From Bacteroidota bacterium (GTDB taxonomy: Bacteria > Bacteroidota > Bacteroidia > M30B66), in contig JAIXUS010000025.1 in the NCBI GenBank assembly GCA_027483445.1, positions 1-64,000 of the forward strand: DNA of 64,000 bases, in the 5' to 3' direction. Under the pieces are notes generated by a model. That model worked only from the letters and a program-made list of their open reading frames with translations. It did no database searches and was not told where the DNA came from. A program made the position numbers and the translations under genes. This document shows positions 1-64,000 of this stretch, piece by piece. Within the stretch, counting starts at the first letter, position 1, and each line of letters starts with the position of its first letter.

Positions 1-22
1 GTGTGATGTATAGGTTTTTCAT
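1..22 (-). CDS. 5' end of a gene leaving the window (FISUMP-protein paralog start)
   Basis: Reading the minus strand from an ATG at 22, the first codons give MKNLYIT, almost the same as the start MKNLYTT of the next gene (ATG at 2355). The bases just upstream of both starts are also alike (about 23-66 compared with 2356-2402). This suggests a tandem paralog of the 229-2355 gene whose body lies outside the window. Only seven codons are visible, so the function is inferred from this start similarity alone. Confidence 0.45.
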
Positions 23-228
23 GGGCTTTACTTTAGTTGAAAGTAGAAAGTATAAAGTTGAAAGGTGGGGAAGGCGGAAGGGTGAGCGTCGTTGGAAGTT
101 TGAAAAAATTTGAGGCTCCCTCAAACCGAAGATATTCTTCAAAATTCCATGAAATAGAATGTTTTTTATCATCTTTATTTCGATTTGAAACACCTTTTTG
201 ACTTTAAACTTTTAACTTTCAACTGATC

Positions 229-2355
229 CTAATCCCTGAGGCAACGGACGGACAAACCATATCGCTTATTGGTGCCGTACCTGCTTGCATTGCCAGCGTT
301 ATAGTTCAGGAGGCGGGACCAGGCACTTGTCGAGGATGACTCCGTAGAGCTCCACCAGCAGCCGTTGCCGCCAACAGCGCTGAAGGCACCATTGTCGTAG
401 CTGCGGAGGCCGCCCGAAAGACCTGAGAAGCCGCTTTCGTTGGTGGCTTCTCCATTGGGCGCATTCCAGCCTGTGGTTGCTTTCAATTTGCCTCCTGCTA
501 CAATATTCCCTCCAAGATAAGTCTGTAATACTGTCCACTCCGCATCGGTGGGCACATGCCAGCCAGACGGACAAAGGCCCCGCGGGTCAACCGTGGTGTA
601 CCAGTTATACAACTTGCCATAAATGGCGTCGCTGGCGGTGTTGTTTTCGTAATGGCACCAAGCCCCTGAGGTGAGTTGCGACCAGGTATTGTTAACGGTA
701 ACATTGACAATTGGTTCACCATTAGCATAAGTTGCAGTGCGCAGGTTCTCTGCCATCCACCAATGATTACCGATCAGTACCGTTGGGTAAATATTCCCTT
801 CTATGTCACTAACCGTTCCAAAAATGTCGAGACAAGCTTGTAGAACTCCCGCGTCAACGCCTTGTACACCAACCTGAACCGTGTCAAATGCACTGGCTTT
901 TATGGAGTCGTCAACGGAGGTGTCATAACCCCGAATCACAAATTCGCCCACTGCGCAGGTTTGAATGGTAAACTGGCCAGTTTCATTGGTTAGATGCACC
1001 AGAGGACCCATTTTCACGTAGCCTGAGGCTACCGGCTGGTTCTGGCAATTGACCACATTGCCAAAGATGGGATAAATGTTGAACAATTCCGCCTGAAAGC
1101 CCTCTACAATAGGCCCATCGAGACTATTGATGTTACCGGTAGTGGCCAATGTCCAGTTGTTGTTGGTTACCGAACAAATCAAATAAATGCGAAGCTCCAA
1201 ATCCTGGTTCTTCGGCACCCGTCCGCTGATTACACCATTGGCATTGGTATATCGGGTGAGCATACCCATCGTTGGAGATACCAACTCTACCATAGCGCCG
1301 CTCACCAAATCGCCATTCGACGATACCACGGTCAAGGTCATATCGTTAAATGTGCCCGGCACATCCAAGTTCCACCACGAAAAATGGCTCGCTTGTCCGA
1401 TGTATTGGTTGCCTTGTTTTTGTGCTACGCCTTCATGCATCCAAATTCCTTGCACTTCATCAAAACTCCACCAGTCGATGGTGGCTGGGGCTTCGGCTTG
1501 CAAGGTGGATGGAATATTAAAAGTCATGGAAGCTGAAACACCATTCGCCAACTGCAATTCGTTCATATTCGCATCACGCAACTCCACGCTGGCCATGCCG
1601 AAGGAACGAAGTAGTTGCAAGGAGTCGTTCATGCCACCCAACAACTCGCCCGGCATTTGGTCGAACATGGCGGGCGAAGTGGGGTCTAAAGCGGCAGCAT
1701 ACACACGCACGGTTCCAGTGTAGGGTTGACCGTTGCTTCTGATAATTGAATTGGCCGGAAAGTTCAGTTGCAATAATCCTGAAGTAACTGTGCCCCCACT
1801 TGCTGCATTAAAACTACCCGATTGATTCATGGGCAAGAGTTGCACATTTACCCGGTTACTTCCTGTTTCAAGGGGTAGAAAGCTCCGCGAAGCCTGATGA
1901 AATCCAGGTTTTGTAATGGTTATATAGCCGAGCTTGTCGTACACCAAAATGTTGTTCAGAAAAAACACCCCGTTCGGGTCTGTGCGGGTTTCTTCGCCAC
2001 CGTAGGGAGAACGCACAATGGCATTCATTTCGGGTGCTCCGGTGGGGCCACTTACCACACCCATCACCGAAGCTGTGCGTAGATTCCCCAATTGCGCCGG
2101 ATCAACCGCCTGTCCCTCGCTGTGCGTAATGCTGTCGATTTGCGCCAACGGAATTTCACTCACATAGCCATTAAACTGAATCACACGCAAATGCGGCGTT
2201 CCCTGCACATCGGCGGTTTCCACCTTGTCAATCAAATGCGTGGGAATGCGCAACACCGGCTGGTTGTGTCGGTGGATGTTTTTGAGGGTTTGGGCATTTA
2301 GCTGACCACTAAACCCTAAGATTGCGAGAAACAGTGTGGTGTATAGGTTTTTCAT
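229..2355 (-). CDS. Secreted protein with C-terminal FISUMP domain
   Basis: I place the start at the ATG at 2355 because it opens a clear signal peptide (MKNLYTTLFLAILGFSGQLNA). The mature part has a carboxypeptidase-regulatory-like fold near residues 95-170 (VMGVVSGPTGAPEMNAIVRS), further beta-rich regions, and a C-terminal FISUMP domain (the Fibrobacter succinogenes major paralogous domain). That domain shows WMAENLRTATYANGE, YGKLYNWYT, GWHVPTDAEW, WWSSTE and GLSVRCLRD. FISUMP proteins are extracellular or surface proteins, often lipid- or wall-associated, with no defined activity. A shorter paralog of the same domain sits in the cassette array at 54174-54800. Family assignment is firm; the role is unknown. 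Confidence 0.85.
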   Translation of the reverse strand: MKNLYTTLFLAILGFSGQLNAQTLKNIHRHNQPVLRIPTHLIDKVETADVQGTPHLRVIQFNGYVSEIPLAQIDSITHSEGQAVDPAQLGNLRTASVMGVVSGPTGAPEMNAIVRSPYGGEETRTDPNGVFFLNNILVYDKLGYITITKPGFHQASRSFLPLETGSNRVNVQLLPMNQSGSFNAASGGTVTSGLLQLNFPANSIIRSNGQPYTGTVRVYAAALDPTSPAMFDQMPGELLGGMNDSLQLLRSFGMASVELRDANMNELQLANGVSASMTFNIPSTLQAEAPATIDWWSFDEVQGIWMHEGVAQKQGNQYIGQASHFSWWNLDVPGTFNDMTLTVVSSNGDLVSGAMVELVSPTMGMLTRYTNANGVISGRVPKNQDLELRIYLICSVTNNNWTLATTGNINSLDGPIVEGFQAELFNIYPIFGNVVNCQNQPVASGYVKMGPLVHLTNETGQFTIQTCAVGEFVIRGYDTSVDDSIKASAFDTVQVGVQGVDAGVLQACLDIFGTVSDIEGNIYPTVLIGNHWWMAENLRTATYANGEPIVNVTVNNTWSQLTSGAWCHYENNTASDAIYGKLYNWYTTVDPRGLCPSGWHVPTDAEWTVLQTYLGGNIVAGGKLKATTGWNAPNGEATNESGFSGLSGGLRSYDNGAFSAVGGNGCWWSSTESSSTSAWSRLLNYNAGNASRYGTNKRYGLSVRCLRD

Positions 2356-2428
2356 GGGGCGTTTCACTTGAGTTGAAAGTTGAAAGTATAAAGTTGAAAG
2401 GTGCATAAAGTGAGAGAAAGGACAGTAT

Positions 2429-2782
2429 TTACTTTGGTGTAATGGATTTAATTAAACCGGAGAGAATTTTCGAAATTTCTTCGGCGAGGTATTCGAGTTT
2501 TATTTGCGGATCTTCATCAATTTTTCCAAGTTCGCGTGCCAAAATGAGCATTGATCGAACTTCTCCACATGAGCCCTTCGCGATATTGAGAAAGTAGAGA
2601 AGCTCTTTGTTGCTTTTTCGTTCAAATCCTTCAGCGATGTTATTCATGACCGACAGAGCGGCTCTTAGAATCTGGTCTTTGAAACCAAAGTCCCTGTGAT
2701 TTTCAAAGTACTTGTAGATCTCCACGCATAAGGCCTTTGATTTTTGCCATGCAATAGCATCTTCAAACCGATGTATTCTCAT
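2429..2782 (-). CDS. Four-helix-bundle protein, S23 family
   Basis: A 117-residue helical protein with the pattern of the S23/TIGR02436 four-helix-bundle family: FEDAIAWQKSKALCVEIYK near the N terminus, the conserved NNIAEGFERKSNKE block near residues 47-60, and a long last helix. The family is named from proteins encoded in 23S rRNA insertions, and relatives include the diversity-generating-retroelement protein Avd, but free-standing chromosomal copies like this are common in Bacteroidota. No reverse transcriptase or variable repeat is nearby, so a retroelement role is not supported. The upstream spacer at 2799-2830 contains the local ACTTTNAACTTT-type repeat. Confidence 0.85.
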   Translation of the reverse strand: MRIHRFEDAIAWQKSKALCVEIYKYFENHRDFGFKDQILRAALSVMNNIAEGFERKSNKELLYFLNIAKGSCGEVRSMLILARELGKIDEDPQIKLEYLAEEISKILSGLIKSITPK

Positions 2783-2829
2783 GGGAATTCAGGTGCAAGC
2801 CTTTCTACTTTGAACTTTCTACTTTGAAC

Positions 2830-3333
2830 TCATCTTTTCATGAAGGCTTTCGATATCACCGTTTTACCCGAGCGAAGGGTGCAGAAGTATTGTCCGGCGG
2901 GGAGTTTACTCAGATCGAGTTTGGCTTCGCCTTTTGCGCTTGAGTTTAGTTCCTGAACCATTACCACCTCGCCTTTGAGGTTGTGTAGACGAACATCACC
3001 AGTTTGGCCTGATTCGGGCAGGTTGAAGCGGAGGTTCAGTTCCTGATCGGCAGGGTTAGGGTAGAAGCGAAGTTCGGGACGGTCGGCTTCAGAAATTTGT
3101 GTTACGCCATCGGGCAAATAGCGATAGTAATTCAAGTCATCAAGCGCGAGATTTACCACGCTCTGGTCGCTCAAATGAAGCCGCAACTGATTGGCTTCGA
3201 AGTCCATTCGGGTGACTTCCTCAAGGGTGTAAATCTGAACAGAAGCATCGTTCATGTAAAAATACAGCTGCTGGGCAGAAGCTGAAATGGACGAATGCAG
3301 CAGAAATGCTAAGAAAAGTAGTTGTTTAAACAT
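2830..3333 (-). CDS. Small secreted protein with T9SS type A sorting domain
   Basis: 167 residues. A signal peptide (MFKQLLFLAFLLHSSISASAQQ) is followed by a short domain (MNDASVQIYTLEEVTRMDFE) resembling the N-terminal part of the neighbouring FISUMP protein. The last about 75 residues are a Por/T9SS C-terminal sorting domain: FYPNPADQELNL, a GEVVM strand, LSKLPAGQYFCTL and a basic end. T9SS cargo is exported through the outer membrane and the domain is usually cleaved. With so little mature sequence the protein may be mainly a sorting domain on a small adhesive domain. Function unknown. Confidence 0.85.
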   Translation of the reverse strand: MFKQLLFLAFLLHSSISASAQQLYFYMNDASVQIYTLEEVTRMDFEANQLRLHLSDQSVVNLALDDLNYYRYLPDGVTQISEADRPELRFYPNPADQELNLRFNLPESGQTGDVRLHNLKGEVVMVQELNSSAKGEAKLDLSKLPAGQYFCTLRSGKTVISKAFMKR

Positions 3334-3644
3334 ATACCATTAGTGAATTAAGTGAATATTTAAAAGTAGTAATTTTTACATACAATAAACAACAATAGGA
3401 AATAAATTTCAATAATATTGAAGTCAAACTTTTAGCGAGGTGCTTTCTTCGATTGGGATTGGGTTTGAAGAGAAAATTAATCGCACAATACATGAAGACC
3501 AAGTATCAAGATTGAATCTAATGGCCTAATGATAATATTCAATTGATACGAATCGGAGATTAATGCGCCAGCGGGTGCAGCGGATACCCCGAAAAACAGA
3601 GTGGGTGTGAGAGTGGGAGGGAAGTGCGTATGCAGGTAATTGTG

Positions 3645-3772
3645 GGAGAGGGAGGGCGAGCGAGCGCGTTGGAACTGTTTGAGGAGTAGCAGCGAAACAC
3701 GCGGTGCCCGGCACTAAACTTAAAATCGACCAAGGTAGCTGAGCGAGGCAGGCGCCCCAAAAAATCAACAAT
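3645..3772 (-). repeat. Dispersed post-terminator GC-rich repeat, copy a
   Basis: On the minus strand this begins T-run then GGGGCGCCTGCC and continues to GGGCACCGCG and CTACTCCTC. The same ordered blocks recur at 30342-30475, more loosely at 14895-15015, and in diverged form at 37383-37545. Orientation follows the upstream gene (clpC). Confidence 0.6.
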
Positions 3773-3834
3773 ACATGCCGCTTATGCTCCCTCTGCTATG
3801 GCAATTCGCGCTTAAGCCATTGCGAATTTGGCAC

Positions 3835-3862
3835 AACAAAAAAAGGCCGGAAAACCGGCCTT
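3835..3862 (-). terminator. Intrinsic terminator of clpC
   Basis: On the minus strand, AAGGCCGG-TTTT-CCGGCCTT is followed by a run of T. It starts a few bases after the clpC stop codon. Confidence 0.9.
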
Positions 3863-3867
3863 CTGAG

Positions 3868-6420
3868 TTATTCTGTTTCTGCGGAGTCTTCCGACTTCTT
3901 CTTTTTCTTTCCTTTCACAATTTTCACCTGAATCTCCTTGCTTTCTTCATCAAATGTGAGGTTGATCGAATCGCCCTCCTGAAGATTGGCGCTGATAATG
4001 TGCTCAGCGAGTGGGTCTTCAACAAATTTTTGTATGGCGCGCTTTAGCGGACGAGCACCGAAATTGGCATCGTAACCCTTTTCAACAATGTGGTCGCGGG
4101 CGCTTTCTTCCAATTTAATCTTGTAACCCATGTTCTCGATTCGGCGGTATAACTGGGCGAGCTCGATATCGATGATTTCGTTGATGTTCTCTTTGCTTAA
4201 CGAGTTAAACATGATTACATCATCAACACGGTTGAGGAATTCAGGGGCAAAAGCCTTTTTCAAGGCGCTCTCGATTACGCCCTTTTCGTGGTCAGAAGCC
4301 GAAGCTACTTTGGCAGATGTGGAGAACCCAACGCCCTGACCAAAATCTTTCAACTGCCGCGAACCAATGTTGGAGGTCATAATGATAATGGCATTTTTGA
4401 AGTCGATTTTACGCCCGAGCGAATCGGTTAACTGACCATCATCGAGAACTTGCAACAAGAGGTTGAAAACATCGGGGTGAGCTTTCTCAATTTCATCGAG
4501 CAGCACCACAGAATATGGTTTGCGACGCACTTTCTCGGTGAGTTGGCCACCTTCTTCGTAGCCGACGTATCCGGGAGGCGCTCCAATGAGGCGACTTACG
4601 GCGAATTTTTCCATGTATTCGCTCATGTCGATGCGGATCAAGGCATCATCAGAATCGAAGAGGTATTTGGAAAGCACCTTGGCCAACTGAGTTTTACCCA
4701 CACCGGTTGGTCCGAGGAAAATGAATGAACCAATTGGGCGATTCGGATCCTTGAGTCCCGCCCGGTTTCGCTGAATGGCTTTCACCACTTTGCGAATGGC
4801 TTCATCCTGACCAATCACTTTGTCCTGAATCTCGTCATACATTTTTACCAGACGAGAGCTTTCATTTTGAGCGATACGCTGTGTTGGAACGCCGGTCATC
4901 ATGGCAACTACCTCAGCAACATTGTCTTCTGAAACAGTTTGGCGGTTATTCCGGGTTTCTTCTTCCCAAGCTTTTTTCGCGGCCTCAAGCTGTTCGATCA
5001 GCTGCTTTTCTTTGTCGCGCAAACGCGCAGCTTCTTCGTATTTCTGGCTTTTAACCACTTGAATTTTCTCGGCTTTTACCTCCTCAATTTTAGCCTCGAT
5101 ATCCAAAATATTTTGCGGAACATGAATATTGGTAATGTGTACTCTTGATCCGGCTTCGTCGAGTGCGTCGATGGCTTTATCGGGAAGATGACGATCGGAA
5201 ACGTAACGCTGGGTCAGTGTAACGCAGGCTTTGAGGGCTTCAGGCGTATAAATTACGTTGTGATGATCTTCGTATTTAGCCTTGATGTTGTTGAGAATTT
5301 GCAGTGTTTCTTCTTCCGAAGTCGGATCTACAATTACTTTTTGGAATCGACGCTCAAGTGCGCCATCTTTTTCGATGTATTGGCGGTACTCATCGAGTGT
5401 TGTTGCACCAATACATTGAATTTCACCCCGGGCGAGTGCAGGCTTGAACATGTTCGAGGCATCCAATGAGCCGCTTGCGCCACCGGCACCAACGATGGTG
5501 TGAATCTCGTCGATAAACAGAATTACGTCAGGCGATTTTTCCAATTCATTCAAAACGGCCTTCATGCGTTCTTCAAACTGACCGCGGTACTTTGTTCCGG
5601 CTACCAGCGAAGCAAGGTCGAGCGTAATTACCCGTTTGTCGAACAACACCCGAGACACTTTCTTTTGAACGATGCGCAAGGCGAGGCCTTCGGCAATGGC
5701 CGACTTACCCACGCCGGGCTCACCAATTAGAATAGGGTTGTTTTTCTTACGACGGGAGAGGATCTGCGATACCCGTTCAATTTCTTTTTCACGGCCAACA
5801 ATCGGGTCGAGTTTTCCTTCCTCAGCGGCTTTGGTCAGGTCGCGACCAAAGTTATCGAGCACCGGTGTTTTCGATTTGGAGTCGGCCACCTTTTTGGCGC
5901 CTCCACCACCGCTTCCGAAAGTACCACCATCTTCGTCGTTATCATCGTCGAGCGGATTGTTAGGAGCCTGCGCGCGAGGTTCCTCCGTCAACAGATTTTT
6001 CAGTTCATCGCGCACCTTGCCGTAATCCACGTTAAATCGTTCGAGGGTTTTAGTTACAATATTGTCTTCATCTTTCAGGATGGCCAGCAGCAAATGTTCC
6101 GTGCCAATCAGCGTAGTTTTAAACAACCGCGCTTCGAGGTAAGTAATTTTGAGGGCTTTCTCGGCTTGCTTCACCAAAGGTATCTGATTTAAGTTCAACG
6201 ACTTGCCCGATGATACTTTAATTGAACCTTCAACTTGACGTCGCAATTCTTGAACATCTACCTTCAGGTTTTTTAATATGCGAATGGCCATGCCTTCGCC
6301 TTCCCGAATGAGGCCGAGCAGTAGGTGTTCAACTCCCATGTAGTCGTGCCCGAGGCGGAGTGCCTCTTCTCGGCTGTAGGAGATAACGTCTTTCACGCGG
6401 GGGGAAAATCTCGCTTCCAT
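3868..6420 (-). CDS. clpC: ATP-dependent Clp protease ATP-binding subunit ClpC
   Basis: 850-residue Hsp100 unfoldase that feeds substrates to ClpP. In order: a double Clp-N repeat (residues 1-145, with [15 protein letters not shown] and [15 protein letters not shown]), an acidic/glycine-rich linker (155-175), AAA domain 1 with Walker A GEPGVGKS (233-240) and Walker [11 protein letters not shown], a UVR-like coiled segment ([20 protein letters not shown]), AAA domain 2 with [12 protein letters not shown] and [18 protein letters not shown], and the C-terminal ClpB-D2 small domain. The UVR-like middle region and two N repeats favour ClpC over ClpA or ClpB. Length is normal for the family. The gene stands alone and is divergent from gyrA across a 238-base spacer. 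Confidence 0.97.
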
Positions 6421-6658
6421 CTTGTCTTCTATTGGTGTGGCTTATGAACTTTTCAAAGATAGAAAATTCCTTAAGCGGTATGCACAAATATACCGGTGTG
6501 CATTTCCGGTCGTCCGTTTCGGATTGTTAATTTCAAACAGAATTTTGTTAATACTGTTCATTGCCTTTTCTGGGTCAGAAAAACGATTTCTGTATCTTCG
6601 CTGCTTGATTTTTACAAGCAACTAACAACAACCGTACACAAACGGTTTAACTGAAGAT

Positions 6659-9187
6659 ATGGCAGACGGAGAAAAGATCATTCCTATAAACATAGAAGAG
6701 GAAATGAAGACGGCCTACATCGACTATTCGATGTCGGTCATTGTGTCACGTGCATTACCCGATGTACGCGATGGATTAAAGCCAGTGCATCGTCGGGTTC
6801 TTTTTGGTATGCAAGAGTTGGGGGTGATGGCCAATCGTCCTCACAAGAAGTCGGCAAGAATTGTAGGGGAGGTCCTCGGTAAATATCACCCACACGGAGA
6901 TTCTTCTGTTTACGACACCATGGTACGTATGGCCCAACCTTGGAGTTTGCGCTATATGTTGGTGGATGGCCAGGGGAACTTTGGTTCGATAGACGGCGAC
7001 AGTCCGGCCGCAATGCGTTATACCGAGGCCCGTTTGAAGAAGATTGCGGAGGAAATGTTGGCCGACATCGAAAAAAACACGGTCGACTTTCGTCCAAACT
7101 TCGACGACTCACTGGAGGAGCCATCTGTACTACCGGCTAAAATTCCAAACCTACTGATTAATGGAGCTGCAGGTATCGCAGTAGGTATGGCTACCAATAT
7201 GCCACCTCACCAGCTCGGAGAGGTAGTGGATGCCACAATAGCCTATATCGATAACCGGGAGATAACCGTGCAAGAACTGATGCAGTTTGTAAAAGCACCG
7301 GATTTCCCAACAGGTGGAATTATCTATGGTTACGAAGGTGTTCGGGAAGCGTTTGAAACCGGTCGAGGACGCATCGTTATGCGGGCCAAAACCGAAATCG
7401 AGCAGGTCGATAATGGCCGTGAGCGAATCATTGTGACGGAAATTCCATACATGGTCAACAAGGCTGAAATGATTCGCAAAACAGCTGAGTTGATCAATGA
7501 CAAGAAACTTGAAGGCATTTCCGATTTGCGCGATGAATCAGATCGCGACGGGATGCGTATTGTATATGAGTTAAAGAAGGATTCGATCACGTCTGTTGTT
7601 CTCAACAACCTCTTCAAATACACTCAACTACAGTCCTCATTCTCAGTAAATAACATTGCACTCGTTAATGGCCGTCCTGAGATGCTTAACCTAAAGCAAC
7701 TCATTTCAGCATTTGTTGAGCACCGGCATGATGTAGTGGTACGTCGCACCCAATACGAATTGGAGCAGGCCGAAAAGCGGGCTCATATTCTTGAAGGGTT
7801 CCTGATTGCGCTTGATAATCTCGACGCGGTAATTAGCCTGATTCGTTCGAGCCGCACACCTGAAGACGCTAAAGACGGCTTGATGGAGACTTTCGGACTC
7901 ACCGAAATTCAATCGAAAGCCATTCTTAACCTTACGCTTCAGCGACTCACCGGTCTCGAACGCGATAAGATTCGGGATGAGTACGCCGAATTGATGAAAA
8001 CCATCGAATACTTGCGTGAAATCCTCGCCAATGAAGGCTTGAGAATGAAAATCATCAAGGACGAACTGGTTGAAATTAAGGAGAAGTACAATGATGAGCG
8101 CCGCACACATATAGTATATGATGCCGACGACCAACGTATTGAAGACCTTATCGCCGATGAGCCTTGCGTGATTACTGTATCGCACATGGGTTACATCAAA
8201 CGAACCAACCTGAACGAATATCGCACTCAGAAGCGGGGAGGGAAGGGCTCGATTGGTTCAAACACACGCGATGAGGATTTCCTGGAGCACTTGTTTGTAG
8301 CCACTACCCACAACTATCTGCTGTTTTTCACTAAAAACGGCCGCTGTTTCTGGATGCGGGCTTTTGAGGTTCCGGAAGGTTCTAAAACATCGAAAGGAAG
8401 AGCGATTCAGAATTTGATCAACATTCCGCCCGACGATAAAGTGATGGCCTATGTGAATGTGGTGAATTTGAATGATGAAGAGTACATCAACAATAACTAC
8501 ATTATAATGTGTACGAACAAGGGAACCATCAAAAAGACTTCCCTTGAGGCTTACAGTCGTCCGAGAGCCAATGGAATCAACGCCATTACGGTTCGGGAAG
8601 GGGAGACCCTTCTGGAAGCGAAGCTGACCAACGGTACTTCTGAGATAATGATGGCATTAAGGTCGGGAAGAGCAATTCGTTTCCCGGAGGCGAAAGTTCG
8701 TCCAATGGGGCGAAATGCGGCCGGTGTTCGTGGCGTTACGCTTAAAGATGAGCAGGACGAAGTGGTGGGCATGGTTTGCGCCGAAAGCACAAGCACACAA
8801 GTATTGGTTGTTTCGGAGAAAGGCTACGGGAAGCGTTCGGAGATTGAAGAGTATCGCATTACCAACCGGGGTGGAAAAGGGGTGAAGACCATTAACATCA
8901 CCGAGAAAACCGGCGACCTGATTGCGATTATTGGGGTAAAAGATGAGGATGATTTGATGATTATCACCCGCTCTGGAATTACTATTCGCACACCTGTGGA
9001 AGATTTACGCGTTCAGGGAAGAGCCACACAAGGTGTGCGCTTAATCAAGTTAAAAGAGAACGAAAATATTGCCGCCGTAAATGTTGTGGATAAAGAAGAG
9101 GAGGTAGAAATTGAAGGAGGAGTAGAAGGTAGTGGTGACATTGAAAACAGCAATAGCGATTCAGAAAACACAGAAACAAACGAATAA
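6659..9187 (+). CDS. gyrA: DNA gyrase subunit A
   Basis: 842-residue type IIA topoisomerase subunit that breaks and rejoins DNA while GyrB supplies ATP. The catalytic tyrosine is Y121 in [10 protein letters not shown]. The quinolone-resistance region reads [17 protein letters not shown], with Ser82 and Asp86 at the positions of E. coli Ser83 and Asp87, so it looks wild type. The C-terminal six-blade beta-pinwheel is present and includes a GyrA box (QKRGGKG). The tail is acidic and low in complexity ([21 protein letters not shown]), as in many Bacteroidota. The stop codon is one base before the next gene's start at 9189. Confidence 0.98.
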
Positions 9188-9188
9188 A

Positions 9189-10352
9189 ATGAAAAGGAAT
9201 TTTCTAAGCCTGGTACTTGCGATGGCATTCATGAGTACCCCAATATTGGCCCAGCAGGCTAAAGTAGTTAGTGCTATCAATGCGTTGGGCTATTACACCA
9301 AAGACAGAACCGACATTGAAAGTTTACAGAAAGCCAAAGGGTTTATCGATGAGGCCATCACCACAGAAAGCACTATGGGTAAGCCCAAAACGTGGTATGT
9401 GCGTGGAAACGTTTATTCGGCCATGCATGAGAGTAAAAACAACGATTTGATTAAACTGGCAGGCGATCCATTAAAGACTGCGACTGAGGCCTATGAGAAG
9501 GCGTACACGTTAGATGCGAAGTATGAGAACGCCAATGAGTGTTACATGCGCGCCATTTACGGTTACAAAACCATGGGAATCGGAGCATTTAACGAAAAGA
9601 ACTACAGCGCAGCTACTGAGTATTTCGAAAAAGTGGTGTCACTTTCGGCACTCAAAGGTACTGTTGACAAAGAAGCCATTCAAAATGCCGCGGTTTCGTC
9701 GATGAACGGAGGAAACTACGACAAAGCCATCGAGTATTATGGCAAAATGTTGCCGGAAGACAGCACAGGAGTTTTGTACGGACAAATGTATAAGGCGTAT
9801 TTGGCCAAAGGCGATACCGCAAGCGGATTGATGAAATTGGAAGAAGGCCGGAAAAGGTTTCCACGAAATCAGGCGCTGTTAACCGAAAACCTGAACCATC
9901 TGTTTCGTCAAAAAAAGAATGCTGAGGCAGAAGAGTTGTTGAAACTGGCCATTCAAAATGATCCAACAAACCACACATTGTATTTGGCAGCTGGCAGTAC
10001 ATACGAGAATTTGGGTCGGATGAATGATGCCATAGCGGCATATAAAAAGGCTATTGAAATAATGCCTGAAGCTTGGCAAGCGTATTACAATCTTGGAGCA
10101 TATTACAACAATGAGGGTAAGCGTTTGCAGGATGCAGCTAACAATGAAAAAGACACCAAGAAGTACGAAGCCGGCGTAAAGGCTGCGGACGAGCAACTAA
10201 AGCTTGCTATGGAAAATCTGGAGAAAGCCAAGGAACTGACGCCAGTGGGTTCGTCGGATCGCATGGATATCATGAAGGCGCTCAAGCAACTTTATGTTCG
10301 TTTGAATTTGACCGATAAATTCGAAGCTATAAAAAAGGAGATGCAACCATAA
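9189..10352 (+). CDS. Secreted tetratricopeptide-repeat protein
   Basis: I chose the ATG at 9189 because it opens a signal peptide (MKRNFLSLVLAMAFMSTPILAQQ) right after the gyrA stop. The mature protein is built of TPR helices: AATEYFEKVVSLS, YDKAIEYYGKMLPED, AEAEELLKLAIQNDPTN, MNDAIAAYKKAIEIMPEAWQAYYNLGAYY. TPR proteins of this kind are periplasmic or outer-membrane-associated scaffolds. The short gap to gyrA suggests co-transcription, and a terminator follows. No enzyme domain is visible. Confidence 0.88.
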   Translation: MKRNFLSLVLAMAFMSTPILAQQAKVVSAINALGYYTKDRTDIESLQKAKGFIDEAITTESTMGKPKTWYVRGNVYSAMHESKNNDLIKLAGDPLKTATEAYEKAYTLDAKYENANECYMRAIYGYKTMGIGAFNEKNYSAATEYFEKVVSLSALKGTVDKEAIQNAAVSSMNGGNYDKAIEYYGKMLPEDSTGVLYGQMYKAYLAKGDTASGLMKLEEGRKRFPRNQALLTENLNHLFRQKKNAEAEELLKLAIQNDPTNHTLYLAAGSTYENLGRMNDAIAAYKKAIEIMPEAWQAYYNLGAYYNNEGKRLQDAANNEKDTKKYEAGVKAADEQLKLAMENLEKAKELTPVGSSDRMDIMKALKQLYVRLNLTDKFEAIKKEMQP

Positions 10353-10373
10353 TCTAATTGAGCAACAAGTATA

Positions 10374-10398
10374 GAGGAGGCCTTCGGGCCTTCTTCTT
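10374..10398 (+). terminator. Intrinsic terminator after the gyrA-TPR operon
   Basis: GAGGAGGCC-TTCG-GGCCTTCTTCTT forms a short GC hairpin with a UUCG loop and a T-rich tail, 20 bases after the TPR stop codon. Confidence 0.8.
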
Positions 10399-10512
10399 AG
10401 ATTTCTTTATTTAACATAATATTAATTATAAGACATTTTGAAGGATAAAGAATCAGGCATCCACTTGGACATCAATTATTTGCATACTGTTTATAGGGTG
10501 TCCTTACTGGTT

Positions 10513-10542
10513 TTGTTCTGTCGCGATTTTACGCTACGTTTG
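10513..10542 (+). promoter_or_regulatory. Bacteroidota-type promoter of accD
   Basis: TTG at 10513-10515, a 19-base spacer, then TACGTTTG at 10535-10542. This matches the Bacteroidota primary-sigma consensus (TTG at -33, TAnnTTTG at -7). It lies 44 bases before the accD start. Confidence 0.7.
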
Positions 10543-10585
10543 TTGCCCGTTTTGCAAATCCGAAACGCTCCGCAGAAATATTCCT

Positions 10586-11467
10586 ATGAGTTGGTTTAAA
10601 AGGAAAAGTAAAAACATTACCACATCAACCCTCGAGAAAAAAGAAACTCCCGAAGGTCTCTGGTACAAATGTCCATCTTGTAAAAAGATATATTCTTCCG
10701 GCGACCATGAGAATAATCTCTGGGTTTGTGCCAATTGTGGTTATCATGAGCGTATCAATTCGAGAGAATACTTCGGGATTCTGTTTGATGACCAGGAATA
10801 CACTGAGTTGTTCGACGGTATTTTACCAACCGACCCATTGCAATTCGTCGACACCAAGAAATACGCTGATCGGATTACTGCGACACAACAAAAAACCGGC
10901 TACGAAGATGCCATGTCATGCGCCGTTGGCCTTGTTGACGACGTAAAATTGGTTGTGGCCTGCATGAATTTTGAGTTTATCGGCGGTTCGATGGGCTCCG
11001 TTGTGGGTGAAAAAATTTCTCGTTCCATCGACTATTGTATCAAGCACAAGCTACCGCTGATGATTATCTCGAAATCGGGCGGTGCGCGTATGATGGAAGC
11101 TGCTTTTTCGCTGATGCAGATGGCCAAAACGTCGGCCAAACTCACCCTTTTGAGTGAGGCAGGCCTCCCCTACATCAGTCTCCTCACCGACCCTACCACA
11201 GGTGGCGTTACCGCTTCGTATGCCATGCTGGGCGATTTGAACATCGCTGAACCAGGCGCTCTAATTGGCTTTGCTGGTCCTCGCGTTGTTAAAGAAACCA
11301 TCGGTAAAGACTTACCGGAAGGATTTCAAACAGCCGAGTTCGTGTTGGAACATGGCTTTTTGGATTTCATTGTTGAACGTCGAGACCTCAAGCACCGACT
11401 GGTTAATGTGCTTAGAATGTTGATGAAAAAAGACTGCGCTCCGGCCGTAAAAGGAGCCTTAGAGTGA
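10586..11467 (+). CDS. accD: Acetyl-CoA carboxylase carboxyltransferase subunit beta
   Basis: 293 residues. With AccA it transfers carboxyl from carboxybiotin to acetyl-CoA, giving malonyl-CoA for fatty-acid synthesis. The N-terminal zinc ribbon has Cys29, Cys32, Cys48 and Cys51 ([10 protein letters not shown]...[12 protein letters not shown]). The crotonase-like carboxyltransferase core follows, with [49 protein letters not shown] and [14 protein letters not shown]. Length matches the family. It has its own promoter and ends about 60 bases before the rpsO promoter region. Confidence 0.97.
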
Positions 11468-11526
11468 TTTCAACAATCAACCGTTAATTTTTTGATTGGC
11501 AAACTTTTTTGCTGAGCATTTTTATC

Positions 11527-11534
11527 TATCTTTG
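11527..11534 (+). promoter_or_regulatory. Likely -7 element of rpsO
   Basis: TATCTTTG followed by C fits TAnnTTTG. It lies 27 bases before the rpsO ATG. The upstream TTG element is not at an ideal distance. Confidence 0.5.
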
Positions 11535-11561
11535 CGCTCCTGTAAAAGAAGAATCAATACA

Positions 11562-11831
11562 ATGGCATTGACAACCGCAGCAAAAAAAGAAATTTTTGCC
11601 AAATTCGGTGGATCCGAAACGAACACCGGCTCTACTGAGGGTCAGATTGCGATGTTTACACAACGCATTAACATGATGACCGAGCACCTGAAAATCAATA
11701 AGAAAGACTTTGGCACCCAGCGTTCGCTAATTAAGCTCGTAGGTATGCGCAGAAGTTTGCTTGACTATCTGAAAGACCGCGACATTACCAAGTACAGGTC
11801 GCTCATTAAAGAACTAAACATCAGAAAGTAA
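11562..11831 (+). CDS. rpsO: 30S ribosomal protein S15
   Basis: Starting at the ATG at 11562 gives 89 residues, the standard S15 length; upstream in-frame starts would precede the promoter. The characteristic segments are present: GSTEGQIAMFTQRINMMTEHL, HLKINKKDFGTQRSLIKLVGMRRSLLDYLK and YRSLIKELNIRK. It binds 16S rRNA in the platform of the small subunit. The rpsO-pnp order is widely conserved; a terminator-like hairpin separates the two here. Confidence 0.97.
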   Translation: MALTTAAKKEIFAKFGGSETNTGSTEGQIAMFTQRINMMTEHLKINKKDFGTQRSLIKLVGMRRSLLDYLKDRDITKYRSLIKELNIRK

Positions 11832-11851
11832 TTCTGATTACACTTTCGAAG

Positions 11852-11883
11852 AAGGCAATTCATTGGATTGCCTTTTTCTTTTT
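11852..11883 (+). terminator. Hairpin terminator between rpsO and pnp
   Basis: AAGGCAAT-TCATTGG-ATTGCCTT followed by a long T-rich run. Its position between rpsO and pnp suggests partial termination, or an RNA processing site as known for this operon in other bacteria; the latter is inference. Confidence 0.75.
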
Positions 11884-11906
11884 TTCCTACCAATTTCCAA
11901 ACACCT

Positions 11907-14045
11907 ATGAATCTAGGAGTTAAAAAAACTTTCTCCATGCCCGATGGGCAGGAGATTACCATCGAGACCGGTAAGCTCGCCAAGCAAGCGCATGGTTCGG
12001 TGGTTGTAAAAATGGGCGGTACCATGTTATTGGCAACCGTTGTAAGTAACGAAGACGCCAAAGAAGGCGTTGATTTCCTCCCACTCACCGTTGAATATCA
12101 AGAGAAATATGCCTCTACAGGGAAGTTTCCCGGAGGTTTTTTCAAGCGTGAAGCGCGTCCCTCAGAAAGCGAGATTTTGATTTCCCGCCTTGTCGACCGA
12201 GCGCTACGTCCGCTTTTCCCCGACGACTATCACTCTGATACACTGGTGAGCATTCAACTTATCTCTTCAGATAAAGTGCATCTCCCCGACTGTTTGGCTT
12301 GTTTAGCCGCCTCGGCTGCATTGGCCGTTTCCGACATTCCATTCAATGGCCCTATTTCGGAAGTGCGCGTTGCACGGATCAACGGAAAGATGGAGATAAA
12401 CCCAAGCATCGAAGCGCTGGCTCATGCCGACATCGATATTATCGTGGCAGCGTCGGAAGACAGCATCGTGATGGTTGAAGGCGAAATGAAAGAAGTTTCT
12501 GAACAGGAAATGCTCGAGGCCATCAAAACCGCCCACAACGCCATTAAGGTGCAACTCGAGGCCATCCGCCAGTTGGCGGCCCAGGTTCCCTCCTCTTCGC
12601 CCAAGCGTGTTTACAGTCACGAAACCCACGACGAAGCATTGCATGAGGCCGTTTTTGCGTTCTGCTATGATGGCTGCGTAGAAGTTGCCCGTTCAGGAAA
12701 CGCCAATAAAAAGGCCCGTTCTGAAGCATTTAAAGCCATCCGCAAAGCATTCGAAGAGTCGTTAAGTCCAGAAGAACTGGAATCTAAGGCCCCTTTGATT
12801 GGTGTGTACTTCCATGATGTGGAGAAAAAAGCAATGCGTCAGGTTATTCTCAATGAGAAGAAACGCCTTGATGGCCGCGGATTAACCGACATTCGTCCGA
12901 TCTGGTGCGAGGTCGATTATTTGCCATCTGCCCATGGATCAGCCATCTTTACACGCGGAGAAACACAATCGCTCACCACAGTTACTTTGGGAACCAAGAT
13001 GGATGAGCAAATGATTGATGGTGCGGTGATTGAGGGAACAAATAACTTCTTGTTGCATTACAACTTCCCCTCCTTCTCTACTGGCGAGGCTCGGGCAAGT
13101 CGCGGTACAAGCCGTCGTGAAATCGGACATGGAAACCTGGCTCTTCGTGCGTTAAAACCTATCGTACCACAGGCTCCAGAGAACCCTTATACCATTCGTA
13201 TTGTTTCAGACATTCTGGAATCGAACGGTTCTTCATCCATGGCCACGGTATGCGCCGGAACATTGGCGCTGATGGATGCCGGGGTTAAGCTGGCCAAACC
13301 GGTTTCGGGAATTGCTATGGGGTTGATTACAGACGATGGGAATAAGTACGCCGTGTTGTCTGATATCCTTGGTGACGAAGACCATCTTGGTGACATGGAC
13401 TTTAAGGTAACCGGCACCAAAGATGGAATTACAGCCTGTCAGATGGACATTAAGGTTCATGGATTGAGTTACGAAATCATGCTCAATGCCTTAAATCAGG
13501 CGAAAGAAGGGCGCTTACACATTCTGGGTGAGATGACAAAGGTGCTTTCCGCTCCACGGGAGGATTACAAACCGCATGCTCCTAGAATTATCGAATTGCG
13601 CATCCCAAAAGAGTTTATTGGGGCTGTTATTGGTCCGGGTGGAAAGATTATCCAGGAAATGCAGCGTGAGACCAATACGGTGATTGTGATTGAAGAAGTA
13701 GGTGATCAGGGTGTTGTTCAGATTTCGTCGAACGACAAAGTGAGCATCGATAAAGCCGTAGCCAGAATCCGCGCTATTGCTGCTACTCCGGAGATCGGCG
13801 ACATCTATCAAGGCAAGGTGAAATCGATTGTTGCCTTTGGCGCGTTTGTCGAAATTATGCCAGGCAAGGATGGCTTGCTGCACATATCTGAGATTGATCA
13901 CCGCCGTATCGAAACGATGGATGGTATCTTCAAGGAAGGTGACATTGTAGAGGTTAAGCTCATCGATGTTGACAAGAAAACAGGCAAGCTTAAGCTGAGT
14001 CGTAAAGCCTTGATACCTAAACCTGAAAAGGCAGCCAACAGCTAA
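11907..14045 (+). CDS. pnp: Polyribonucleotide nucleotidyltransferase (PNPase)
   Basis: From the ATG at 11907 the protein has 712 residues, typical for PNPase; the longer frame begins inside the terminator T-run. It degrades RNA phosphorolytically from the 3' end. Two RNase PH domains flank a helical domain ([19 protein letters not shown] in the first, [15 protein letters not shown] and [26 protein letters not shown] in the second). A KH domain ([17 protein letters not shown]) and an S1 domain ([28 protein letters not shown]) follow. All domains look intact. Confidence 0.97.
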
Positions 14046-14082
14046 ATTACTTTAACTACTGAAGTTCAAGTACGTACTTTGG

Positions 14083-14111
14083 AGCCCCGGCAGTTGTCGG
14101 GGCTTTTTTTT
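14083..14111 (+). terminator. Intrinsic terminator of pnp
   Basis: AGCCCCG-GCAGTTGT-CGGGGCT followed by eight T, about 40 bases after the pnp stop. Confidence 0.9.
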
Positions 14112-14610
14112 GAGGCTTGGTGATGACTTTCTGTGTTGGGCAAGGTTCAATCGCTAGGGTTGATACAAGGCATTTTCAGTGTAGCCCAATGAACCGCCAC
14201 ATCCGGTTTTAAGGCGATTCAACGCTGAGTATGTCAGAAATTGAGCATTTGCAGGATTTCACCAGCAGATTTTAATGTTACGTCTTGCATCCGCTGGATT
14301 CTCGAATTTTCAGCGGGACTTAACTTAGGGCTTCTTGAAAAAGTCAGAAATGCGGCAGATGCGAGCCGCTGGCAACGAAGCAGATGCTGTACTTCTGGCT
14401 AACGAAAAATTGAACTTCATGAATTTAGGAGTGCATGGATTTTCAGAAGCTAGACTAAAACCCTTGCATTAAGCCTCATTCAAACAGTGGCTAAAGAATA
14501 CTATTGAGTGTTTTTCAGTAAACCCTAATTTAGTTCTCTGAATTGCATAAGCGGTAAACAATTTCTACCTCAAACCCCAAACTCTGTTGATTTCTTTTGG
14601 GTGCTAATCT

Positions 14611-14769
14611 CATTTTTTCCTTGACAATTCGGGCGAAATGGGCGAAGGGAATCCCGCAACTTTCCCCTTCCCGGCGTAAAGTTCGGGCTCCGGTCAATAC
14701 CCCCAACTTGGAGCTTTCATTTGTCATGAACAGCCCGGTGAATAAGTGTGTGCATAAGTGGTTGAAAAC
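14611..14769 (+). repeat. Dispersed 155-bp repeat, copy A
   Basis: Begins T-run then CTTGACAATTCGGGC, continues through GGGCGAAGGGAATCCC and CCCCTTCCCGGCGTAAAGTTC, and ends with GAATAAGTGTGTGCATAAG then GTTGAAAAC. Copies B (60683-60843) and C (61043-61202) share this order. TGTGCATAA is the complement of TTATGCACA, a match to the DnaA-box consensus TTATNCACA. Confidence 0.75.
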
Positions 14770-14894
14770 AGCTAGAAGTCCCTATATTGTTGAGGTTCGT
14801 GACTTAAGTCGTACGTTTTTTTTTCGTTTCAGCATGCTTGGTAGACCTTAAAGCAGGCTGTGCCTCGAAGGCTCAAATGATGGGTTGCGCCACG

Positions 14895-15015
14895 GACTGC
14901 AGCCGGCAGCGCCCGGGGGAGCGTAGCGATCCGGGACTAAGGCGAAAGGCCGGGTGCCCGACCGGAAAATTGAGGCTTGCAAAGAGAGCAACCCGGGCAG
15001 GCGCCCAAAAGGAAA
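14895..15015 (-). repeat. Dispersed post-terminator GC-rich repeat, copy b
   Basis: On the minus strand TTTTGGGCGCCTGCCCGGGTT begins about 10 bases after the aminopeptidase terminator. GGTCGGGCACCCGG and a GTGGCGCAAC end follow in the same order as copy c at 30342. Confidence 0.6.
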
Positions 15016-15018
15016 TGA

Positions 15019-15053
15019 AAAAGGGCGACCACAGCGCTGTGCCGGTCACCCTT
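15019..15053 (-). terminator. Intrinsic terminator of the aminopeptidase operon
   Basis: On the minus strand, AAGGGTGACCGGCACAGC pairs with GCTGTGGTCGCCCTT and is followed by a T run. Confidence 0.85.
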
Positions 15054-15076
15054 GTGCAGTGAGTTTCTGGTTTGAC

Positions 15077-17506
15077 TTACTTCTTAGGCTTGGTGATTTT
15101 GTCTTTCAGGGTTTGTTCCCAACTGCTGCTGCCTAAGGTGGAAAGCTTGGCTTCAACGGTCGGCTTCCAATCGCTGAGGCCGTAAGCCCAAATGAGCACT
15201 CCAAGTCCTCCGTTGCTGAGACGACTATTGGGATTTAAGGCGGCGTCCCAAGCATGATCAATAAGTTTGGTATTGATTACAACTAAATCCTTGGCCAAGG
15301 CAAAGGCAGCGCGACGGGTATTGAATTCGAATGCGTTGCTGCAGAGATCGATGAGCGTATCGGCATAGTTTTTTTGTCCGTTGCGAATAGCATGTTTCAA
15401 CCAGGTAATCTGCACGTTATGCGCGTTGTTGCCCACCACTCCTTTGGTTTTAGCCAGATAGCCATCAACCGGACCGAGGCTACAGAGCTTATCAAGAGCG
15501 GCTTCGAGCGTAACGTAGCTGGAGTCGCTCAGCAATTTTTCAACGGGTTTCACAAATTCCTTGGTCAGTGTATCGAGGTTTTGCAGGGCTGACTGGCGAA
15601 TCTCCCAGCTGGGTGCGGCCAATGCTTCGGCGAAGAGTTTGCGACTTGACTTATCCTTATCGGGCGCTAAAATTTCTAAAATGGCCTTGCGTACGTAAAC
15701 CGATTTTTCCTTTCTGAAAATGGTCTGAAGCTCTTTTCTGGTCTCTGCCAGCGGAAGATTTCCCATACTCAGCACGGCGTCGAGCCGGTCGAGCATGTGT
15801 GCGGCGTTGTTGGCCTGAGCAATCAGCATTTCGGTCGACTTCGGAAAATCGACCGCTTTCATCACCTCGTTGTTTGGATCGAAAAGCCAGTAAGCCACCT
15901 TTTTACCCGGCGTTAGCTGGATTTCAACGTTCGTTTCCTTCTTTTCAATCCACACTTTTTTCCGCGAAACCGTTCCATCGGCATACCAGACCTCAAAAAC
16001 AAAAGGCATTTTAAACAAGCCGACAGCCGGCTCTTGCATTTGCTTTTGAACAACATTAAACACCACTGATTGAGCATTTTGAAGCGACCTCACGGTGTAC
16101 GTTGGCTCTCCTCCGCGGTACACCCACTGTTCCCAGAACCAATCGAGCGACTGACCGGTGGTGGCATGAATGGAGCGGAGCAAATCGTGCGAGTCGACAT
16201 TTCCGTAAGCGTTTCGCTCGAGGTAATGCTTCACGGCGCGGTTGTAATCTTCGCGCCCCATCACGTATTTCATCATTTCCAACACGACCGCACCTTTTGG
16301 GTACCATCGGGTGCTGCCCGCTTGAGAATGCGCAATGGGGAAAAGGTCACGCGAGGAGGCATTAAATGCTGAATTTTGAGCGTTTCGGCGCGCCATATCG
16401 AAATAATCCAGGCCCAGGGCTTCACGCTCATAAATCATGTTGTAATGCGTGGCAAAACTCTCCTGTAACCAGTGGTGCACGGGCGAAATGGCTGTAACCA
16501 TATCGCCAAACCACTGATGCGCCAATTCGTGAGCATTCACGCCAACATATTTACGGTCGAGATAGCCACGGGCATCGTTGTAGAAAAAATCGCCAAACAC
16601 CGTCGCAGTCGTGTTTTCCATGGCTCCGTAGAGGAAATCCTGCACCGGGATTTGCGAATACTTCTCCCAGGGGTAAGGCACGCCAATTTCCTGTTCAAAA
16701 AAGTCGAACATCTCCTTGCTAAAGCGGTACGTTGGCTCTACCCGATCGGCCTGATCAGGATAGTACCAAAGGTCCATGGCCACGCCGCTGCTGCTTTTCC
16801 GCGTTTCAATTCCATAATCACCAATGCCCAACATAATCAGGTAAGGCGCATGCGGATGTTTCATTTTGTAGTGCCAAAGCTGGTTGTTTCCCTGCTCGGG
16901 GGATGACAATAGCACTCCGTTAGAAAGCACCTTGAATGGCTTGGGCATCAACACTTTCACTTCCGATGTGATTTTATCGTTCATGTAGTCGAACATCGGA
17001 ATCCAATAGCGGTTGTCGATGCCTTGCCCCTGAGTCCAGATCTGCTTGCGGGCCCGGCCTGTTGGGTCGTTCCAGCCAATAAAGTAGATGCCTTTTCTGG
17101 GTTTTGCCTCATAACGTATGCTCAATGTGTGTTGAGTACCTTGCGATAGCGTTCGGGATGGATACACCCAAATTTCTTCGGCGGTTTGCCGGTACCGAAC
17201 CGATTGGTCATCCAGCTTTAGCTCCGACACCTGAATTTCAGGGGCATCAACATAGAATGAATCAACTTGCTTGCGCAGCGGATTAAACGTATGGGTTACG
17301 AAGCCTTTTACCAAACCTTGCTCGGGCACGAAGGAAACCTCCAACAACAAATGCTGGAAGTCGACAAAACGCTCGCGCGGCACCGAGGCACTGTCGTAAG
17401 GCAAGGTTTTGAATTCGGGCATTTTTACTTGAGTCTTCTGACTTTGTGCCGAAAATCCTGTAGCCAACAAGAAAGCAGCTGTTGCTACAAAAATGTATTG
17501 TTTCAT
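15077..17506 (-). CDS. Secreted M1-family metallo-aminopeptidase
   Basis: Start placed at the ATG at 17506, giving a signal peptide (MKQYIFVATAAFLLATGFSAQSQ) and 809 residues. M1 peptidases remove N-terminal residues using one zinc. The substrate-binding GAMEN motif lies at about residues 291-295, and the zinc site HELAHQWFGD begins near residue 324 with the third ligand in WLQESFATHYN. A C-terminal HEAT-like helical region (APDKDKSSRKLFAEALAAPSWEIRQSALQNL) follows. It sits one base after the isoaspartyl peptidase stop (TAG-C-ATG), so the two are translationally linked. Periplasmic or secreted peptide degradation is the likely role. Confidence 0.95.
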   Translation of the reverse strand: MKQYIFVATAAFLLATGFSAQSQKTQVKMPEFKTLPYDSASVPRERFVDFQHLLLEVSFVPEQGLVKGFVTHTFNPLRKQVDSFYVDAPEIQVSELKLDDQSVRYRQTAEEIWVYPSRTLSQGTQHTLSIRYEAKPRKGIYFIGWNDPTGRARKQIWTQGQGIDNRYWIPMFDYMNDKITSEVKVLMPKPFKVLSNGVLLSSPEQGNNQLWHYKMKHPHAPYLIMLGIGDYGIETRKSSSGVAMDLWYYPDQADRVEPTYRFSKEMFDFFEQEIGVPYPWEKYSQIPVQDFLYGAMENTTATVFGDFFYNDARGYLDRKYVGVNAHELAHQWFGDMVTAISPVHHWLQESFATHYNMIYEREALGLDYFDMARRNAQNSAFNASSRDLFPIAHSQAGSTRWYPKGAVVLEMMKYVMGREDYNRAVKHYLERNAYGNVDSHDLLRSIHATTGQSLDWFWEQWVYRGGEPTYTVRSLQNAQSVVFNVVQKQMQEPAVGLFKMPFVFEVWYADGTVSRKKVWIEKKETNVEIQLTPGKKVAYWLFDPNNEVMKAVDFPKSTEMLIAQANNAAHMLDRLDAVLSMGNLPLAETRKELQTIFRKEKSVYVRKAILEILAPDKDKSSRKLFAEALAAPSWEIRQSALQNLDTLTKEFVKPVEKLLSDSSYVTLEAALDKLCSLGPVDGYLAKTKGVVGNNAHNVQITWLKHAIRNGQKNYADTLIDLCSNAFEFNTRRAAFALAKDLVVINTKLIDHAWDAALNPNSRLSNGGLGVLIWAYGLSDWKPTVEAKLSTLGSSSWEQTLKDKITKPKK

Positions 17507-17507
17507 G

Positions 17508-18437
17508 CTAATAAATGGCAGTGAATGGTTCTGAGTCGATGTATTTCCAACCGCGGTACATTCCGGTTGAGTTAAACGGGAGGCAAATGTTTCCATGTGC
17601 ATCAATGGCAATAAGGCCGCCTTCACCACCGCGTTCGATGAGTTTTCGGTTCACAACTTCATGGCAGGCTTGTTCTAGGCTTAATCCTTTATATTCCATG
17701 AGGCACGAAAGGTCGTAGGCCACTACAGACCGAATGAAGAACTCTCCGTGGCCGGTGCAACTTACGGCGCAGGTGTTATTGTTGGCATAGGTTCCGGCGC
17801 CAATGATAGGGCTGTCTCCTGCCCTGCCCCATCGTTTGTTGGTCATGCCACCTGTTGACGTTGCGGCAGCGAGATTTCCAGCGGCGTCGCGGGCTACAGC
17901 TCCAACGGTTCCGAATTTCTTATCGGGAGGACTGGTCGAAACTGAGTGATCAAGGAAGGCGCCTTCTTCATGGATAACCTGCAAGAGCTGGTTGTAACGG
18001 AAATCGGTATGAAAATAGGATTCGGGTTCAAACTGAATTCCGCGTGCGCGGGCAAAATCTTCAGCGCCTTTGCCACAGAGCAGCACGTGTTCGGAGTGGT
18101 CCATCACCTCGCGGGCCAAAACAATTGGGTTGCGCACTCCGGCTATACCCGCAACAGCACCGGCTTTGAGCGTTTTACCGCACATCAGCGAGGCGTCCAG
18201 CTCATGGGTTTTGTTGTGTGTGAACACGGCACCTTTTCCCGCATTGAAGAGCGGGCAGTCTTCGAGCACTTTTACGGCAGCCATTGCGGCATCGATGGCC
18301 GATGCACCCGACTTGAGCAGGGCATCACCAGCCAAAAGCGCGTCTTGTAAAGCAGCACGGTACAGGGCTTCTGCCTCTGGAGTCATGGCAGACCGATCCA
18401 ATGTACCGGCTCCTCCGTGTACGGCAATACCGGTCAT
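17508..18437 (-). CDS. Isoaspartyl peptidase / L-asparaginase (Ntn-hydrolase)
   Basis: 309 residues, a plant-type asparaginase precursor that self-cleaves before the nucleophile Thr177 in KFGTVGAVARD. Family signatures include IAVHGGAGT at the N terminus, LFNAGKGAVFTHNKTHELDASLM and the STGGMTNKRWGRAGDSPIIGAGTYANN region around the substrate pocket. It removes isoaspartyl residues from damaged peptides and hydrolyses asparagine. No signal peptide is seen, unlike the following aminopeptidase. Its ATG overlaps the cyclophilin stop (TAATG), making a three-gene operon for prolyl isomerisation and peptide turnover. Confidence 0.95.
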   Translation of the reverse strand: MTGIAVHGGAGTLDRSAMTPEAEALYRAALQDALLAGDALLKSGASAIDAAMAAVKVLEDCPLFNAGKGAVFTHNKTHELDASLMCGKTLKAGAVAGIAGVRNPIVLAREVMDHSEHVLLCGKGAEDFARARGIQFEPESYFHTDFRYNQLLQVIHEEGAFLDHSVSTSPPDKKFGTVGAVARDAAGNLAAATSTGGMTNKRWGRAGDSPIIGAGTYANNNTCAVSCTGHGEFFIRSVVAYDLSCLMEYKGLSLEQACHEVVNRKLIERGGEGGLIAIDAHGNICLPFNSTGMYRGWKYIDSEPFTAIY

Positions 18438-18877
18438 TAAGCCTCTTCTGTAATGGTGATTTTCTCAATCAGGTCGCCTTGCCGAATTTGATCGACGATG
18501 TCGACGTTCTCGATTACCTTTCCGAACACGGTATGTTTACGGTCGAGATGCGCGGTATTGCTGCGGTTGTGGCATATAAAGAATTGCGACCCACCTGTAT
18601 CACGTCCGGCATGTGCCATCGATAGCACTCCGCGGTCGTGGTACTGATTGCCCCCATCGAGCTCACATTTAATGGTATAGCCTGGTCCGCCGGTACCAAT
18701 TCCTTTTGGACAGCCAGCTTGCACTACAAAACCAGGGATTACCCGGTGAAATTTGAGGCCATCGTAGAATCCCGACTGTGCGAGACGAACGAAATTGTCG
18801 ACGGTTCCGGGTGCGTCATTTTCGAAGAATTCCACGGTCATATTGCCGTATTGAGTCTGAATGGTTGCTTTTTTCAT
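18437..18877 (-). CDS. Cyclophilin-type peptidyl-prolyl cis-trans isomerase
   Basis: 146 residues, a compact single-domain cyclophilin without a signal peptide. Key segments are [64 protein letters not shown] and [15 protein letters not shown]. These cover the catalytic Arg/Phe and Gln positions. It catalyses proline isomerisation in the cytoplasm. It is the first gene of the run that continues into the isoaspartyl peptidase and M1 aminopeptidase. Confidence 0.96.
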
Positions 18878-18954
18878 GAGATTTTAATTCAGGGTTCGAA
18901 ATTAGATGAATTTTTGGCAGGAACTTTGAAAGCGGAAAATCAAAACCGGAAGCT

Positions 18955-19704
18955 ATGAAAACGACTACTCTCCTCCTCGGAACCCTGCTCCTTACCGAGA
19001 TGGTAAACAGTCAGGTGATATTGCAGCAGCAAACCACAACTACAACCACAACAACCACGAATCCGGGTACATTCGTCAATCCAGGTATGATTCAACAACC
19101 GGGTGTGAATGTGCAATTTTGGTCACAACCTGGACTTGTCATGCAAGATCCTTTTATGCAGCCGGGCAATCAGTTTTTCACCGATCCACTCACCGGCATC
19201 ATGTACTATACCGACCCTATGCAAGGGCAGTTCATGATAGATCAATGGGGGAACTATATTCCGGTTCAACAGCAAGTGGTTATACAGCAGCCCTTTACCC
19301 AACAGCAGTTTCAGTTTGTTAACCCGCAGCAACAGTTTTTCCCTCAACAACAATTTGTTCAGCCCCAGCAACAGTTTTTTCCTCAGCAGCAGTTTATTCA
19401 GCAGCAGCAGTTTATGGGGGTTGATGGCGGTACGTTTTCGATGATGATTCAGCAAATTTCCCAGCAAAGTTTCGATTCCAATCGCTTACAGCTGGCCATG
19501 CAAATTGTAAGCTCTAACCGTCTCACCTCAGCTCAGGTAACCGATATTGCCCGATTGCTCAGTTTTGAAAGTTCGCGTTTAGACTTTCTCAAGTTTGCTT
19601 ACCCTTATGTTGCTGATCCGGGAAGCTACTTTTTGGTTAACAATGCCTTTAGCTTCAGCAGCAGTGTTGATGAACTCAACCGCCACATTATGGGTTTCCG
19701 ATAG
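18955..19704 (+). CDS. Exported Gln-rich protein with DUF4476-like C terminus
   Basis: 249 residues. A signal peptide (MKTTTLLLGTLLLTEMVNSQ) is followed by a run of nine Thr (28-36), then a Gln/Phe/Pro-rich region (about 105-155) made of PQQQFF-type units, as in NPQQQFFPQQQFVQPQQQFF. The last 95 residues resemble DUF4476 (SNRLTSAQVTDIARLLSFESSRLDFLKFAYPYVAD). The domain is common in Bacteroidota exported proteins and its function is not known. The low-complexity middle may be a flexible or self-associating linker. Divergent from the cyclophilin operon, convergent with cdaA. Confidence 0.75.
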   Translation: MKTTTLLLGTLLLTEMVNSQVILQQQTTTTTTTTTNPGTFVNPGMIQQPGVNVQFWSQPGLVMQDPFMQPGNQFFTDPLTGIMYYTDPMQGQFMIDQWGNYIPVQQQVVIQQPFTQQQFQFVNPQQQFFPQQQFVQPQQQFFPQQQFIQQQQFMGVDGGTFSMMIQQISQQSFDSNRLQLAMQIVSSNRLTSAQVTDIARLLSFESSRLDFLKFAYPYVADPGSYFLVNNAFSFSSSVDELNRHIMGFR

Positions 19705-19730
19705 GCAATTGCTCCTCTCTATATCTTCCG

Positions 19731-19765
19731 AAAAGCCTCGCCCAAAGCGGGGTTTTTCCTTTTTG
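19731..19765. terminator. Bidirectional terminator between DUF4476 gene and cdaA
   Basis: GCCTCGCCC-AAA-GCGGGGTTTTT has an AAAAG run on the other side, so it can serve both converging genes. Confidence 0.7.
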
Positions 19766-20551
19766 TCAATTGTCGAATTCTTCGGCTAAAACCTCCCCCA
19801 ATTGCTTGGGCGTGATATTGGTTTTGAGCGCACCATTACGCGCGAGCGAAATTTCACCGGTTTGCTCCGACACCGCAATGGCAATGGCGTCGCTTAATTC
19901 ACTAATCCCAACAGCGGCGCGGTGGCGAAGGCCGAGCTGAATGGGAAAAATGGCGTTTTCGGTTAGAGGCATTACACACTTGGCCGCTTTGATTCGGTTG
20001 TCGGAAATGATGATGGCGCCATCATGTAAAGGATTGTTCTTAAAGAAGATAGACTCAAGAATGCTGGCCGTTATCTCTGCATCGAGCCTTTCGCCGGTGT
20101 TGATGTAATATTTTAAGTCGGAGCGCCTGGCAATAACAATGAGGGCCCCGCACTTTTGAAGGGCCATACGCTGGCAGGCAGAAACAATGGCTTCGTAATG
20201 CAGATTGCCATATTGGGAGGAGCTAAAGCCCGACAAGGAACGGTAGTTTTCCCGGTTAAATAAACCCCGCGAGCCAACCATAAGCAAAAATCGACGAATC
20301 TCCTGTTGGAAGACGATAATCAATGCTATTGCGCCAACACCGATGAATTGCCCAAGAATAGTGGCGAGCAATTGCATGTTTAAGGCTTTCACGAAGAGCC
20401 AAAGCAGGTAAAACAGGAGAATACCAAAGAAAATATTAATGGCGGCGGTTCCCTTGATGAGATTGTATAGCTGATACAGCAGAACAGCAACAATCAGGAT
20501 GTCAACCACATCGAGCCAATCTATGGTGATAAATCCAAAAACTGCCATCAT
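19766..20551 (-). CDS. cdaA: Diadenylate cyclase (membrane-bound c-di-AMP synthase)
   Basis: 261 residues. Two to three N-terminal transmembrane segments (about residues 12-90) are followed by a DisA_N/DAC domain. The catalytic DGA motif is at 177-179 (NNPLHDGAIIIS) and the RHR motif at 209-211 (GLRHRAAVGISE). It condenses two ATP to c-di-AMP, which controls potassium and osmotic balance in other bacteria. A KdpDE-like system and Kup are at 55-59 kb, but no c-di-AMP receptor is evident here. It is divergently transcribed from the next gene across about 90 bases. Either of two adjacent ATG codons could be the start. Confidence 0.95.
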   Translation of the reverse strand: MMAVFGFITIDWLDVVDILIVAVLLYQLYNLIKGTAAINIFFGILLFYLLWLFVKALNMQLLATILGQFIGVGAIALIIVFQQEIRRFLLMVGSRGLFNRENYRSLSGFSSSQYGNLHYEAIVSACQRMALQKCGALIVIARRSDLKYYINTGERLDAEITASILESIFFKNNPLHDGAIIISDNRIKAAKCVMPLTENAIFPIQLGLRHRAAVGISELSDAIAIAVSEQTGEISLARNGALKTNITPKQLGEVLAEEFDN

Positions 20552-20639
20552 TGCGTCAAAGATAACGGAGAAATGTAGAAATGGCGGATTAATTCCGGAG
20601 CTTGGGAATTCGCCCGGCTCAGCTTACCTTGGTCCGTTC

Positions 20640-21938
20640 ATGGTAATGCAGGGATTTCTCTTTGTTTTCTGGCTCGCATTGATGGTGCTGGCCTTGTGGC
20701 GCCTGCCGATGTTCAGGTTGCCGGGCTTCGACAGGCGTACTGTGCCGATGCTTTTTATTTTGAAATGTGCAGCTGGAGCGGCTTTAATTGCCATCTACAC
20801 TTTTTATTACACCGATCGAAAGACGGCCGATATCTACAAGTTTTTTGATGATGCCGCAGTAATTGCCCATCAACTGCCTGAACACCCTGAGCGTTATGTG
20901 AACCTTGTATTTGGACTTCAACAGGAGCCTGAGGTGGAGCAATTGCTCAGCAACTGGGCGCCACACAGCGAGCAATGGCTTCGGTTTAGTCAAACCACCA
21001 ACAGTAATCTGTTCAATTCGAATCGGATTGTAACCCGAATTCATGCGCTGTTGTTTCCACTTACCGGTGGTTTCATTTTAACGCATTTACTATTCTTCAA
21101 TCTGTTCGTGGTTGCAGCCCTTTGCTCTCTTAGCAGGGCGCTTATTGCAAAAGGATTGTTTTCAAACATTGGCCTGCTGAGCCTCTGGTGTATGCCATCG
21201 GTGCTGTTTTGGTGTTCCGGATTGTTGAAAGATAGTTTAGTGCTGGCCGGGCTGTCGTTGGTTTTTGCAGAGGTCATCAACACCCAACATACTTTGGCCA
21301 AAAGGTTAGTGGTCGGAATTCCAGCCTTTCTGCTGGTGTTGCTCACCAAATACTACATTGTGGCTGCCCTGGTTCCTGCCTTGATGTTTTTATGGTTTTT
21401 AGAACTTAAACCTAAGTTAAAGATAGCATCATTCATTTTATTAATAATCATACTATTAGGTTCGTTTTACGCGGGCTACACTGAGAACCTTGTACACATG
21501 CTTTGGGCCAAACGCGAGGAAGCGCTAAAATCGGCGGTATTGGGTGAGGCGCGGTCGATGGCTTTTTACACGCCTGTGGAAAGTTGGTCACAGTTTGGGG
21601 CCGAAGTTTTACCCTCGCTGTGGCGTGGATTGGTGGGGCCGCTCGGTGATACCTCTGGCGGAGGTCCTTTTGTGTGGATGGCCGCTGTAGAAAGTATAGT
21701 TCTTCTGCTTGGCTTAGGACTATTCCTTTTGCCCGGTGCTCCAGAGATAAGTCGTTTTGCCTGGTCGCTTATCGTGTTTACCCTCCTGTTGGCCATTATT
21801 GTAGGTTTTACCACTCCGGTAACGGGTGGATTACTCAGGTACAAAACAGCTTACCTGCCATTTTTGATGTATGCCTTTTCGGAACGTATAAAGGTAGGAC
21901 GCATCAAAGGCTTTTTAACTCGTTCGCTAAGGCGGTAA
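20640..21938 (+). CDS. Polytopic membrane protein, unknown function
   Basis: Start set at the ATG at 20640, so the gene does not run into cdaA on the other strand. The 432-residue protein has many hydrophobic helices (FLFVFWLALMVLALWRL, GGFILTHLLFFNLFVVAAL, LVVGIPAFLLVLLTKYYIVAA, FILLIIILLGSFYAGY, and a set near the C terminus). A loop HARIHALLFPLTGG-like region and WCMPSVLFWCSGLLKDSL resemble polytopic glycosyltransferase- or O-antigen-type membrane proteins, but I cannot assign a family. The 3' end overlaps the pntB 3' end by 35 bases (convergent). Confidence 0.7.
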   Translation: MVMQGFLFVFWLALMVLALWRLPMFRLPGFDRRTVPMLFILKCAAGAALIAIYTFYYTDRKTADIYKFFDDAAVIAHQLPEHPERYVNLVFGLQQEPEVEQLLSNWAPHSEQWLRFSQTTNSNLFNSNRIVTRIHALLFPLTGGFILTHLLFFNLFVVAALCSLSRALIAKGLFSNIGLLSLWCMPSVLFWCSGLLKDSLVLAGLSLVFAEVINTQHTLAKRLVVGIPAFLLVLLTKYYIVAALVPALMFLWFLELKPKLKIASFILLIIILLGSFYAGYTENLVHMLWAKREEALKSAVLGEARSMAFYTPVESWSQFGAEVLPSLWRGLVGPLGDTSGGGPFVWMAAVESIVLLLGLGLFLLPGAPEISRFAWSLIVFTLLLAIIVGFTTPVTGGLLRYKTAYLPFLMYAFSERIKVGRIKGFLTRSLRR

Positions 21939-23289
21939 GAGCAGTCTTGGCATCGCCAAAGAGCATAGACGTTTTGCTCGAATAAAACAGCGGATTATCG
22001 ATACCGGCATAACCGGCATTCATTGAACGCTTGTTGACAATAACATGGGCGGCCTGCTCCACCTCAAGAATCGGCATGCCATAAATGGGACTGGAAGGAT
22101 CGGTCTTTGCGGCCGGGTTTACCACATCGTTGGCCCCTACGATCAGTACCACATCAGTGGTGGCAAATTCCGGGTTGATGTCTTCCATTTCTACCAGTTT
22201 ATCGTACTCTACATTCGATTCGGCGAGCAACACATTCATATGACCGGGCATACGACCAGCAACGGGGTGAATGGCGTATTTCACCTCTACGCCCCGACTT
22301 TCGAGCAAAAGCTCAATTTCGTGGATTACGTGCTGGGCTTGCGCCACTGCCAATCCATAACCCGGAACGATGACCACCTTGCGTGAGTAATTCATCAATA
22401 CCGCAAGGTCAGAAACTTGAATATCCTTCACGGTGCCTCCTTCAGAAGCGCCGGCTCCACTACCCGATCCGCCGCCAAAAGCGCCAAAAATCACGTTGGA
22501 AAGCGGACGGTTCATGGCTTCGCACATCACAATGGTTAGTAGTGTTCCTGCCGAACCTACCAGAATTCCGCCGGTGAGCATGGCTTTATTGTCGTAAAGA
22601 AATCCGCCGCTTGCGGCAGCCAAACCGGTGAATGAATTCAACAGCGAAATAACCACAGGCATATCGGCGCCGCCAATCGGAATTACGAAGAGGATTCCGT
22701 ACAGCGCCGCCAGCGCCAGCAACACGTAAAGCATCATGCTCGTGTTGAGGCTTCCTAAAATTACCATCATCGCTGCAAGTCCAATAACCACGAGCATCAT
22801 CAAGGTATTGATAATGTTGTAGGAAGGTAAACGAATTGCTTTGTTCAGGGAGCCATTCAATTTGGCAAAGGCCACCATGCTTCCGGTGAAAGATACGGTT
22901 CCGATAACCAAACCTGCCAAAACGGCGATTAGCGCACCGGGTTGCTCTTTAAGATTTGGGTATTCGATGATTGAAATGAGCGCTGCACAGGCTCCACCCA
23001 TACCATTGAACAACGACACAAGCTCGGGCATTTTGGTCATGGCTACCTTTTTCGCGGTAAGCCATCCACCTATGGTGCCCAATGCAATAGCCGCGAAAAT
23101 TACCGCATAAATAACGGGCGAAACGGGCTGATCATGAAAGAGCAGTGTGCCAAGAATAGCCACCGCCATACCGCCGGCTGCTATGAGGTTGCCTTTGCGG
23201 GCCGATTTGGGATTCCCCATCAGCTTTAATCCAAACACGAATGTTACGGAAGCAATCAGATAGGCGATTTCAAGTAGCGCTTGATTCAT
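21904..23289 (-). CDS. pntB: NAD(P) transhydrogenase subunit beta
   Basis: 461 residues. The N-terminal half is a bundle of about nine membrane helices (GNLIAAGGMAVAILGTLLF, IGTVSFTGSMVAFAKLNG). The C-terminal half is the NADP-binding domain III with PGYGLAVAQAQHVIHEI, HPVAGRMPGHMNVLLAE, VLIVGANDVVNPAA and FGDAKTALTAL. The complex couples proton entry to hydride transfer from NADH to NADP+. It is the last gene of pntAA-pntAB-pntB, 6 bases after pntAB, and the stop overlaps the end of the convergent membrane-protein gene. Confidence 0.96.
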   Translation of the reverse strand: MNQALLEIAYLIASVTFVFGLKLMGNPKSARKGNLIAAGGMAVAILGTLLFHDQPVSPVIYAVIFAAIALGTIGGWLTAKKVAMTKMPELVSLFNGMGGACAALISIIEYPNLKEQPGALIAVLAGLVIGTVSFTGSMVAFAKLNGSLNKAIRLPSYNIINTLMMLVVIGLAAMMVILGSLNTSMMLYVLLALAALYGILFVIPIGGADMPVVISLLNSFTGLAAASGGFLYDNKAMLTGGILVGSAGTLLTIVMCEAMNRPLSNVIFGAFGGGSGSGAGASEGGTVKDIQVSDLAVLMNYSRKVVIVPGYGLAVAQAQHVIHEIELLLESRGVEVKYAIHPVAGRMPGHMNVLLAESNVEYDKLVEMEDINPEFATTDVVLIVGANDVVNPAAKTDPSSPIYGMPILEVEQAAHVIVNKRSMNAGYAGIDNPLFYSSKTSMLFGDAKTALTALANELKSL

Positions 23290-23295
23290 GGGGAT

Positions 23296-23604
23296 TTATT
23301 TTTTCTTCTTAAACATTTCAAGCATGCGGTCGGTCACCACAAAGCCACCTACAACATTGAGTGTTCCCAAGAGCACGGCCAGAAATCCAACCACCATTCC
23401 GGCGATATCGTCTGGTTGCAAATGAAGCATCACATAAATGGCACCTACAATCACCACTCCGTGGATGGCATTGGCGCCCGACATGAGGGGCGTGTGGATA
23501 ACAGTAGGTACATGTCCGATAACCTCCACCCCAACAAACACCGAAAGGATGATGAAATAGATAAGGTTGATGTGCTCAGAAAGAAAGGTTGTTATAACTT
23601 CCAT
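23296..23604 (-). CDS. pntAB: NAD(P) transhydrogenase alpha subunit, membrane part
   Basis: 102 residues carrying the membrane helices found at the C terminus of single-chain PntA: INLIYFIILSVFVGVEVIGHVP, HTPLMSGANAIHGVVIVGAI and GMVVGFLAVLLGTLNVVGGFVVTDRML. The HTPLMSGANAIHG loop is highly typical. A split alpha subunit (AA plus AB) is usual in many bacteria, so this is not a broken gene. It lies 17 bases after pntAA. Confidence 0.95.
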   Translation of the reverse strand: MEVITTFLSEHINLIYFIILSVFVGVEVIGHVPTVIHTPLMSGANAIHGVVIVGAIYVMLHLQPDDIAGMVVGFLAVLLGTLNVVGGFVVTDRMLEMFKKKK

Positions 23605-23621
23605 ATTGGATAATTTACAGG

Positions 23622-24743
23622 TTATTGTTGGATGACCGTGGGGTGAACTCGTTTTCCATGATGAAGGATCAGCGAGCCTTTGGTGATTTCTTCATCCATT
23701 TCCCAGCGGAAGCCATCCGGTCCGGCGAGATGTTGCAGAAAGGTGGCAATGTTTCGGGCGTAGAGTTGGCTGGCATTCAGGGGTAGCAAGGCCGGCAGGT
23801 TCGACTCGCCGATGATTGTAACCCCTTCTTTGACTACGGTTTTATCGAGTTCACTCAGGGCGCAGTTTCCACCTTGTTCAACGGCCATATCGACGATTAC
23901 AGATCCGCTTCGCATCGATTTAACCATGTCTTCGGTGATGAGCCTAGGTGCTTTTTTGCCCGGAATGAGGGCTGTGGTGATTACAATGTCGGCCTCAGCA
24001 ACGTGTTTTGCGATGAGCTCCTGTTGTTTTCGCAAGAACTCATCAGACACACTTTTCACGTAGCCTCCTTCTGTTTTCATGCTTTCATCGGCCTTCACCT
24101 CGATGAATTTACCACCCAGCGATTCGACCTGTTCTTTTGTTTCGGGGCGTATGTCGCTCACTTCTACAATGGCTCCGAGGCGTTTTGCCGTGGCGATAGC
24201 TTGTAATCCCGCCACTCCGGCGCCCATAATTACCACCTTGGCTGGCTTAACTGTACCGGCGGCAGTCATTAAGATGGGAAAAATTTTCCCAAACGCATTG
24301 GCGGCGAGAAGTACTGTTTTGTAGCCTGCCAAGTTGCTTTGGGAACTGAGGGCATCCATTTTTTGTGCCCGCGAAATTCGCGGGATGGCATCCATGGCGA
24401 AGACTGTTAATCCACGCGCCTCACATGCAGCGACCACTTCGGGAGAGGTTGCTGCATAAAGAAAGCTAATGAGCACGGCGTCGGGCTTTATGAGCTTTAC
24501 TTCGTCGGGCAATGGGGCATTAATCTTCAGCACGATGTCGGCCCCGGCCAGCAAGGTTTCGGCGCTGGCAAAAACAGTGGCGCCTGCGTTTTCAAAGTCG
24601 GTATCGCTAATCCAGGATTTACTTCCGGCGCCTGCCTGCACATGGATGGAGAAGCCTTTGGTACAGAGCTCCTTAACTACATCAGGACTTAGGGCAACGC
24701 GGGTTTCTCGCGCTTTGGTCTCGGTGGGTACGGCGATAATCAC
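23622..24743 (-). CDS. pntAA: NAD(P) transhydrogenase alpha subunit, NAD-binding part
   Basis: 373 residues homologous to alanine dehydrogenase/PntA domain I. It has an N-terminal ETRVALSPDVVKEL segment, a Rossmann NAD site VVIMGAGVAGLQAIATAKRLGA with acidic end VSDIRPE, and EADIVITTALIPGKKAPRLITEDMV. It oxidises NADH and passes hydride to NADP+ in PntB. First gene of the operon; its upstream region holds the TTTATAAAC repeats at 24948-24980 among other sequence. Confidence 0.95.
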   Translation of the reverse strand: MIIAVPTETKARETRVALSPDVVKELCTKGFSIHVQAGAGSKSWISDTDFENAGATVFASAETLLAGADIVLKINAPLPDEVKLIKPDAVLISFLYAATSPEVVAACEARGLTVFAMDAIPRISRAQKMDALSSQSNLAGYKTVLLAANAFGKIFPILMTAAGTVKPAKVVIMGAGVAGLQAIATAKRLGAIVEVSDIRPETKEQVESLGGKFIEVKADESMKTEGGYVKSVSDEFLRKQQELIAKHVAEADIVITTALIPGKKAPRLITEDMVKSMRSGSVIVDMAVEQGGNCALSELDKTVVKEGVTIIGESNLPALLPLNASQLYARNIATFLQHLAGPDGFRWEMDEEITKGSLILHHGKRVHPTVIQQ

Positions 24744-25183
24744 GGTGAGGTATTTTTACAAATGTACACGGATGCCCTTACGTTGCACATTTTGTTGAAA
24801 ACTCGTTGTAATTGAGGGATAATGAGGAGAATTTCAGGCGTAATCTGAGGAGCGACGGGAGCAAGGGGGCAGACCCCACAGGGGCCGGCCGCGAGCCACC
24901 CTCCGAAGCAAAATTACAACCGTTCGAGCCCATTAGTCGGTTTATAAACATTTATAAACGTTTATAAACGTTTCGCATTTTCAGGCAACGGGATGCTTGA
25001 AAATGAAGTGCTTATAAATACAAATAGCAAAACTAAAGCAGAGAATCGGTTCGAGCTAGTCCTTTAAAATTTAGAACACCTTTAGTATCAAATAAATATC
25101 GAGCGGGTAAATTCTTGGCTTTGTAATGTTGGTGTTTTGAACATTGCAAAGCCCTTTGTGTTTCTAGTGTGCAGAATAGAACA
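24744..25183. other. Divergent intergenic region with TTTATAAAC repeats
   Basis: 440 bases between pntAA and the DUF5519 gene, with no gene visible. A GC-rich patch lies at about 24850-24905. Three near-tandem TTTATAAAC units lie at about 24940-24975, each with a palindromic TTTATAAA core. The remainder is AT-rich and probably promoter sequence for the plus-strand pair. Confidence 0.6.
24940..24975. repeat. Triple TTTATAAAC direct repeat
   Basis: Three units of TTTATAAAC separated by one or two bases, giving a 10-11 base period, about one DNA turn. This is compatible with an operator or a small AT-rich melting site. No regulator is identified. Confidence 0.5.
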
Positions 25184-25684
25184 ATGAATCACAACAAACG
25201 AAAGCGCATATTGGAGTTACAGGCGGAGGAAGAACGCTTTCGGGAAAAGTTTCCAGATCTGCAGCAAGTCATCCGATCGATTGTGGTGGAAGTAACCTCC
25301 TGGCCTGAAGTTGAGCGCTCGAATTATGTGTACGGAGGAACGGAGTTCAGGATATTTAACCGGAACGTTGGACATATCCACTCAAACGGTTTGCTTGACC
25401 TTCCTTTTAAGAAGCAGGTGCGCGACCTTGTTATTGCTCATGGCATGGCCGACTGGCATCATTTCGGCAAAAAAATGATGTGGGTTAGTGTTAAAATTTC
25501 GGCTTCGTCGGATTTCCATAAAGTGAGGCCTCTGCTCCTACTTTCGTGCTTTATCAAAGCCCGCGACTACTTCGGACACTTCCCTGAGTTGGAACAGTTT
25601 CTCAGAACTGAGCTGGATGAGTTGCAGCTGCCATTGGAAATACTCCAATCTGCCGGATATTTGCACCCCCAACATGAACTCTGA
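25184..25684 (+). CDS. DUF5519-family (luciferase-domain-like) protein
   Basis: Start at ATG 25184; an earlier GTG is possible. The 166-residue protein matches the pattern of the DUF5519/PF17648 'luciferase' domain: VYGGTEFRIFNRNVGHIHSNG-type core (YGGTEFRIF, VGHIHSNGLLDLPF), VRDLVIAHGMADWHHFGKKMMWVSV, and a helical C terminus. The family occurs in Bacteroidota and fungi and its biochemical role is not established; the name does not mean it emits light. It overlaps the next gene by 11 bases. Confidence 0.65.
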   Translation: MNHNKRKRILELQAEEERFREKFPDLQQVIRSIVVEVTSWPEVERSNYVYGGTEFRIFNRNVGHIHSNGLLDLPFKKQVRDLVIAHGMADWHHFGKKMMWVSVKISASSDFHKVRPLLLLSCFIKARDYFGHFPELEQFLRTELDELQLPLEILQSAGYLHPQHEL

Positions 25685-26045
25685 AATTCAGCCTTACACC
25701 CTCGTTGTGGGTGCAAGCACCAATCCCGATCGCTATTCGTTTAAGGCCATCCGCGCACTGCGCGAAAACCACATACCTGTTAAGGCCTATGGCATAAAGG
25801 CCGGCCAAGTGTCTGATGTGACGATTGAAACGATGTTACCGACTTCAAATCCCGATACCATTACGCTTTATGTTGGGCCTGAACGGCAAACAGAGCTTAT
25901 AGAACCACTGATTGCCCTTAAGCCACGGCGAATTATTTTCAATCCCGGAACGGAAAATCCTGAGTTTATTCGCAAAGCGCAACAAGCCGGCATCGAAACC
26001 GAGATTGCTTGTACTCTTGTACTTCTGGCTACTTATCAATACTGA
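25674..26045 (+). CDS. CoA-binding protein (YccU-like)
   Basis: 123 residues from ATG 25674. It is a CoA_binding Rossmann domain protein: TLVVGASTNPDRYSFKAIRALRENHIPVKAYGIKAG at the N terminus, DTITLYVGPERQTELIEPLIALKPRRIIFNPGTENPEF in the middle, then AGIETEIACTLVLLATYQY at the end. Proteins of this family bind CoA; the physiological role is unclear. The start lies inside the DUF5519 gene, which supports co-translation. Confidence 0.88.
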   Translation: MNSEIQPYTLVVGASTNPDRYSFKAIRALRENHIPVKAYGIKAGQVSDVTIETMLPTSNPDTITLYVGPERQTELIEPLIALKPRRIIFNPGTENPEFIRKAQQAGIETEIACTLVLLATYQY

Positions 26046-26062
26046 ATTCCCTCTCGTTCAGC

Positions 26063-28432
26063 ATGAAAAATTTTACCCGCCTAATTGGCACGTTACTGCT
26101 TATTGTTCTTAGTTCCTCAGCCCTGTTCTCGCAGAAAAAGTTTACCCTAAGCGGTTATGTGAAAGACGATTCAAACGGAGAGTCGATGCCGGGAGCCAAT
26201 GTGTACATCTCAGAAACCAAACAAGGTGCGGCCACAAACACCTATGGATTCTACTCCCTCACACTTCCTGAAGGAACCTACACGGTAAGCATAAGCTTCG
26301 TGGGGTTTCAAGATTTTAAACAAACAGTTCAGTTAAATAAGGATACTCGTTTGAATATCAATCTCAAAACGAAAAGTATTGAAGCCAAGGAAGTAGAGAT
26401 TACCGGAACCCGTATCGAGCAGAATTTGAAAAGCACCGACATGGGACGTGTGGAGGTTTCTGTGGAGGAAATGAAGAAGCTTCCGGCGTTTTTCGGGGAA
26501 GTGGATTTGGTAAAAATTGTACAGCTCATACCCGGAGTAAAGAATGCCGGCGAAGGCAATACAGGATTGTATGTTCGCGGTGGTGGTCCGGATCAAAATC
26601 TGGTGCTTCTCGATGAAGCCGTAGTTTACAACGCCGCTCACCTTTTGGGCTTTTTCTCTGTTTTTAACTCTGATGCGGTAAAAACTGTCGACCTGCACAA
26701 AGGCGGAATGCCGGCTCAATATGGAGGTCGGCTGGCTTCAGTGCTCGACATCAGCATGAAGGAGGGCAACATGAAAAAGTTTCAACTCGATGGCGGAATC
26801 GGGCTGATTGCTTCGCGCCTCACTGCCCAAGGACCAATTAAAAAAGACACCTCTTCGTTCATTATTTCAGCACGAAGAACATATCTCGATGTTCTGGTGC
26901 AGCCCTTCATTAGAGAAACCTCGCCTACCAAGGGTTCGGGCTATTACTTCTACGATTTGAATACGAAAATTAACTACCGCTTGTCCGATAAAGACCGGCT
27001 CTTTATTAGCGGTTATTTTGGGCGTGATGTGTTTACGTTCAAAAGCACAGAAAGTGGCTTCAACATTCGTATTCCGTGGGGTAATGCTACCGTATCAACA
27101 CGATGGAACCACCTATTCTCCAACAAGCTGTTCCTTAACACCTCACTCATCTTTTCTGATTATCAATTCGAGTCGAACGTAGAGCAAACTGCCTTTAAAT
27201 TCAATGTGTTTTCGGGTGTTCGAGATTATAACGCCAAGATGGATTTCACCTGGTATCCATCATACCGCCACACGGTAAAATTTGGCGCCAACTACATCTA
27301 CCACCGATTCACACCCAACAACGCAAGCGGCGAATTGGTGGGTGAAGCCTTCAGCCTTGGGCCCCCTGAGCGGATTTTCGCCCACGAATCAGCAGTGTAT
27401 ATTAGCGACGACTTCGACGTAAACGACAAGCTGAGAATCCACACCGGTTTGAGAGGTTCGATGTTCAATCAGGTAGGTCCATTTACCCGCTATCTAAAAG
27501 ATGAACAAGGGTTTACCAACGATTCTATTGTTTACGACCGCGGCGAACCCATACAAACCTACCCCAACCTGGAGCCCAGGCTCATGATGCGGTATCAGCT
27601 TAATGGCAAGTCATCCATTAAGGCCTCCTACACAATGAACTACCAATACATTCACATTACGTCGCTGGCAAATCAGAGTCTTCCGACCGACTTGTGGTTT
27701 CCGTCTACCGCCCTTGTAAGGCCTCAAAAAGGCGTGCAGTATTCGTTAGGATACTACCGAAATTTCAAGGAGAACGCCTGGGAAGCCTCCATAGAAACCT
27801 ACTACAAAACCATGGATAACCAGGTGGAGTTCAAGGATGGTACATTGCCTTCGGACGGACTGAACGACAATGTTGACAATTTCCTCACCTTCGGCCGTGG
27901 AGAAGCTTACGGAGCCGAGTTTTTCTTGAAAAAGTCGCTCGGCAATTTTTCCGGTTGGATCGGTTACACCCTATCGTGGACCACCAGAACGTTTCCGGAG
28001 CTAAACAATGGCAAAACCTTCTACGCCCGTTACGACCGCCGGCACGACCTTTCGCTGGTGCTGAGTTACGATTTAAATGAGAAATGGACGTTCGGAACCG
28101 TGTTCGTGTATGCAAGTGGAAACCTGATGTGGCTTCCGACAAACATCTATTATTTCGAAGGTAAGCCCGTGCTTCAGTATGGCGAGCGGAACAATTACCG
28201 CATGCCGGCTTACCACCGTTGGGACTTATCGGCCACCTGGTACACCCGACGAAGCGGTAAATACCGGGCAAACTGGAATTTCTCCATCTACAATGTGTAT
28301 AGTCGCCTAAACCCCTTCTTTATTTACATTGATCCGGAAGGCGACGTGACAGAAGGCACGTTTGAAAACAATGCAAAGATGGTTTCTTTGTTCCCCATTA
28401 TTCCATCGGTAACCTACAACTTCAGCTTCTGA
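26063..28432 (+). CDS. TonB-dependent receptor with carboxypeptidase-like N domain
   Basis: 789 residues from ATG 26063, with a signal peptide (MKNFTRLIGTLLLIVLSSSALFSQ). A CarboxypepD_reg-like domain follows (FTLSGYVKDDSNGESMPGANVYI, GFYSLTLPEGTYTVSISFVGF). The plug (DLVKIVQLIPGVKNAGEGNTGLYVRGGGPDQNLVLLDEA) and a 22-strand-type barrel follow, ending NFSF with a terminal aromatic. It takes up an unknown ligand across the outer membrane using TonB energy. The overlapping DUF4249 lipoprotein downstream is the usual partner of this receptor subtype. Confidence 0.92.
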   Translation: MKNFTRLIGTLLLIVLSSSALFSQKKFTLSGYVKDDSNGESMPGANVYISETKQGAATNTYGFYSLTLPEGTYTVSISFVGFQDFKQTVQLNKDTRLNINLKTKSIEAKEVEITGTRIEQNLKSTDMGRVEVSVEEMKKLPAFFGEVDLVKIVQLIPGVKNAGEGNTGLYVRGGGPDQNLVLLDEAVVYNAAHLLGFFSVFNSDAVKTVDLHKGGMPAQYGGRLASVLDISMKEGNMKKFQLDGGIGLIASRLTAQGPIKKDTSSFIISARRTYLDVLVQPFIRETSPTKGSGYYFYDLNTKINYRLSDKDRLFISGYFGRDVFTFKSTESGFNIRIPWGNATVSTRWNHLFSNKLFLNTSLIFSDYQFESNVEQTAFKFNVFSGVRDYNAKMDFTWYPSYRHTVKFGANYIYHRFTPNNASGELVGEAFSLGPPERIFAHESAVYISDDFDVNDKLRIHTGLRGSMFNQVGPFTRYLKDEQGFTNDSIVYDRGEPIQTYPNLEPRLMMRYQLNGKSSIKASYTMNYQYIHITSLANQSLPTDLWFPSTALVRPQKGVQYSLGYYRNFKENAWEASIETYYKTMDNQVEFKDGTLPSDGLNDNVDNFLTFGRGEAYGAEFFLKKSLGNFSGWIGYTLSWTTRTFPELNNGKTFYARYDRRHDLSLVLSYDLNEKWTFGTVFVYASGNLMWLPTNIYYFEGKPVLQYGERNNYRMPAYHRWDLSATWYTRRSGKYRANWNFSIYNVYSRLNPFFIYIDPEGDVTEGTFENNAKMVSLFPIIPSVTYNFSF

Positions 28433-29328
28433 TGAAAACTCGCATATTCCGCCTCTGGGTCGCGTTTGGACTTACGATTCTTGTTTTTGGAATGAGCGCT
28501 TGCGAGCGTGAAATCGAAATAGAACTGGAGGGCACCGAACCAACCATTGTTGTAGAAGGCTTGATTGAGGCTGATGAAAATCCTCGGGTGCTGATAACCA
28601 AGAATCGCGGGTTTTTCGGCGACTTTCCCACCGATTTCGCCGCATTGCTCGACACCTTCATTCTTCAAGACGCTACTGTAAGTATTACGGTTGATGGCAC
28701 CGAGTATCCACTTGATTTTGTGGTGAATCCATTTCAATATCCGTTTGCCTATTACACCACTGATGCATTCGTTGGTGAGGTGGGAAAAAGCTATTTTCTT
28801 CGTGTCCAAGCCTTGGGTAAAACCGCAACAGCAAGCACCAAAATTCCACCGGCAGTGCCCATCGACAGCCTGTACTTTGGCCTGAATGTATTTAATGCCG
28901 ATGAAGACAGCCTTGGCTTTTTGTATGTGGTATACACCGACCCCGATACACTTGGAAATGCCTACAGGCTTTATGCCCGACGCAATAGCGAACCTCAGTT
29001 CTTCCCTGTCGAAGGTGCAATTACCAACGATCAATTCATCAATGGAAGAACGGTTACTTTTTTCAGCGGACAAAGCGAAAAGCCCTTCGCACCGCAGGAT
29101 ACATTCATTGAGTCGCAGTTTTTCTACACCCTTGGCGACACCATCTACATGAAATTCTGCAGCATTGGCTCGCGTGAATTCCAATTCTACAATACTTTTG
29201 AAGCCGCAACCGGCACCAATGGCAACCCTTTCGCCTCGCCTATTCTTATTCAATCGAATGTGAGCGGCGGCTTGGGGCTGTGGTGCGGACAATCGTTTTA
29301 TCTCGACACACTGATTGCTACACAATAA
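28432..29328 (+). CDS. DUF4249-family outer-membrane lipoprotein
   Basis: 298 residues. A lipoprotein signal peptide ends at a cysteine (FGMSACEREIEIELEG). The mature part has the DUF4249 pattern: EPTIVVEGLIEADENPRVLITKN, DATVSITVDGTEYPL, GKSYFLRVQALGKTATASTKIPPAVPIDSL and a C-terminal GLGLWCG-type stretch. Its ATG overlaps the receptor stop (TGATG). DUF4249 lipoproteins accompany TonB receptors in Bacteroidota and probably act as surface partners; the ligand is unknown. Confidence 0.9.
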   Translation: MKTRIFRLWVAFGLTILVFGMSACEREIEIELEGTEPTIVVEGLIEADENPRVLITKNRGFFGDFPTDFAALLDTFILQDATVSITVDGTEYPLDFVVNPFQYPFAYYTTDAFVGEVGKSYFLRVQALGKTATASTKIPPAVPIDSLYFGLNVFNADEDSLGFLYVVYTDPDTLGNAYRLYARRNSEPQFFPVEGAITNDQFINGRTVTFFSGQSEKPFAPQDTFIESQFFYTLGDTIYMKFCSIGSREFQFYNTFEAATGTNGNPFASPILIQSNVSGGLGLWCGQSFYLDTLIATQ

Positions 29329-29335
29329 TACAACT

Positions 29336-30277
29336 ATGGAAACAGAACACGTTGATTGCCTAATCATTGGCTCCGGCCCGGCCGGATATACCGCGGCCAT
29401 TTATGCGGCACGCGCCGATTTGAAACCGGTTATGTATCAGGGCCTACAACCCGGTGGACAGCTAACAATCACTACTGAGGTTGAAAATTACCCCGGGTAT
29501 CCACAAGGTACGCATGGACCGAAAATGATGGAAGATTTTGAAGCCCAGGCTCGCCGATTTGGTACCGACATCCGCTTTGGTTTGGCCACAAAGGTCGATT
29601 TTTCTGGTCCAACCCATAAGGTATGGATCGAAGACCAACGGCTTATTGAAGCCAAAACAGTAATCATTGCAACCGGAGCTTCGGCCAAGTGGCTGGGACT
29701 CGAAAGCGAGCAGCGTCTCAATGGTTTTGGCGTTTCGGCTTGCGCGGTGTGCGATGGATTCTTCTATCGCGGTCAGGAAGTGGCCATTGTTGGTGGAGGC
29801 GACACAGCAGCCGAAGAAGCCAGCTACCTCGCCAAACTGTGCAAGAAGGTTTACATGATTGTACGTCGCGACGAGCTCCGCGCTTCAAAAGCCATGCAGC
29901 ATAGGGTATTTAACACACCCAACATCGAAGTAATCTTCAACACCGAAACCCTCGAAATTTTGGGTGAAAATGGAGTTTCTGGAGCCCGCTTCCGCAACGT
30001 GAGCACCGGCGAACAGTTCGAGTTACCGGTTACCGGATTTTTCGTAGCCATCGGCCACACGCCAAACTCAGGCATCTTCAAAGGCTGGCTCGATATGGAT
30101 GAAAGCGGATACATCAAAACCATTCCCGGAAGCAGCAAGACCAATGTTTCAGGCGTTTTTGCCTGCGGCGATGTGCAGGACCACATTTACCGCCAAGCCG
30201 TAACAGCTGCCGGCAGTGGATGCATGGCCGCCCTCGACGCCGAACGCTACCTCGCAGCAGTAGAGGTTCCGGCGTAA
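29336..30277 (+). CDS. trxB: Thioredoxin-disulfide reductase
   Basis: 313 residues from ATG 29336. FAD-binding GSGPAGYTAAIYAARA is at residues 12-27. The redox-active pair is Cys136/Cys139 in SACAVCDGFFYRG. The NADPH-binding GGGDTAAEEASYL and the C-terminal GVFACGDVQDHIYRQAVTAAGSG complete the fold. It reduces thioredoxin with NADPH in the cytoplasm. Followed by a strong terminator. Confidence 0.97.
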   Translation: METEHVDCLIIGSGPAGYTAAIYAARADLKPVMYQGLQPGGQLTITTEVENYPGYPQGTHGPKMMEDFEAQARRFGTDIRFGLATKVDFSGPTHKVWIEDQRLIEAKTVIIATGASAKWLGLESEQRLNGFGVSACAVCDGFFYRGQEVAIVGGGDTAAEEASYLAKLCKKVYMIVRRDELRASKAMQHRVFNTPNIEVIFNTETLEILGENGVSGARFRNVSTGEQFELPVTGFFVAIGHTPNSGIFKGWLDMDESGYIKTIPGSSKTNVSGVFACGDVQDHIYRQAVTAAGSGCMAALDAERYLAAVEVPA

Positions 30278-30305
30278 AAACAGCATTCAGAACCGCTTAA
30301 ACAAA

Positions 30306-30340
30306 AGGAGTCAGGATTTAATCCGCGACTCCTTTTTTAT
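30306..30340 (+). terminator. Intrinsic terminator of trxB
   Basis: AAAGGAGTC-AGGATTTAATCCGC-GACTCC followed by T6. The GC-rich repeat copy c follows at once. Confidence 0.9.
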
Positions 30341-30341
30341 T

Positions 30342-30475
30342 GGGGCGCCTGCCCGGTTAGCCTCGGTTTCCAAAACAGGCCACTTTATCGGGCACCGGGT
30401 CTTTTGTTCCTACTCCTCGCCTGCTCCGCTCCGCTCGCGGCTGCGGGGTATCCACGCCAGTCCCTGGCGCAACTG
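30342..30475 (+). repeat. Dispersed post-terminator GC-rich repeat, copy c
   Basis: Starts GGGGCGCCTGCCCGGTTAGC directly after the trxB terminator T-run, then TCGGGCACCGGG, CTACTCCTCGCCTGCTCC and CTGGCGCAAC. It shares block order with the copies at 3645, 14895 and 37383. Confidence 0.65.
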
Positions 30476-30619
30476 CATCAATTAACCAATGCTGAACTGT
30501 TGGCCCAGCACTTCGCTTGCCCGAAAATTCACGGCTTTTGCTCTTACCTTGCCTGCCGTTTTCAAAGCCTTAGCCTCACCACGATGCGAAGTTGCGCTAC
30601 AGCAGCTGCATCGCGAAAA

Positions 30620-31030
30620 ATGAAATGTAACATGCAAAACCTTCGTGGCTTTTTCGCGCGCAATCCGCATTATCTCTTCCGGCTCGACTGCCTGGGTGCG
30701 GCACTTTCGGCCTTCACCTTAATGGTTGTTTTGCCCCGTTTCCCTCAACTCATTCGAATGCCCGAACAGGTGCTCATGAGCCTGGGTATACTTGCCCTTG
30801 CACTCGTACTTTACTCTGGTTTTTGGGCTTTTCAAAAACCTGCGAAACCCGCAAAATGGCTGCGATTACTTGGAGCACTCAATACCATGTATGCCTGCAT
30901 AACCTTAATTCTGGTTGCGATACACAACAACGTGCTTTTGGCGCCCGATTACCTTTACTTCAGCGTCGAATCAGCCATCATCTTCTGCCTGGCTTTTCTC
31001 GAATGGAAGGTGGCAGAATCTTTATCTTGA
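30620..31030 (+). CDS. Small four-helix membrane protein, unknown
   Basis: I place the start at ATG 30620 (ATG 30632 is also possible) because the longer frame runs through the dispersed repeat. About 136 residues with four hydrophobic segments: CLGAALSAFTLMVVLP, VLMSLGILALALVLYSGFWAF, LGALNTMYACITLILVA and YLYFSVESAIIFCLAFLEW. This size and helix pattern occurs in uncharacterised Bacteroidota membrane proteins. No family or function can be assigned. Confidence 0.65.
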   Translation: MKCNMQNLRGFFARNPHYLFRLDCLGAALSAFTLMVVLPRFPQLIRMPEQVLMSLGILALALVLYSGFWAFQKPAKPAKWLRLLGALNTMYACITLILVAIHNNVLLAPDYLYFSVESAIIFCLAFLEWKVAESLS

Positions 31031-31088
31031 ATTGTGCAATAAACCTCGTCTTTCCGCTAATCAAGCACCATTAACGTGCGTAGGTGCT

Positions 31089-31478
31089 TTAGGGTGTTTC
31101 AAGCACTTCAACCTTCACTTTCACCAAACCGGCACCCACCATGTTAAGCTCCTTGGCTGCAGCTTTTGAAAGATCGATAACCCGGTTTTTCCCTTTCATA
31201 CCGCGGTCGTTAACCTTTACAATTACAGACTGGTTGTTCCTTAAATTCGTAACCCTCACTATGGTCCCAAAAGGCAGGTGTTTGTGCGCCGCGGTGAGGC
31301 TATCCTGGTGAAAAACTTCACCACTGGCGGTTTTTCGGCCATGAAACTTATCGGCGTAATAGCTCGCAATACCGGTGTCGGGATTAGCCTTCGGACGTGC
31401 TTGTGCCTGAACATCCTTCACGCCCAAACACTGAAAAAACAGGCCGCAAACCACGAGGCTTCTTGTGAAAACTTGCAT
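31089..31478 (-). CDS. RlpA-like double-psi beta-barrel protein
   Basis: From ATG 31478 the protein has 129 residues and a signal peptide ([27 protein letters not shown]). An RlpA/DPBB domain follows: [45 protein letters not shown] and [29 protein letters not shown]. RlpA proteins cleave peptidoglycan lacking stem peptides; whether this short form, without a SPOR domain, is active is unknown. An upstream in-frame ATG (31514) would weaken the signal peptide. Confidence 0.85.
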
Positions 31479-31611
31479 AATCGAAACTAAAATTAAGAAG
31501 AAATCGGTCTGCAAGCCTTAATTGTGTAAGGTTTTGCCTGTTTTTGAGAAATGTATGGCATACAACATTCGCCATTGCAGGCTGTTTCGTAGCTTGGCCA
31601 CGGCCGAAATT

Positions 31612-32631
31612 ATGCAATCCTCAAAACCACTCATTTTACTTACCGGTGCCTCAGGCTTAGTCGGGTCGCACACGCTTAGCGCACTGCTCAACCGTTCTTT
31701 TCAGGTTCGATTGCTTTCCCGAAATCCGGCTATGGACGAGCAGCTCATTCGCCCTGTCTTGAAACATTATGGTCATGAAAATGCGGAGCTCCAATTTTTT
31801 CAAGGTGATTTACGCAATTTAGGCACTCTTGAAGATGCCTTGGATCAGGTGCAGGCTGTCATCCACACCGCCGCGCTGGTGTCGACCGACCCTCGCGACC
31901 AACAACTGATGCATAAGACCAATGTAGAAGGTACTGCCAATCTGGTAAACCTCTCGTTAGATATGGGCGTTCAGTGGTTTTGTCACCTCAGTTCGGTGGC
32001 CACGCTTGGCCCAAATCCCGATGGTTTGGTAGATGAAGATTACTTTTGGAAACAACAGAAGTCCAGTACCGCATACGCCATCACCAAATACCAGGCAGAA
32101 CAAGAGGTTTGGAGGGCTAAAGAAGAAGGATTAAATGCCATGGTCGTCAATCCTTCGTTTGTGGTAGGGCCATCGCTTCGCGACACCTCCTCCAGCCGCC
32201 TTTTCAATGCCCTTGAACGTGGATTGCCCGGAATTCTGAAGGGCGAATCGGGTTATGTTGATGCCCGCGATGTGGCTGAAGCCATAGTAGAATTACTTGT
32301 GCGCAACGAACATGGATACAGGCTAATACTAAATGCAGAAAACCTGAGTACTGAGCACTTTGTGGCCGAAATTTGTGAACAAGCCAAACTGAAAAAGCCC
32401 AGGGTAATCGAGTCGTCTATTGGACTCAATTTGGCCTTGTTTGTTTCCACGATACAGCGACTATTCGGCAGTCGCAGCGCACCGCTTAGCCGCGATTTAA
32501 TTCGTATGTCGACTTCAAAAAACCGTTACGATAACGCGCTTTCTGTTCAGCGCCTCCAGATGCAATACAACCGCATCACTGAGGCCATTCGAAACACGCT
32601 TGAGTTCAGGGCGCATTACAAAATTGGCTAA
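31612..32631 (+). CDS. NAD-dependent epimerase/dehydratase (extended SDR)
   Basis: 339 residues from ATG 31612. It is an extended short-chain dehydrogenase: NAD-binding LTGASGLVGSHTL at the N terminus, FFQGDLRNLGTLEDAL, AVIHTAALVS, the catalytic Ser and YxxxK (HLSSVATLG; AYAITKYQAEQEV) and NPSFVVGPSLRD. Similar proteins act on nucleotide sugars, dihydroflavonol-like compounds or sterols; the substrate cannot be read from sequence. The start excludes an upstream extension with no SDR similarity. Confidence 0.88.
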   Translation: MQSSKPLILLTGASGLVGSHTLSALLNRSFQVRLLSRNPAMDEQLIRPVLKHYGHENAELQFFQGDLRNLGTLEDALDQVQAVIHTAALVSTDPRDQQLMHKTNVEGTANLVNLSLDMGVQWFCHLSSVATLGPNPDGLVDEDYFWKQQKSSTAYAITKYQAEQEVWRAKEEGLNAMVVNPSFVVGPSLRDTSSSRLFNALERGLPGILKGESGYVDARDVAEAIVELLVRNEHGYRLILNAENLSTEHFVAEICEQAKLKKPRVIESSIGLNLALFVSTIQRLFGSRSAPLSRDLIRMSTSKNRYDNALSVQRLQMQYNRITEAIRNTLEFRAHYKIG

Positions 32632-32652
32632 TGCCATCGGGTTTTGATGCAC

Positions 32653-33654
32653 CTACCACCTTACCAGGGCGCTGGCCCAGGTAAAGCCGGAGCCGAAAGC
32701 GGCCATGCACAGCAAATCGCCCGGCTTGAGTTTCCCGGCTTGCACGGCTTCACTCAGCGCAATGGGAATGCTTGCCGCAGTAGTGTTTCCGTAGCGCTGA
32801 ATGTTGTTAAACACCTTCGCTTCGGGCAATTGCAGCTTCTCGCGGATGTATTCCGAAATGCGCAAGTTGGCCTGGTGTGGAATGAGCAAATCAATGTCGG
32901 AAGGCTTGCAATCATTGGCCTTTAAGGCTTCATCAATTACTTCGGCAAAACGGGTTACCGCATGTTTGAATACAGCCTGGCCGTTCATGTGTGGCAACAG
33001 GCTTCCATTGTCGAGCATCTCGTGGGTGAGGCGTTGCTTCTGCAAGCTTCCCGGGTGACGCATATACAGCTCTTCGGCATGGGTGCCGTCGGCATGCAAA
33101 TGTGTAGAGAGAATGCGGTGTTCGGGCGATGTTGTAGCCTGGAGAACAACTGCACCCGCGCCATCGGCGAAGATCACGGCCATGTTGCGACCGCGCTCGC
33201 TAAACTCCACCGCATTCGACTGAATTTCGGCGCCAACCACTAAAGCTGTCTTGTAGGTGCCGGTGCGGATGAACTGGTCGGCTACACTCAGGGCATAAAT
33301 GAAACCGCTGCACTGCATCTTCAGGTCGATGGCCGGAATGCCCGGTACGCCAAGTTCGCGCTGCAGCAGCACACCCGAACCGGGAAAATAATACTCAGAC
33401 GTGATGGTGGCAAACACGATCAGGTCGATTTGCTGCGCTTCAACTCCGGCTTGCTCCATGGCCATCCGCGCAGCGCGCGCACCCATATTGGCTACTGTGT
33501 CTTTGCCTTCCTCAAAATACCGACGCTCTCGAATGCCCGTGCGATCTACAATCCACTCATCGCTTGTGGGCATGATGGCGGCTAAATCGTTGTTGTGGAT
33601 AACCTGCTCGGGTGTGTAATGCCCGCACCCTTTAATGATACTGTAATAACTCAT
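32653..33654 (-). CDS. 3-oxoacyl-ACP synthase III (FabH-type)
   Basis: 333 residues. Catalytic triad: Cys115 in LKMQCSGFIYAL, His260 in LIPHQANLRI and Asn290 in QRYGNTTAASIPIAL. The C-terminal GDLLCMAAFGSGFTWASALVRW is also typical. It condenses acetyl-CoA or another acyl-CoA with malonyl-ACP to start fatty-acid synthesis. Some Bacteroidota carry several FabH-like proteins, so a special-purpose KASIII (for example for unusual lipids) is possible. It converges on the epimerase gene with 21 bases between stops. Confidence 0.92.
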   Translation of the reverse strand: MSYYSIIKGCGHYTPEQVIHNNDLAAIMPTSDEWIVDRTGIRERRYFEEGKDTVANMGARAARMAMEQAGVEAQQIDLIVFATITSEYYFPGSGVLLQRELGVPGIPAIDLKMQCSGFIYALSVADQFIRTGTYKTALVVGAEIQSNAVEFSERGRNMAVIFADGAGAVVLQATTSPEHRILSTHLHADGTHAEELYMRHPGSLQKQRLTHEMLDNGSLLPHMNGQAVFKHAVTRFAEVIDEALKANDCKPSDIDLLIPHQANLRISEYIREKLQLPEAKVFNNIQRYGNTTAASIPIALSEAVQAGKLKPGDLLCMAAFGSGFTWASALVRW

Positions 33655-33707
33655 TGTTCAATTGTTGGGAGGCTGGCAATATCGAAAAAAGGCCACACCC
33701 TTCGCCA

Positions 33708-34613
33708 CTACCGGTGAAAAATCCTGAACTGCCCTAAGTGACGTCCATCCATCCCGCGAAGCGAAAAATGGTAAAGCCCTGAAGCCATCCCCGCAAGGGA
33801 AAAAACAGCCTCAGTACCAGGCTCCACGAGCCTTTGTGCCAAAATTTGCCCCAAGGGCGAAACACACATCACCAAGCCTTGTAAGGGAGACTCACAGCGC
33901 ACCTGTTCGTTGGTGTGTTGCCATGCTACACGACTTTCAGGCTGATTCGCTGAGAGATTCAGCAAGCAATCGCCCTGGTATAATGTGTCGCCGTTGAGTG
34001 TGAAACTGAGCAAGTTATAGCTGCACTCCGGACAACCATTGCGGCAGATTGCACTCAAAAAACCGGAGCTTGGCCCTACACCTTCAATGAGCCAGTTGGC
34101 CAAAGGATACTGCGAAAAGCTTACCTGCCAACGTTTGCGCCACAGCGACCCAATACACACCGTGTCGTAAAGCTGATAGCCGGGAGGCGAAATTCCACAC
34201 GAAGGGTATGGCGTAAACTGCTCAACCGACCCGCCGGCACCGAGGTTGAAATCGTAGAGCAACTCGTCGGGATTACTGAACTGCCGCTTGTAAAACCTGC
34301 GGCCCTGTTCCCTCAGCAAGGTGTAAAATATACTGGTTTGTGTGGTATCATAACTCCAGTAAGCCGAACCCGAAGTATCGTAGCTTAGACTACCACTTAC
34401 GCAAAAGCCGGTGTTGAAAACCTTATAATAAGCGGTATCGTTGACCAGCGTATCGCCGGTTATGTGAAAAGTGCTGTAGCAGAGCGTGTTGGCACTAAAG
34501 CCCGACCAGGAGTAACGCTGATGCCATCGTGCTGTTGAATTCAGATAGGTTTGTGCACGCAAGGCCATCGACATACCCAGGCATACAAGGAGAATAATGA
34601 AGACCTTACGCAT
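33708..34613 (-). CDS. Secreted protein, probable T9SS cargo
   Basis: 301 residues with a signal peptide (MRKVFIILLVCLGMSMALRAQ). The body repeats short aromatic, Ser/Thr-rich strands with several cysteines (ICRNGCPECSYNLLSF). The last about 75 residues look like a diverged sorting domain (VMCVSPLGQILAQRLVEPGTEAVFSLAGMASGLYHFSLRG). No known catalytic domain is visible. Its ATG overlaps the AraC-regulator stop (TAATG), an unusual junction for a secreted protein, so coupling may be accidental. Confidence 0.75.
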   Translation of the reverse strand: MRKVFIILLVCLGMSMALRAQTYLNSTARWHQRYSWSGFSANTLCYSTFHITGDTLVNDTAYYKVFNTGFCVSGSLSYDTSGSAYWSYDTTQTSIFYTLLREQGRRFYKRQFSNPDELLYDFNLGAGGSVEQFTPYPSCGISPPGYQLYDTVCIGSLWRKRWQVSFSQYPLANWLIEGVGPSSGFLSAICRNGCPECSYNLLSFTLNGDTLYQGDCLLNLSANQPESRVAWQHTNEQVRCESPLQGLVMCVSPLGQILAQRLVEPGTEAVFSLAGMASGLYHFSLRGMDGRHLGQFRIFHR

Positions 34614-35572
34614 TAGCTTACCCGGAGTTTTTCTTTGCGGTACAAGGCCGGTGTAAGTTGGGTGAAGCGGCGAAAAATGACCACGAAGTGATTAAAGTTG
34701 TTGAATCCGCAGCGCAACGCCACGTCTAAAACCGTATAGCTACTGTGCATGAGCAGTCGGCAGGCCAGTTTGATGCGTTCGCGGAGAATAAACTCCAGAG
34801 GCGAAAGGCCAAGCTCGCGTTTGAAGCTGCGGAAAAAGTGCGGGCGACTCATGCAGGCAATGTCGCTCAGTTTGTCCATGCTGATGGCTTCGGTGAGATG
34901 CTCCTTGATGTAATGGATCACGTAGGCCATGCGGTGGTTGTTCATGCGCAGCGAGTACTGGTCGATGAGCAAGTGGCGCGCCTGGGTTTGCATGAGTCGA
35001 AGTAGCAACTCGTGCAATGCGAAGCGGGCAAAGGTGTCGCGCGATTGGTTTTCTTCGCGCGATAGCTCAATCAGCCGGTTTAGCGTTTGGGCAACCTCTG
35101 CACTGTTTTCGAGGTGGTATTGGTTTAAGTCGATGCTCCACACATCGTTGTGCTCGCATTTGGGCAAGGCTTCGTTGAAGTGGTTTACCGTGTTTTCGAT
35201 GATTTCGTTCGAAATCGTAAGGGCGATACACTGCGTGGGATTGCCTTCAGCGGCTTCGGGAAAATCGATTACCATTGGCGCTTCTGAGGGTAAAATGAGC
35301 GATTCGCCGGGGTAAAACTCGAAAGCCTCTTTGCCTTGGAGGTGCATCACTTTTTTACCGCGAAGCATAGAGGCCACCACCGGTTCGTGGAAGCGGAGCA
35401 GCACCTGATCGGCCACCGTATGGGTTTCGAAAACATTCAGCTCGCAGTCGGCAAAAGCCTTCACACTGCGGTGCTCAACCGGCGTGCTCAAGGCCCTGTG
35501 CGGCGTTAAAGGCACAGTTTCGGGAACATACTTATACAATGTAGTTTGATTTAGGGTAAAGCAATGTAGCAA
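34613..35572 (-). CDS. AraC-family transcriptional regulator
   Basis: 319 residues. The C-terminal about 100 residues are a double helix-turn-helix: SMDKLSDIACMSRPHFFRSFKRELGLSPLEFILRERI and YTVLDVALRCGFNNFNHFVVIFRRFTQLTPALYRKE. The N-terminal part (MLHGKKVMHLQGKEAFEFYPGESLIL-like, with residues 60-130) resembles a cupin sensing domain. It faces the AldB-type aldehyde dehydrogenase across a 128-base divergent spacer, so it is probably its regulator, perhaps sensing an aldehyde or alcohol. That link is inferred. Confidence 0.9.
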   Translation of the reverse strand: MLHCFTLNQTTLYKYVPETVPLTPHRALSTPVEHRSVKAFADCELNVFETHTVADQVLLRFHEPVVASMLRGKKVMHLQGKEAFEFYPGESLILPSEAPMVIDFPEAAEGNPTQCIALTISNEIIENTVNHFNEALPKCEHNDVWSIDLNQYHLENSAEVAQTLNRLIELSREENQSRDTFARFALHELLLRLMQTQARHLLIDQYSLRMNNHRMAYVIHYIKEHLTEAISMDKLSDIACMSRPHFFRSFKRELGLSPLEFILRERIKLACRLLMHSSYTVLDVALRCGFNNFNHFVVIFRRFTQLTPALYRKEKLRVS

Positions 35573-35700
35573 TTAATCGACATACGGCAGGTGAAGTATT
35601 GTATCATTTTGATACTATCCTTCACCAAGCAGCTACGATTCTGCACCCGATAAGGCCTCCATGGCGCATAGCTTTGAATCAATCAAAAACTACACGCTTT

Positions 35701-37227
35701 ATGGAAACCCTCACAGAAAAAAGAAGCAAGCTCGTAGCGCGTCCACAACTCAAGGAGCAATACGGCAATTACATCAACGGTACCTTTCAGGAGCCCCTTT
35801 CGGGCGAGTATTTCGACAATGTGTCGCCCATCGACGGGAAGGTGCTCACCCGGGCAGCCCGCTCCAATGCTGCCGATATTGAACGGGCGCTTGATGCAGC
35901 CCATGCGGCATTCCCCATTTGGTCGAAAACCTCGGTAACCGAGCGGAGCAACATCCTCCTCAAAATCGCCGATGTGATGGAGGCCAACCTCGAACTCCTG
36001 GCTGTGGTCGAAACCCTCGACAACGGTAAGGCCATCCGCGAGACCCGAGCGGCCGACCTCCCACTCGCCATAGACCATTTCCGATACTTTGCCGGGGTGA
36101 TTCGCGGCGAAGAAAGCGGCGTTTCGGAGCTTGACTCCACTACCCTTTCGCTCAATATTCATGAGGCCATTGGCGTGGTTGGACAAATTATTCCCTGGAA
36201 TTTCCCCCTGCTCATGGCGGCCTGGAAAATTGCTCCGGCACTTGCGGCAGGCTGCACCGTGGTGGTTAAACCCGCCGAGCAAACCCCTACCAGCATTATG
36301 GTTTGGCTCGAACTGGTGGGTCATCTGCTCCCCAAAGGCGTGCTCAATGTTGTTACAGGCTTCGGTCTTGAGGCCGGAAAACCCCTCGCAACCTCTACCC
36401 GCGTGGCCAAAGTAGCCTTTACCGGTGAAACAGGCACAGGCCGATTGATTATGTCGTACGCCTCCGAAAACCTGGTACCCGTTACGATGGAACTTGGCGG
36501 TAAGTCGCCCAACGTGTTTTTCCCATCGGTAATGGATGCCGACGACGAATTCCTCGACAAAGCCGTTGAAGGCGCCGTGCTTTTTGCCCTCAATCAGGGC
36601 GAAGTGTGTACCTGCCCGAGTCGTATGATTGTTCACGAAAGCATTTACGAACGGTTTATGGAACGTGTGATTGAGCGCACCAAGCAGATCAAGGTGGGCA
36701 ATCCGCTCGACCCCGAAACCATGATGGGCGCCCAGGCTTCGAAGGAGCAATTCGACAAGATTCTCTCGTACCTCGAAATCGGGAAAATGGAAGGCGGACA
36801 AGTGCTTACCGGCGGTACCGCCCGTTACGTGAACTCAGGCTGCGAAAATGGCTTTTACATCGAGCCCACCATTTTTGCCGGAAAGAACCACATGCGCATT
36901 TTCCAGGAAGAAATCTTTGGTCCCGTGGTGAGCGTAACCACCTTTAAGACGACCGAAGAGGCCATCCGCATTGCCAACGACACCTCATTTGGCCTCGGGG
37001 CCGGTGTGTGGACCCGCGACGCGCATGAGATGTACGAAGTGCCGAGGGCCATTCAGGCCGGCCGCGTGTGGGTAAACTGCTACCATGCCTACCCTGCGCA
37101 TGCTCCCTTTGGCGGGTACAAAAAGTCGGGCTTTGGCCGCGAAACCCACAAGATGATGCTGAACCATTATCGCCAGAACAAAAACATGCTCATCTCCTTT
37201 AACAAGAACAAGTTGGGCTTTTTCTGA
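35701..37227 (+). CDS. Aldehyde dehydrogenase, AldB/ExaC type
   Basis: 508 residues from ATG 35701. Catalytic Cys303 lies in NQGEVCTCPSR, the form typical of AldB/ExaC acetaldehyde dehydrogenases, with Glu264 in VTMELGGKSPNV. NAD-binding FTGETGTGRLIM and the C-terminal HAPFGGYKKSGFGRE are present. It oxidises short aldehydes to acids. The divergent AraC regulator suggests inducible expression. Two terminators follow. Confidence 0.93.
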   Translation: METLTEKRSKLVARPQLKEQYGNYINGTFQEPLSGEYFDNVSPIDGKVLTRAARSNAADIERALDAAHAAFPIWSKTSVTERSNILLKIADVMEANLELLAVVETLDNGKAIRETRAADLPLAIDHFRYFAGVIRGEESGVSELDSTTLSLNIHEAIGVVGQIIPWNFPLLMAAWKIAPALAAGCTVVVKPAEQTPTSIMVWLELVGHLLPKGVLNVVTGFGLEAGKPLATSTRVAKVAFTGETGTGRLIMSYASENLVPVTMELGGKSPNVFFPSVMDADDEFLDKAVEGAVLFALNQGEVCTCPSRMIVHESIYERFMERVIERTKQIKVGNPLDPETMMGAQASKEQFDKILSYLEIGKMEGGQVLTGGTARYVNSGCENGFYIEPTIFAGKNHMRIFQEEIFGPVVSVTTFKTTEEAIRIANDTSFGLGAGVWTRDAHEMYEVPRAIQAGRVWVNCYHAYPAHAPFGGYKKSGFGRETHKMMLNHYRQNKNMLISFNKNKLGFF

Positions 37228-37247
37228 GGGCTGCCTTTTCCAGCGGC

Positions 37248-37281
37248 AAAAACCGGGATGCGCAAGCGTTCCGGTTTTTTT
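37248..37281 (+). terminator. Intrinsic terminator of aldehyde dehydrogenase
   Basis: AAAACCGG-GATGCGCAAGCGTT-CCGGTTTT followed by T, 20 bases after the stop codon. Confidence 0.85.
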
Positions 37282-37350
37282 ATGCAAACCGGCCGCCTAA
37301 ACCGCAAAACCAGGAGCTTGCAGCGAGGGAGAATAATAGTAATAAGCCCC

Positions 37351-37382
37351 AAGCGCAAGATAACACTGCTGCGCTTTTTTCT
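37351..37382 (+). terminator. Second terminator downstream of aldehyde dehydrogenase
   Basis: AGCGCA-AGATAACACTGC-TGCGCT followed by T6. The diverged GC-rich repeat begins immediately after. Confidence 0.65.
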
Positions 37383-37545
37383 TTGGGCGTTGCCGCAGGT
37401 TAGCCTCACAATTCATCCCGGGTTTCGGGCTGCGGCCGCGTTTTCCGCTGCAAGTCCTCGCCTGCTCTGCCCCCACGCCGCTCCGTGCCGGGCGCAGCGC
37501 CGCAGGCTGTGGGCTTTACGCTGCAACCGCTAACGCGGAGCTCGT
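37383..37545 (+). repeat. Dispersed post-terminator GC-rich repeat, copy d (diverged)
   Basis: GGGCGTTGCCGCAGGTTAGC begins right after a terminator T-run. GTCCTCGCCTGCTC and GCTGCAACCGCTAACGCGG follow. GGTTAGCCTC and TCCTCGCCTGCTC blocks are shared with copy c. Confidence 0.5.
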
Positions 37546-38031
37546 ATTAAACTTGAGCGTTTAGAGTTGGCACACAGCTCAACCGAAGCATTGAGCCTGG
37601 CAGAGCTATACACGCAACAGAGGCGAACAGTAAGGTGTGGGCCCGCAAACCACACCTCAAGGTACAAGTGTGCGAACCCACCCCCAAAATGGAATGATTT
37701 TCGAACCACAAGGGCCCCCACAAGTCGATGCTCGCCTGAAGCAGACACACGCATAAGACTGATAATCAAATCAATTAATTGAAGCAGCCGCTTAAGGCTG
37801 TATTTGTATTTTCAAAAAACAGACTTAACTTGCGCATTTCAATCCAAAACGGAAGTATAAGTAAACAAACATGCGGATATATACTAGTTATGGGCAACTC
37901 TATGAGACGACCAAGAAACGGACGGGAACCACCAGACGACTGACTTTAAAAGCTCAGTTGACAAGCCAATGGACAACTATAAAACCATTGCACATTGACA
38001 ATTTTCAAACTTTAAAATCAAATAAATAAAA

Positions 38032-38703
38032 ATGGACAATTCAACAACACAATCAAAATGGTATGACAAGACTTGGCTTGTTATCGTTCTCTGCATCGTT
38101 TTCTTTCCTGTGGGACTTTATGCTCTTTGGAAAAATCAATCAATCTCAAAAGGTTGGAAAATCGGTGTGACAGTAGTAATAGCTTTAATAGTTCTTGCTC
38201 AACTTGGCAAAGACGACAAAGGTGGCTCTTCAACCGCAGACAATTCATCGTCAAGTTCAAACGAACAGACAGAACAAAAAACAGAAGCACTAAAAGGTGT
38301 TGGAGTTGGCGAAGTTCTTCACACTGACTACTTTGACATAACAGTAAATATGGTAAGTTTAGAAGACCGAGTAAATACAGGAAATGAATTTGCCGACCTA
38401 AAACCCGAACAAGGCAATATGTATTTAATCATAAACGCATCATTCAAAAATACAGACAAGGAAAGTCGTATGCTTATGGACGGTTCGGTTTGGATTAACT
38501 ACAACGGTAAAGACTACGAGTTTGACAAATCTGAAACAGTTATGCTTGAAGGTTGGGGACTTCTGCTTGACCAAATTAATCCTTTGACAACCAAGACAAC
38601 AAACTTAGTCTATAAAATTCCTGCTGAAATTAAAGGAAACGCATACTGGCAACCAGGACGTGCAGACAGCGACCAAAAAATCTTGCTTGGAAACTTAGAA
38701 TAA
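38032..38703 (+). CDS. DUF4352-like membrane-anchored protein (cassette 1)
   Basis: 223 residues. Two N-terminal membrane segments (WLVIVLCIVFFPVGLYALW and IGVTVVIALIVLAQL) are followed by a Ser/Gln-rich linker (residues 65-85). The C-terminal domain has the DUF4352 beta pattern: VGEVLHTDYFDITVNMVSLEDRV, EQGNMYLIINASFKNTDKESR, VWINYNGKDYEFDKSE and LVYKIPAEIKGN. DUF4352 is an immunoglobulin-like domain of unknown role found in exported proteins. Sole gene of cassette 1, 145 bases after the array edge. Codon use is AT-rich compared with the flanking chromosome. Confidence 0.75.
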   Translation: MDNSTTQSKWYDKTWLVIVLCIVFFPVGLYALWKNQSISKGWKIGVTVVIALIVLAQLGKDDKGGSSTADNSSSSSNEQTEQKTEALKGVGVGEVLHTDYFDITVNMVSLEDRVNTGNEFADLKPEQGNMYLIINASFKNTDKESRMLMDGSVWINYNGKDYEFDKSETVMLEGWGLLLDQINPLTTKTTNLVYKIPAEIKGNAYWQPGRADSDQKILLGNLE

Positions 38704-38724
38704 TGCGGACAAAAGAAGAGCAGC

Positions 38725-38855
38725 CCATAACAGCGCATAATCGCCAGTTGAGTTTTGGGGGAAAATTTGAGCTCTCGGTCCTTTGGAAATTTCGTGGTGA
38801 ACTGATAACTTTCGGTCAACAAACCCAACCGGCGTTTATGCGCGAACCGTTACCG
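38725..38855 (+). repeat. attC-like site 1 (131 bp)
   Basis: Left box CCATAAC, then AGCGCATAA; right end TTTATGCGCGAACC then GTTACCG. The inner CGCATAA/TTATGCG arms pair, with unequal unpaired spacers (AG and CGAACC) between outer and inner boxes. The centre (GGGGAAAATTTGAGCTC... GGAAATTTCGTGGTGAACTG) is shared by nine sites. Confidence 0.85.
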
Positions 38856-38899
38856 GTCATGCTAAAAGACGACAGTGCAACAATAAAACAACAGAGTAA

Positions 38900-39550
38900 A
38901 TGAACAAACAAGCCAACGCTTCAGCAAAATCAAAAGAGCTGCAACCCATCGCACAAGCCGAAACAGTTGCAGCACATTTGCTTTTGCCCCAATGCACTTG
39001 GCAGCAGCGAAAAGTCACTTTTACTAGATTAATCCTGTTTGTTTATATATTTCTTTCAACAACTTTTTCAACTTTTGCCCAGACAAACCCACGACATGTT
39101 AAGGTGAGCGGTTATTATCGTATAGACGGAACTTATGTTCAACCATATTTCAGGACTGCACCTAACTCAACAAACAGAGACAACTTTTCGACAAAAGGAA
39201 ATACAAACCCCTATACTGGTAAACCTGGGTGGATAGAGCCTGACAGTAAATACAATACATTTTATTACAGCACTTACACCTACCCTACTAATAAAAGCCC
39301 AAGTAGTTATACAACAACTTCTACGGCAAAAACCAATCTTCCAATACAATTCAAGAACCGGACATACATTGAGGATGAATATGGAGGTTATTCATCCTAT
39401 TTGACAGTAAAAGATGAACGGACTTATAATATTTACGATATGAAAGACGAACTCATCTTATATCTTGTTATCAATCATCGTGGCGACTGGCGAATTTTTG
39501 ACAGCAATTGGATTTATATTAAAACTATATTTGTAGAAACAGTAAAATGA
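38900..39550 (+). CDS. Exported protein of unknown function (cassette 2, gene 1)
   Basis: 216 residues as read from ATG 38900. A hydrophobic stretch (RLILFVYIFLSTTFSTFAQ) at about residues 43-61 looks like a signal peptide, so the real start may lie downstream of the listed ATG. The next part carries VKVSGYYRIDGTYVQPYFRTAPN then DNFSTKGNTNPYTGKPG, a pattern seen in small exported proteins of several phyla, then Ser/Thr/Tyr-rich sequence. It overlaps the next gene by four bases (ATGA). No function can be assigned. Confidence 0.6.
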   Translation: MNKQANASAKSKELQPIAQAETVAAHLLLPQCTWQQRKVTFTRLILFVYIFLSTTFSTFAQTNPRHVKVSGYYRIDGTYVQPYFRTAPNSTNRDNFSTKGNTNPYTGKPGWIEPDSKYNTFYYSTYTYPTNKSPSSYTTTSTAKTNLPIQFKNRTYIEDEYGGYSSYLTVKDERTYNIYDMKDELILYLVINHRGDWRIFDSNWIYIKTIFVETVK

Positions 39551-40638
39551 GAATAGGTATAATCATCATATTGACTTTTTGTTTGAGCAAGCTAACGCTT
39601 GCCCAAACAACTTATGAAAGCCCCTTAGGCTTTACACTAAGCTTTGACAAAACTTGGAAACGATTACCTAAAGAGGTTTTACAACAACGAATGAAGGATG
39701 TAAAAGACTTTTTAGAGTATAGAAAGGATATTCAATTTGATGCTTGTTATCAGAAAATTGGAAATGCTGATATGGATTACCCTTATATACTTTTTAAAAA
39801 TGTTTATGCGACCACATCAAATGAAGATGAAATTAAAAAGGTTCAGGAATACTTCACTGATAAACCACAATTCGAAAAAGTAATTGAAAACCTTGTTAAT
39901 GGAAAATTTGGAGTAGAGCTTAAAGTAGGAAAGAACTACTATGATGCTAAGAATAAAATATTAATATTCACCTTTGACTTTGGAATAAGCATCAAGGGAA
40001 ATTTAGTCGGAATGTTTGCTTTCTACTTTGGCAAAAATGCTAGCTTAATGACCTATTGCTACTCTTATAAAGACGAATTTAAGTATGACCAAAAAGAATT
40101 TCTAGACATCATCTATTCCATAATAGATAAAGGAATGGTGAACACAATGGATAGCTATGTTTCAAAACATGACCTTGCTGTAAAATATTACAATGATGGC
40201 AAAATGCAATCAGAAGCAGGAAATCGTGAAGCAGCTATAAGTCTTTATACAAAAGCTATTGAAAACTATCCCGTGGAAGATAGTTATATGAAGTCCGAAG
40301 CATATTATAACAGAGGATTAAACAAACGTTATCTAAATAATTATAAAGGAGCAATTGCGGATTATACAGAAGCGATTAAACTCCGCCCCGATTATTATAA
40401 GGCATACAACAACAGAGGATTTGCCAAACTTCAAATTGAAGACTACGAAGGGGCAATTATAGATTTTAGCCAAACAATCAAGTATGACAACTACAATACT
40501 GAATTTACCAATATGGCACTAGGTAATAGAGGTATTGCAAAATTGTCACTTGGGCAAGAAGGTTGTCCTGACTTGAAAAAGGCTATCGATTTGGGAAATA
40601 AGAATGTGATACAAGCCTACAATGAACTTTGTAAATAA
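39547..40638 (+). CDS. TPR protein with signal peptide (cassette 2, gene 2)
   Basis: 363 residues. A signal peptide (MRIGIIIILTFCLSKLTLAQ) leads to an N-terminal domain of about 190 residues with no recognised family. At least four TPR units follow: AISLYTKAIENYPVEDSYM, SEAYYNRGLNKRYLNNYKGAIADYTEAIKLRPDYYKAYNNRGFAKLQ and EDYEGAIIDFSQTIKYDNYN. TPRs bind partner proteins, so this may be a periplasmic adaptor for the downstream vWA/PP2C/kinase genes. It follows gene 1 with a four-base overlap. Confidence 0.75.
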   Translation: MRIGIIIILTFCLSKLTLAQTTYESPLGFTLSFDKTWKRLPKEVLQQRMKDVKDFLEYRKDIQFDACYQKIGNADMDYPYILFKNVYATTSNEDEIKKVQEYFTDKPQFEKVIENLVNGKFGVELKVGKNYYDAKNKILIFTFDFGISIKGNLVGMFAFYFGKNASLMTYCYSYKDEFKYDQKEFLDIIYSIIDKGMVNTMDSYVSKHDLAVKYYNDGKMQSEAGNREAAISLYTKAIENYPVEDSYMKSEAYYNRGLNKRYLNNYKGAIADYTEAIKLRPDYYKAYNNRGFAKLQIEDYEGAIIDFSQTIKYDNYNTEFTNMALGNRGIAKLSLGQEGCPDLKKAIDLGNKNVIQAYNELCK

Positions 40639-40677
40639 ATCAAAATCAAAAATTACTAACAATTAAAATCAAACAAC

Positions 40678-41145
40678 ATGTTTCAAAATCCATTTTCATT
40701 TGACGGACGTATCAGAAGAACTGAATACGGATTAAGCTTTATCATCTATGTGGTGGTAGCAGTAATTGTAAACGCCATTATAGAAAGTAGCCGTGATGCT
40801 GCAATTCTTGGATTGGCTTATATCCCTATGCTTTGGTTTCTTTGGGCACAAGGAGCTAAAAGATGCCATGATGTTGGCAATAGTGGTTGGTGGCAACTTA
40901 TACCATTCTATGTTTTTTTGTTATTATTCCAAGACGGACAACCCGGACCAAACCAATACGGTGAAAACCCAAAAGGCATTCAATCAATTGGTGGGCAAAC
41001 CTTCCAAGGTGGACAAAATACAGGAACATCAGGCGGTTATCAAGGAGGTTACAGCGGAGGACACAATAACCCAACGACAAATTATTCATCAACTGAAAAC
41101 CCATCTAACTCTGGCGGTTACAAGGACGGTGACTTATACAAATAA
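40678..41145 (+). CDS. DUF805 membrane protein (cassette 2, gene 3)
   Basis: 155 residues. The DUF805 pattern is clear: NPFSFDGRIRRTEYGLSFIIYVVVAVIVNAI, LWFLWAQGAKRCHDVGNSGWWQLIPFYVFLLLFQDG and GPNQYGENPKG. Three or four membrane segments are followed by a Gly/Gln/Asn-rich tail (GGQNTGTSGGYQGGYSGG). DUF805 proteins are small inner-membrane proteins of unknown function that often occur in phage or mobile contexts. It lies 11 bases before the vWA gene. Confidence 0.88.
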   Translation: MFQNPFSFDGRIRRTEYGLSFIIYVVVAVIVNAIIESSRDAAILGLAYIPMLWFLWAQGAKRCHDVGNSGWWQLIPFYVFLLLFQDGQPGPNQYGENPKGIQSIGGQTFQGGQNTGTSGGYQGGYSGGHNNPTTNYSSTENPSNSGGYKDGDLYK

Positions 41146-41156
41146 AATCAATCAAA

Positions 41157-41963
41157 ATGCACGACATTAGAAATCTTACAATCAGCAGCACAAACCCCTG
41201 CTTACTTGTTTACTTAATTGACCAAAGTGGTTCAATGAATGAAAAATTCGGAAATGCTTCACATACTAAAGCGGTTGAAGTTACTAATGCAATCAACGAC
41301 ATTTTATATGAAGTTGGTTTACGTTGCATTGGAAGCGGGGGCGAACTCAAAAACCGATTTGAGATTGCGATTATAGGGTATGGTAAACAAGAAAATGTTG
41401 TTCAATCAGGATGGGAAGGACAACTATCAGGAAAATGGGTAGTCTCAATTAAAAATATTTTTGAGTTTCCACTTGGACAAGAAAATGACAAACCTATTTG
41501 GATTAAGCCTTATTCTGTGAGTAATACACCAATGACAAAGGCTTTTGAAAATGCTAAACGCCTTTGTAATGACTGGATAAACTGGGGAAACCATAGAGAC
41601 TGCCATCCGCCCATCATTATTAACATAACTGACGGTGAAGCTACAGATGCTGGAAGCAATTTTAATGCTTTAAAAAGTCAAGTAGAGCAAATAAAAAGCT
41701 TGAGAACAAACTACGGTTCTGTCAGCATTTTAAATATCCATATTTCGACAAGAGCGGGCGACAAATTGTTGTTTCCTAGCGAAGTGAATACTGGTGACAA
41801 ATTTGAAAGACTTCTATTTGAAATGTCCACGCCACTAGATGAAAACATGATAAGAATTGCCCAACAAAAAGGGTATGACATTCGGCATAATGCAAAGGGT
41901 TATGTTTTCAATGGTAACGCTACAGACTTAATAAACTTTTTAAATATCGGAACTCCACAATAA
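41157..41963 (+). CDS. von Willebrand A protein, TerY-like (cassette 2, gene 4)
   Basis: 268 residues. A vWA domain spans most of the protein, with the MIDAS motif in VYLIDQSGSMNEKFG, a later threonine segment (TPMTKAFENAKRLC) and the third metal loop in IIINITDGEATDAGSN. TerY-like vWA proteins form a three-gene module with a PP2C phosphatase and a protein kinase (TerY-P triads). The next two genes are exactly those, and the ATG of the phosphatase overlaps this stop (TAATG). The module's role in signalling is inferred from the family. Confidence 0.88.
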   Translation: MHDIRNLTISSTNPCLLVYLIDQSGSMNEKFGNASHTKAVEVTNAINDILYEVGLRCIGSGGELKNRFEIAIIGYGKQENVVQSGWEGQLSGKWVVSIKNIFEFPLGQENDKPIWIKPYSVSNTPMTKAFENAKRLCNDWINWGNHRDCHPPIIINITDGEATDAGSNFNALKSQVEQIKSLRTNYGSVSILNIHISTRAGDKLLFPSEVNTGDKFERLLFEMSTPLDENMIRIAQQKGYDIRHNAKGYVFNGNATDLINFLNIGTPQ

Positions 41964-43273
41964 TGGGCATTACAGTTTTACAACTTCATAAAAGATCGTC
42001 TTATGAATTTAAGCACATACAAGACAAGTGTGCCATAAATTCAGAAAGTAAAACATTTGCCCTAGCAGATGGAACAACTCAGAGTTTCAATTCAGAAATT
42101 TGGGCAGAGATAATTACGAAAGGATTTGTAACAAATCCAATATTCAATGCAAAAGAGCTTATAACTTCATTTCTAAAGCAAGTAGATGAATACAAAAATG
42201 TAAAATTTGAATTTAGCACTAATCCAGCCAAAGCATCATTAGAAAAAGCCAAACAAAATAAAGGAGGTACAGCCACCTTTATCGGTTTGCAACTAAAACT
42301 AAATGAGCAAAAAATTAAAGTAATATCTTGTGGTGACACTAATTTGTTTTTACTGAATTCGGATAATAAAATCAATCCTTTTCCATTTGAGGATATAGAT
42401 AGTCTGGATGCAAACAATTTTTTCATCAATACCGAACATCTTTTACAAAATAAAATTGATGAAACATTTTTTAAGCAAAGAACCCTTGAATGTTCTCCAA
42501 CTGATATTCTGATTTTGGCGACAGACGCTCTTAGTAGGCTTATTTTGAAAATGCCATCAACGATAACAGAGTTGTTAGGAATTAAAACATTTGAGCAATT
42601 GCATGAATTCTGTTTAAAATATTGGGACAGTAAAGAGCTTCAGGAAGACGATATTTCGGCTATCATTATTCCACTTAATAAAATGGCTGATTTAAAACTA
42701 ATTCATCCGCCAAAAGACTTTTCTTTTCCAAAAGAAAAGGAAGAAGAATTTATCCCAACATCATTACATCAAAAAAATCAAAACAATTATACAGATATGG
42801 AAATGAACGAAATCCGAAACCAATTTAATGGGTTTGCACAAGACTTACATCAGGTCAAAAAAAAACTCAAACTGCACGAAATGCTACTGATGTTAGCAAT
42901 TAGCTTTTTGATGGTAAACATACTAGTAATGTATTTCTGGTTTCCAACGAGTTCAAAAGATGAAATTTCAAATGCGAAAGGGAAAACAGAAAATGTAATT
43001 ATTGAAAAGTATGAAAATACTATTAGTAATTTGGAATCAGAAATCCAAACACTTAAAAGTAAAATCACTGATTTAACTCAACCAAAGGAAGAGCCCCAAA
43101 AAGAAAAGATTGAGCCGACCAAAACAACTAAAACCATATCCAAGGAAGAAGCGAAGAAGAGACAGGAAGTGTTGATTAAAGCTGGATATAAAGTAACCGC
43201 AGATGGCATATGGGGAGCACAATCTGAAAAAAACTGGAATGAATATCTACAAAAGAAAAAAGATAAGAAGTAG
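41963..43273 (+). CDS. PP2C-like phosphatase with membrane anchor and peptidoglycan-binding-like tail (cassette 2, gene 5)
   Basis: 436 residues. The N-terminal about 240 residues form a PP2C-like domain: TFALADGTTQSF (metal Asp), GGTATFIGLQL, KVISCGDTNLFLL, ILATDALSRL and a late Asp pair in QEDDISAIIIP. A membrane helix (LLMLAISFLMVNILVMYFWFP, about 307-327) and a coiled coil (EKYENTISNLESEIQTLKSKI) follow. The last 45 residues look like a PG_binding_1 domain (KAGYKVTADGIWGAQSEKNW). This predicts a cytoplasmic phosphatase tethered to the wall. Three bases separate it from the kinase gene. Confidence 0.78.
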   Translation: MGITVLQLHKRSSYEFKHIQDKCAINSESKTFALADGTTQSFNSEIWAEIITKGFVTNPIFNAKELITSFLKQVDEYKNVKFEFSTNPAKASLEKAKQNKGGTATFIGLQLKLNEQKIKVISCGDTNLFLLNSDNKINPFPFEDIDSLDANNFFINTEHLLQNKIDETFFKQRTLECSPTDILILATDALSRLILKMPSTITELLGIKTFEQLHEFCLKYWDSKELQEDDISAIIIPLNKMADLKLIHPPKDFSFPKEKEEEFIPTSLHQKNQNNYTDMEMNEIRNQFNGFAQDLHQVKKKLKLHEMLLMLAISFLMVNILVMYFWFPTSSKDEISNAKGKTENVIIEKYENTISNLESEIQTLKSKITDLTQPKEEPQKEKIEPTKTTKTISKEEAKKRQEVLIKAGYKVTADGIWGAQSEKNWNEYLQKKKDKK

Positions 43274-43275
43274 TA

Positions 43276-44481
43276 ATGGCTAAGAATTATCCAACCATTG
43301 GTGAATACAACCAACTTATACAAAAAAAAGGCGGTAGTGCTTTTAGGTCTTTGAATGGTATAAATCTAATTCCATCAAGAACATCACCAATTAAGGTTTA
43401 CTTATTTGGTTCAGGTGCATTTGCAGCAGTCTTTAAAGGTTCGCTGAATGATAAAACATATGCTATTAGATGTTTTTTGTCAGCTGAAGACGAAACAATA
43501 AATCGTTACAAAGCAATATGCGGTTATTTAAAAAACATTTATTCATCGTGGAAAACTGAATGTGAATTTATAGATAATGAAATATCCCTTAATGGGATTT
43601 CATTTCCAATTCTAAAAATGGAATGGATGAACGGACTACTTATTAACCAATTTGTTTCAAATCATTTAAGTGAAAACAGAGTATTGGCAGAATTGCAAGA
43701 AAAATTGGTTTCAGTATCCGAAGACTTGGAAAGAAACAAAATTGGTCATGGCGATATTCAATGTGGAAATATCATTATTTCAGGGACATTTGACGATTTT
43801 CAGGTTAAATTAATTGACTACGATGGGATGTATGTTCCCGATTTAGCTTATAAGAAATCTATTGAGAAAGGCAGAAGTGAATTTCAGCATCCTAAAAGAA
43901 CACTAAATAATTTTAGCCCCGAAATGGACAGATTTTCGTTTTGGGTTATGATAACGGCATTAGAAGCTCTCAAACATGATAAAACTCTTTGGCGTGAAGT
44001 AATGCAAGGTGGCTTCAACACACTTGACAATTTCCTTTTCACAATTCAGGACTTTCTAAATCCTAATCAATCCAAACTTTTTAATAAACTTTACAATTTA
44101 AATTCAACGGCATTGAATTACTATTTGGATAAATTGAAATATTTCTGCAATAGTGAATATTATATTATTACTAAACCAGTTGTGTATGGACAAAATACAA
44201 GTCCGACAAGTTTCATTCCAACTGAACATCAAAAATACCTACCAAACATTTCAACAAGTCAAACGATTGACAACAATGTATCAAGTAATAAGTATAAAAT
44301 TGTTACTAACAACAGTTCTGCTTCGGTTTTGACATCAACATTTCAAAGACTTGGTTCGACGCCTTTAGAACTTGACAAACAAACCTATGAAGGAAAATTG
44401 ATTTTAGTTTCAAACGGCAGGGAGACAAAACGCATTACACTTAACTCAAATCAAAACTTAATAGAAATAAAATTTGACTAA
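43276..44481 (+). CDS. Protein kinase of the TerY-P module (cassette 2, gene 6)
   Basis: 401 residues. Kinase features: glycine loop FGSGAFAAVFKGS, strand 3 YAIRCFL with Arg where the usual Lys sits, a catalytic loop GHGDIQCGNIII and metal loop KLIDYDGMYVPDL (DYD in place of DFG). HGD-Q-xN plus DYDGM is characteristic of kinases paired with TerY-like vWA proteins, and Arg at the strand-3 site occurs among them, so activity is not excluded. The C-terminal 150 residues are Ser/Thr/Asn-rich without a recognised domain. It ends the six-gene operon. Confidence 0.82.
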   Translation: MAKNYPTIGEYNQLIQKKGGSAFRSLNGINLIPSRTSPIKVYLFGSGAFAAVFKGSLNDKTYAIRCFLSAEDETINRYKAICGYLKNIYSSWKTECEFIDNEISLNGISFPILKMEWMNGLLINQFVSNHLSENRVLAELQEKLVSVSEDLERNKIGHGDIQCGNIIISGTFDDFQVKLIDYDGMYVPDLAYKKSIEKGRSEFQHPKRTLNNFSPEMDRFSFWVMITALEALKHDKTLWREVMQGGFNTLDNFLFTIQDFLNPNQSKLFNKLYNLNSTALNYYLDKLKYFCNSEYYIITKPVVYGQNTSPTSFIPTEHQKYLPNISTSQTIDNNVSSNKYKIVTNNSSASVLTSTFQRLGSTPLELDKQTYEGKLILVSNGRETKRITLNSNQNLIEIKFD

Positions 44482-44588
44482 TAGCAAACGCATTTGGTGG
44501 CACATTTGCAAAAGAGCCACCAAGCCAACGCACGACAAAAACAGACACTAAACGACTTACAAACAGACGACAATAACAGAAGGGCAGC

Positions 44589-44720
44589 ACACAACAGCGC
44601 ATAATCGCCAGTTGGGTTTTTGGGAGAAAATTTGAGCTCGCGGTTCTTTGGAAATTTCGTGGTGAACTGATAACTTTCGGTCACCAAACCCAACCGGCGT
44701 TTATGCGCGAACCGTTAGCT
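44589..44720 (+). repeat. attC-like site 2 (132 bp)
   Basis: Left box ACACAAC, AGCGCATAATCGCC; right TTTATGCGCGAACC then GTTAGCT. GGTGAAC...GGTCACC in the centre can form an extra hairpin arm. The left box does not match the start of cassette 2; the right box starts cassette 3. Confidence 0.85.
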
Positions 44721-44749
44721 GCAATGCAAAGACTAATAACAAAAAACAT

Positions 44750-45490
44750 ATGAAAGAAAAAATTGAAGGTTTTGAATGGTTCGTACATCAAGCATTTAAA
44801 AATAGTGTTGCTCAATGCAAATTCGAAGAAGGAGCAATCATTTATAGACATCCACCTAAAGGTAATAATTGGGGGAAGGAAATTCAACATATTGAATACT
44901 TTATACAAATAAAAAGTCCTTCACGATCAAGCATTAACAATGCTAATGATCTCAATGGATTTCATAAAAATTGGAATTCCAAAGTAATTTTTCAAAAAAT
45001 TTACCCAAATGAGCCGCATAAAAATAAAGAAATAATAACAAGCCAAGGTAAACTCTTCACATTTTTATGGAAAAATCTCGATTACTGCTTAGATGATAAA
45101 ACAATAATACCTCCAGTAATCAATAGTATTCCAACAAAATGCATAGATTATTATTGTATAAAAAATGATATCCCATTAAACCATTGTGCATTTGTAATAA
45201 TTACAGATAGCGTAAATAATTTACTTATCTCCAAACGAAGACTGATTCACGAATCACTCCTAAATAATTTCGAAATCTATACTAAAAGATACGAAACGGA
45301 AAAAGTGATTAATAAATACGAACTAAATCTATGGGAAGACAATGAAATAAGCCCTACCATTGGAGTTGAATCATTTATAATTAATTCCCAAAATATTGAA
45401 GAAATCCACGAAACACTAAAAAAGGTTTTATTCAAAGGAGAAAAGGACAAGTTTAATATCAATGTTCACGGTCTACTAATTCAAAAATAA
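44750..45490 (+). CDS. Protein of unknown function (cassette 3, gene 1)
   Basis: 246 residues, no signal peptide or membrane segment. The N terminus (MKEKIEGFEWFVHQAFKNSVAQCKFEEG) and GWGKEIQHIEYFIQIK-like region are charged; several Asn/Lys-rich segments follow. I do not recognise the family. It lies one base before a small Cys/His protein resembling a SWIM zinc finger, so the pair may act together on nucleic acid, possibly as a defence or toxin-antitoxin pair; this is only inference. Confidence 0.6.
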   Translation: MKEKIEGFEWFVHQAFKNSVAQCKFEEGAIIYRHPPKGNNWGKEIQHIEYFIQIKSPSRSSINNANDLNGFHKNWNSKVIFQKIYPNEPHKNKEIITSQGKLFTFLWKNLDYCLDDKTIIPPVINSIPTKCIDYYCIKNDIPLNHCAFVIITDSVNNLLISKRRLIHESLLNNFEIYTKRYETEKVINKYELNLWEDNEISPTIGVESFIINSQNIEEIHETLKKVLFKGEKDKFNINVHGLLIQK

Positions 45491-45491
45491 A

Positions 45492-45834
45492 ATGGAAAAG
45501 ACAATCAAAGTAAAAAGCAGCAGTAGCATCGATGTTTACAATGTAACTTTCAAATTTGAAAAAGGCTTAGCTAGCTTAACTTGCAATTGTAAAGCAGGAT
45601 TAATAAAACAACTCTGCAAACACAAAATTAACCTTTTAGAAGGAGATTTGACTGATATCTACGACAAAACCGATTCTGCTATTCTTAGTGAAATACTTGA
45701 AAAAAATAGGTCAATCAAAAATAATTGAATTATTTTCAGATCTTAACCGCATTGAAAATGAAATTAAGAATCTAGACCTAATGAAGAAAAATATTAAAAA
45801 AGAGATTGGATTAAAAATGTCAAGTGGATTTTAA
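45492..45834 (+). pseudogene. SWIM-like zinc-finger protein with a frameshift (cassette 3, gene 2)
   Basis: The first 78 codons end at 45728. They contain CNCKAGLIKQLCKHK, a CxC...CxH pattern like a SWIM zinc finger. At a seven-A run near 45700, dropping one A keeps the frame open to a stop at 45834. That would add GQSKIIELFSDLNRIENEIKNLDLMKKNIKKE, a plausible coiled coil, giving about 113 residues. So an A-tract indel probably truncates the gene here. A base-calling error or a programmed +1 shift is also possible. Confidence 0.65.
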
Positions 45835-45858
45835 CAGTAATTAAATAAAAAGCAATGC

Positions 45859-45987
45859 AGCTAACCGCGCACAATCTCCATTGGGTTTCTGGGAAAATTT
45901 GAGCTCACGTTCCTTTTGAAATTTCGTGGTGAACAAGTAACTTTCGGTCACCAAACCACGCTGGCATTTGTATGCGAACCGTTGTGC
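45859..45987 (+). repeat. attC-like site 3 (129 bp)
   Basis: Left box AGCTAAC preceded by GCAATGC, the near-exact reverse complement of the start of cassette 3 (GTTAGCTGCAATGC; 13 of 14). Right end GTATGCGAACC then GTTGTGC. The core family sequence is present. Confidence 0.87.
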
Positions 45988-46016
45988 GCATCAAAATTTG
46001 TCTTCTCAAATAACAC

Positions 46017-46047
46017 TTGACACTAATACCATGAATTGGTATATTTG
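46017..46047 (+). promoter_or_regulatory. Promoter of the ParDE-like cassette
   Basis: TTG at 46017, 20-base spacer, TATATTTG at 46040-46047. Consensus Bacteroidota promoter just inside cassette 4 and 15 bases before the ATG. Confidence 0.72.
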
Positions 46048-46062
46048 CTCAATACAATTGTT

Positions 46063-46317
46063 ATGGCAAAGAACACATCAATCCTTCTTGGAGATTACTT
46101 TGACAAGTTTATAAACAGTCAGGTACAGTCAGGTCGTTATTCGTCTGCATCTGAAGTTATAAGAGCTGCATTGCGAATGTTTGAAAAAGAAGAAAACAAG
46201 AAAAAGGACCTAATCAAAGAATTAAAAATCGGAGAAAAATCTGGTTTTAATGAAGACTTTGATAAAAGTGAATTTATGAAAAGCCTTCACACGAAATACT
46301 TAAAGAATGAAATTTAA
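46063..46317 (+). CDS. ParD-like antitoxin, CopG/RHH type (cassette 4)
   Basis: 84 residues from ATG 46063; the earlier TTG overlaps the promoter. MAKNTSILLGDYFDKFINSQ starts a ribbon-helix-helix DNA-binding domain, with SGRYSSASEVIRAALRMFE in the helix-turn region. The charged C-terminal tail (KSGFNEDFDKSEFMKSLHTKY) is the toxin-binding part of ParD antitoxins. It represses its own operon and neutralises the ParE-like toxin, whose start overlaps this gene by 11 bases. Confidence 0.93.
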   Translation: MAKNTSILLGDYFDKFINSQVQSGRYSSASEVIRAALRMFEKEENKKKDLIKELKIGEKSGFNEDFDKSEFMKSLHTKYLKNEI

Positions 46318-46606
46318 ATTAAGTAGAAAGGCAGAAGAAGATCTAGAAGGCATTTGGCTTTACACTTCAGAAATTTGGCCGAAAAAACAAGCAGACAGAT
46401 ACTTGAGTCTTATTTTTGATGAGATTGAATTTATAACAGCAAACCCAAAGACTGGTCAAGATTTTGATTCCATTAGAAAGAACTATCGCTACTCAAAGGT
46501 AAAGTCACATTTAATCTTCTATAAACATAAAAAAAGTGAAGATATAACTGAAGTGATTAGAATTCTTCATGAAAGAATGGATTTAGAGAATAGAATAAAT
46601 AAATAA
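46307..46606 (+). CDS. ParE/RelE-superfamily toxin (cassette 4)
   Basis: 99 residues. MKFKLSRKAEEDLEGIWLYTSEIWPKKQADRYL and EFITANPKTGQDFDSIRKNYRYSKVKSHLIFYKHK match ParE-type toxins, ending VIRILHERMDLENRI. ParE toxins poison DNA gyrase; other members cleave mRNA. The upstream antitoxin gene overlaps it. Toxin-antitoxin pairs are common in integron arrays, where they are thought to stabilise cassettes. Confidence 0.92.
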   Translation: MKFKLSRKAEEDLEGIWLYTSEIWPKKQADRYLSLIFDEIEFITANPKTGQDFDSIRKNYRYSKVKSHLIFYKHKKSEDITEVIRILHERMDLENRINK

Positions 46607-46616
46607 AATTGGCAGC

Positions 46617-46737
46617 GCAGAACAGCGCATAATCTCCAGTTGGGTTATTGGGGGAAAATTTGAGCTCTCATTCCTTTGGAAATTTCGACGTGAACTGATA
46701 ACCGACCCAAGCGGGATTTCTTCGCGAACCGTGAGCG
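46617..46737 (+). repeat. attC-like site 4 (121 bp)
   Basis: Left box GCAGAAC preceded by AGC; the start of cassette 4 (GTTGTGCGCATC) is complementary in 9 of 12 positions. Right half is more degenerate (ATTTCTTCGCGAACC then GTGAGCG) and shorter than the other sites. Confidence 0.8.
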
Positions 46738-46774
46738 GTAATGCATCAAAAACAAAGATATCAAGAAAATTATT

Positions 46775-46781
46775 TATCTTG
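46775..46781 (+). promoter_or_regulatory. Likely -7 element of the MNT/HEPN cassette
   Basis: TATCTTG, a near match to TAnnTTTG, ends 5 bases before the ATG at 46787, implying a very short or absent leader. Confidence 0.45.
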
Positions 46782-46786
46782 CAGAC

Positions 46787-47077
46787 ATGTTGACCAGAGC
46801 AGACATAGAAAACAAACTACGGCAAATGAAGCCAGAACTTGCTGCCAAGTTTCATGTTAGTCGGATTGGTTATTTTGGGTCATTTGCGAATGATAAACAA
46901 AACGAAAATAGTGACCTAGATATACTTGTTGAATTTTCAGAGCCAATCGGCTGGGAGTTCTTTACACTCGAACGTTTTCTGGAACAGTCATTTGGAATCC
47001 CGATTGACCTTGTAACAAAGAATGCGCTTAAAGAAAGAATAAAAGATTCCATTCTAAACCAAGTCAACTACGTTTGA
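46787..47077 (+). CDS. mntA: MntA-type nucleotidyltransferase antitoxin (cassette 5)
   Basis: 96 residues. The minimal nucleotidyltransferase motif GSx10DxD is intact: Gly31-Ser32 in GYFGSFAND and Asp43/Asp45 in NSDLDILVEF. EFFTLERFLEQSFGIPIDLVTKNAL follows. MntA antitoxins add AMP groups to the HepT toxin and so silence it. The stop codon overlaps the HepT-like start. Confidence 0.92.
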   Translation: MLTRADIENKLRQMKPELAAKFHVSRIGYFGSFANDKQNENSDLDILVEFSEPIGWEFFTLERFLEQSFGIPIDLVTKNALKERIKDSILNQVNYV

Positions 47078-47430
47078 AACCGAGCAAAAGAGATCCAATT
47101 CTATATTTAGAAGACATGGAGTTGTCTATGACAAGAGTTCAGGAGTATATTCAGGGGCTTGACTTTCAACATTTCAAGTGGGACTATAAGACTGTAGACG
47201 CAGTAATTCGAAATTTCGAAATTATTGGTGAAGCGAGTAAAAATTTGCCACGACAATTAAAAGAAAAATATTCAAATATTCCGTGGGAAGAAATGTACCG
47301 ATTGAGAAATAGAATATCACACGAATACTTTGGAATTGATTATAAAATTCTTTGGGATATTGCGACCAAACATTTGCCTCAAAACCATACCGACATTCTA
47401 AAGGTGTTAGAAAACGAACGTCGATCGTGA
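47074..47430 (+). CDS. hepT: HepT-type HEPN toxin (cassette 5)
   Basis: 118 residues reading from a TTG at 47074, which gives the usual N terminus (KRDPILYLEDMELSMTRVQEYIQGLD). The HEPN RNase motif RX4HXY is Arg78...His83-Glu-Tyr85 (RNRISHEYFGID). HEPN toxins cleave RNA; the motif tyrosine is the site modified by MntA in studied pairs. Together with the previous gene it is a complete MntA/HepT module. Confidence 0.92.
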   Translation: MKPSKRDPILYLEDMELSMTRVQEYIQGLDFQHFKWDYKTVDAVIRNFEIIGEASKNLPRQLKEKYSNIPWEEMYRLRNRISHEYFGIDYKILWDIATKHLPQNHTDILKVLENERRS

Positions 47431-47442
47431 AACCGCACTAGG

Positions 47443-47577
47443 TGCTAACCGCGCACAATCTCCATTAGGTTTCGGGGAAAATTTGAGCTCGCATTCCTTT
47501 GGAAATCTCGCGATGAACTGGTAAATTTTGCTTAACAAACCTAACCGTTGTGTGTGTGTGTGTGCAAACCGTTATCG
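47443..47577 (+). repeat. attC-like site 5 (135 bp), with TG expansion
   Basis: Left box TGCTAAC then CGCGCACAA. In the right arm the usual GGCGTTTATGCGC is replaced by an eight-unit TG run before CAAACC and GTTATCG. G-T pairing with GCGCACA may preserve the stem. Match to the start of cassette 5 is partial (11 of 14 with one gap). Confidence 0.8.
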
Positions 47578-47621
47578 GTCATCCAAAAACGACAGACGAG
47601 CAGGAAAGTAACAGCAAAAAA

Positions 47622-47654
47622 TTGACTAACCAACCCCTAAAAATATTACCTTTG
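47622..47654 (+). promoter_or_regulatory. Promoter of cassette 6
   Basis: TTG at 47622, a 22-base spacer, and TACCTTTG at 47647-47654. Only four bases separate it from the GTG start, so the transcript may be leaderless or the start may differ. Confidence 0.55.
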
Positions 47655-47658
47655 GAAG

Positions 47659-48441
47659 GTGGAAAAAATTGGCTTCATAGAGATAAGAATAACCGGTTCA
47701 AAGGTAAATCTTGACCTATCACCCGACAACTACGACATTCGGGAGATTGTCACTATTCTAGAAAATGCCGAAAATTTGCTTTATCCGGGCGACAAGAGAG
47801 ATAGACCGAATATTAGTTACAAGATTGAAGAAGGTTCTGTAAAACACATTCTTAAAACTTCAATCCAGTATATCATCGGATTTAACGCAATCATTGGACA
47901 GGTTAACCAGGTTCAAAATATTGATTTTCTTGACTTGGCTACAGCGAAGGCATTTGAAAACATTCAGGACATAGCTACAAAACGGAATTATGTTTTTAGC
48001 ATCAAGACCTCACTCGACAACACAAACGAAGTGAGAGTTGATAAAACAACAAGATACTACAGAACCGAAGGCATTTGGGCTGACGCTGAATTTTACTTTT
48101 ACGGAAAGGTTACAAATGCAGGTGGGAAGGACAAAGCCAATATCCACGTATTCACTGAAGAACTTGGAACTGTAAGAATACAGACACCAATTAGTTTTCT
48201 TGAGCAATATGACGAAAACCTACTTTACAAGACATTTGGTATTAGAGCAACAGGTAAGCAACATTCGGAAACGGGAGAAATTGACACATCAACATTAAAA
48301 TTTATTGAGTTGGTTGACTACCAACCAAAATATGATGAGGAATATTTAAAAGCACTTCGGGACAAAGCAAAGAAATCTTGGCTTGGCAGTATAGACCCCG
48401 ACAAATGGTTAAATGAAATAAGGGGTGGATATGACGCATAA
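47659..48441 (+). CDS. Possible large antitoxin-like partner of a PIN protein (cassette 6)
   Basis: 260 residues read from a GTG at 47659. No signal peptide; mixed alpha/beta sequence with a nonspecific helical front (DIREIVTILENAENLLYPGDKR) and DTSTLKFIELVDYQPKYDEEY. The C terminus (SWLGSIDPDKWLNEIRGGYD) has the Trp-Leu...Arg-Gly flavour of VapB-type antitoxin tails. The downstream PIN gene overlaps its last codons, as toxin genes usually overlap their antitoxins. I do not recognise the family; the antitoxin role is inferred from position and tail. Confidence 0.6.
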   Translation: MEKIGFIEIRITGSKVNLDLSPDNYDIREIVTILENAENLLYPGDKRDRPNISYKIEEGSVKHILKTSIQYIIGFNAIIGQVNQVQNIDFLDLATAKAFENIQDIATKRNYVFSIKTSLDNTNEVRVDKTTRYYRTEGIWADAEFYFYGKVTNAGGKDKANIHVFTEELGTVRIQTPISFLEQYDENLLYKTFGIRATGKQHSETGEIDTSTLKFIELVDYQPKYDEEYLKALRDKAKKSWLGSIDPDKWLNEIRGGYDA

Positions 48442-48915
48442 AGCTGTTTTACTTGATACCAGTTTCTTTATTCGCTTTCTAAATGAGGCACCCATTATTC
48501 AAAAATGCTGACGGATATTTTCGCTACTTTTTACAGAAAGAAATAACGATGATGATTTCTACAATCAGCATTGCAGAGTATTGTGTTGGTGGTGATGTTC
48601 ACGAGCTTCCTTTGAGAAACTTACAAATAGTTCCATTCAATTTAGACCATTCAAAACGAACTGGAGATTTTGCGAAAATTGCATTCAATGCGAGGGAAGA
48701 ATGGTAAAATAGATGTTTCAAACAGAAATATTATTCCGAACGACACAAAACTATTTGCACAAGCCGACTGTGAAAAATCCATCGAGTTTTACCTTTCATC
48801 CGACAGTGAAAGTTTGAAAATTTACAGTATACTTAAACAAGAAACTACACCGAAATTCCAATTCATTGACTTAAACATTCCTTACAATGAAACCTTCGGA
48901 CTTCTTGACCTTTGA
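48430..48915 (+). pseudogene. PIN-domain toxin, frameshifted (cassette 6)
   Basis: From ATG 48430 (overlapping the partner's stop), MTHKAVLLDTSFFIRFLNEA is the start of a VapC-like PIN ribonuclease. The frame closes at once. Its continuation lies in the next frame (FKNADGYFRYFLQKE, then STISIAEYCVGG, FNLDHSKRTGDFAKIAF). It changes frame again near 48700 to SNRNIIPNDTKLFAQADCEK and ends at 48915. Two single-base indels are needed, so it is probably dead in this genome; sequencing error is possible but less likely for two. Confidence 0.75.
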
Positions 48916-48934
48916 CAAAGAAAGAAGAACCATT

Positions 48935-49063
48935 GCCTAACAGCACACAATCTCCATTAGGTTTCGGGGAAAATTTAAGCTCTCATTCCTTTGGAAATCT
49001 CGCGATGAACTGGTAACTTTTGCTTAATAAACCCAATCGGCGTGTATGCGCAAACCGTCGGCA
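48935..49063 (+). repeat. attC-like site 6 (129 bp)
   Basis: Left box GCCTAAC, AGCACACAATC; right CGTGTATGCGCAAACC then GTCGGCA. Left box does not match the start of cassette 6 (GTTATCGGTCATCC). Right box starts cassette 7. Confidence 0.83.
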
Positions 49064-49070
49064 AACATTA

Positions 49071-49078
49071 TATATTTG
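49071..49078 (+). promoter_or_regulatory. -7 element of cassette 7
   Basis: TATATTTG followed by C, 22 bases before the ATG at 49101. No ideal TTG element upstream. Confidence 0.5.
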
Positions 49079-49100
49079 CCCATCCAAAAACGGAATATAA

Positions 49101-51395
49101 ATGAAATCAAAAGCAATTTTATTATTCTTCTTAACAATATGCTTAACCACAAAAGCCCAAAATTTCGAGTGGGTCCAATCATTCGGTGGTACTTCTAATG
49201 ACCTTGGTAATTCTATTGCGGTGGATGCCTCAGGGAATGTTTATACCACCGGTTACTTTAGTGGCACTGTTGATTTCGATCCGGGTGCCGGAACAGCTAA
49301 CCTTTCATCAGTGGGACAGTTTGATGTGTTCGTTCAAAAATTGGATGCTTCAGGCAATTATCAATGGGCAAGGTCATTTGGCAGCAGCTTAAACGATGTT
49401 GGTCAATCCGTCGCAGTAGATGCTTCAGGCAATGTATATACAACTGGCAGATTCCGTGGAACCGTAGATTTCGATCCTGGAGCGGGTACAGCTAATTTCA
49501 CCTCGGCGGGCCAAGATGATATCTTCGTTCAAAAATTAGACGCTTCCGGTAACTACCTCTGGGCAAAACGCTTTGGTGGGAGCTCCGGTGAAAACGGAAA
49601 TTTCATCACCCTCGATGCTTTAGGACATGTTTACACCACCGGAGCTTTTCAAGGAACCGTTGATTTCGATCCTGGAGTTGCAACATTTACCCTCACATCC
49701 ATAGCAGGAAGCTTCGACGGGTTTGTTCAAAAATTAGACGCTTCAGGGAATTTCGTGTGGGCAAGGTCGTTGGGAGGTAATTCAGATGATGATGGACGAT
49801 CCATCAGGGTAAATGCTTCGGGTGATATTTACACCACAGGAATTTTTAGAGAGACTGTAGATTTCGATCCCGGAGCAGGAACGGCTAACCTTACTTCATC
49901 AGGACAAGAGGATATTTACGTTCAAAAATTAGATGCTTCCGGCAATTTTCTTTGGGCGAGGTCTTTTGGCAACGCCTCAATGGATATCTCCAGTTCTATT
50001 GAGGTGGATGCTTTAGGGAATGTATTTATCACAGGATTCTTCAGAGGAACCGTTGATTTCGATCCAAATGCCGGAATAGCTAACCTTACCTCTGCAGGCC
50101 TCGATGATGCCTTTATTCAAAAACTAGACGCCACCGGTAATTTTATTTGGGCGAGGTCTTTTGGTGGTAGCGGCGCTGACCAAGGATTATCTGTAGCAAG
50201 TGATGCCTCAGGAAATGTATATACCATGGGTGTTTTTGAAGGAACAGTAGATTTCGATCCAGGCGCTGGAATCGCTAACCTTTTATCGGGGGGCTTCGAT
50301 ATTTTTGTGCAGAAACTAGACGCAGCTGGCAACTTTCAATGGGCGAATTCTTTCGGTGCGGTTGGAGCCTCCATCGCGGTAGATGATATCGACAATGTTT
50401 TCACCACGGGATATTTTATCGGTACTGTAGATTTCGATTCAGAGGCAGGAGTTGCTAATCTAAGCTCAGCAGGATCAACAGATGTTTTTGTGAAAAAGAT
50501 GAGCCAATGCGTATCGCCTCCGGCCCCAACAACATCGACTCAGTCTGCCATTTGTGCAGGAAACACGGCTACAATCACTCCCAGCGCAGGCGGAACGAAT
50601 TATCGCTTCTATTCCGAGGCAACGGGAGGCAATCCCTTGGCCGGAGGCAACGGTGTAGCCAGCTTCACTACCCCTGCATTGAGCGCCACCACTACCTTTT
50701 ATGTGGCCTCGGTAAGTGCAGCAGGCTGTGAAAGCGATACCCGAACCGCGGTAACCGTTGTGGTAAATTCGGGCAGTGTCGGATTGCAAACAGAAACCGC
50801 CTGCGGCAGCTATACCTGGCCGGCAAATGCCTCGACCTACAACACAAGTGGTTTTTATACGACTACGCTCACCAACGCTGCCGGCTGTGATTCTGTGATT
50901 ACCTTAAACTTGACAATTAATTCAGTTTCAAACATTGAAACCACCACCACAGACTTAACGATAACTGCAAATAACGCAGGTGCTACTTATCAATGGTTGG
51001 ATTGCAACAATGGCATTGTTCCAATTGCCGGAGAAACCAATCAATCTTTCACAGCTACAGTGAGCGGTAGTTATGCCGTAGAGCTCATCGAAGACGGGTG
51101 CGTAGATACATCTGCATGTGTAACTGTGCTTGTTACCGGTATTACGGAAAAGCCGTTTAGCGAATCAATTCGTGTTTACCCTAATCCTGCAGTTCAAGAA
51201 TTTACGATTGACTTAGGGACTATACATGAAACTGCTCGAGTTAGCATTAAGGATGTAATGGGAAGAATAGTTCATACGTCCAACTACGCATTCACATCGA
51301 CCATCCAAGTTTCCTTGAACGAATCCGCAGGACTTTATTTTATTGAAATTGCTTCAGGTGAAAAAAGAGCAATGTTGAAAGTGATAAATCAATAA
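49101..51395 (+). CDS. Secreted SBBP-repeat protein with T9SS sorting domain (cassette 7)
   Basis: 764 residues. After a signal peptide (MKSKAILLFFLTICLTTKAQ), about seven beta-propeller-type repeats of some 60 residues recur, each with FGG...AVDASGNVYTTG, GTVDFDPGAGTANL and FVQKLDASGN. An Ig-like region follows (CAGNTATITPSAGGTNYRF), then a second repeat (CGSYTWPANASTYNTSG), and a Por/T9SS C-terminal domain (RVYPNPAVQEFTIDLG). It is a surface or secreted protein, probably adhesive. It fills a 2.5-kb cassette, large for a single-gene cassette, and shows that secreted proteins travel with these sites. Confidence 0.88.
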   Translation: MKSKAILLFFLTICLTTKAQNFEWVQSFGGTSNDLGNSIAVDASGNVYTTGYFSGTVDFDPGAGTANLSSVGQFDVFVQKLDASGNYQWARSFGSSLNDVGQSVAVDASGNVYTTGRFRGTVDFDPGAGTANFTSAGQDDIFVQKLDASGNYLWAKRFGGSSGENGNFITLDALGHVYTTGAFQGTVDFDPGVATFTLTSIAGSFDGFVQKLDASGNFVWARSLGGNSDDDGRSIRVNASGDIYTTGIFRETVDFDPGAGTANLTSSGQEDIYVQKLDASGNFLWARSFGNASMDISSSIEVDALGNVFITGFFRGTVDFDPNAGIANLTSAGLDDAFIQKLDATGNFIWARSFGGSGADQGLSVASDASGNVYTMGVFEGTVDFDPGAGIANLLSGGFDIFVQKLDAAGNFQWANSFGAVGASIAVDDIDNVFTTGYFIGTVDFDSEAGVANLSSAGSTDVFVKKMSQCVSPPAPTTSTQSAICAGNTATITPSAGGTNYRFYSEATGGNPLAGGNGVASFTTPALSATTTFYVASVSAAGCESDTRTAVTVVVNSGSVGLQTETACGSYTWPANASTYNTSGFYTTTLTNAAGCDSVITLNLTINSVSNIETTTTDLTITANNAGATYQWLDCNNGIVPIAGETNQSFTATVSGSYAVELIEDGCVDTSACVTVLVTGITEKPFSESIRVYPNPAVQEFTIDLGTIHETARVSIKDVMGRIVHTSNYAFTSTIQVSLNESAGLYFIEIASGEKRAMLKVINQ

Positions 51396-51401
51396 CGTTT
51401 G

Positions 51402-51531
51402 CTTAAAGCGCGCAATCTCCAGTTGGTTTTTTGGGGAAAATTTTGAGCTCTCGATCCTTTGAAAATTTCTCGGTGAACTGATAACTTTCGGTCAACAAGC
51501 CTAAGCGGCGTTTATGCGTGAACCGTTGGTG
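51402..51531 (+). repeat. attC-like site 7 (130 bp)
   Basis: Left box is GCTTAAA (final AAC decayed to AAA), preceded by ATAACGTTT. The start of cassette 7 (GTCGGCAAACATTAT) is complementary in 11 of 15. Right TTTATGCGTGAACC then GTTGGTG. Confidence 0.82.
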
Positions 51532-51616
51532 GCAAGTGTAAAAGACGGCGTAACCATAACAAATTCAAGCATTTAAAAGAATACTTACCTCTACAAAAAC
51601 CGACTTCTAAAATTCT

Positions 51617-51624
51617 TACCTTTG
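51617..51624 (+). promoter_or_regulatory. -7 element of cassette 8
   Basis: TACCTTTG followed by C, 8 bases before the ATG at 51633, implying a very short leader. Confidence 0.45.
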
Positions 51625-51632
51625 CATTGAAA

Positions 51633-53087
51633 ATGGACGAAAATTTAAAATACTATTTAGAAAATACAGTTGTTTCCAAATCTGCTATCGAAAGTAGGTT
51701 GACGCATCCTATTACCAAACTTAGATACCCGACAAGATTAGTTTACGTCCTTTTGAAAAAATATGCCAATGACTTTTTAAAATCAGGTTCAGAACCTCGT
51801 TTTGTTAGTTTAGCAGGGCTTCGGGGAGTGGGTAAAACAACGCTTTTATGGCAAACAGCTAATTATATTTACCTCAATCATCACAAAGACATTTACTTCT
51901 TCAATGTAAATACTTTGAAGAACTTAGGCATAGATTTACATATTGCCTTAGAAGAATTTCAAAGACATATTATTAAAAAACGATTTAATGAGTTGTCAGA
52001 ACCAATCACACTTCTATTTGATGAAGTTCACGATGATGATAATTGGAGCAAGACATTGAAAATCCTTTATGATGAAGCAAGAACTGCTTTTATCCTCTGC
52101 ACAGGTTCATCTGCTCTACTTCTTAACCAAACTGCTGACTTGGCAAGAAGAATGAGAATTGAAAAAATATACCCATTTAAGTTTATAGAATTTGTTGCTG
52201 CAAAAACTTATATGGAAAACAATGGAGGGATGGTATATCCTGAACGTGGACTATCAAACGGATTAAAAGAAGCTCTTTTTTATAGTGAAACGCCAGAAGA
52301 AGCTTTCAGGAAGATTAAAGTATATGAGAACAATGTAAACATATATTTCAACAAAATAAATTCAATAAAGGGTTTACAATTGAAAGACCTTTGGCAGGGT
52401 TACATCAGCTATCAAAATATCCCAAACTTCTTGTTTTTTAAAGACAAATACACAATAAATGACAGCATTCTTGACTTATTTAAGCGAGTTATCTTAGAAG
52501 ACATTCCTAAACTTAAACCAACATTTGCTGATTTTACAAAAATCGAAAGACTAATTCTAAGACTTGCAGGTTCGGATGAAATAAACCCCGAAAAATTAGC
52601 AGGAGTAATCGGAGTAAAGCAAAATGACATAAACGAACTCATAGACATACTAGCGAAAGCAGAGCTATTAAATGTTCTACTTCCTTTTGGTGGTTTAGAC
52701 ACTAAAATAGTTAAGAATAAAAAAGCATTTTTTATGTCGCCTTCCCTTAGGAGAGCCTTACTATCAAATCTATACGGACAAAATTTGCCTGACCAATTTA
52801 GAAGCAAATTAATTGAAGACATAATTGTAATGTATCTAAGACGAGTTCTTGCTGATGGAGTTATTTCATTTTTATCAGGTAATGATGAAGTGAACCCCGA
52901 CTTCGTTATTGAAACAAGAGACAAGCCAATTCTTCTTGAAATAGGAACTAGTAAAACCTCTTTAAGACAGTTGACAAAATCAAATGTAAAATATCGTTAT
53001 GGAATATTGATTTCAAATGGAGTTACAGAGCCAACATTAAAAGGTGATTGTATTCAAATTCCATTTAGTTGGTTTTTACTATTGTGA
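51633..53087 (+). CDS. AAA-type ATP-binding protein (cassette 8)
   Basis: ATG 51633 is preferred; a TTG six bases earlier is possible. The 484-residue protein has Walker A GLRGVGKTTLLWQ near residue 63 and Walker B LLFDEVHDDDNW. The sensor-like block FILCTGSSALLLNQTADLARRMRIEKIYPFKFIEF is typical of AAA_14/DUF4143-related ATPases. The C-terminal half has winged-helix character (KLAGVIGVKQNDINELIDILAKAELL) and a nuclease-like NPDFVIETRDKPILLEIG stretch. Such ATPases occur in mobile islands, possibly in DNA processing or defence. Function is inferred only. Confidence 0.78.
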   Translation: MDENLKYYLENTVVSKSAIESRLTHPITKLRYPTRLVYVLLKKYANDFLKSGSEPRFVSLAGLRGVGKTTLLWQTANYIYLNHHKDIYFFNVNTLKNLGIDLHIALEEFQRHIIKKRFNELSEPITLLFDEVHDDDNWSKTLKILYDEARTAFILCTGSSALLLNQTADLARRMRIEKIYPFKFIEFVAAKTYMENNGGMVYPERGLSNGLKEALFYSETPEEAFRKIKVYENNVNIYFNKINSIKGLQLKDLWQGYISYQNIPNFLFFKDKYTINDSILDLFKRVILEDIPKLKPTFADFTKIERLILRLAGSDEINPEKLAGVIGVKQNDINELIDILAKAELLNVLLPFGGLDTKIVKNKKAFFMSPSLRRALLSNLYGQNLPDQFRSKLIEDIIVMYLRRVLADGVISFLSGNDEVNPDFVIETRDKPILLEIGTSKTSLRQLTKSNVKYRYGILISNGVTEPTLKGDCIQIPFSWFLLL

Positions 53088-53106
53088 CGGAAAATAGAAC
53101 ACTAGC

Positions 53107-53238
53107 CACCAACAGCCATTTTGCAAAAGCGGGGGTTTCGTGCTTCTATGACAGTGAAGAGCTAAATTCAAGCTTTGTACATCTAATGAAGTTTAGTGTT
53201 GGAAAACCCCGCCTTCGTAAAGCGGCAAAACGCTAGTG
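53107..53238 (+). repeat. attC-like site 8, second family (132 bp)
   Basis: Different sequence, same architecture. Left CACCAAC then AGCCATTTTGCAAAAGCGGGG; right AACCCCGCC...AAAGCGGCAAAAC then GCTAGTG. The arms pair (ATTTTGC with GCAAAAC, GCGGGG with CCCCGC). The start of cassette 8 (GTTGGTGGCAAGTG) is complementary to CACTAGCCACCAAC in 13 of 14. Confidence 0.83.
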
Positions 53239-53246
53239 CCAATGTT

Positions 53247-53930
53247 ATGAATACAGACCAGACTTCAATATCAACTTATCACGAATATATCCTTGAAGCA
53301 ATTTACTCTTTAAGACTCGGAGTTACTTTTTATGAAAATGCAAAACAAGTTCCGGCTGACATAGGTTCTGATCAATCAATGCTAAATGCTGAAATAAATA
53401 GTCGCTATTCATTTCTAATGATTTCTAACTCGCTTGAATCCGCTGCCAACGCCTTGCTTCTCAGCCTAAATCTTGACAAAGAATATTACGAAGAATTAGA
53501 ACGTACAAGCACATTAGTTAAGTTTAAATTATTCTGTGACTTTTTAGGCAAGCGACTTGACCAAGGTGATATTAAGTTTGGTAGAATTAAGGATATAATA
53601 AGTTGTAGAAATGAATTTGTTCATCCTAAACCAAGAAAAGCAAATTACCGAATAGACAATTCGACTTCAGAAATAATGTTCGAGGTAAAGTCAACAATAA
53701 ACCGAAACTACCCGACCTACTTTAGCGAAATAAAACCTTCCCACGTTATGACAGCTTTAGAAGACACTTTAATTTTTATTTCTTGGGTTTGTTTTGACAT
53801 TTGTAAGTTAGGGATTCAAGATGGCGCACTTAAACTTGGCTTCGGTTCATACGCTAGCACGGCTGACATCGACATAATTGGAAATGATTACGAAATTAAA
53901 TTTGATAAACGGACTTTTGGACAGCAATGA
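53247..53930 (+). CDS. HEPN-like protein of unknown function (cassette 9)
   Basis: 227 residues from ATG 53247; an earlier ATG would lie inside the attC site. Mostly helical (YSFLMISNSLESAANALLLSL, IISCRNEFVHPKPRKANYRID). Arg121 to His126 in CRNEFVH is an RX4H motif like that of HEPN ribonucleases, placed after a helix as in HEPN domains. No antitoxin gene is present in the cassette, so it may not be a toxin. Family not recognised with confidence; the HEPN call rests on the motif and helical context. Confidence 0.6.
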   Translation: MNTDQTSISTYHEYILEAIYSLRLGVTFYENAKQVPADIGSDQSMLNAEINSRYSFLMISNSLESAANALLLSLNLDKEYYEELERTSTLVKFKLFCDFLGKRLDQGDIKFGRIKDIISCRNEFVHPKPRKANYRIDNSTSEIMFEVKSTINRNYPTYFSEIKPSHVMTALEDTLIFISWVCFDICKLGIQDGALKLGFGSYASTADIDIIGNDYEIKFDKRTFGQQ

Positions 53931-53940
53931 GAAACACTGG

Positions 53941-54072
53941 CACTAACAGCGAATTATCTCCAGTTGGGTTATTGGGGGAAAATTTGAGCACGCGGTTCTT
54001 TGGAAATTTCGTGGTGAACTGATAACTTACGGGCAACAAGCCTAAACGGCGTGTATGCGTGAACCGCTAGCG
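53941..54072 (+). repeat. attC-like site 9 (132 bp)
   Basis: Left CACTAAC preceded by CTGG, complementary to the start of cassette 9 (GCTAGTGCCAATG) in 11 of 13. Right GTGTATGCGTGAACC then GCTAGCG. Family-one centre. Confidence 0.87.
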
Positions 54073-54173
54073 TTCATTGGTAAAAGTCGCTAGAAACAAA
54101 AAAACAATTAATTTAGCTGGCGAAAACCGAAAAGCCTTTTTTAACAGAGTAGGAAAAACAAAACAAGAGCAAA

Positions 54174-54800
54174 ATGAATAGAAAAAAATTAAAAACAACG
54201 CTACCTTTATTTATAACGATTTTGTTTACCCAAATAAATTATGCACAGACGGTGACCATTGGCAAACAAGTATGGATGACAAAAAACTTAAATGTGGACA
54301 AGTTCCGCAATGGCGACCGCATACCGCATGCGAAAACGGTTGAGAAATGGATAGAAGCACACAATAACAAACAACCAGCCTGGTGCTATTATGATAACGA
54401 CCCGGCTAATGGAAAGAAATATGGCAAGCTATACAATTGGTATGCGGTAAACGACTCACGCGGCCTAGCACCAATCGGCTACCACATACCCACAGATGCA
54501 GAGTGGACTATTCTCAAAGATTTTTTAGGAGAAGGTGCCGGCACTAAAATGAAATGTACTAGCGGTTGGAAAGATAATGGTATCTGCACCGACAGTAGCA
54601 GTTTTTCGGCTCTTCCAGGCGGCTACCTCGGCCTCATTGGTACTTTCATTAGTGTTGGCAAGGTCGGCTACTGGTGGAGCTCTACTGAGTCGAATATGAC
54701 ACAGGCCTGGTACCACTATCTGCACTATATCAATGGCTATACAGACAGAGATTTCTTCGATAAGCGCTATGGCCTTTCTGTTCGTTGCCTCAAGGATTAA
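54174..54800 (+). CDS. FISUMP-domain exported protein (cassette 10)
   Basis: 208 residues. A signal peptide (KLKTTLPLFITILFTQINYAQ) precedes a complete FISUMP domain: VTIGKQVWMTKNLNVDKFRNGD, WCYYDNDPANGKKYGKLYNWYAV, GLAPIGYHIPTDAEWTILKDFLG, GYWWSSTE and KRYGLSVRCLKD. It is a compact relative of the gene at 229-2355, whose C terminus is very similar. Cassette carriage of a secreted FISUMP protein suggests the family spreads by these arrays. A terminator follows. Confidence 0.9.
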   Translation: MNRKKLKTTLPLFITILFTQINYAQTVTIGKQVWMTKNLNVDKFRNGDRIPHAKTVEKWIEAHNNKQPAWCYYDNDPANGKKYGKLYNWYAVNDSRGLAPIGYHIPTDAEWTILKDFLGEGAGTKMKCTSGWKDNGICTDSSSFSALPGGYLGLIGTFISVGKVGYWWSSTESNMTQAWYHYLHYINGYTDRDFFDKRYGLSVRCLKD

Positions 54801-54833
54801 TGGTATTAATTTACTTGGTTCTTTGACAATTCG

Positions 54834-54865
54834 AAATCGCTCCTCCAAAGAAGGGGCGATTTTTA
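54834..54865 (+). terminator. Intrinsic terminator inside cassette 10
   Basis: AAATCGC-TCCTCCAAAGAAGGG-GCGATTTTT. It lies after the FISUMP stop and before attC-like site 10. Confidence 0.75.
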
Positions 54866-54923
54866 ATCAGCATCATCCTTCATCAATTATAAAAAAAGAA
54901 AATTGTTCTAAAAACCAACGAAA

Positions 54924-55054
54924 CGCTAACAGCGCATAATCTCAAGTTGGGTTATTGGGGAAAATTTGAGCACGCGGTTCTTTGGAAATTTCTAGGTCAA
55001 CTGATAACTTTCGGTCAACAAACCCAAGCGGCGTTTATGTGCGAACCGATAACT
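54924..55054 (+). repeat. attC-like site 10 (131 bp), array end
   Basis: Left CGCTAAC preceded by CCAACGAAA; the start of cassette 10 (GCTAGCGTTCATTGG) is complementary in 14 of 16 with one gap. Right TTTATGTGCGAACC then GATAACT, the last site in the array. Confidence 0.86.
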
Positions 55055-55239
55055 GGAGCATAGGCCTTAAACTAAAACGCAATGAAATGGGCCAGCTTCG
55101 TAAAGCCTCGTCATCTTTCAGTAATAATTGCAAACCCTCTAAAAAGAGAGGTACATCTGAAAAAAGGGTATTTCTGCTTCACAACCCAACATTTTCTTTG
55201 TCTTCAATTCTCTACTTTTGAAGACTTCACCGTAATCCA

Positions 55240-56319
55240 TTGGCTTTTCTAAACACCCGAAAGTACCCTGCCTTTGTTCAGCACCTGATTAGCATCTCAG
55301 GCATTTTGGTGGTTGCCGCTGTTTGCTTTGCCGCCGCCGATGTGCTGAGCTATCAAACCGTTTCGCTGCTGCTGCTGTTTTCAGTGTCGATATTGGCCAT
55401 GCTTTTCGACATTTGGCCGGTGGTGCTGGCCTCCGTGCTGAGTGCGTTTATTTGGAATTTCTTTTTCATCCCACCCATTTTCACATTCCATATCGGCACA
55501 ACCACCGATTGGCTTATGTTCCTGTTGTACTTCCTCATTGCCCTCGTAAATGCGGTGCTTTCGTACAAAATTCGCATAGAGGAAGCGCATTCCAGAGCGA
55601 AAGAAGACAAAGCCCGGCAAATCATGCTGTACAATACCTTGCTCAATTCGCTGTCGCACGAATTGCGTACACCCCTTGCTACCCTGATTGGTGCCATCGA
55701 TACGCTGAAGGAAAGCCAGGCCAAGTTGAGCATTGAGCAGCAACATGCGCTTTTTGAACAAATAGACATTGCCAGTCTGCGCTTGAACCGTCAGGTGGAA
55801 AATTTACTCAACATGAGTCGTTTCGAAAGTGGTGTGATTCGCCTAAACCCCGACTGGTGCGATATACACGACCTGATCCACCAGGTCATCGCGCAGCAAG
55901 CCCCCACTGACCGCGCACGCATTGAATGCCAGGCCGATGAAAGCCTGCCCTTGATTCGGTTCGATCGCGGTTTTATCGAACAGGTATTGCTCAACCTCAT
56001 TCACAACGCCTTGCAATACACGCCTGCAAATTCGCCTGTGTACATGGAAGTAAAGTATGACAAAGGCCACTGTTTGTTTCGCGTCAGCGATCGCGGTAAA
56101 GGCATTCCTGAAGCGCACCGTAAACTGGTTTTCGACAAATTTTACCGCCTCCCCAATTCTCCCGCCGGTGGAAGCGGATTAGGCCTTTCGATTGTCAAAG
56201 CTTACGTGGAGGCCCACCAAGGCCACATTGAAATTGAGGATAACAGTTTTGGAGGTGCTACATTTTTGGTGAAGATTCCGGCAGAATCATCCTTTATGAA
56301 CCAAATTAAACATGAATAA
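55240..56319 (+). CDS. KdpD-like sensor histidine kinase, short form
   Basis: 359 residues, starting at a TTG at 55240. Four membrane helices of the DUF4118/KdpD type (residues 12-105) are followed by a short linker, a HisKA with phospho-accepting His140 in LNSLSHELRTPLA, and an HATPase with LIHNALQYTPANS, DRGKGIPEAHRKLVFDKFYR and GGSGLGLSIVKAYVEAH. The cytoplasmic KdpD/Usp N-terminal domains of full KdpD are missing, and no kdpFABC genes are near. It overlaps the regulator gene by 8 bases. Confidence 0.85.
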   Translation: MAFLNTRKYPAFVQHLISISGILVVAAVCFAAADVLSYQTVSLLLLFSVSILAMLFDIWPVVLASVLSAFIWNFFFIPPIFTFHIGTTTDWLMFLLYFLIALVNAVLSYKIRIEEAHSRAKEDKARQIMLYNTLLNSLSHELRTPLATLIGAIDTLKESQAKLSIEQQHALFEQIDIASLRLNRQVENLLNMSRFESGVIRLNPDWCDIHDLIHQVIAQQAPTDRARIECQADESLPLIRFDRGFIEQVLLNLIHNALQYTPANSPVYMEVKYDKGHCLFRVSDRGKGIPEAHRKLVFDKFYRLPNSPAGGSGLGLSIVKAYVEAHQGHIEIEDNSFGGATFLVKIPAESSFMNQIKHE

Positions 56320-56989
56320 GGCCATTATACTCGTAATCGACGACGAGCCTCAAATACAGAAACTGCTCGAAATTACCTTAGAAAGCAACGATTACAAGGT
56401 ATTGCAGGCCACAACCGCCAAGGAAGGCTTGCTGTTGGCGGCTAACCACGCCCCCGACTGTGTGCTGCTCGACCTCGGATTGCCCGATATGAGCGGCCAT
56501 GAAGTGCTGAAAAATCTACGTATGTGGTTCACCAAGGCCATTCTCATTTTGTCGGTACAGAATGCTGAAAGCGATATTGTTTCAGCCCTTGACCAAGGCG
56601 CTACCGATTACCTCACTAAGCCGTTCCGAAATGCCGAATTGCTGGCACGCATTCGCTCGGCCATGCGCAGAAACCAAACCAGCGATTCCATTGCTGTGCT
56701 AACTTGTGGCGATTTAAGCATCGACCTGAGTGCAAGAACGGTGAAGAAAAACCATCAATTTATCAAACTCACCGCAACAGAATTCAACCTCTTGGCCTTA
56801 CTCGCCAAAAACGAAGGCCGCGTGCTCACCCATCAGTTTATTTTAAAAGAAATATGGGGCCTCGGCTCACAAACCGAAACGCAGTATTTGCGTGTGTTTA
56901 TTGGCACTCTGCGAAAAAAAATCGAAGAGAACCCCAATACTCCTAGGCATATCATTACCGAGAGTGGAATTGGTTACCGCTTCGCCTGA
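56312..56989 (+). CDS. KdpE-like response regulator, OmpR family
   Basis: 225 residues. Receiver domain with Asp10/Asp11 pocket, phospho-Asp54 in CVLLDLGLPDMSG, and Lys in DYLTKPFRNAELLARI. The winged-helix domain (SARTVKKNHQFIKLTATEFNLLALLAKNEGRVLTHQFILKEIWG, ESGIGYRFA) is OmpR type and most like KdpE. Paired with the overlapping KdpD-like kinase. The likely target is the adjacent kup-porin pair; this is inferred from position. Confidence 0.9.
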   Translation: MNKAIILVIDDEPQIQKLLEITLESNDYKVLQATTAKEGLLLAANHAPDCVLLDLGLPDMSGHEVLKNLRMWFTKAILILSVQNAESDIVSALDQGATDYLTKPFRNAELLARIRSAMRRNQTSDSIAVLTCGDLSIDLSARTVKKNHQFIKLTATEFNLLALLAKNEGRVLTHQFILKEIWGLGSQTETQYLRVFIGTLRKKIEENPNTPRHIITESGIGYRFA

Positions 56990-57076
56990 ATCTTTATAAT
57001 TTCTTTAGCTCTCCACAAGCCTTCTTTATCTTTTACTCGTGAGCCTGAGAGCACCTTTGCATCAGATTTTTCTGTG

Positions 57077-59023
57077 ATGCAAAAAGGTCTTTCAACTCAA
57101 TCCTCTAAAGTTACCGCTGCCTCGTTATTGGTGGCTCTTGGAATAATTTATGGCGACATTGGCACCAGTCCGCTGTATGTGATGAAAGCCATTGCCGGCG
57201 AAAGAAGTATCAGCGAGGACCTGGTCTTCGGCGGTGTTTCGTGTGTATTTTGGACATTAGTTATCCAAACCACACTCAAATACATTTGGCTAACGCTCCG
57301 AGCCGACAATGAGGGCGAAGGCGGAATATTCTCCTTGTATGCCCTTGTGAGGCGTTACGGCAAGAAACTGGTAATTCCAACCATTGCCGGCGCTACTGCC
57401 CTACTCGCCGATGGCATCATTACACCTCCCATTTCAGTGGCTTCGGCCGTAGAAGGGCTCACACTGGTGGAGGGCTTGGAAGAGTTACCTACCGTGCCAA
57501 TCGTAGTTGCCATACTCTCGCTGTTGTTTTTCTTTCAACGCTTTGGCACACAAAAAATCGGGAAGGTCTTTGGCCCAATGATGGTGCTGTGGTTTGGAAT
57601 GTTGTTTGGCCTGGGCCTGTCGCAGCTCACCAAAAATCCGGCAGTAATTAAAGCACTGCATCCCCAATATGCCTATCAATTGTTGAGCGCCTATCCAAAC
57701 GGATTCTGGCTCCTGGGCGCAGTTTTTCTCGCCACCACCGGAGCCGAAGCGCTTTATTCCGACTTAGGGCATTGCGGCCGTAAAAACATCCGAATCTCGT
57801 GGTTATTTGTCAAAACCGCCTTAGTGACCAACTATTTAGGCCAGGCAGCCTGGATGAGTCAACATATAGGCGAAAGTCTGAACGGGCGAAATCCATTTTT
57901 CCAACTCATGCCCGATTGGTTCCTCTTTATCGGTATTGGTATAGCTACCGCAGCCACAATCATTGCTTCTCAAGCCCTCATTAGCGGCAGTTACACCCTG
58001 GTGAACGAGGCCATGAACCTTAATTTTTGGCCCCGAGTGAAGGTGAAACAGCCTTCCGAGTCGAAAGGACAAATTTATATTCCAAGCGTAAATACATTGC
58101 TTTGGATAGGTTGTATACTGATGATTCTGTATTTCAGAACATCCTCTGAAATGGAGGCTGCATATGGATTTTCAATCTCAGTAGCCATGATTATGACCAG
58201 CATCTTGCTGAGTTATTTTCTTGTTTACACACTAAAATGGAACAAGTTAATTGTTGGAGGACTTATGCTGGTATTTCTCAGTGTAGAAACGGCATTCCTC
58301 ACCGCCAACATCGCTAAAATTCAGGAAAGATGGATGTTTTTGTTCTTCGAACTGTTCATTTTTCTTACCATGTACATTTGGTATTATGCACGGAAATCAA
58401 AAAACCGATTCACACGATTTGTGGAAATTGGCGCATATACCCAAAAAATAGAGCAATTAATCGCCGATACTTCCATTCCAAGGTTTACAGAGCATTTAGT
58501 GTATCTCACCAAGGCCAACAACCGACATGAAGTTGAAGAGAAAATAATCCATTCTATTTTCGCCCGAAAGCCTAAACGTGCGCGTGTTTATTGGCTATTG
58601 CATATTCACCGAACAGAGCAACCATACACCTTAAACTACGATGTATCGGAGCTGATTGAAGGGGCTTTGTTTAAAATCAACATATCTATCGGATTCAGAA
58701 TTCAGCCAAAATCTGAATTGTATTTTAAACACATCTTAAACGACCTCGAAATGCAGGGTGTCGTGAAAAATAATAACGACCAAAATCCACAATTTAAATA
58801 CAACCCTGAACACGATTTTACCTTTGTGGTCATCGAACGTTTTCTCTCTGTTGAAAACGAATTCTCACTCCGCGAAGGCTTGTTGCTCAACGCATTCTTT
58901 CAGATGAAAAAACTCAGCCTAAGTGATGAAAAAGCCTTTGGTTTAGACAAATCCGATGTGGTGCTGGAGCAAATACCGCTGGTTTATCAGCCCGACAAAA
59001 CTTTCAACCTCACCAGAATTTAA
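57077..59023 (+). CDS. kup: Kup-type potassium transporter
   Basis: About 648 residues with 12 membrane helices. Start near ATG 57077 (one base uncertainty in my reading). Kup signatures: ALGIIYGDIGTSPLYVMKAI at the N terminus, FWTLVIQTTLKYI, DNEGEGGIFSLYALVRR and GALFLATTGAEALYSDLGH-type. The cytosolic C-terminal domain follows (about residues 440-640). Kup takes up potassium with protons at low potassium. It lies directly after the KdpDE-like pair and 11 bases before the porin gene. Confidence 0.93.
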   Translation: MQKGLSTQSSKVTAASLLVALGIIYGDIGTSPLYVMKAIAGERSISEDLVFGGVSCVFWTLVIQTTLKYIWLTLRADNEGEGGIFSLYALVRRYGKKLVIPTIAGATALLADGIITPPISVASAVEGLTLVEGLEELPTVPIVVAILSLLFFFQRFGTQKIGKVFGPMMVLWFGMLFGLGLSQLTKNPAVIKALHPQYAYQLLSAYPNGFWLLGAVFLATTGAEALYSDLGHCGRKNIRISWLFVKTALVTNYLGQAAWMSQHIGESLNGRNPFFQLMPDWFLFIGIGIATAATIIASQALISGSYTLVNEAMNLNFWPRVKVKQPSESKGQIYIPSVNTLLWIGCILMILYFRTSSEMEAAYGFSISVAMIMTSILLSYFLVYTLKWNKLIVGGLMLVFLSVETAFLTANIAKIQERWMFLFFELFIFLTMYIWYYARKSKNRFTRFVEIGAYTQKIEQLIADTSIPRFTEHLVYLTKANNRHEVEEKIIHSIFARKPKRARVYWLLHIHRTEQPYTLNYDVSELIEGALFKINISIGFRIQPKSELYFKHILNDLEMQGVVKNNNDQNPQFKYNPEHDFTFVVIERFLSVENEFSLREGLLLNAFFQMKKLSLSDEKAFGLDKSDVVLEQIPLVYQPDKTFNLTRI

Positions 59024-59034
59024 TCTTTTCATTC

Positions 59035-60504
59035 ATGAAAACAATCAGTTGCGCCGCATTGATATTGCTGGCCATAGGAAGCCTTTCGTCCAACGAAACG
59101 CAAGGTCATCCTTACAAATCCTTTGAAAAACCACAATTTACACTACAGGATTCGTCGATAAAACGAGAAGCCAATTCCCCACATGCACACGATTCCGCAA
59201 AAGTGGAAAAGCCATTGGGCTTGCCATTTGAAGGGCTCGATTTAACATGGGCTAACGGGAGTGACAGGCGGAGCGAAAATATTTGGAAAGACATGAAATA
59301 CTTCACACCCAGTATTTTATTGGATGTAAATTACACTTATTCATTCAACAATCCAATCGACAATACCGTGGTAGGTTCCACCGCCCTCGCACGGAACAAT
59401 GAAGTGCAGCTTTCGGCCTTGCATTTTGGAGGCGATTTCGAATACAAAAATGCGCGGGCTCGCTTCATGACTCAGTTTGGAACCCGCTCGCAAGTGGTGC
59501 CACGCAACGATTTAAGCCCTTATCGTGGTCAATATCAACTGGCCAATGTATATCGTTATTTGAGCGAAGCTTATGCGGGCTTTAAAATCAATAAATGGAA
59601 TGGAATTCACATCGACGCCGGTTTATTCATGTCTTACATCGGACTAAATTCCTTTTACCAGGCCGAAAATTGGGAGTATCAAGCCTCGTTTACATCCGAC
59701 AATACACCTTGGTTTTTCAACGGTGTTCGCGTACAAATACATCCCAATAAACACCTTAAAATCGAACCCTGGATAATTAACGGCTGGCAGAGCTACGGAA
59801 AATTCAACAGCATGCCGGGCGTCGGAGGCAACATCACCTGGGTGCCCAACAGCAACCTCAAACTACTGAGTAACAATTACTACGGAACCGATGCAGCGGG
59901 CTTACCCGACCGACGACGATTTCATTCCGACAACAGTGTGCTTTACCGTTATTTCAACCGCCCTACATCGAATGGCGTAAGCCAGATGGCCTTTTCATTT
60001 ACTGGCGATTTTGGCTTCGAGCGCGGCGGTGGCGTCAACGGTTTTCGCGCTGGCGACAGTTTACAGGGTCCCGCTCAGTATTTCCTGAGTGCCATGCTTT
60101 ATCACCGAATTTGGTTCGCGAAAAATAAACTAGCGTGGACCATCGGAGGAGGTGTCATGGAGAATCCAGGCCGCTACCTTGTGCTCTACCCAACCGGGCA
60201 GGCCAGTCCATTGCCCAATCCACTAAATCCCACACAAACCGAAGGCGCATTTCCCTTCAGTGCCAATCCCGGCGACGCATTTAGCGCTTGGGATTGCTCC
60301 ACCAATTTTGACTTTATGCCCAACCAAAGCCTCACATTTCGTGTAGAGTGGGTTTACCGAAACGCGAGTGTACCTTATTTCGCAGGCCGGGGAGGCGTCA
60401 CCTCACAAACAGGATTAAGCACCACGGCCCTCGATCCCAACTGGCGCCCTAATTTAGTGCGCAGCGAAAGTCGCATCATTTTCGCACTGCTTTTCCGGTT
60501 GTAA
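59035..60504 (+). CDS. Outer-membrane beta-barrel porin-like protein (BBP2 type)
   Basis: 489 residues. A signal peptide (MKTISCAALILLAIGSLSS) is followed by a polar segment and alternating amphipathic strands typical of a beta-barrel: YSFNNPIDNTVVG, FGGDFEYKNARARFMTQFG, GFKINKWNGIHIDAGLFMSYIG, FFNGVRVQIHPNKHLKIEPWIINGWQSYG. It ends in an aromatic/hydrophobic residue-rich strand (ALLFRL). It resembles the putative beta-barrel porin-2 (BBP2/OmpL-like) family. Linked to Kup by a short gap, so a potassium or small-solute outer-membrane pathway is plausible. Confidence 0.78.
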   Translation: MKTISCAALILLAIGSLSSNETQGHPYKSFEKPQFTLQDSSIKREANSPHAHDSAKVEKPLGLPFEGLDLTWANGSDRRSENIWKDMKYFTPSILLDVNYTYSFNNPIDNTVVGSTALARNNEVQLSALHFGGDFEYKNARARFMTQFGTRSQVVPRNDLSPYRGQYQLANVYRYLSEAYAGFKINKWNGIHIDAGLFMSYIGLNSFYQAENWEYQASFTSDNTPWFFNGVRVQIHPNKHLKIEPWIINGWQSYGKFNSMPGVGGNITWVPNSNLKLLSNNYYGTDAAGLPDRRRFHSDNSVLYRYFNRPTSNGVSQMAFSFTGDFGFERGGGVNGFRAGDSLQGPAQYFLSAMLYHRIWFAKNKLAWTIGGGVMENPGRYLVLYPTGQASPLPNPLNPTQTEGAFPFSANPGDAFSAWDCSTNFDFMPNQSLTFRVEWVYRNASVPYFAGRGGVTSQTGLSTTALDPNWRPNLVRSESRIIFALLFRL

Positions 60505-60682
60505 GGCAGCAAAAACAAGGTATTACAATCTTAAAACTCAATTGTGCATTAACATCAACTTGCTAGTGCAACAATTTAGAAAACCTTTTCTAAATTTTTG
60601 GCATGAAGCACAAAAGAATAAGCTACGAGAATCGCGTATTGATTGAGTTGGGCTTGTCTGAGGGTTGGAGCCAACAGAAACT

Positions 60683-60843
60683 GCATTTTTTTCTTGACAA
60701 TCTGGGGGAAAAGGGCGAAGGGCATCCCACAGCTTTCTCCTTCCCGGTGTAAAGTTCGGGTTCCCGTTAATTCGTCCAACCGAGCCTCATTTTTTCAAAT
60801 GAACAGTGCTGTGAATAAGTACGTGGATCGGTGGTGGAAAACC
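60683..60843 (+). repeat. Dispersed 155-bp repeat, copy B
   Basis: T-run CTTGACAATCTGGGGGAAAA, GGGCGAAGGGCATCCCACAG, CTTCCCGGTGTAAAGTTCGG, then CAGTGCTGTGAATAAGTACG and GTGGTGGAAAAC. TGTGAATAA is the complement of the DnaA-box form TTATTCACA. Confidence 0.8.
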
Positions 60844-61042
60844 CATTTTAGGCGATCAAAACATCGGTTTAAGCTCAATGAATCGTCAATATCTAACGAT
60901 CAAAAAAAGCCTGTATGTGCGCAAATTCAACCCAAATAGCCTTCGAGCCATTTTATTTTCTTTCGAGCCGGAAATCTACAAATGGAAGATAAATATTCTA
61001 CCCAGAACCCTGATTCCTGTTGATGATTTAGCTTCAGAAGCC

Positions 61043-61202
61043 GCATTTTTTTCTTGACAATTTGGGGGAAAAGGGCGAAGGGCATCCCACAGCTTTCCCC
61101 TTCCCGGTGTAAAGTTCGGGTTCCCGTTAATACCTTCGACCGGGCATCATTTTTTGAAATGAACAGGGTTGTGAATAAGTACGTGGATCGGTGGTGGAAA
61201 AC
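61043..61202 (+). repeat. Dispersed 155-bp repeat, copy C
   Basis: Nearly identical to copy B through GGGCGAAGGGCATCCCACAG and ending GTTGTGAATAAGTACGTGG then GGTGGTGGAAAAC. GGGGAAAAG/CTTTCCCC can pair within it. Direct orientation, 360 bases after copy B. Confidence 0.8.
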
Positions 61203-61240
61203 GAATCCTTTATTGGTGTGAACTGCACTTTAGCCATCGA

Positions 61241-62668
61241 TCAAAACACGAGTAAGCGGGTCTCCGACATTTCCTGCATGGCGTAGCGGATGCCTTCATA
61301 CCCTAATCCAGAATCGCCGAGTCCGCCGTAGGGCATGTGATCCATGCGGAATCCAGGTGCGGAATTCACAATTAAACTACCGGTTCGAAGGTGGTTAAAC
61401 GCTGATTTCACCCTTGAAAGGTGTTGGGAAAAATACCCGCATTGTAAGCCAAAACGGGAATTACCCGCCAGTTCGATCGCATGAGCAGCGTTTCTGCACA
61501 CTTCCAATGTAGCCACAGGGCCGAAAACTTCGTCGCGATTAACCGCCATGTCGGGTGTAGTGTTGGTGAGCAAGGTGGGCGCGAAAAGGTTTGCTTCAAA
61601 TTGCAAAGACCTGGCACCTGAAATTACCTGAGCGCCACCTCGAATTGCTTCGGCAAGGTGTTGTTCAATCCTTTGTAAAGCATCCGCTGAAATGAGTGGC
61701 CCGTTGAGTATGTAATCATCTGCCGGATTTCCGCTTCGGATTTTAGCTGTTTCCGACAAGAGTAAATCACGGAAGGTTTCGGCCACTTCCTCAACCACAA
61801 AAATGCGTTGGGTGGAGATGCATACCTGTCCGGCATACATAAAAGCCGAATATGCGATTTGACGGGCCGCGTCTGCCAAATCGGCGGTTTCATCCACGAT
61901 GGCTGCTGCGTTTCCGCCCAGCTCGAGCGTACATCGTTTCTTGCCAGCCTTGGCCTTTAGCATCCAACCTACCTGATCGGATCCGGTAAACGAAAAAACG
62001 GCAAAACGCTCATCCATTAACAGTTGCAAGGCCACATCGTTGCTACAAACTGTTACATTTAAAGCTCCCGGTGGAAGTCCTGCCTCAGCAAACAATGCCG
62101 CCAACGAAAGCATGCTTAAGGGAGCTTGAGGAGGCGCCTTTAGTACTATGCTACAGCCAGCAGCCAAGGCAGGCACTACCTTGTGCAATGCGAGATTTAG
62201 AGGAAAATTGAAAGGACTAAAGGCCAAAACCGGTCCGGCGGGAAAGCGCGCTGTAAATGCCCTTTTCCCGGCGCCACGTCCAAAATCCATGGGAATTACC
62301 TCGGCTTGAGGCCACATCACCTCACGGGCACCGGCGTTTAATGTGGCTATACACCGGTCAACCTCTACCCTAGCCAATTGCAAGGGCTTGCCGGCCTCCG
62401 CAACAATGAGTGAGGCATAAAATTCTTTTTGGGCACCTAATAAGCTGGCCACCTTTAGAAAGATATCCGCACGGGCTTGTGCATCAAGCTGTGCGAGTTG
62501 TTGCATTCCCGCAAGCGCCGCGTGTATTAATGTGTCGTGCTCTGCTGCAGTACTTTGGGGAATACTGGCCAACAAGGCGCCTGAATATTTGTCGTAAACA
62601 GGCAATTCGGGCGTTCGCAATAGTGACAAATAAGCGCCATTGCACCACGGAAAAGGATAAGGAATCAT
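61241..62668 (-). CDS. Aldehyde dehydrogenase family protein
   Basis: 475 residues from ATG 62668 (an ATG nine bases upstream is also possible). Catalytic cysteine in YAGQVCISTQRIFV and Glu in CTLELGGNAAAIVD. Binding loop AFSPFNFPLNLALHKVVPALAAGCSIVLK and FTGSDQVGWMLKA. The general layout is closest to glyceraldehyde-3-phosphate/aldehyde dehydrogenases of the ALDH superfamily with broad specificity. It is not the same subtype as the AldB-like gene at 35701. Monocistronic. Confidence 0.88.
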   Translation of the reverse strand: MIPYPFPWCNGAYLSLLRTPELPVYDKYSGALLASIPQSTAAEHDTLIHAALAGMQQLAQLDAQARADIFLKVASLLGAQKEFYASLIVAEAGKPLQLARVEVDRCIATLNAGAREVMWPQAEVIPMDFGRGAGKRAFTARFPAGPVLAFSPFNFPLNLALHKVVPALAAGCSIVLKAPPQAPLSMLSLAALFAEAGLPPGALNVTVCSNDVALQLLMDERFAVFSFTGSDQVGWMLKAKAGKKRCTLELGGNAAAIVDETADLADAARQIAYSAFMYAGQVCISTQRIFVVEEVAETFRDLLLSETAKIRSGNPADDYILNGPLISADALQRIEQHLAEAIRGGAQVISGARSLQFEANLFAPTLLTNTTPDMAVNRDEVFGPVATLEVCRNAAHAIELAGNSRFGLQCGYFSQHLSRVKSAFNHLRTGSLIVNSAPGFRMDHMPYGGLGDSGLGYEGIRYAMQEMSETRLLVF

Positions 62669-62883
62669 AGAGCTCAATGCAAATTGTGGGTTAATGTAGC
62701 AATAATAGGTTTTGAATTCAGAATCGGAATTTTAAACTCATGCGGATTGTTCAATTAAATTGATGTGACCTAAAATCGGTCTTAGACTAATTGTATTTCC
62801 TAAGGTAACACGCACTCTGCCATTTAAAATCCTCGTTTCCCTTATCTTTATGAGGTTACTCAACACTTTTTTGAGCACTTATC

Positions 62884-62891
62884 TATATTTG
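62884..62891 (+). promoter_or_regulatory. Possible -7 element of the YjdJ-like gene
   Basis: TATATTTG, 86 bases before the ATG at 62977. No ideal upstream TTG element. Confidence 0.4.
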
Positions 62892-62976
62892 TGAGGCCTA
62901 CAAAAAGTGGAAGACAGTTGGACGAATCACGAAATACTTTTATAAGACCAAATCACCATAAACACTGCACAATACA

Positions 62977-63254
62977 ATGGAAGTACTTCATGAAGATGAT
63001 GGATTGAAAGGGAAATTTTACATCTTAGAAAATGGCCATCAGGCGGCAGAAATGACCTATACATGGGCGGGAACAGACCGAATCATTATTGATCATACTG
63101 CTGTTGATGACGTTTTACGCGGTAAAAATGATGGAAAGCAAATGGTGATTAAGGCCGTAGAATTCGCTCGGTAGCGAGGAATTAAAATCATTCCTTTGTG
63201 CCCTTTTGCCAACAGTGTTTTTCAAAAAACACCAGAAATACGAGACGTACTTTA

Positions 63255-63255
<1 letters not shown>
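62977..63255 (+). pseudogene. GNAT-like (YjdJ-type) gene with in-frame TAG
   Basis: From ATG 62977 the frame encodes LKGKFYILENGHQAAEMTYT and IIIDHTAVDDVLRGKNDGKQM, the pattern of the small YjdJ-type acetyltransferase family. At 63172-63174 a TAG interrupts it. The same frame goes on at once with RGIKIIPLCPFANSVFQKTPE to a TAA at 63253-63255, exactly the family's normal C-terminal end. The second frame end overlaps the next ATG (TAATG). So this is a single nonsense change (or read-through, or base error), with an otherwise intact gene of 92 codons. Confidence 0.82.

Positions 63256-64000
<745 letters not shown>

Follow-up and report, generated by a model that had tools for sequence, protein, structure and literature searches.

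A block of six genes between two copies of a repeat on a Bacteroidota contig raises the question of whether a single integron cassette can carry a complete signalling module, and of what such a module would do. Cassettes generally hold one ORF, sometimes two or none (review PMC8618304). Defence genes in integrons are already known (Darracq et al. 2025, Getz et al. 2025 and Kieffer et al. 2025, as cited in PMC12444791), and so is TerY-P. As described in PMC11090510 (after Anantharaman et al. 2012 and Gao et al. 2020), this is a triad of TerY, a PP2C phosphatase and a serine/threonine kinase (STK) whose C-terminus carries an OB fold or zinc ribbon. The block was found in a host genome of 4.26 Mb in 87 contigs, on contig C39, of which a stretch of 64,000 nucleotides was analysed (the window).

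All six ORFs are on the + strand. Gene 1 (38900-39550, 216 aa as called) has no Pfam family, and gene 2 (39547-40638, 363 aa) is a TPR protein with a signal-peptide-like N-terminus. Gene 3 (40678-41145, 155 aa) is a DUF805 protein (Pfam E 8e-19), a membrane protein by hydropathy. These are followed by gene 4, a TerY-like vWA protein (41157-41963, 268 aa, PADLOC TerY E 4e-53), gene 5, a PP2C phosphatase with a C-terminal membrane anchor (41963-43273, 436 aa, PADLOC E 3e-26), and gene 6, a serine/threonine-type kinase without an OB domain (43276-44481, 401 aa, PADLOC STK_OB E 2e-64). The first-pass annotation had described six tightly spaced genes between two sites, and every ORF and both flanking repeats were present. 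Its domain calls agreed with Pfam for TPR and DUF805 and with PADLOC for TerY, PP2C and STK_OB. The spacing it reported was right for the ATGA overlap of genes 1 and 2, the 11 bases before the vWA gene and the TAATG joining the vWA and PP2C genes; the gap between PP2C and kinase is 2 bases rather than 3, and a 39-base gap precedes the DUF805 gene.

The description of gene 1 as exported is plausible and probably correct, but its hydrophobic stretch does not reach a simple hydropathy cut-off. Its start codon is uncertain because the first ~36 codons overlap a leader common to unrelated cassettes. Matches to the gene 1 N-terminus in two other genomes (G091 and G194) were ruled out as homologues, being this shared DNA leader; the true distant relatives of gene 1 are short parts of other proteins. 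Solved structures gave only chance ubiquitin matches for gene 1 and no useful match for the kinase. Nothing useful was found in viral contigs searched with the TPR protein and TerY, and plasmids searched with the kinase returned distant cyanobacterial matches only.

The flanking sites are two of nine copies that the window holds of a 127-nt repeat, which has 28 matches on ~12 contigs of the genome. The nine attC sites form an array that begins at an attI-like site (37874-37890, + strand). This site matches the 3' end of integrase genes on contig C55 of the same genome and in two further genomes (G397 and G403), with the first cassette following it there. In the window the first cassette begins at CGGATANANACTAG|TTA, and its start pairs with its end. 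The six-gene cassette occupies 38850-44714 (+ strand), 5,865 bases between the crossover points G38849|TT38850 and G44714|TT44715, and has the same start as the copies at two other loci (L025 and L019). Both boundaries fold into hairpins. The downstream attC (44589-44720, + strand) forms a long imperfect hairpin with z of -3.8 and -3.6 on the two strands, matched by 0 of 200 shuffles. The hairpin of the upstream attC (38725-38855, + strand) is less extreme (z -2.0), and 9 of 200 shuffles fold as well.

In its circular form an integron cassette has a start (after G|TT) that pairs with its end. The starts and ends of all nine cassettes were compared, each start being scored against each end. The summed score of the cognate pairs was 60, where permutations averaged 36 (P about 1e-5), and when the six-gene cassette was left out the permutation P was 1e-4. 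Because cognate starts and ends are complementary to this degree, chance was ruled out, and the array is confirmed to consist of integron-type cassettes, with the six-gene unit spanning one of them. The same unit also occurs in L025 and L019, bounded by attC sites of differing types. The claim that a TerY-P-like module is carried as one large multigene cassette was supported, and at six genes in 5.9 kb the cassette is indeed unusually large beside the usual one ORF (PMC8618304).

The attI-like site at 37874 is not accompanied by an integrase on its contig, and the only candidate integrase in the host genome, on C55, scores below the TIGR02249 cut-off, with part of the integron-integrase model missing. 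Since the sites are also scattered over many contigs, the repeats might instead be another dispersed hairpin repeat and the gene set an ordinary genomic island. We consider this extremely improbable, given the cognate pairing of starts and ends, the presence in three genomes of an attI-like site where the integrase gene has its 3' end, and the occurrence of the same cassette beside different site types elsewhere. The C55 candidate (G000:C55:156382-158160; L124:4383-6164; also L174 and L175) is a tyrosine recombinase of 593 aa with an N-terminal extension of ~290 aa, and the attI-like site overlaps its stop codon. Close homologues were found in G397 (91%) and G403 (64%). The genome has three attI-like sites without an integrase (window 37874, G000:C24 about 85132 and G000:C18 about 58355), each followed by attC sites within about a kilobase.

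The window copy differs from the array as a whole at its 3' end. Between its start, GTTACCGGTCATGC, and its own end there is no pairing (score 4), and the downstream attC is not native to the cassette. The L025 and L019 cassettes end in GCACGAACCGGTAAC, which pairs with the start GTTACCGGTCATGC (scores 8 and 9). Judged by these ends, the last ~60 bases and the attC of the window copy have been replaced by those of another cassette, which accounts for its lack of start-end complementarity, and it may no longer be able to excise because the cassette end is not its own. Such a junction event at the 3' end, and the absence of genes 1 and 2 from relatives outside cassettes, would also fit an accidental fusion of at least two cassettes through attC loss, with genes 1 and 2 and the triad brought together by chance. 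As the origin of the six genes this was rejected and is very unlikely: L025 holds all six between matching, paired ends, L018 has them in the same order, L019 and L017 are deletion derivatives of a form with genes 1 or 2, and the fusion in the window lies after the kinase gene, not between genes.

A kinase scan of one genome per species identified ten close Bacteroidota relatives; it relied on exact peptide patterns, by which distant members are underestimated. DUF805, TerY, PP2C and kinase genes were adjacent in that order in nine of the ten, and in the remaining locus (L022) another small membrane protein occupies the place of DUF805. With the window included, 10 of the 11 loci of this Bacteroidota clade have these four genes, which make up its core. 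The first-pass annotation had named a lack of co-occurrence of the first three genes with the triad elsewhere as its refuting condition, and no such lack was observed: DUF805 goes with the triad in those 10 loci. Genes 1 and 2 go with it in a narrower group, the cassette clade of the kinase tree (window, L017, L018, L019 and L025). Both are intact in L018 and L025, at 85-94% identity and with the six-gene order kept. In L025, on chromosome CP058707.1, the six genes again form a cassette; its first bases agree with those of the window copy, and the attC sites on its two sides are of another type. The L019 cassette starts and ends as that of L025 does and has a third site type (assigned by eye); a deletion has spared no more than the start of its gene 1 region. 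In L017 the last codons of gene 2 remain upstream of DUF805. Every member of the cassette clade thus has, or once had, gene 1 or 2. Neither gene was found in the outer members L020-L024 and L026, and genes 1 and 2 are therefore add-ons to the four-gene core.

Because the order recurs as a cassette and remnant-bearing copies exist, comparison of these loci indicates that the six genes moved as a unit, mobile as a whole. The source of L025 is a MAG in which frameshifts and ambiguous bases occur, and L017-L019 are single short contigs. The attC expected after the L018 cassette is interrupted (L018:5905-6030) by sequence resembling the end of a group II intron; this sequence had no Rfam match. Four members of the host's genus and five of its family lack the module, and with 34% GC the segment is more A+T-rich than its flanks (46-48%), from which we conclude that it was acquired. 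Among 395 genomes across the phylum, this variant occurred in the window's own genome only, and 17 others had distant kinases. The six-gene cassette is shared by unrelated Bacteroidota, being intact in different hosts with differing attC types, and lies well outside the usual content of a cassette.

Right after the crossover, cassettes with unrelated genes share a leader of ~140 nt at 82-92% identity (window 38850-38991; L163:1451-1592; L165:436-583; L167; L168; L025:16731). It contains a hairpin (38931-38980, + strand) with a covarying stem, CAAAAGAG...CACATTTG, and an ATG that opens short ORFs in different frames. A terminator-like hairpin (TTGGTGG...CCACCAA) at the 3' end of the six-gene cassette (44494-44523, + strand) is longer in L018 and L025. 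It is a mirror form of the leader hairpin, CACATTTG...CAAAAGAG, and lies near the 3' ends of cassettes, being found also at L018:5813, at L025:3218, 9216, 9679 and 16341, and at L134:2687; none was found in 888 kb of loci outside the clade. An Rfam DUF805b RNA (40.4 bits, above the gathering score) was detected at 54117-54155 of the window; its neighbours are an attC site and a Fib_succ_major gene, and it does not precede a DUF805 gene. It was ruled out as the family of the leader, being a different, smaller hairpin in another cassette.

The likeness of the core to TerY-P is close. The TerY-like vWA, PP2C and STK genes are consecutive, the same three proteins in the same order with strong PADLOC matches, and the invariant residues are kept: the D, S, S, T and D positions of the vWA MIDAS, the metal-binding aspartates of PP2C (by alignment) and the HGD, N and D residues of the kinase. 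The structure model of the phosphatase is confident and its fold matches solved PP2C structures. TerY is the most constrained core gene (dN/dS 0.014-0.036), as expected for a hub with several partners. Gene conversion was rejected as the cause of the TerY identity with L017 (98% aa), in that the dS of TerY resembles the values for the adjacent genes and the low value is confined to dN.

The departures from TerY-P concern the phosphatase, the kinase and the neighbouring genes. PP2C is not of the soluble kind; a membrane helix is predicted at residues 307-325 (42881-42937, + strand, hydropathy 2.41), as in each clade PP2C checked, and was absent from two PP2Cs of other phyla tested. All ten alignable clade PP2Cs extend beyond the phosphatase domain, and 16 PP2Cs chosen from other phyla, with five longer PP2C ORFs from other loci left out of the comparison, stop at ~250 residues. 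The extension ends in a PG_binding_1-like mini-domain (residues 394-436; 43142-43270, + strand), confident in the model and found in most clade members, with a best profile E of 0.013 (in relatives), below the Pfam cut-off; it is missing in L020 and L024. The STK_OB model matches residues 4-295 of the kinase only, ending before the OB region, and neither an OB fold nor a zinc ribbon follows. A Pfam scan found no OB domain on the clade kinases and found it on two kinases of other phyla in the same set. In L020, L021 and L024 the kinase itself contains a membrane helix, and in the kinase tree the Bacteroidota clade is separate with 100/100 support. A tailed membrane protein is moreover an obligatory neighbour, and genes 1 and 2 are added. 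On the evidence of its predicted proteins, the module is a distinct, membrane-tethered variant and not canonical TerY-P.

The tail in question is the C-terminus of the DUF805 protein, GGYSGGHNNP...YKDGDLYK (41044-41142, + strand). Clade DUF805 proteins end in GGYxGGHNN, ~20 residues and DGDLY[KN] or a close variant. The same tail ends the two-helix protein without DUF805 in L022, and L023 has it on a second small membrane protein. L019 shows a membrane helix and the first half of the tail in frame with TerY with no intervening stop; this half would be cytoplasmic, by virtue of the fusion, if TerY is cytoplasmic like its partners. The host genome and 394 more gave no other match, and with the window as the single occurrence in 395 genomes, a general protein motif was ruled out. 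No tail was seen in TerY-P loci of other phyla. We infer that the tail docks to TerY or serves the kinase and phosphatase as their substrate. Docking was not reproduced in a structure model of the natural TerY fusion of L019, as the tail stays disordered. It is a tentative proposal, which we hold to be somewhat doubtful, that the TerY-P core uses the tail as a dedicated docking or phospho-switch module to control interchangeable membrane effectors, with integron cassettes moving the whole six-gene circuit between genera. If so, the plug-in effectors would be DUF805, other small membrane proteins or a membrane helix fused to TerY.

Mobile regions of every kind often have type I restriction and toxin-antitoxin genes as neighbours. 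Two adjacent toxin-antitoxin cassettes lie at 46036-47430 of the window (ParD/ParE, then an MNT-type nucleotidyltransferase with a HepT-like partner), and L020 and L025 have type I restriction genes next to them. Other cassettes of the array encode a 764-aa protein that has a signal-peptide-like start and is made of ~195-nt repeats (49101-51395), and a 486-aa AAA_14/DUF4143 ATPase matching the PADLOC candidate family PDC-S01 (51627-53087, E 9e-27). CoCoNuT systems of types II and III-A embed TerY-P (PMC11090510), and the triad is a likeness to them. McrB/McrC-type, helicase and HEPN genes, however, were not found in the cassette or in the neighbouring cassettes searched, so that its operon has none of the CoCoNuT partners, and the MNT/HEPN toxin-antitoxin pair two cassettes away is a separate cassette. 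The unit resembles the cassettes known to carry defence genes, as an attC-bounded gene unit in an array with toxin-antitoxin cassettes, and differs from them in its six genes in 5.9 kb, its Bacteroidota host and its unusual integrase.

The reading that we favour, with a probability of about 50%, is a membrane-tethered TerY-P variant on one cassette that senses envelope disturbance, with phage defence as its output. The arrangement suggests a putative phospho-relay between envelope and cytoplasm. In it the phosphatase domain would be cytoplasmic, anchored by its one membrane helix, the outer part of PP2C would form a coiled coil with, in most members, the peptidoglycan-binding-like tip, and genes 1 and 2 would act in the envelope. 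The DUF805 protein would lie in the inner membrane with its conserved tail toward the cytoplasm, where TerY, as a metal-dependent vWA adaptor, and the kinase would dock on it. A disturbance of wall or membrane, for example phage adsorption or DNA entry, would shift the balance of kinase and phosphatase at the tail, and this shift would switch the DUF805 protein, leading to a growth stop or a block of infection.

Phage defence is probably the function, by analogy; it is the preferred output because TerY-P-like modules have been reported as stand-alone anti-phage systems (PMC11090510), toxin-antitoxin cassettes lie next door and restriction genes lie near relatives. The same architecture could possibly serve envelope or metal stress instead, which would make the cassette an adaptive one against cell-wall damage or metal exposure. 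The wall-facing PP2C tip, the putatively exported products of genes 1 and 2 and DUF805 all point to the envelope, and the earliest links made for TerY-P triads were to tellurite resistance and metal sensing (PMC11090510). This is the main rival reading, and we judge it less likely, as TerY-P-like modules are validated phage defences (PMC11090510), the neighbouring cassettes are toxin-antitoxin pairs and restriction genes stand beside two of the relatives.

The six-gene unit shows that an integron cassette can hold a complete signalling operon for several proteins, well beyond the usual one or two genes, and it does so in Bacteroidota, a phylum whose integrons are little studied. It also makes the output route of TerY-P testable, through a short tail that occurs on interchangeable membrane proteins and is in one case half-fused to TerY. 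This tail is a candidate substrate or docking site in TerY-P output.
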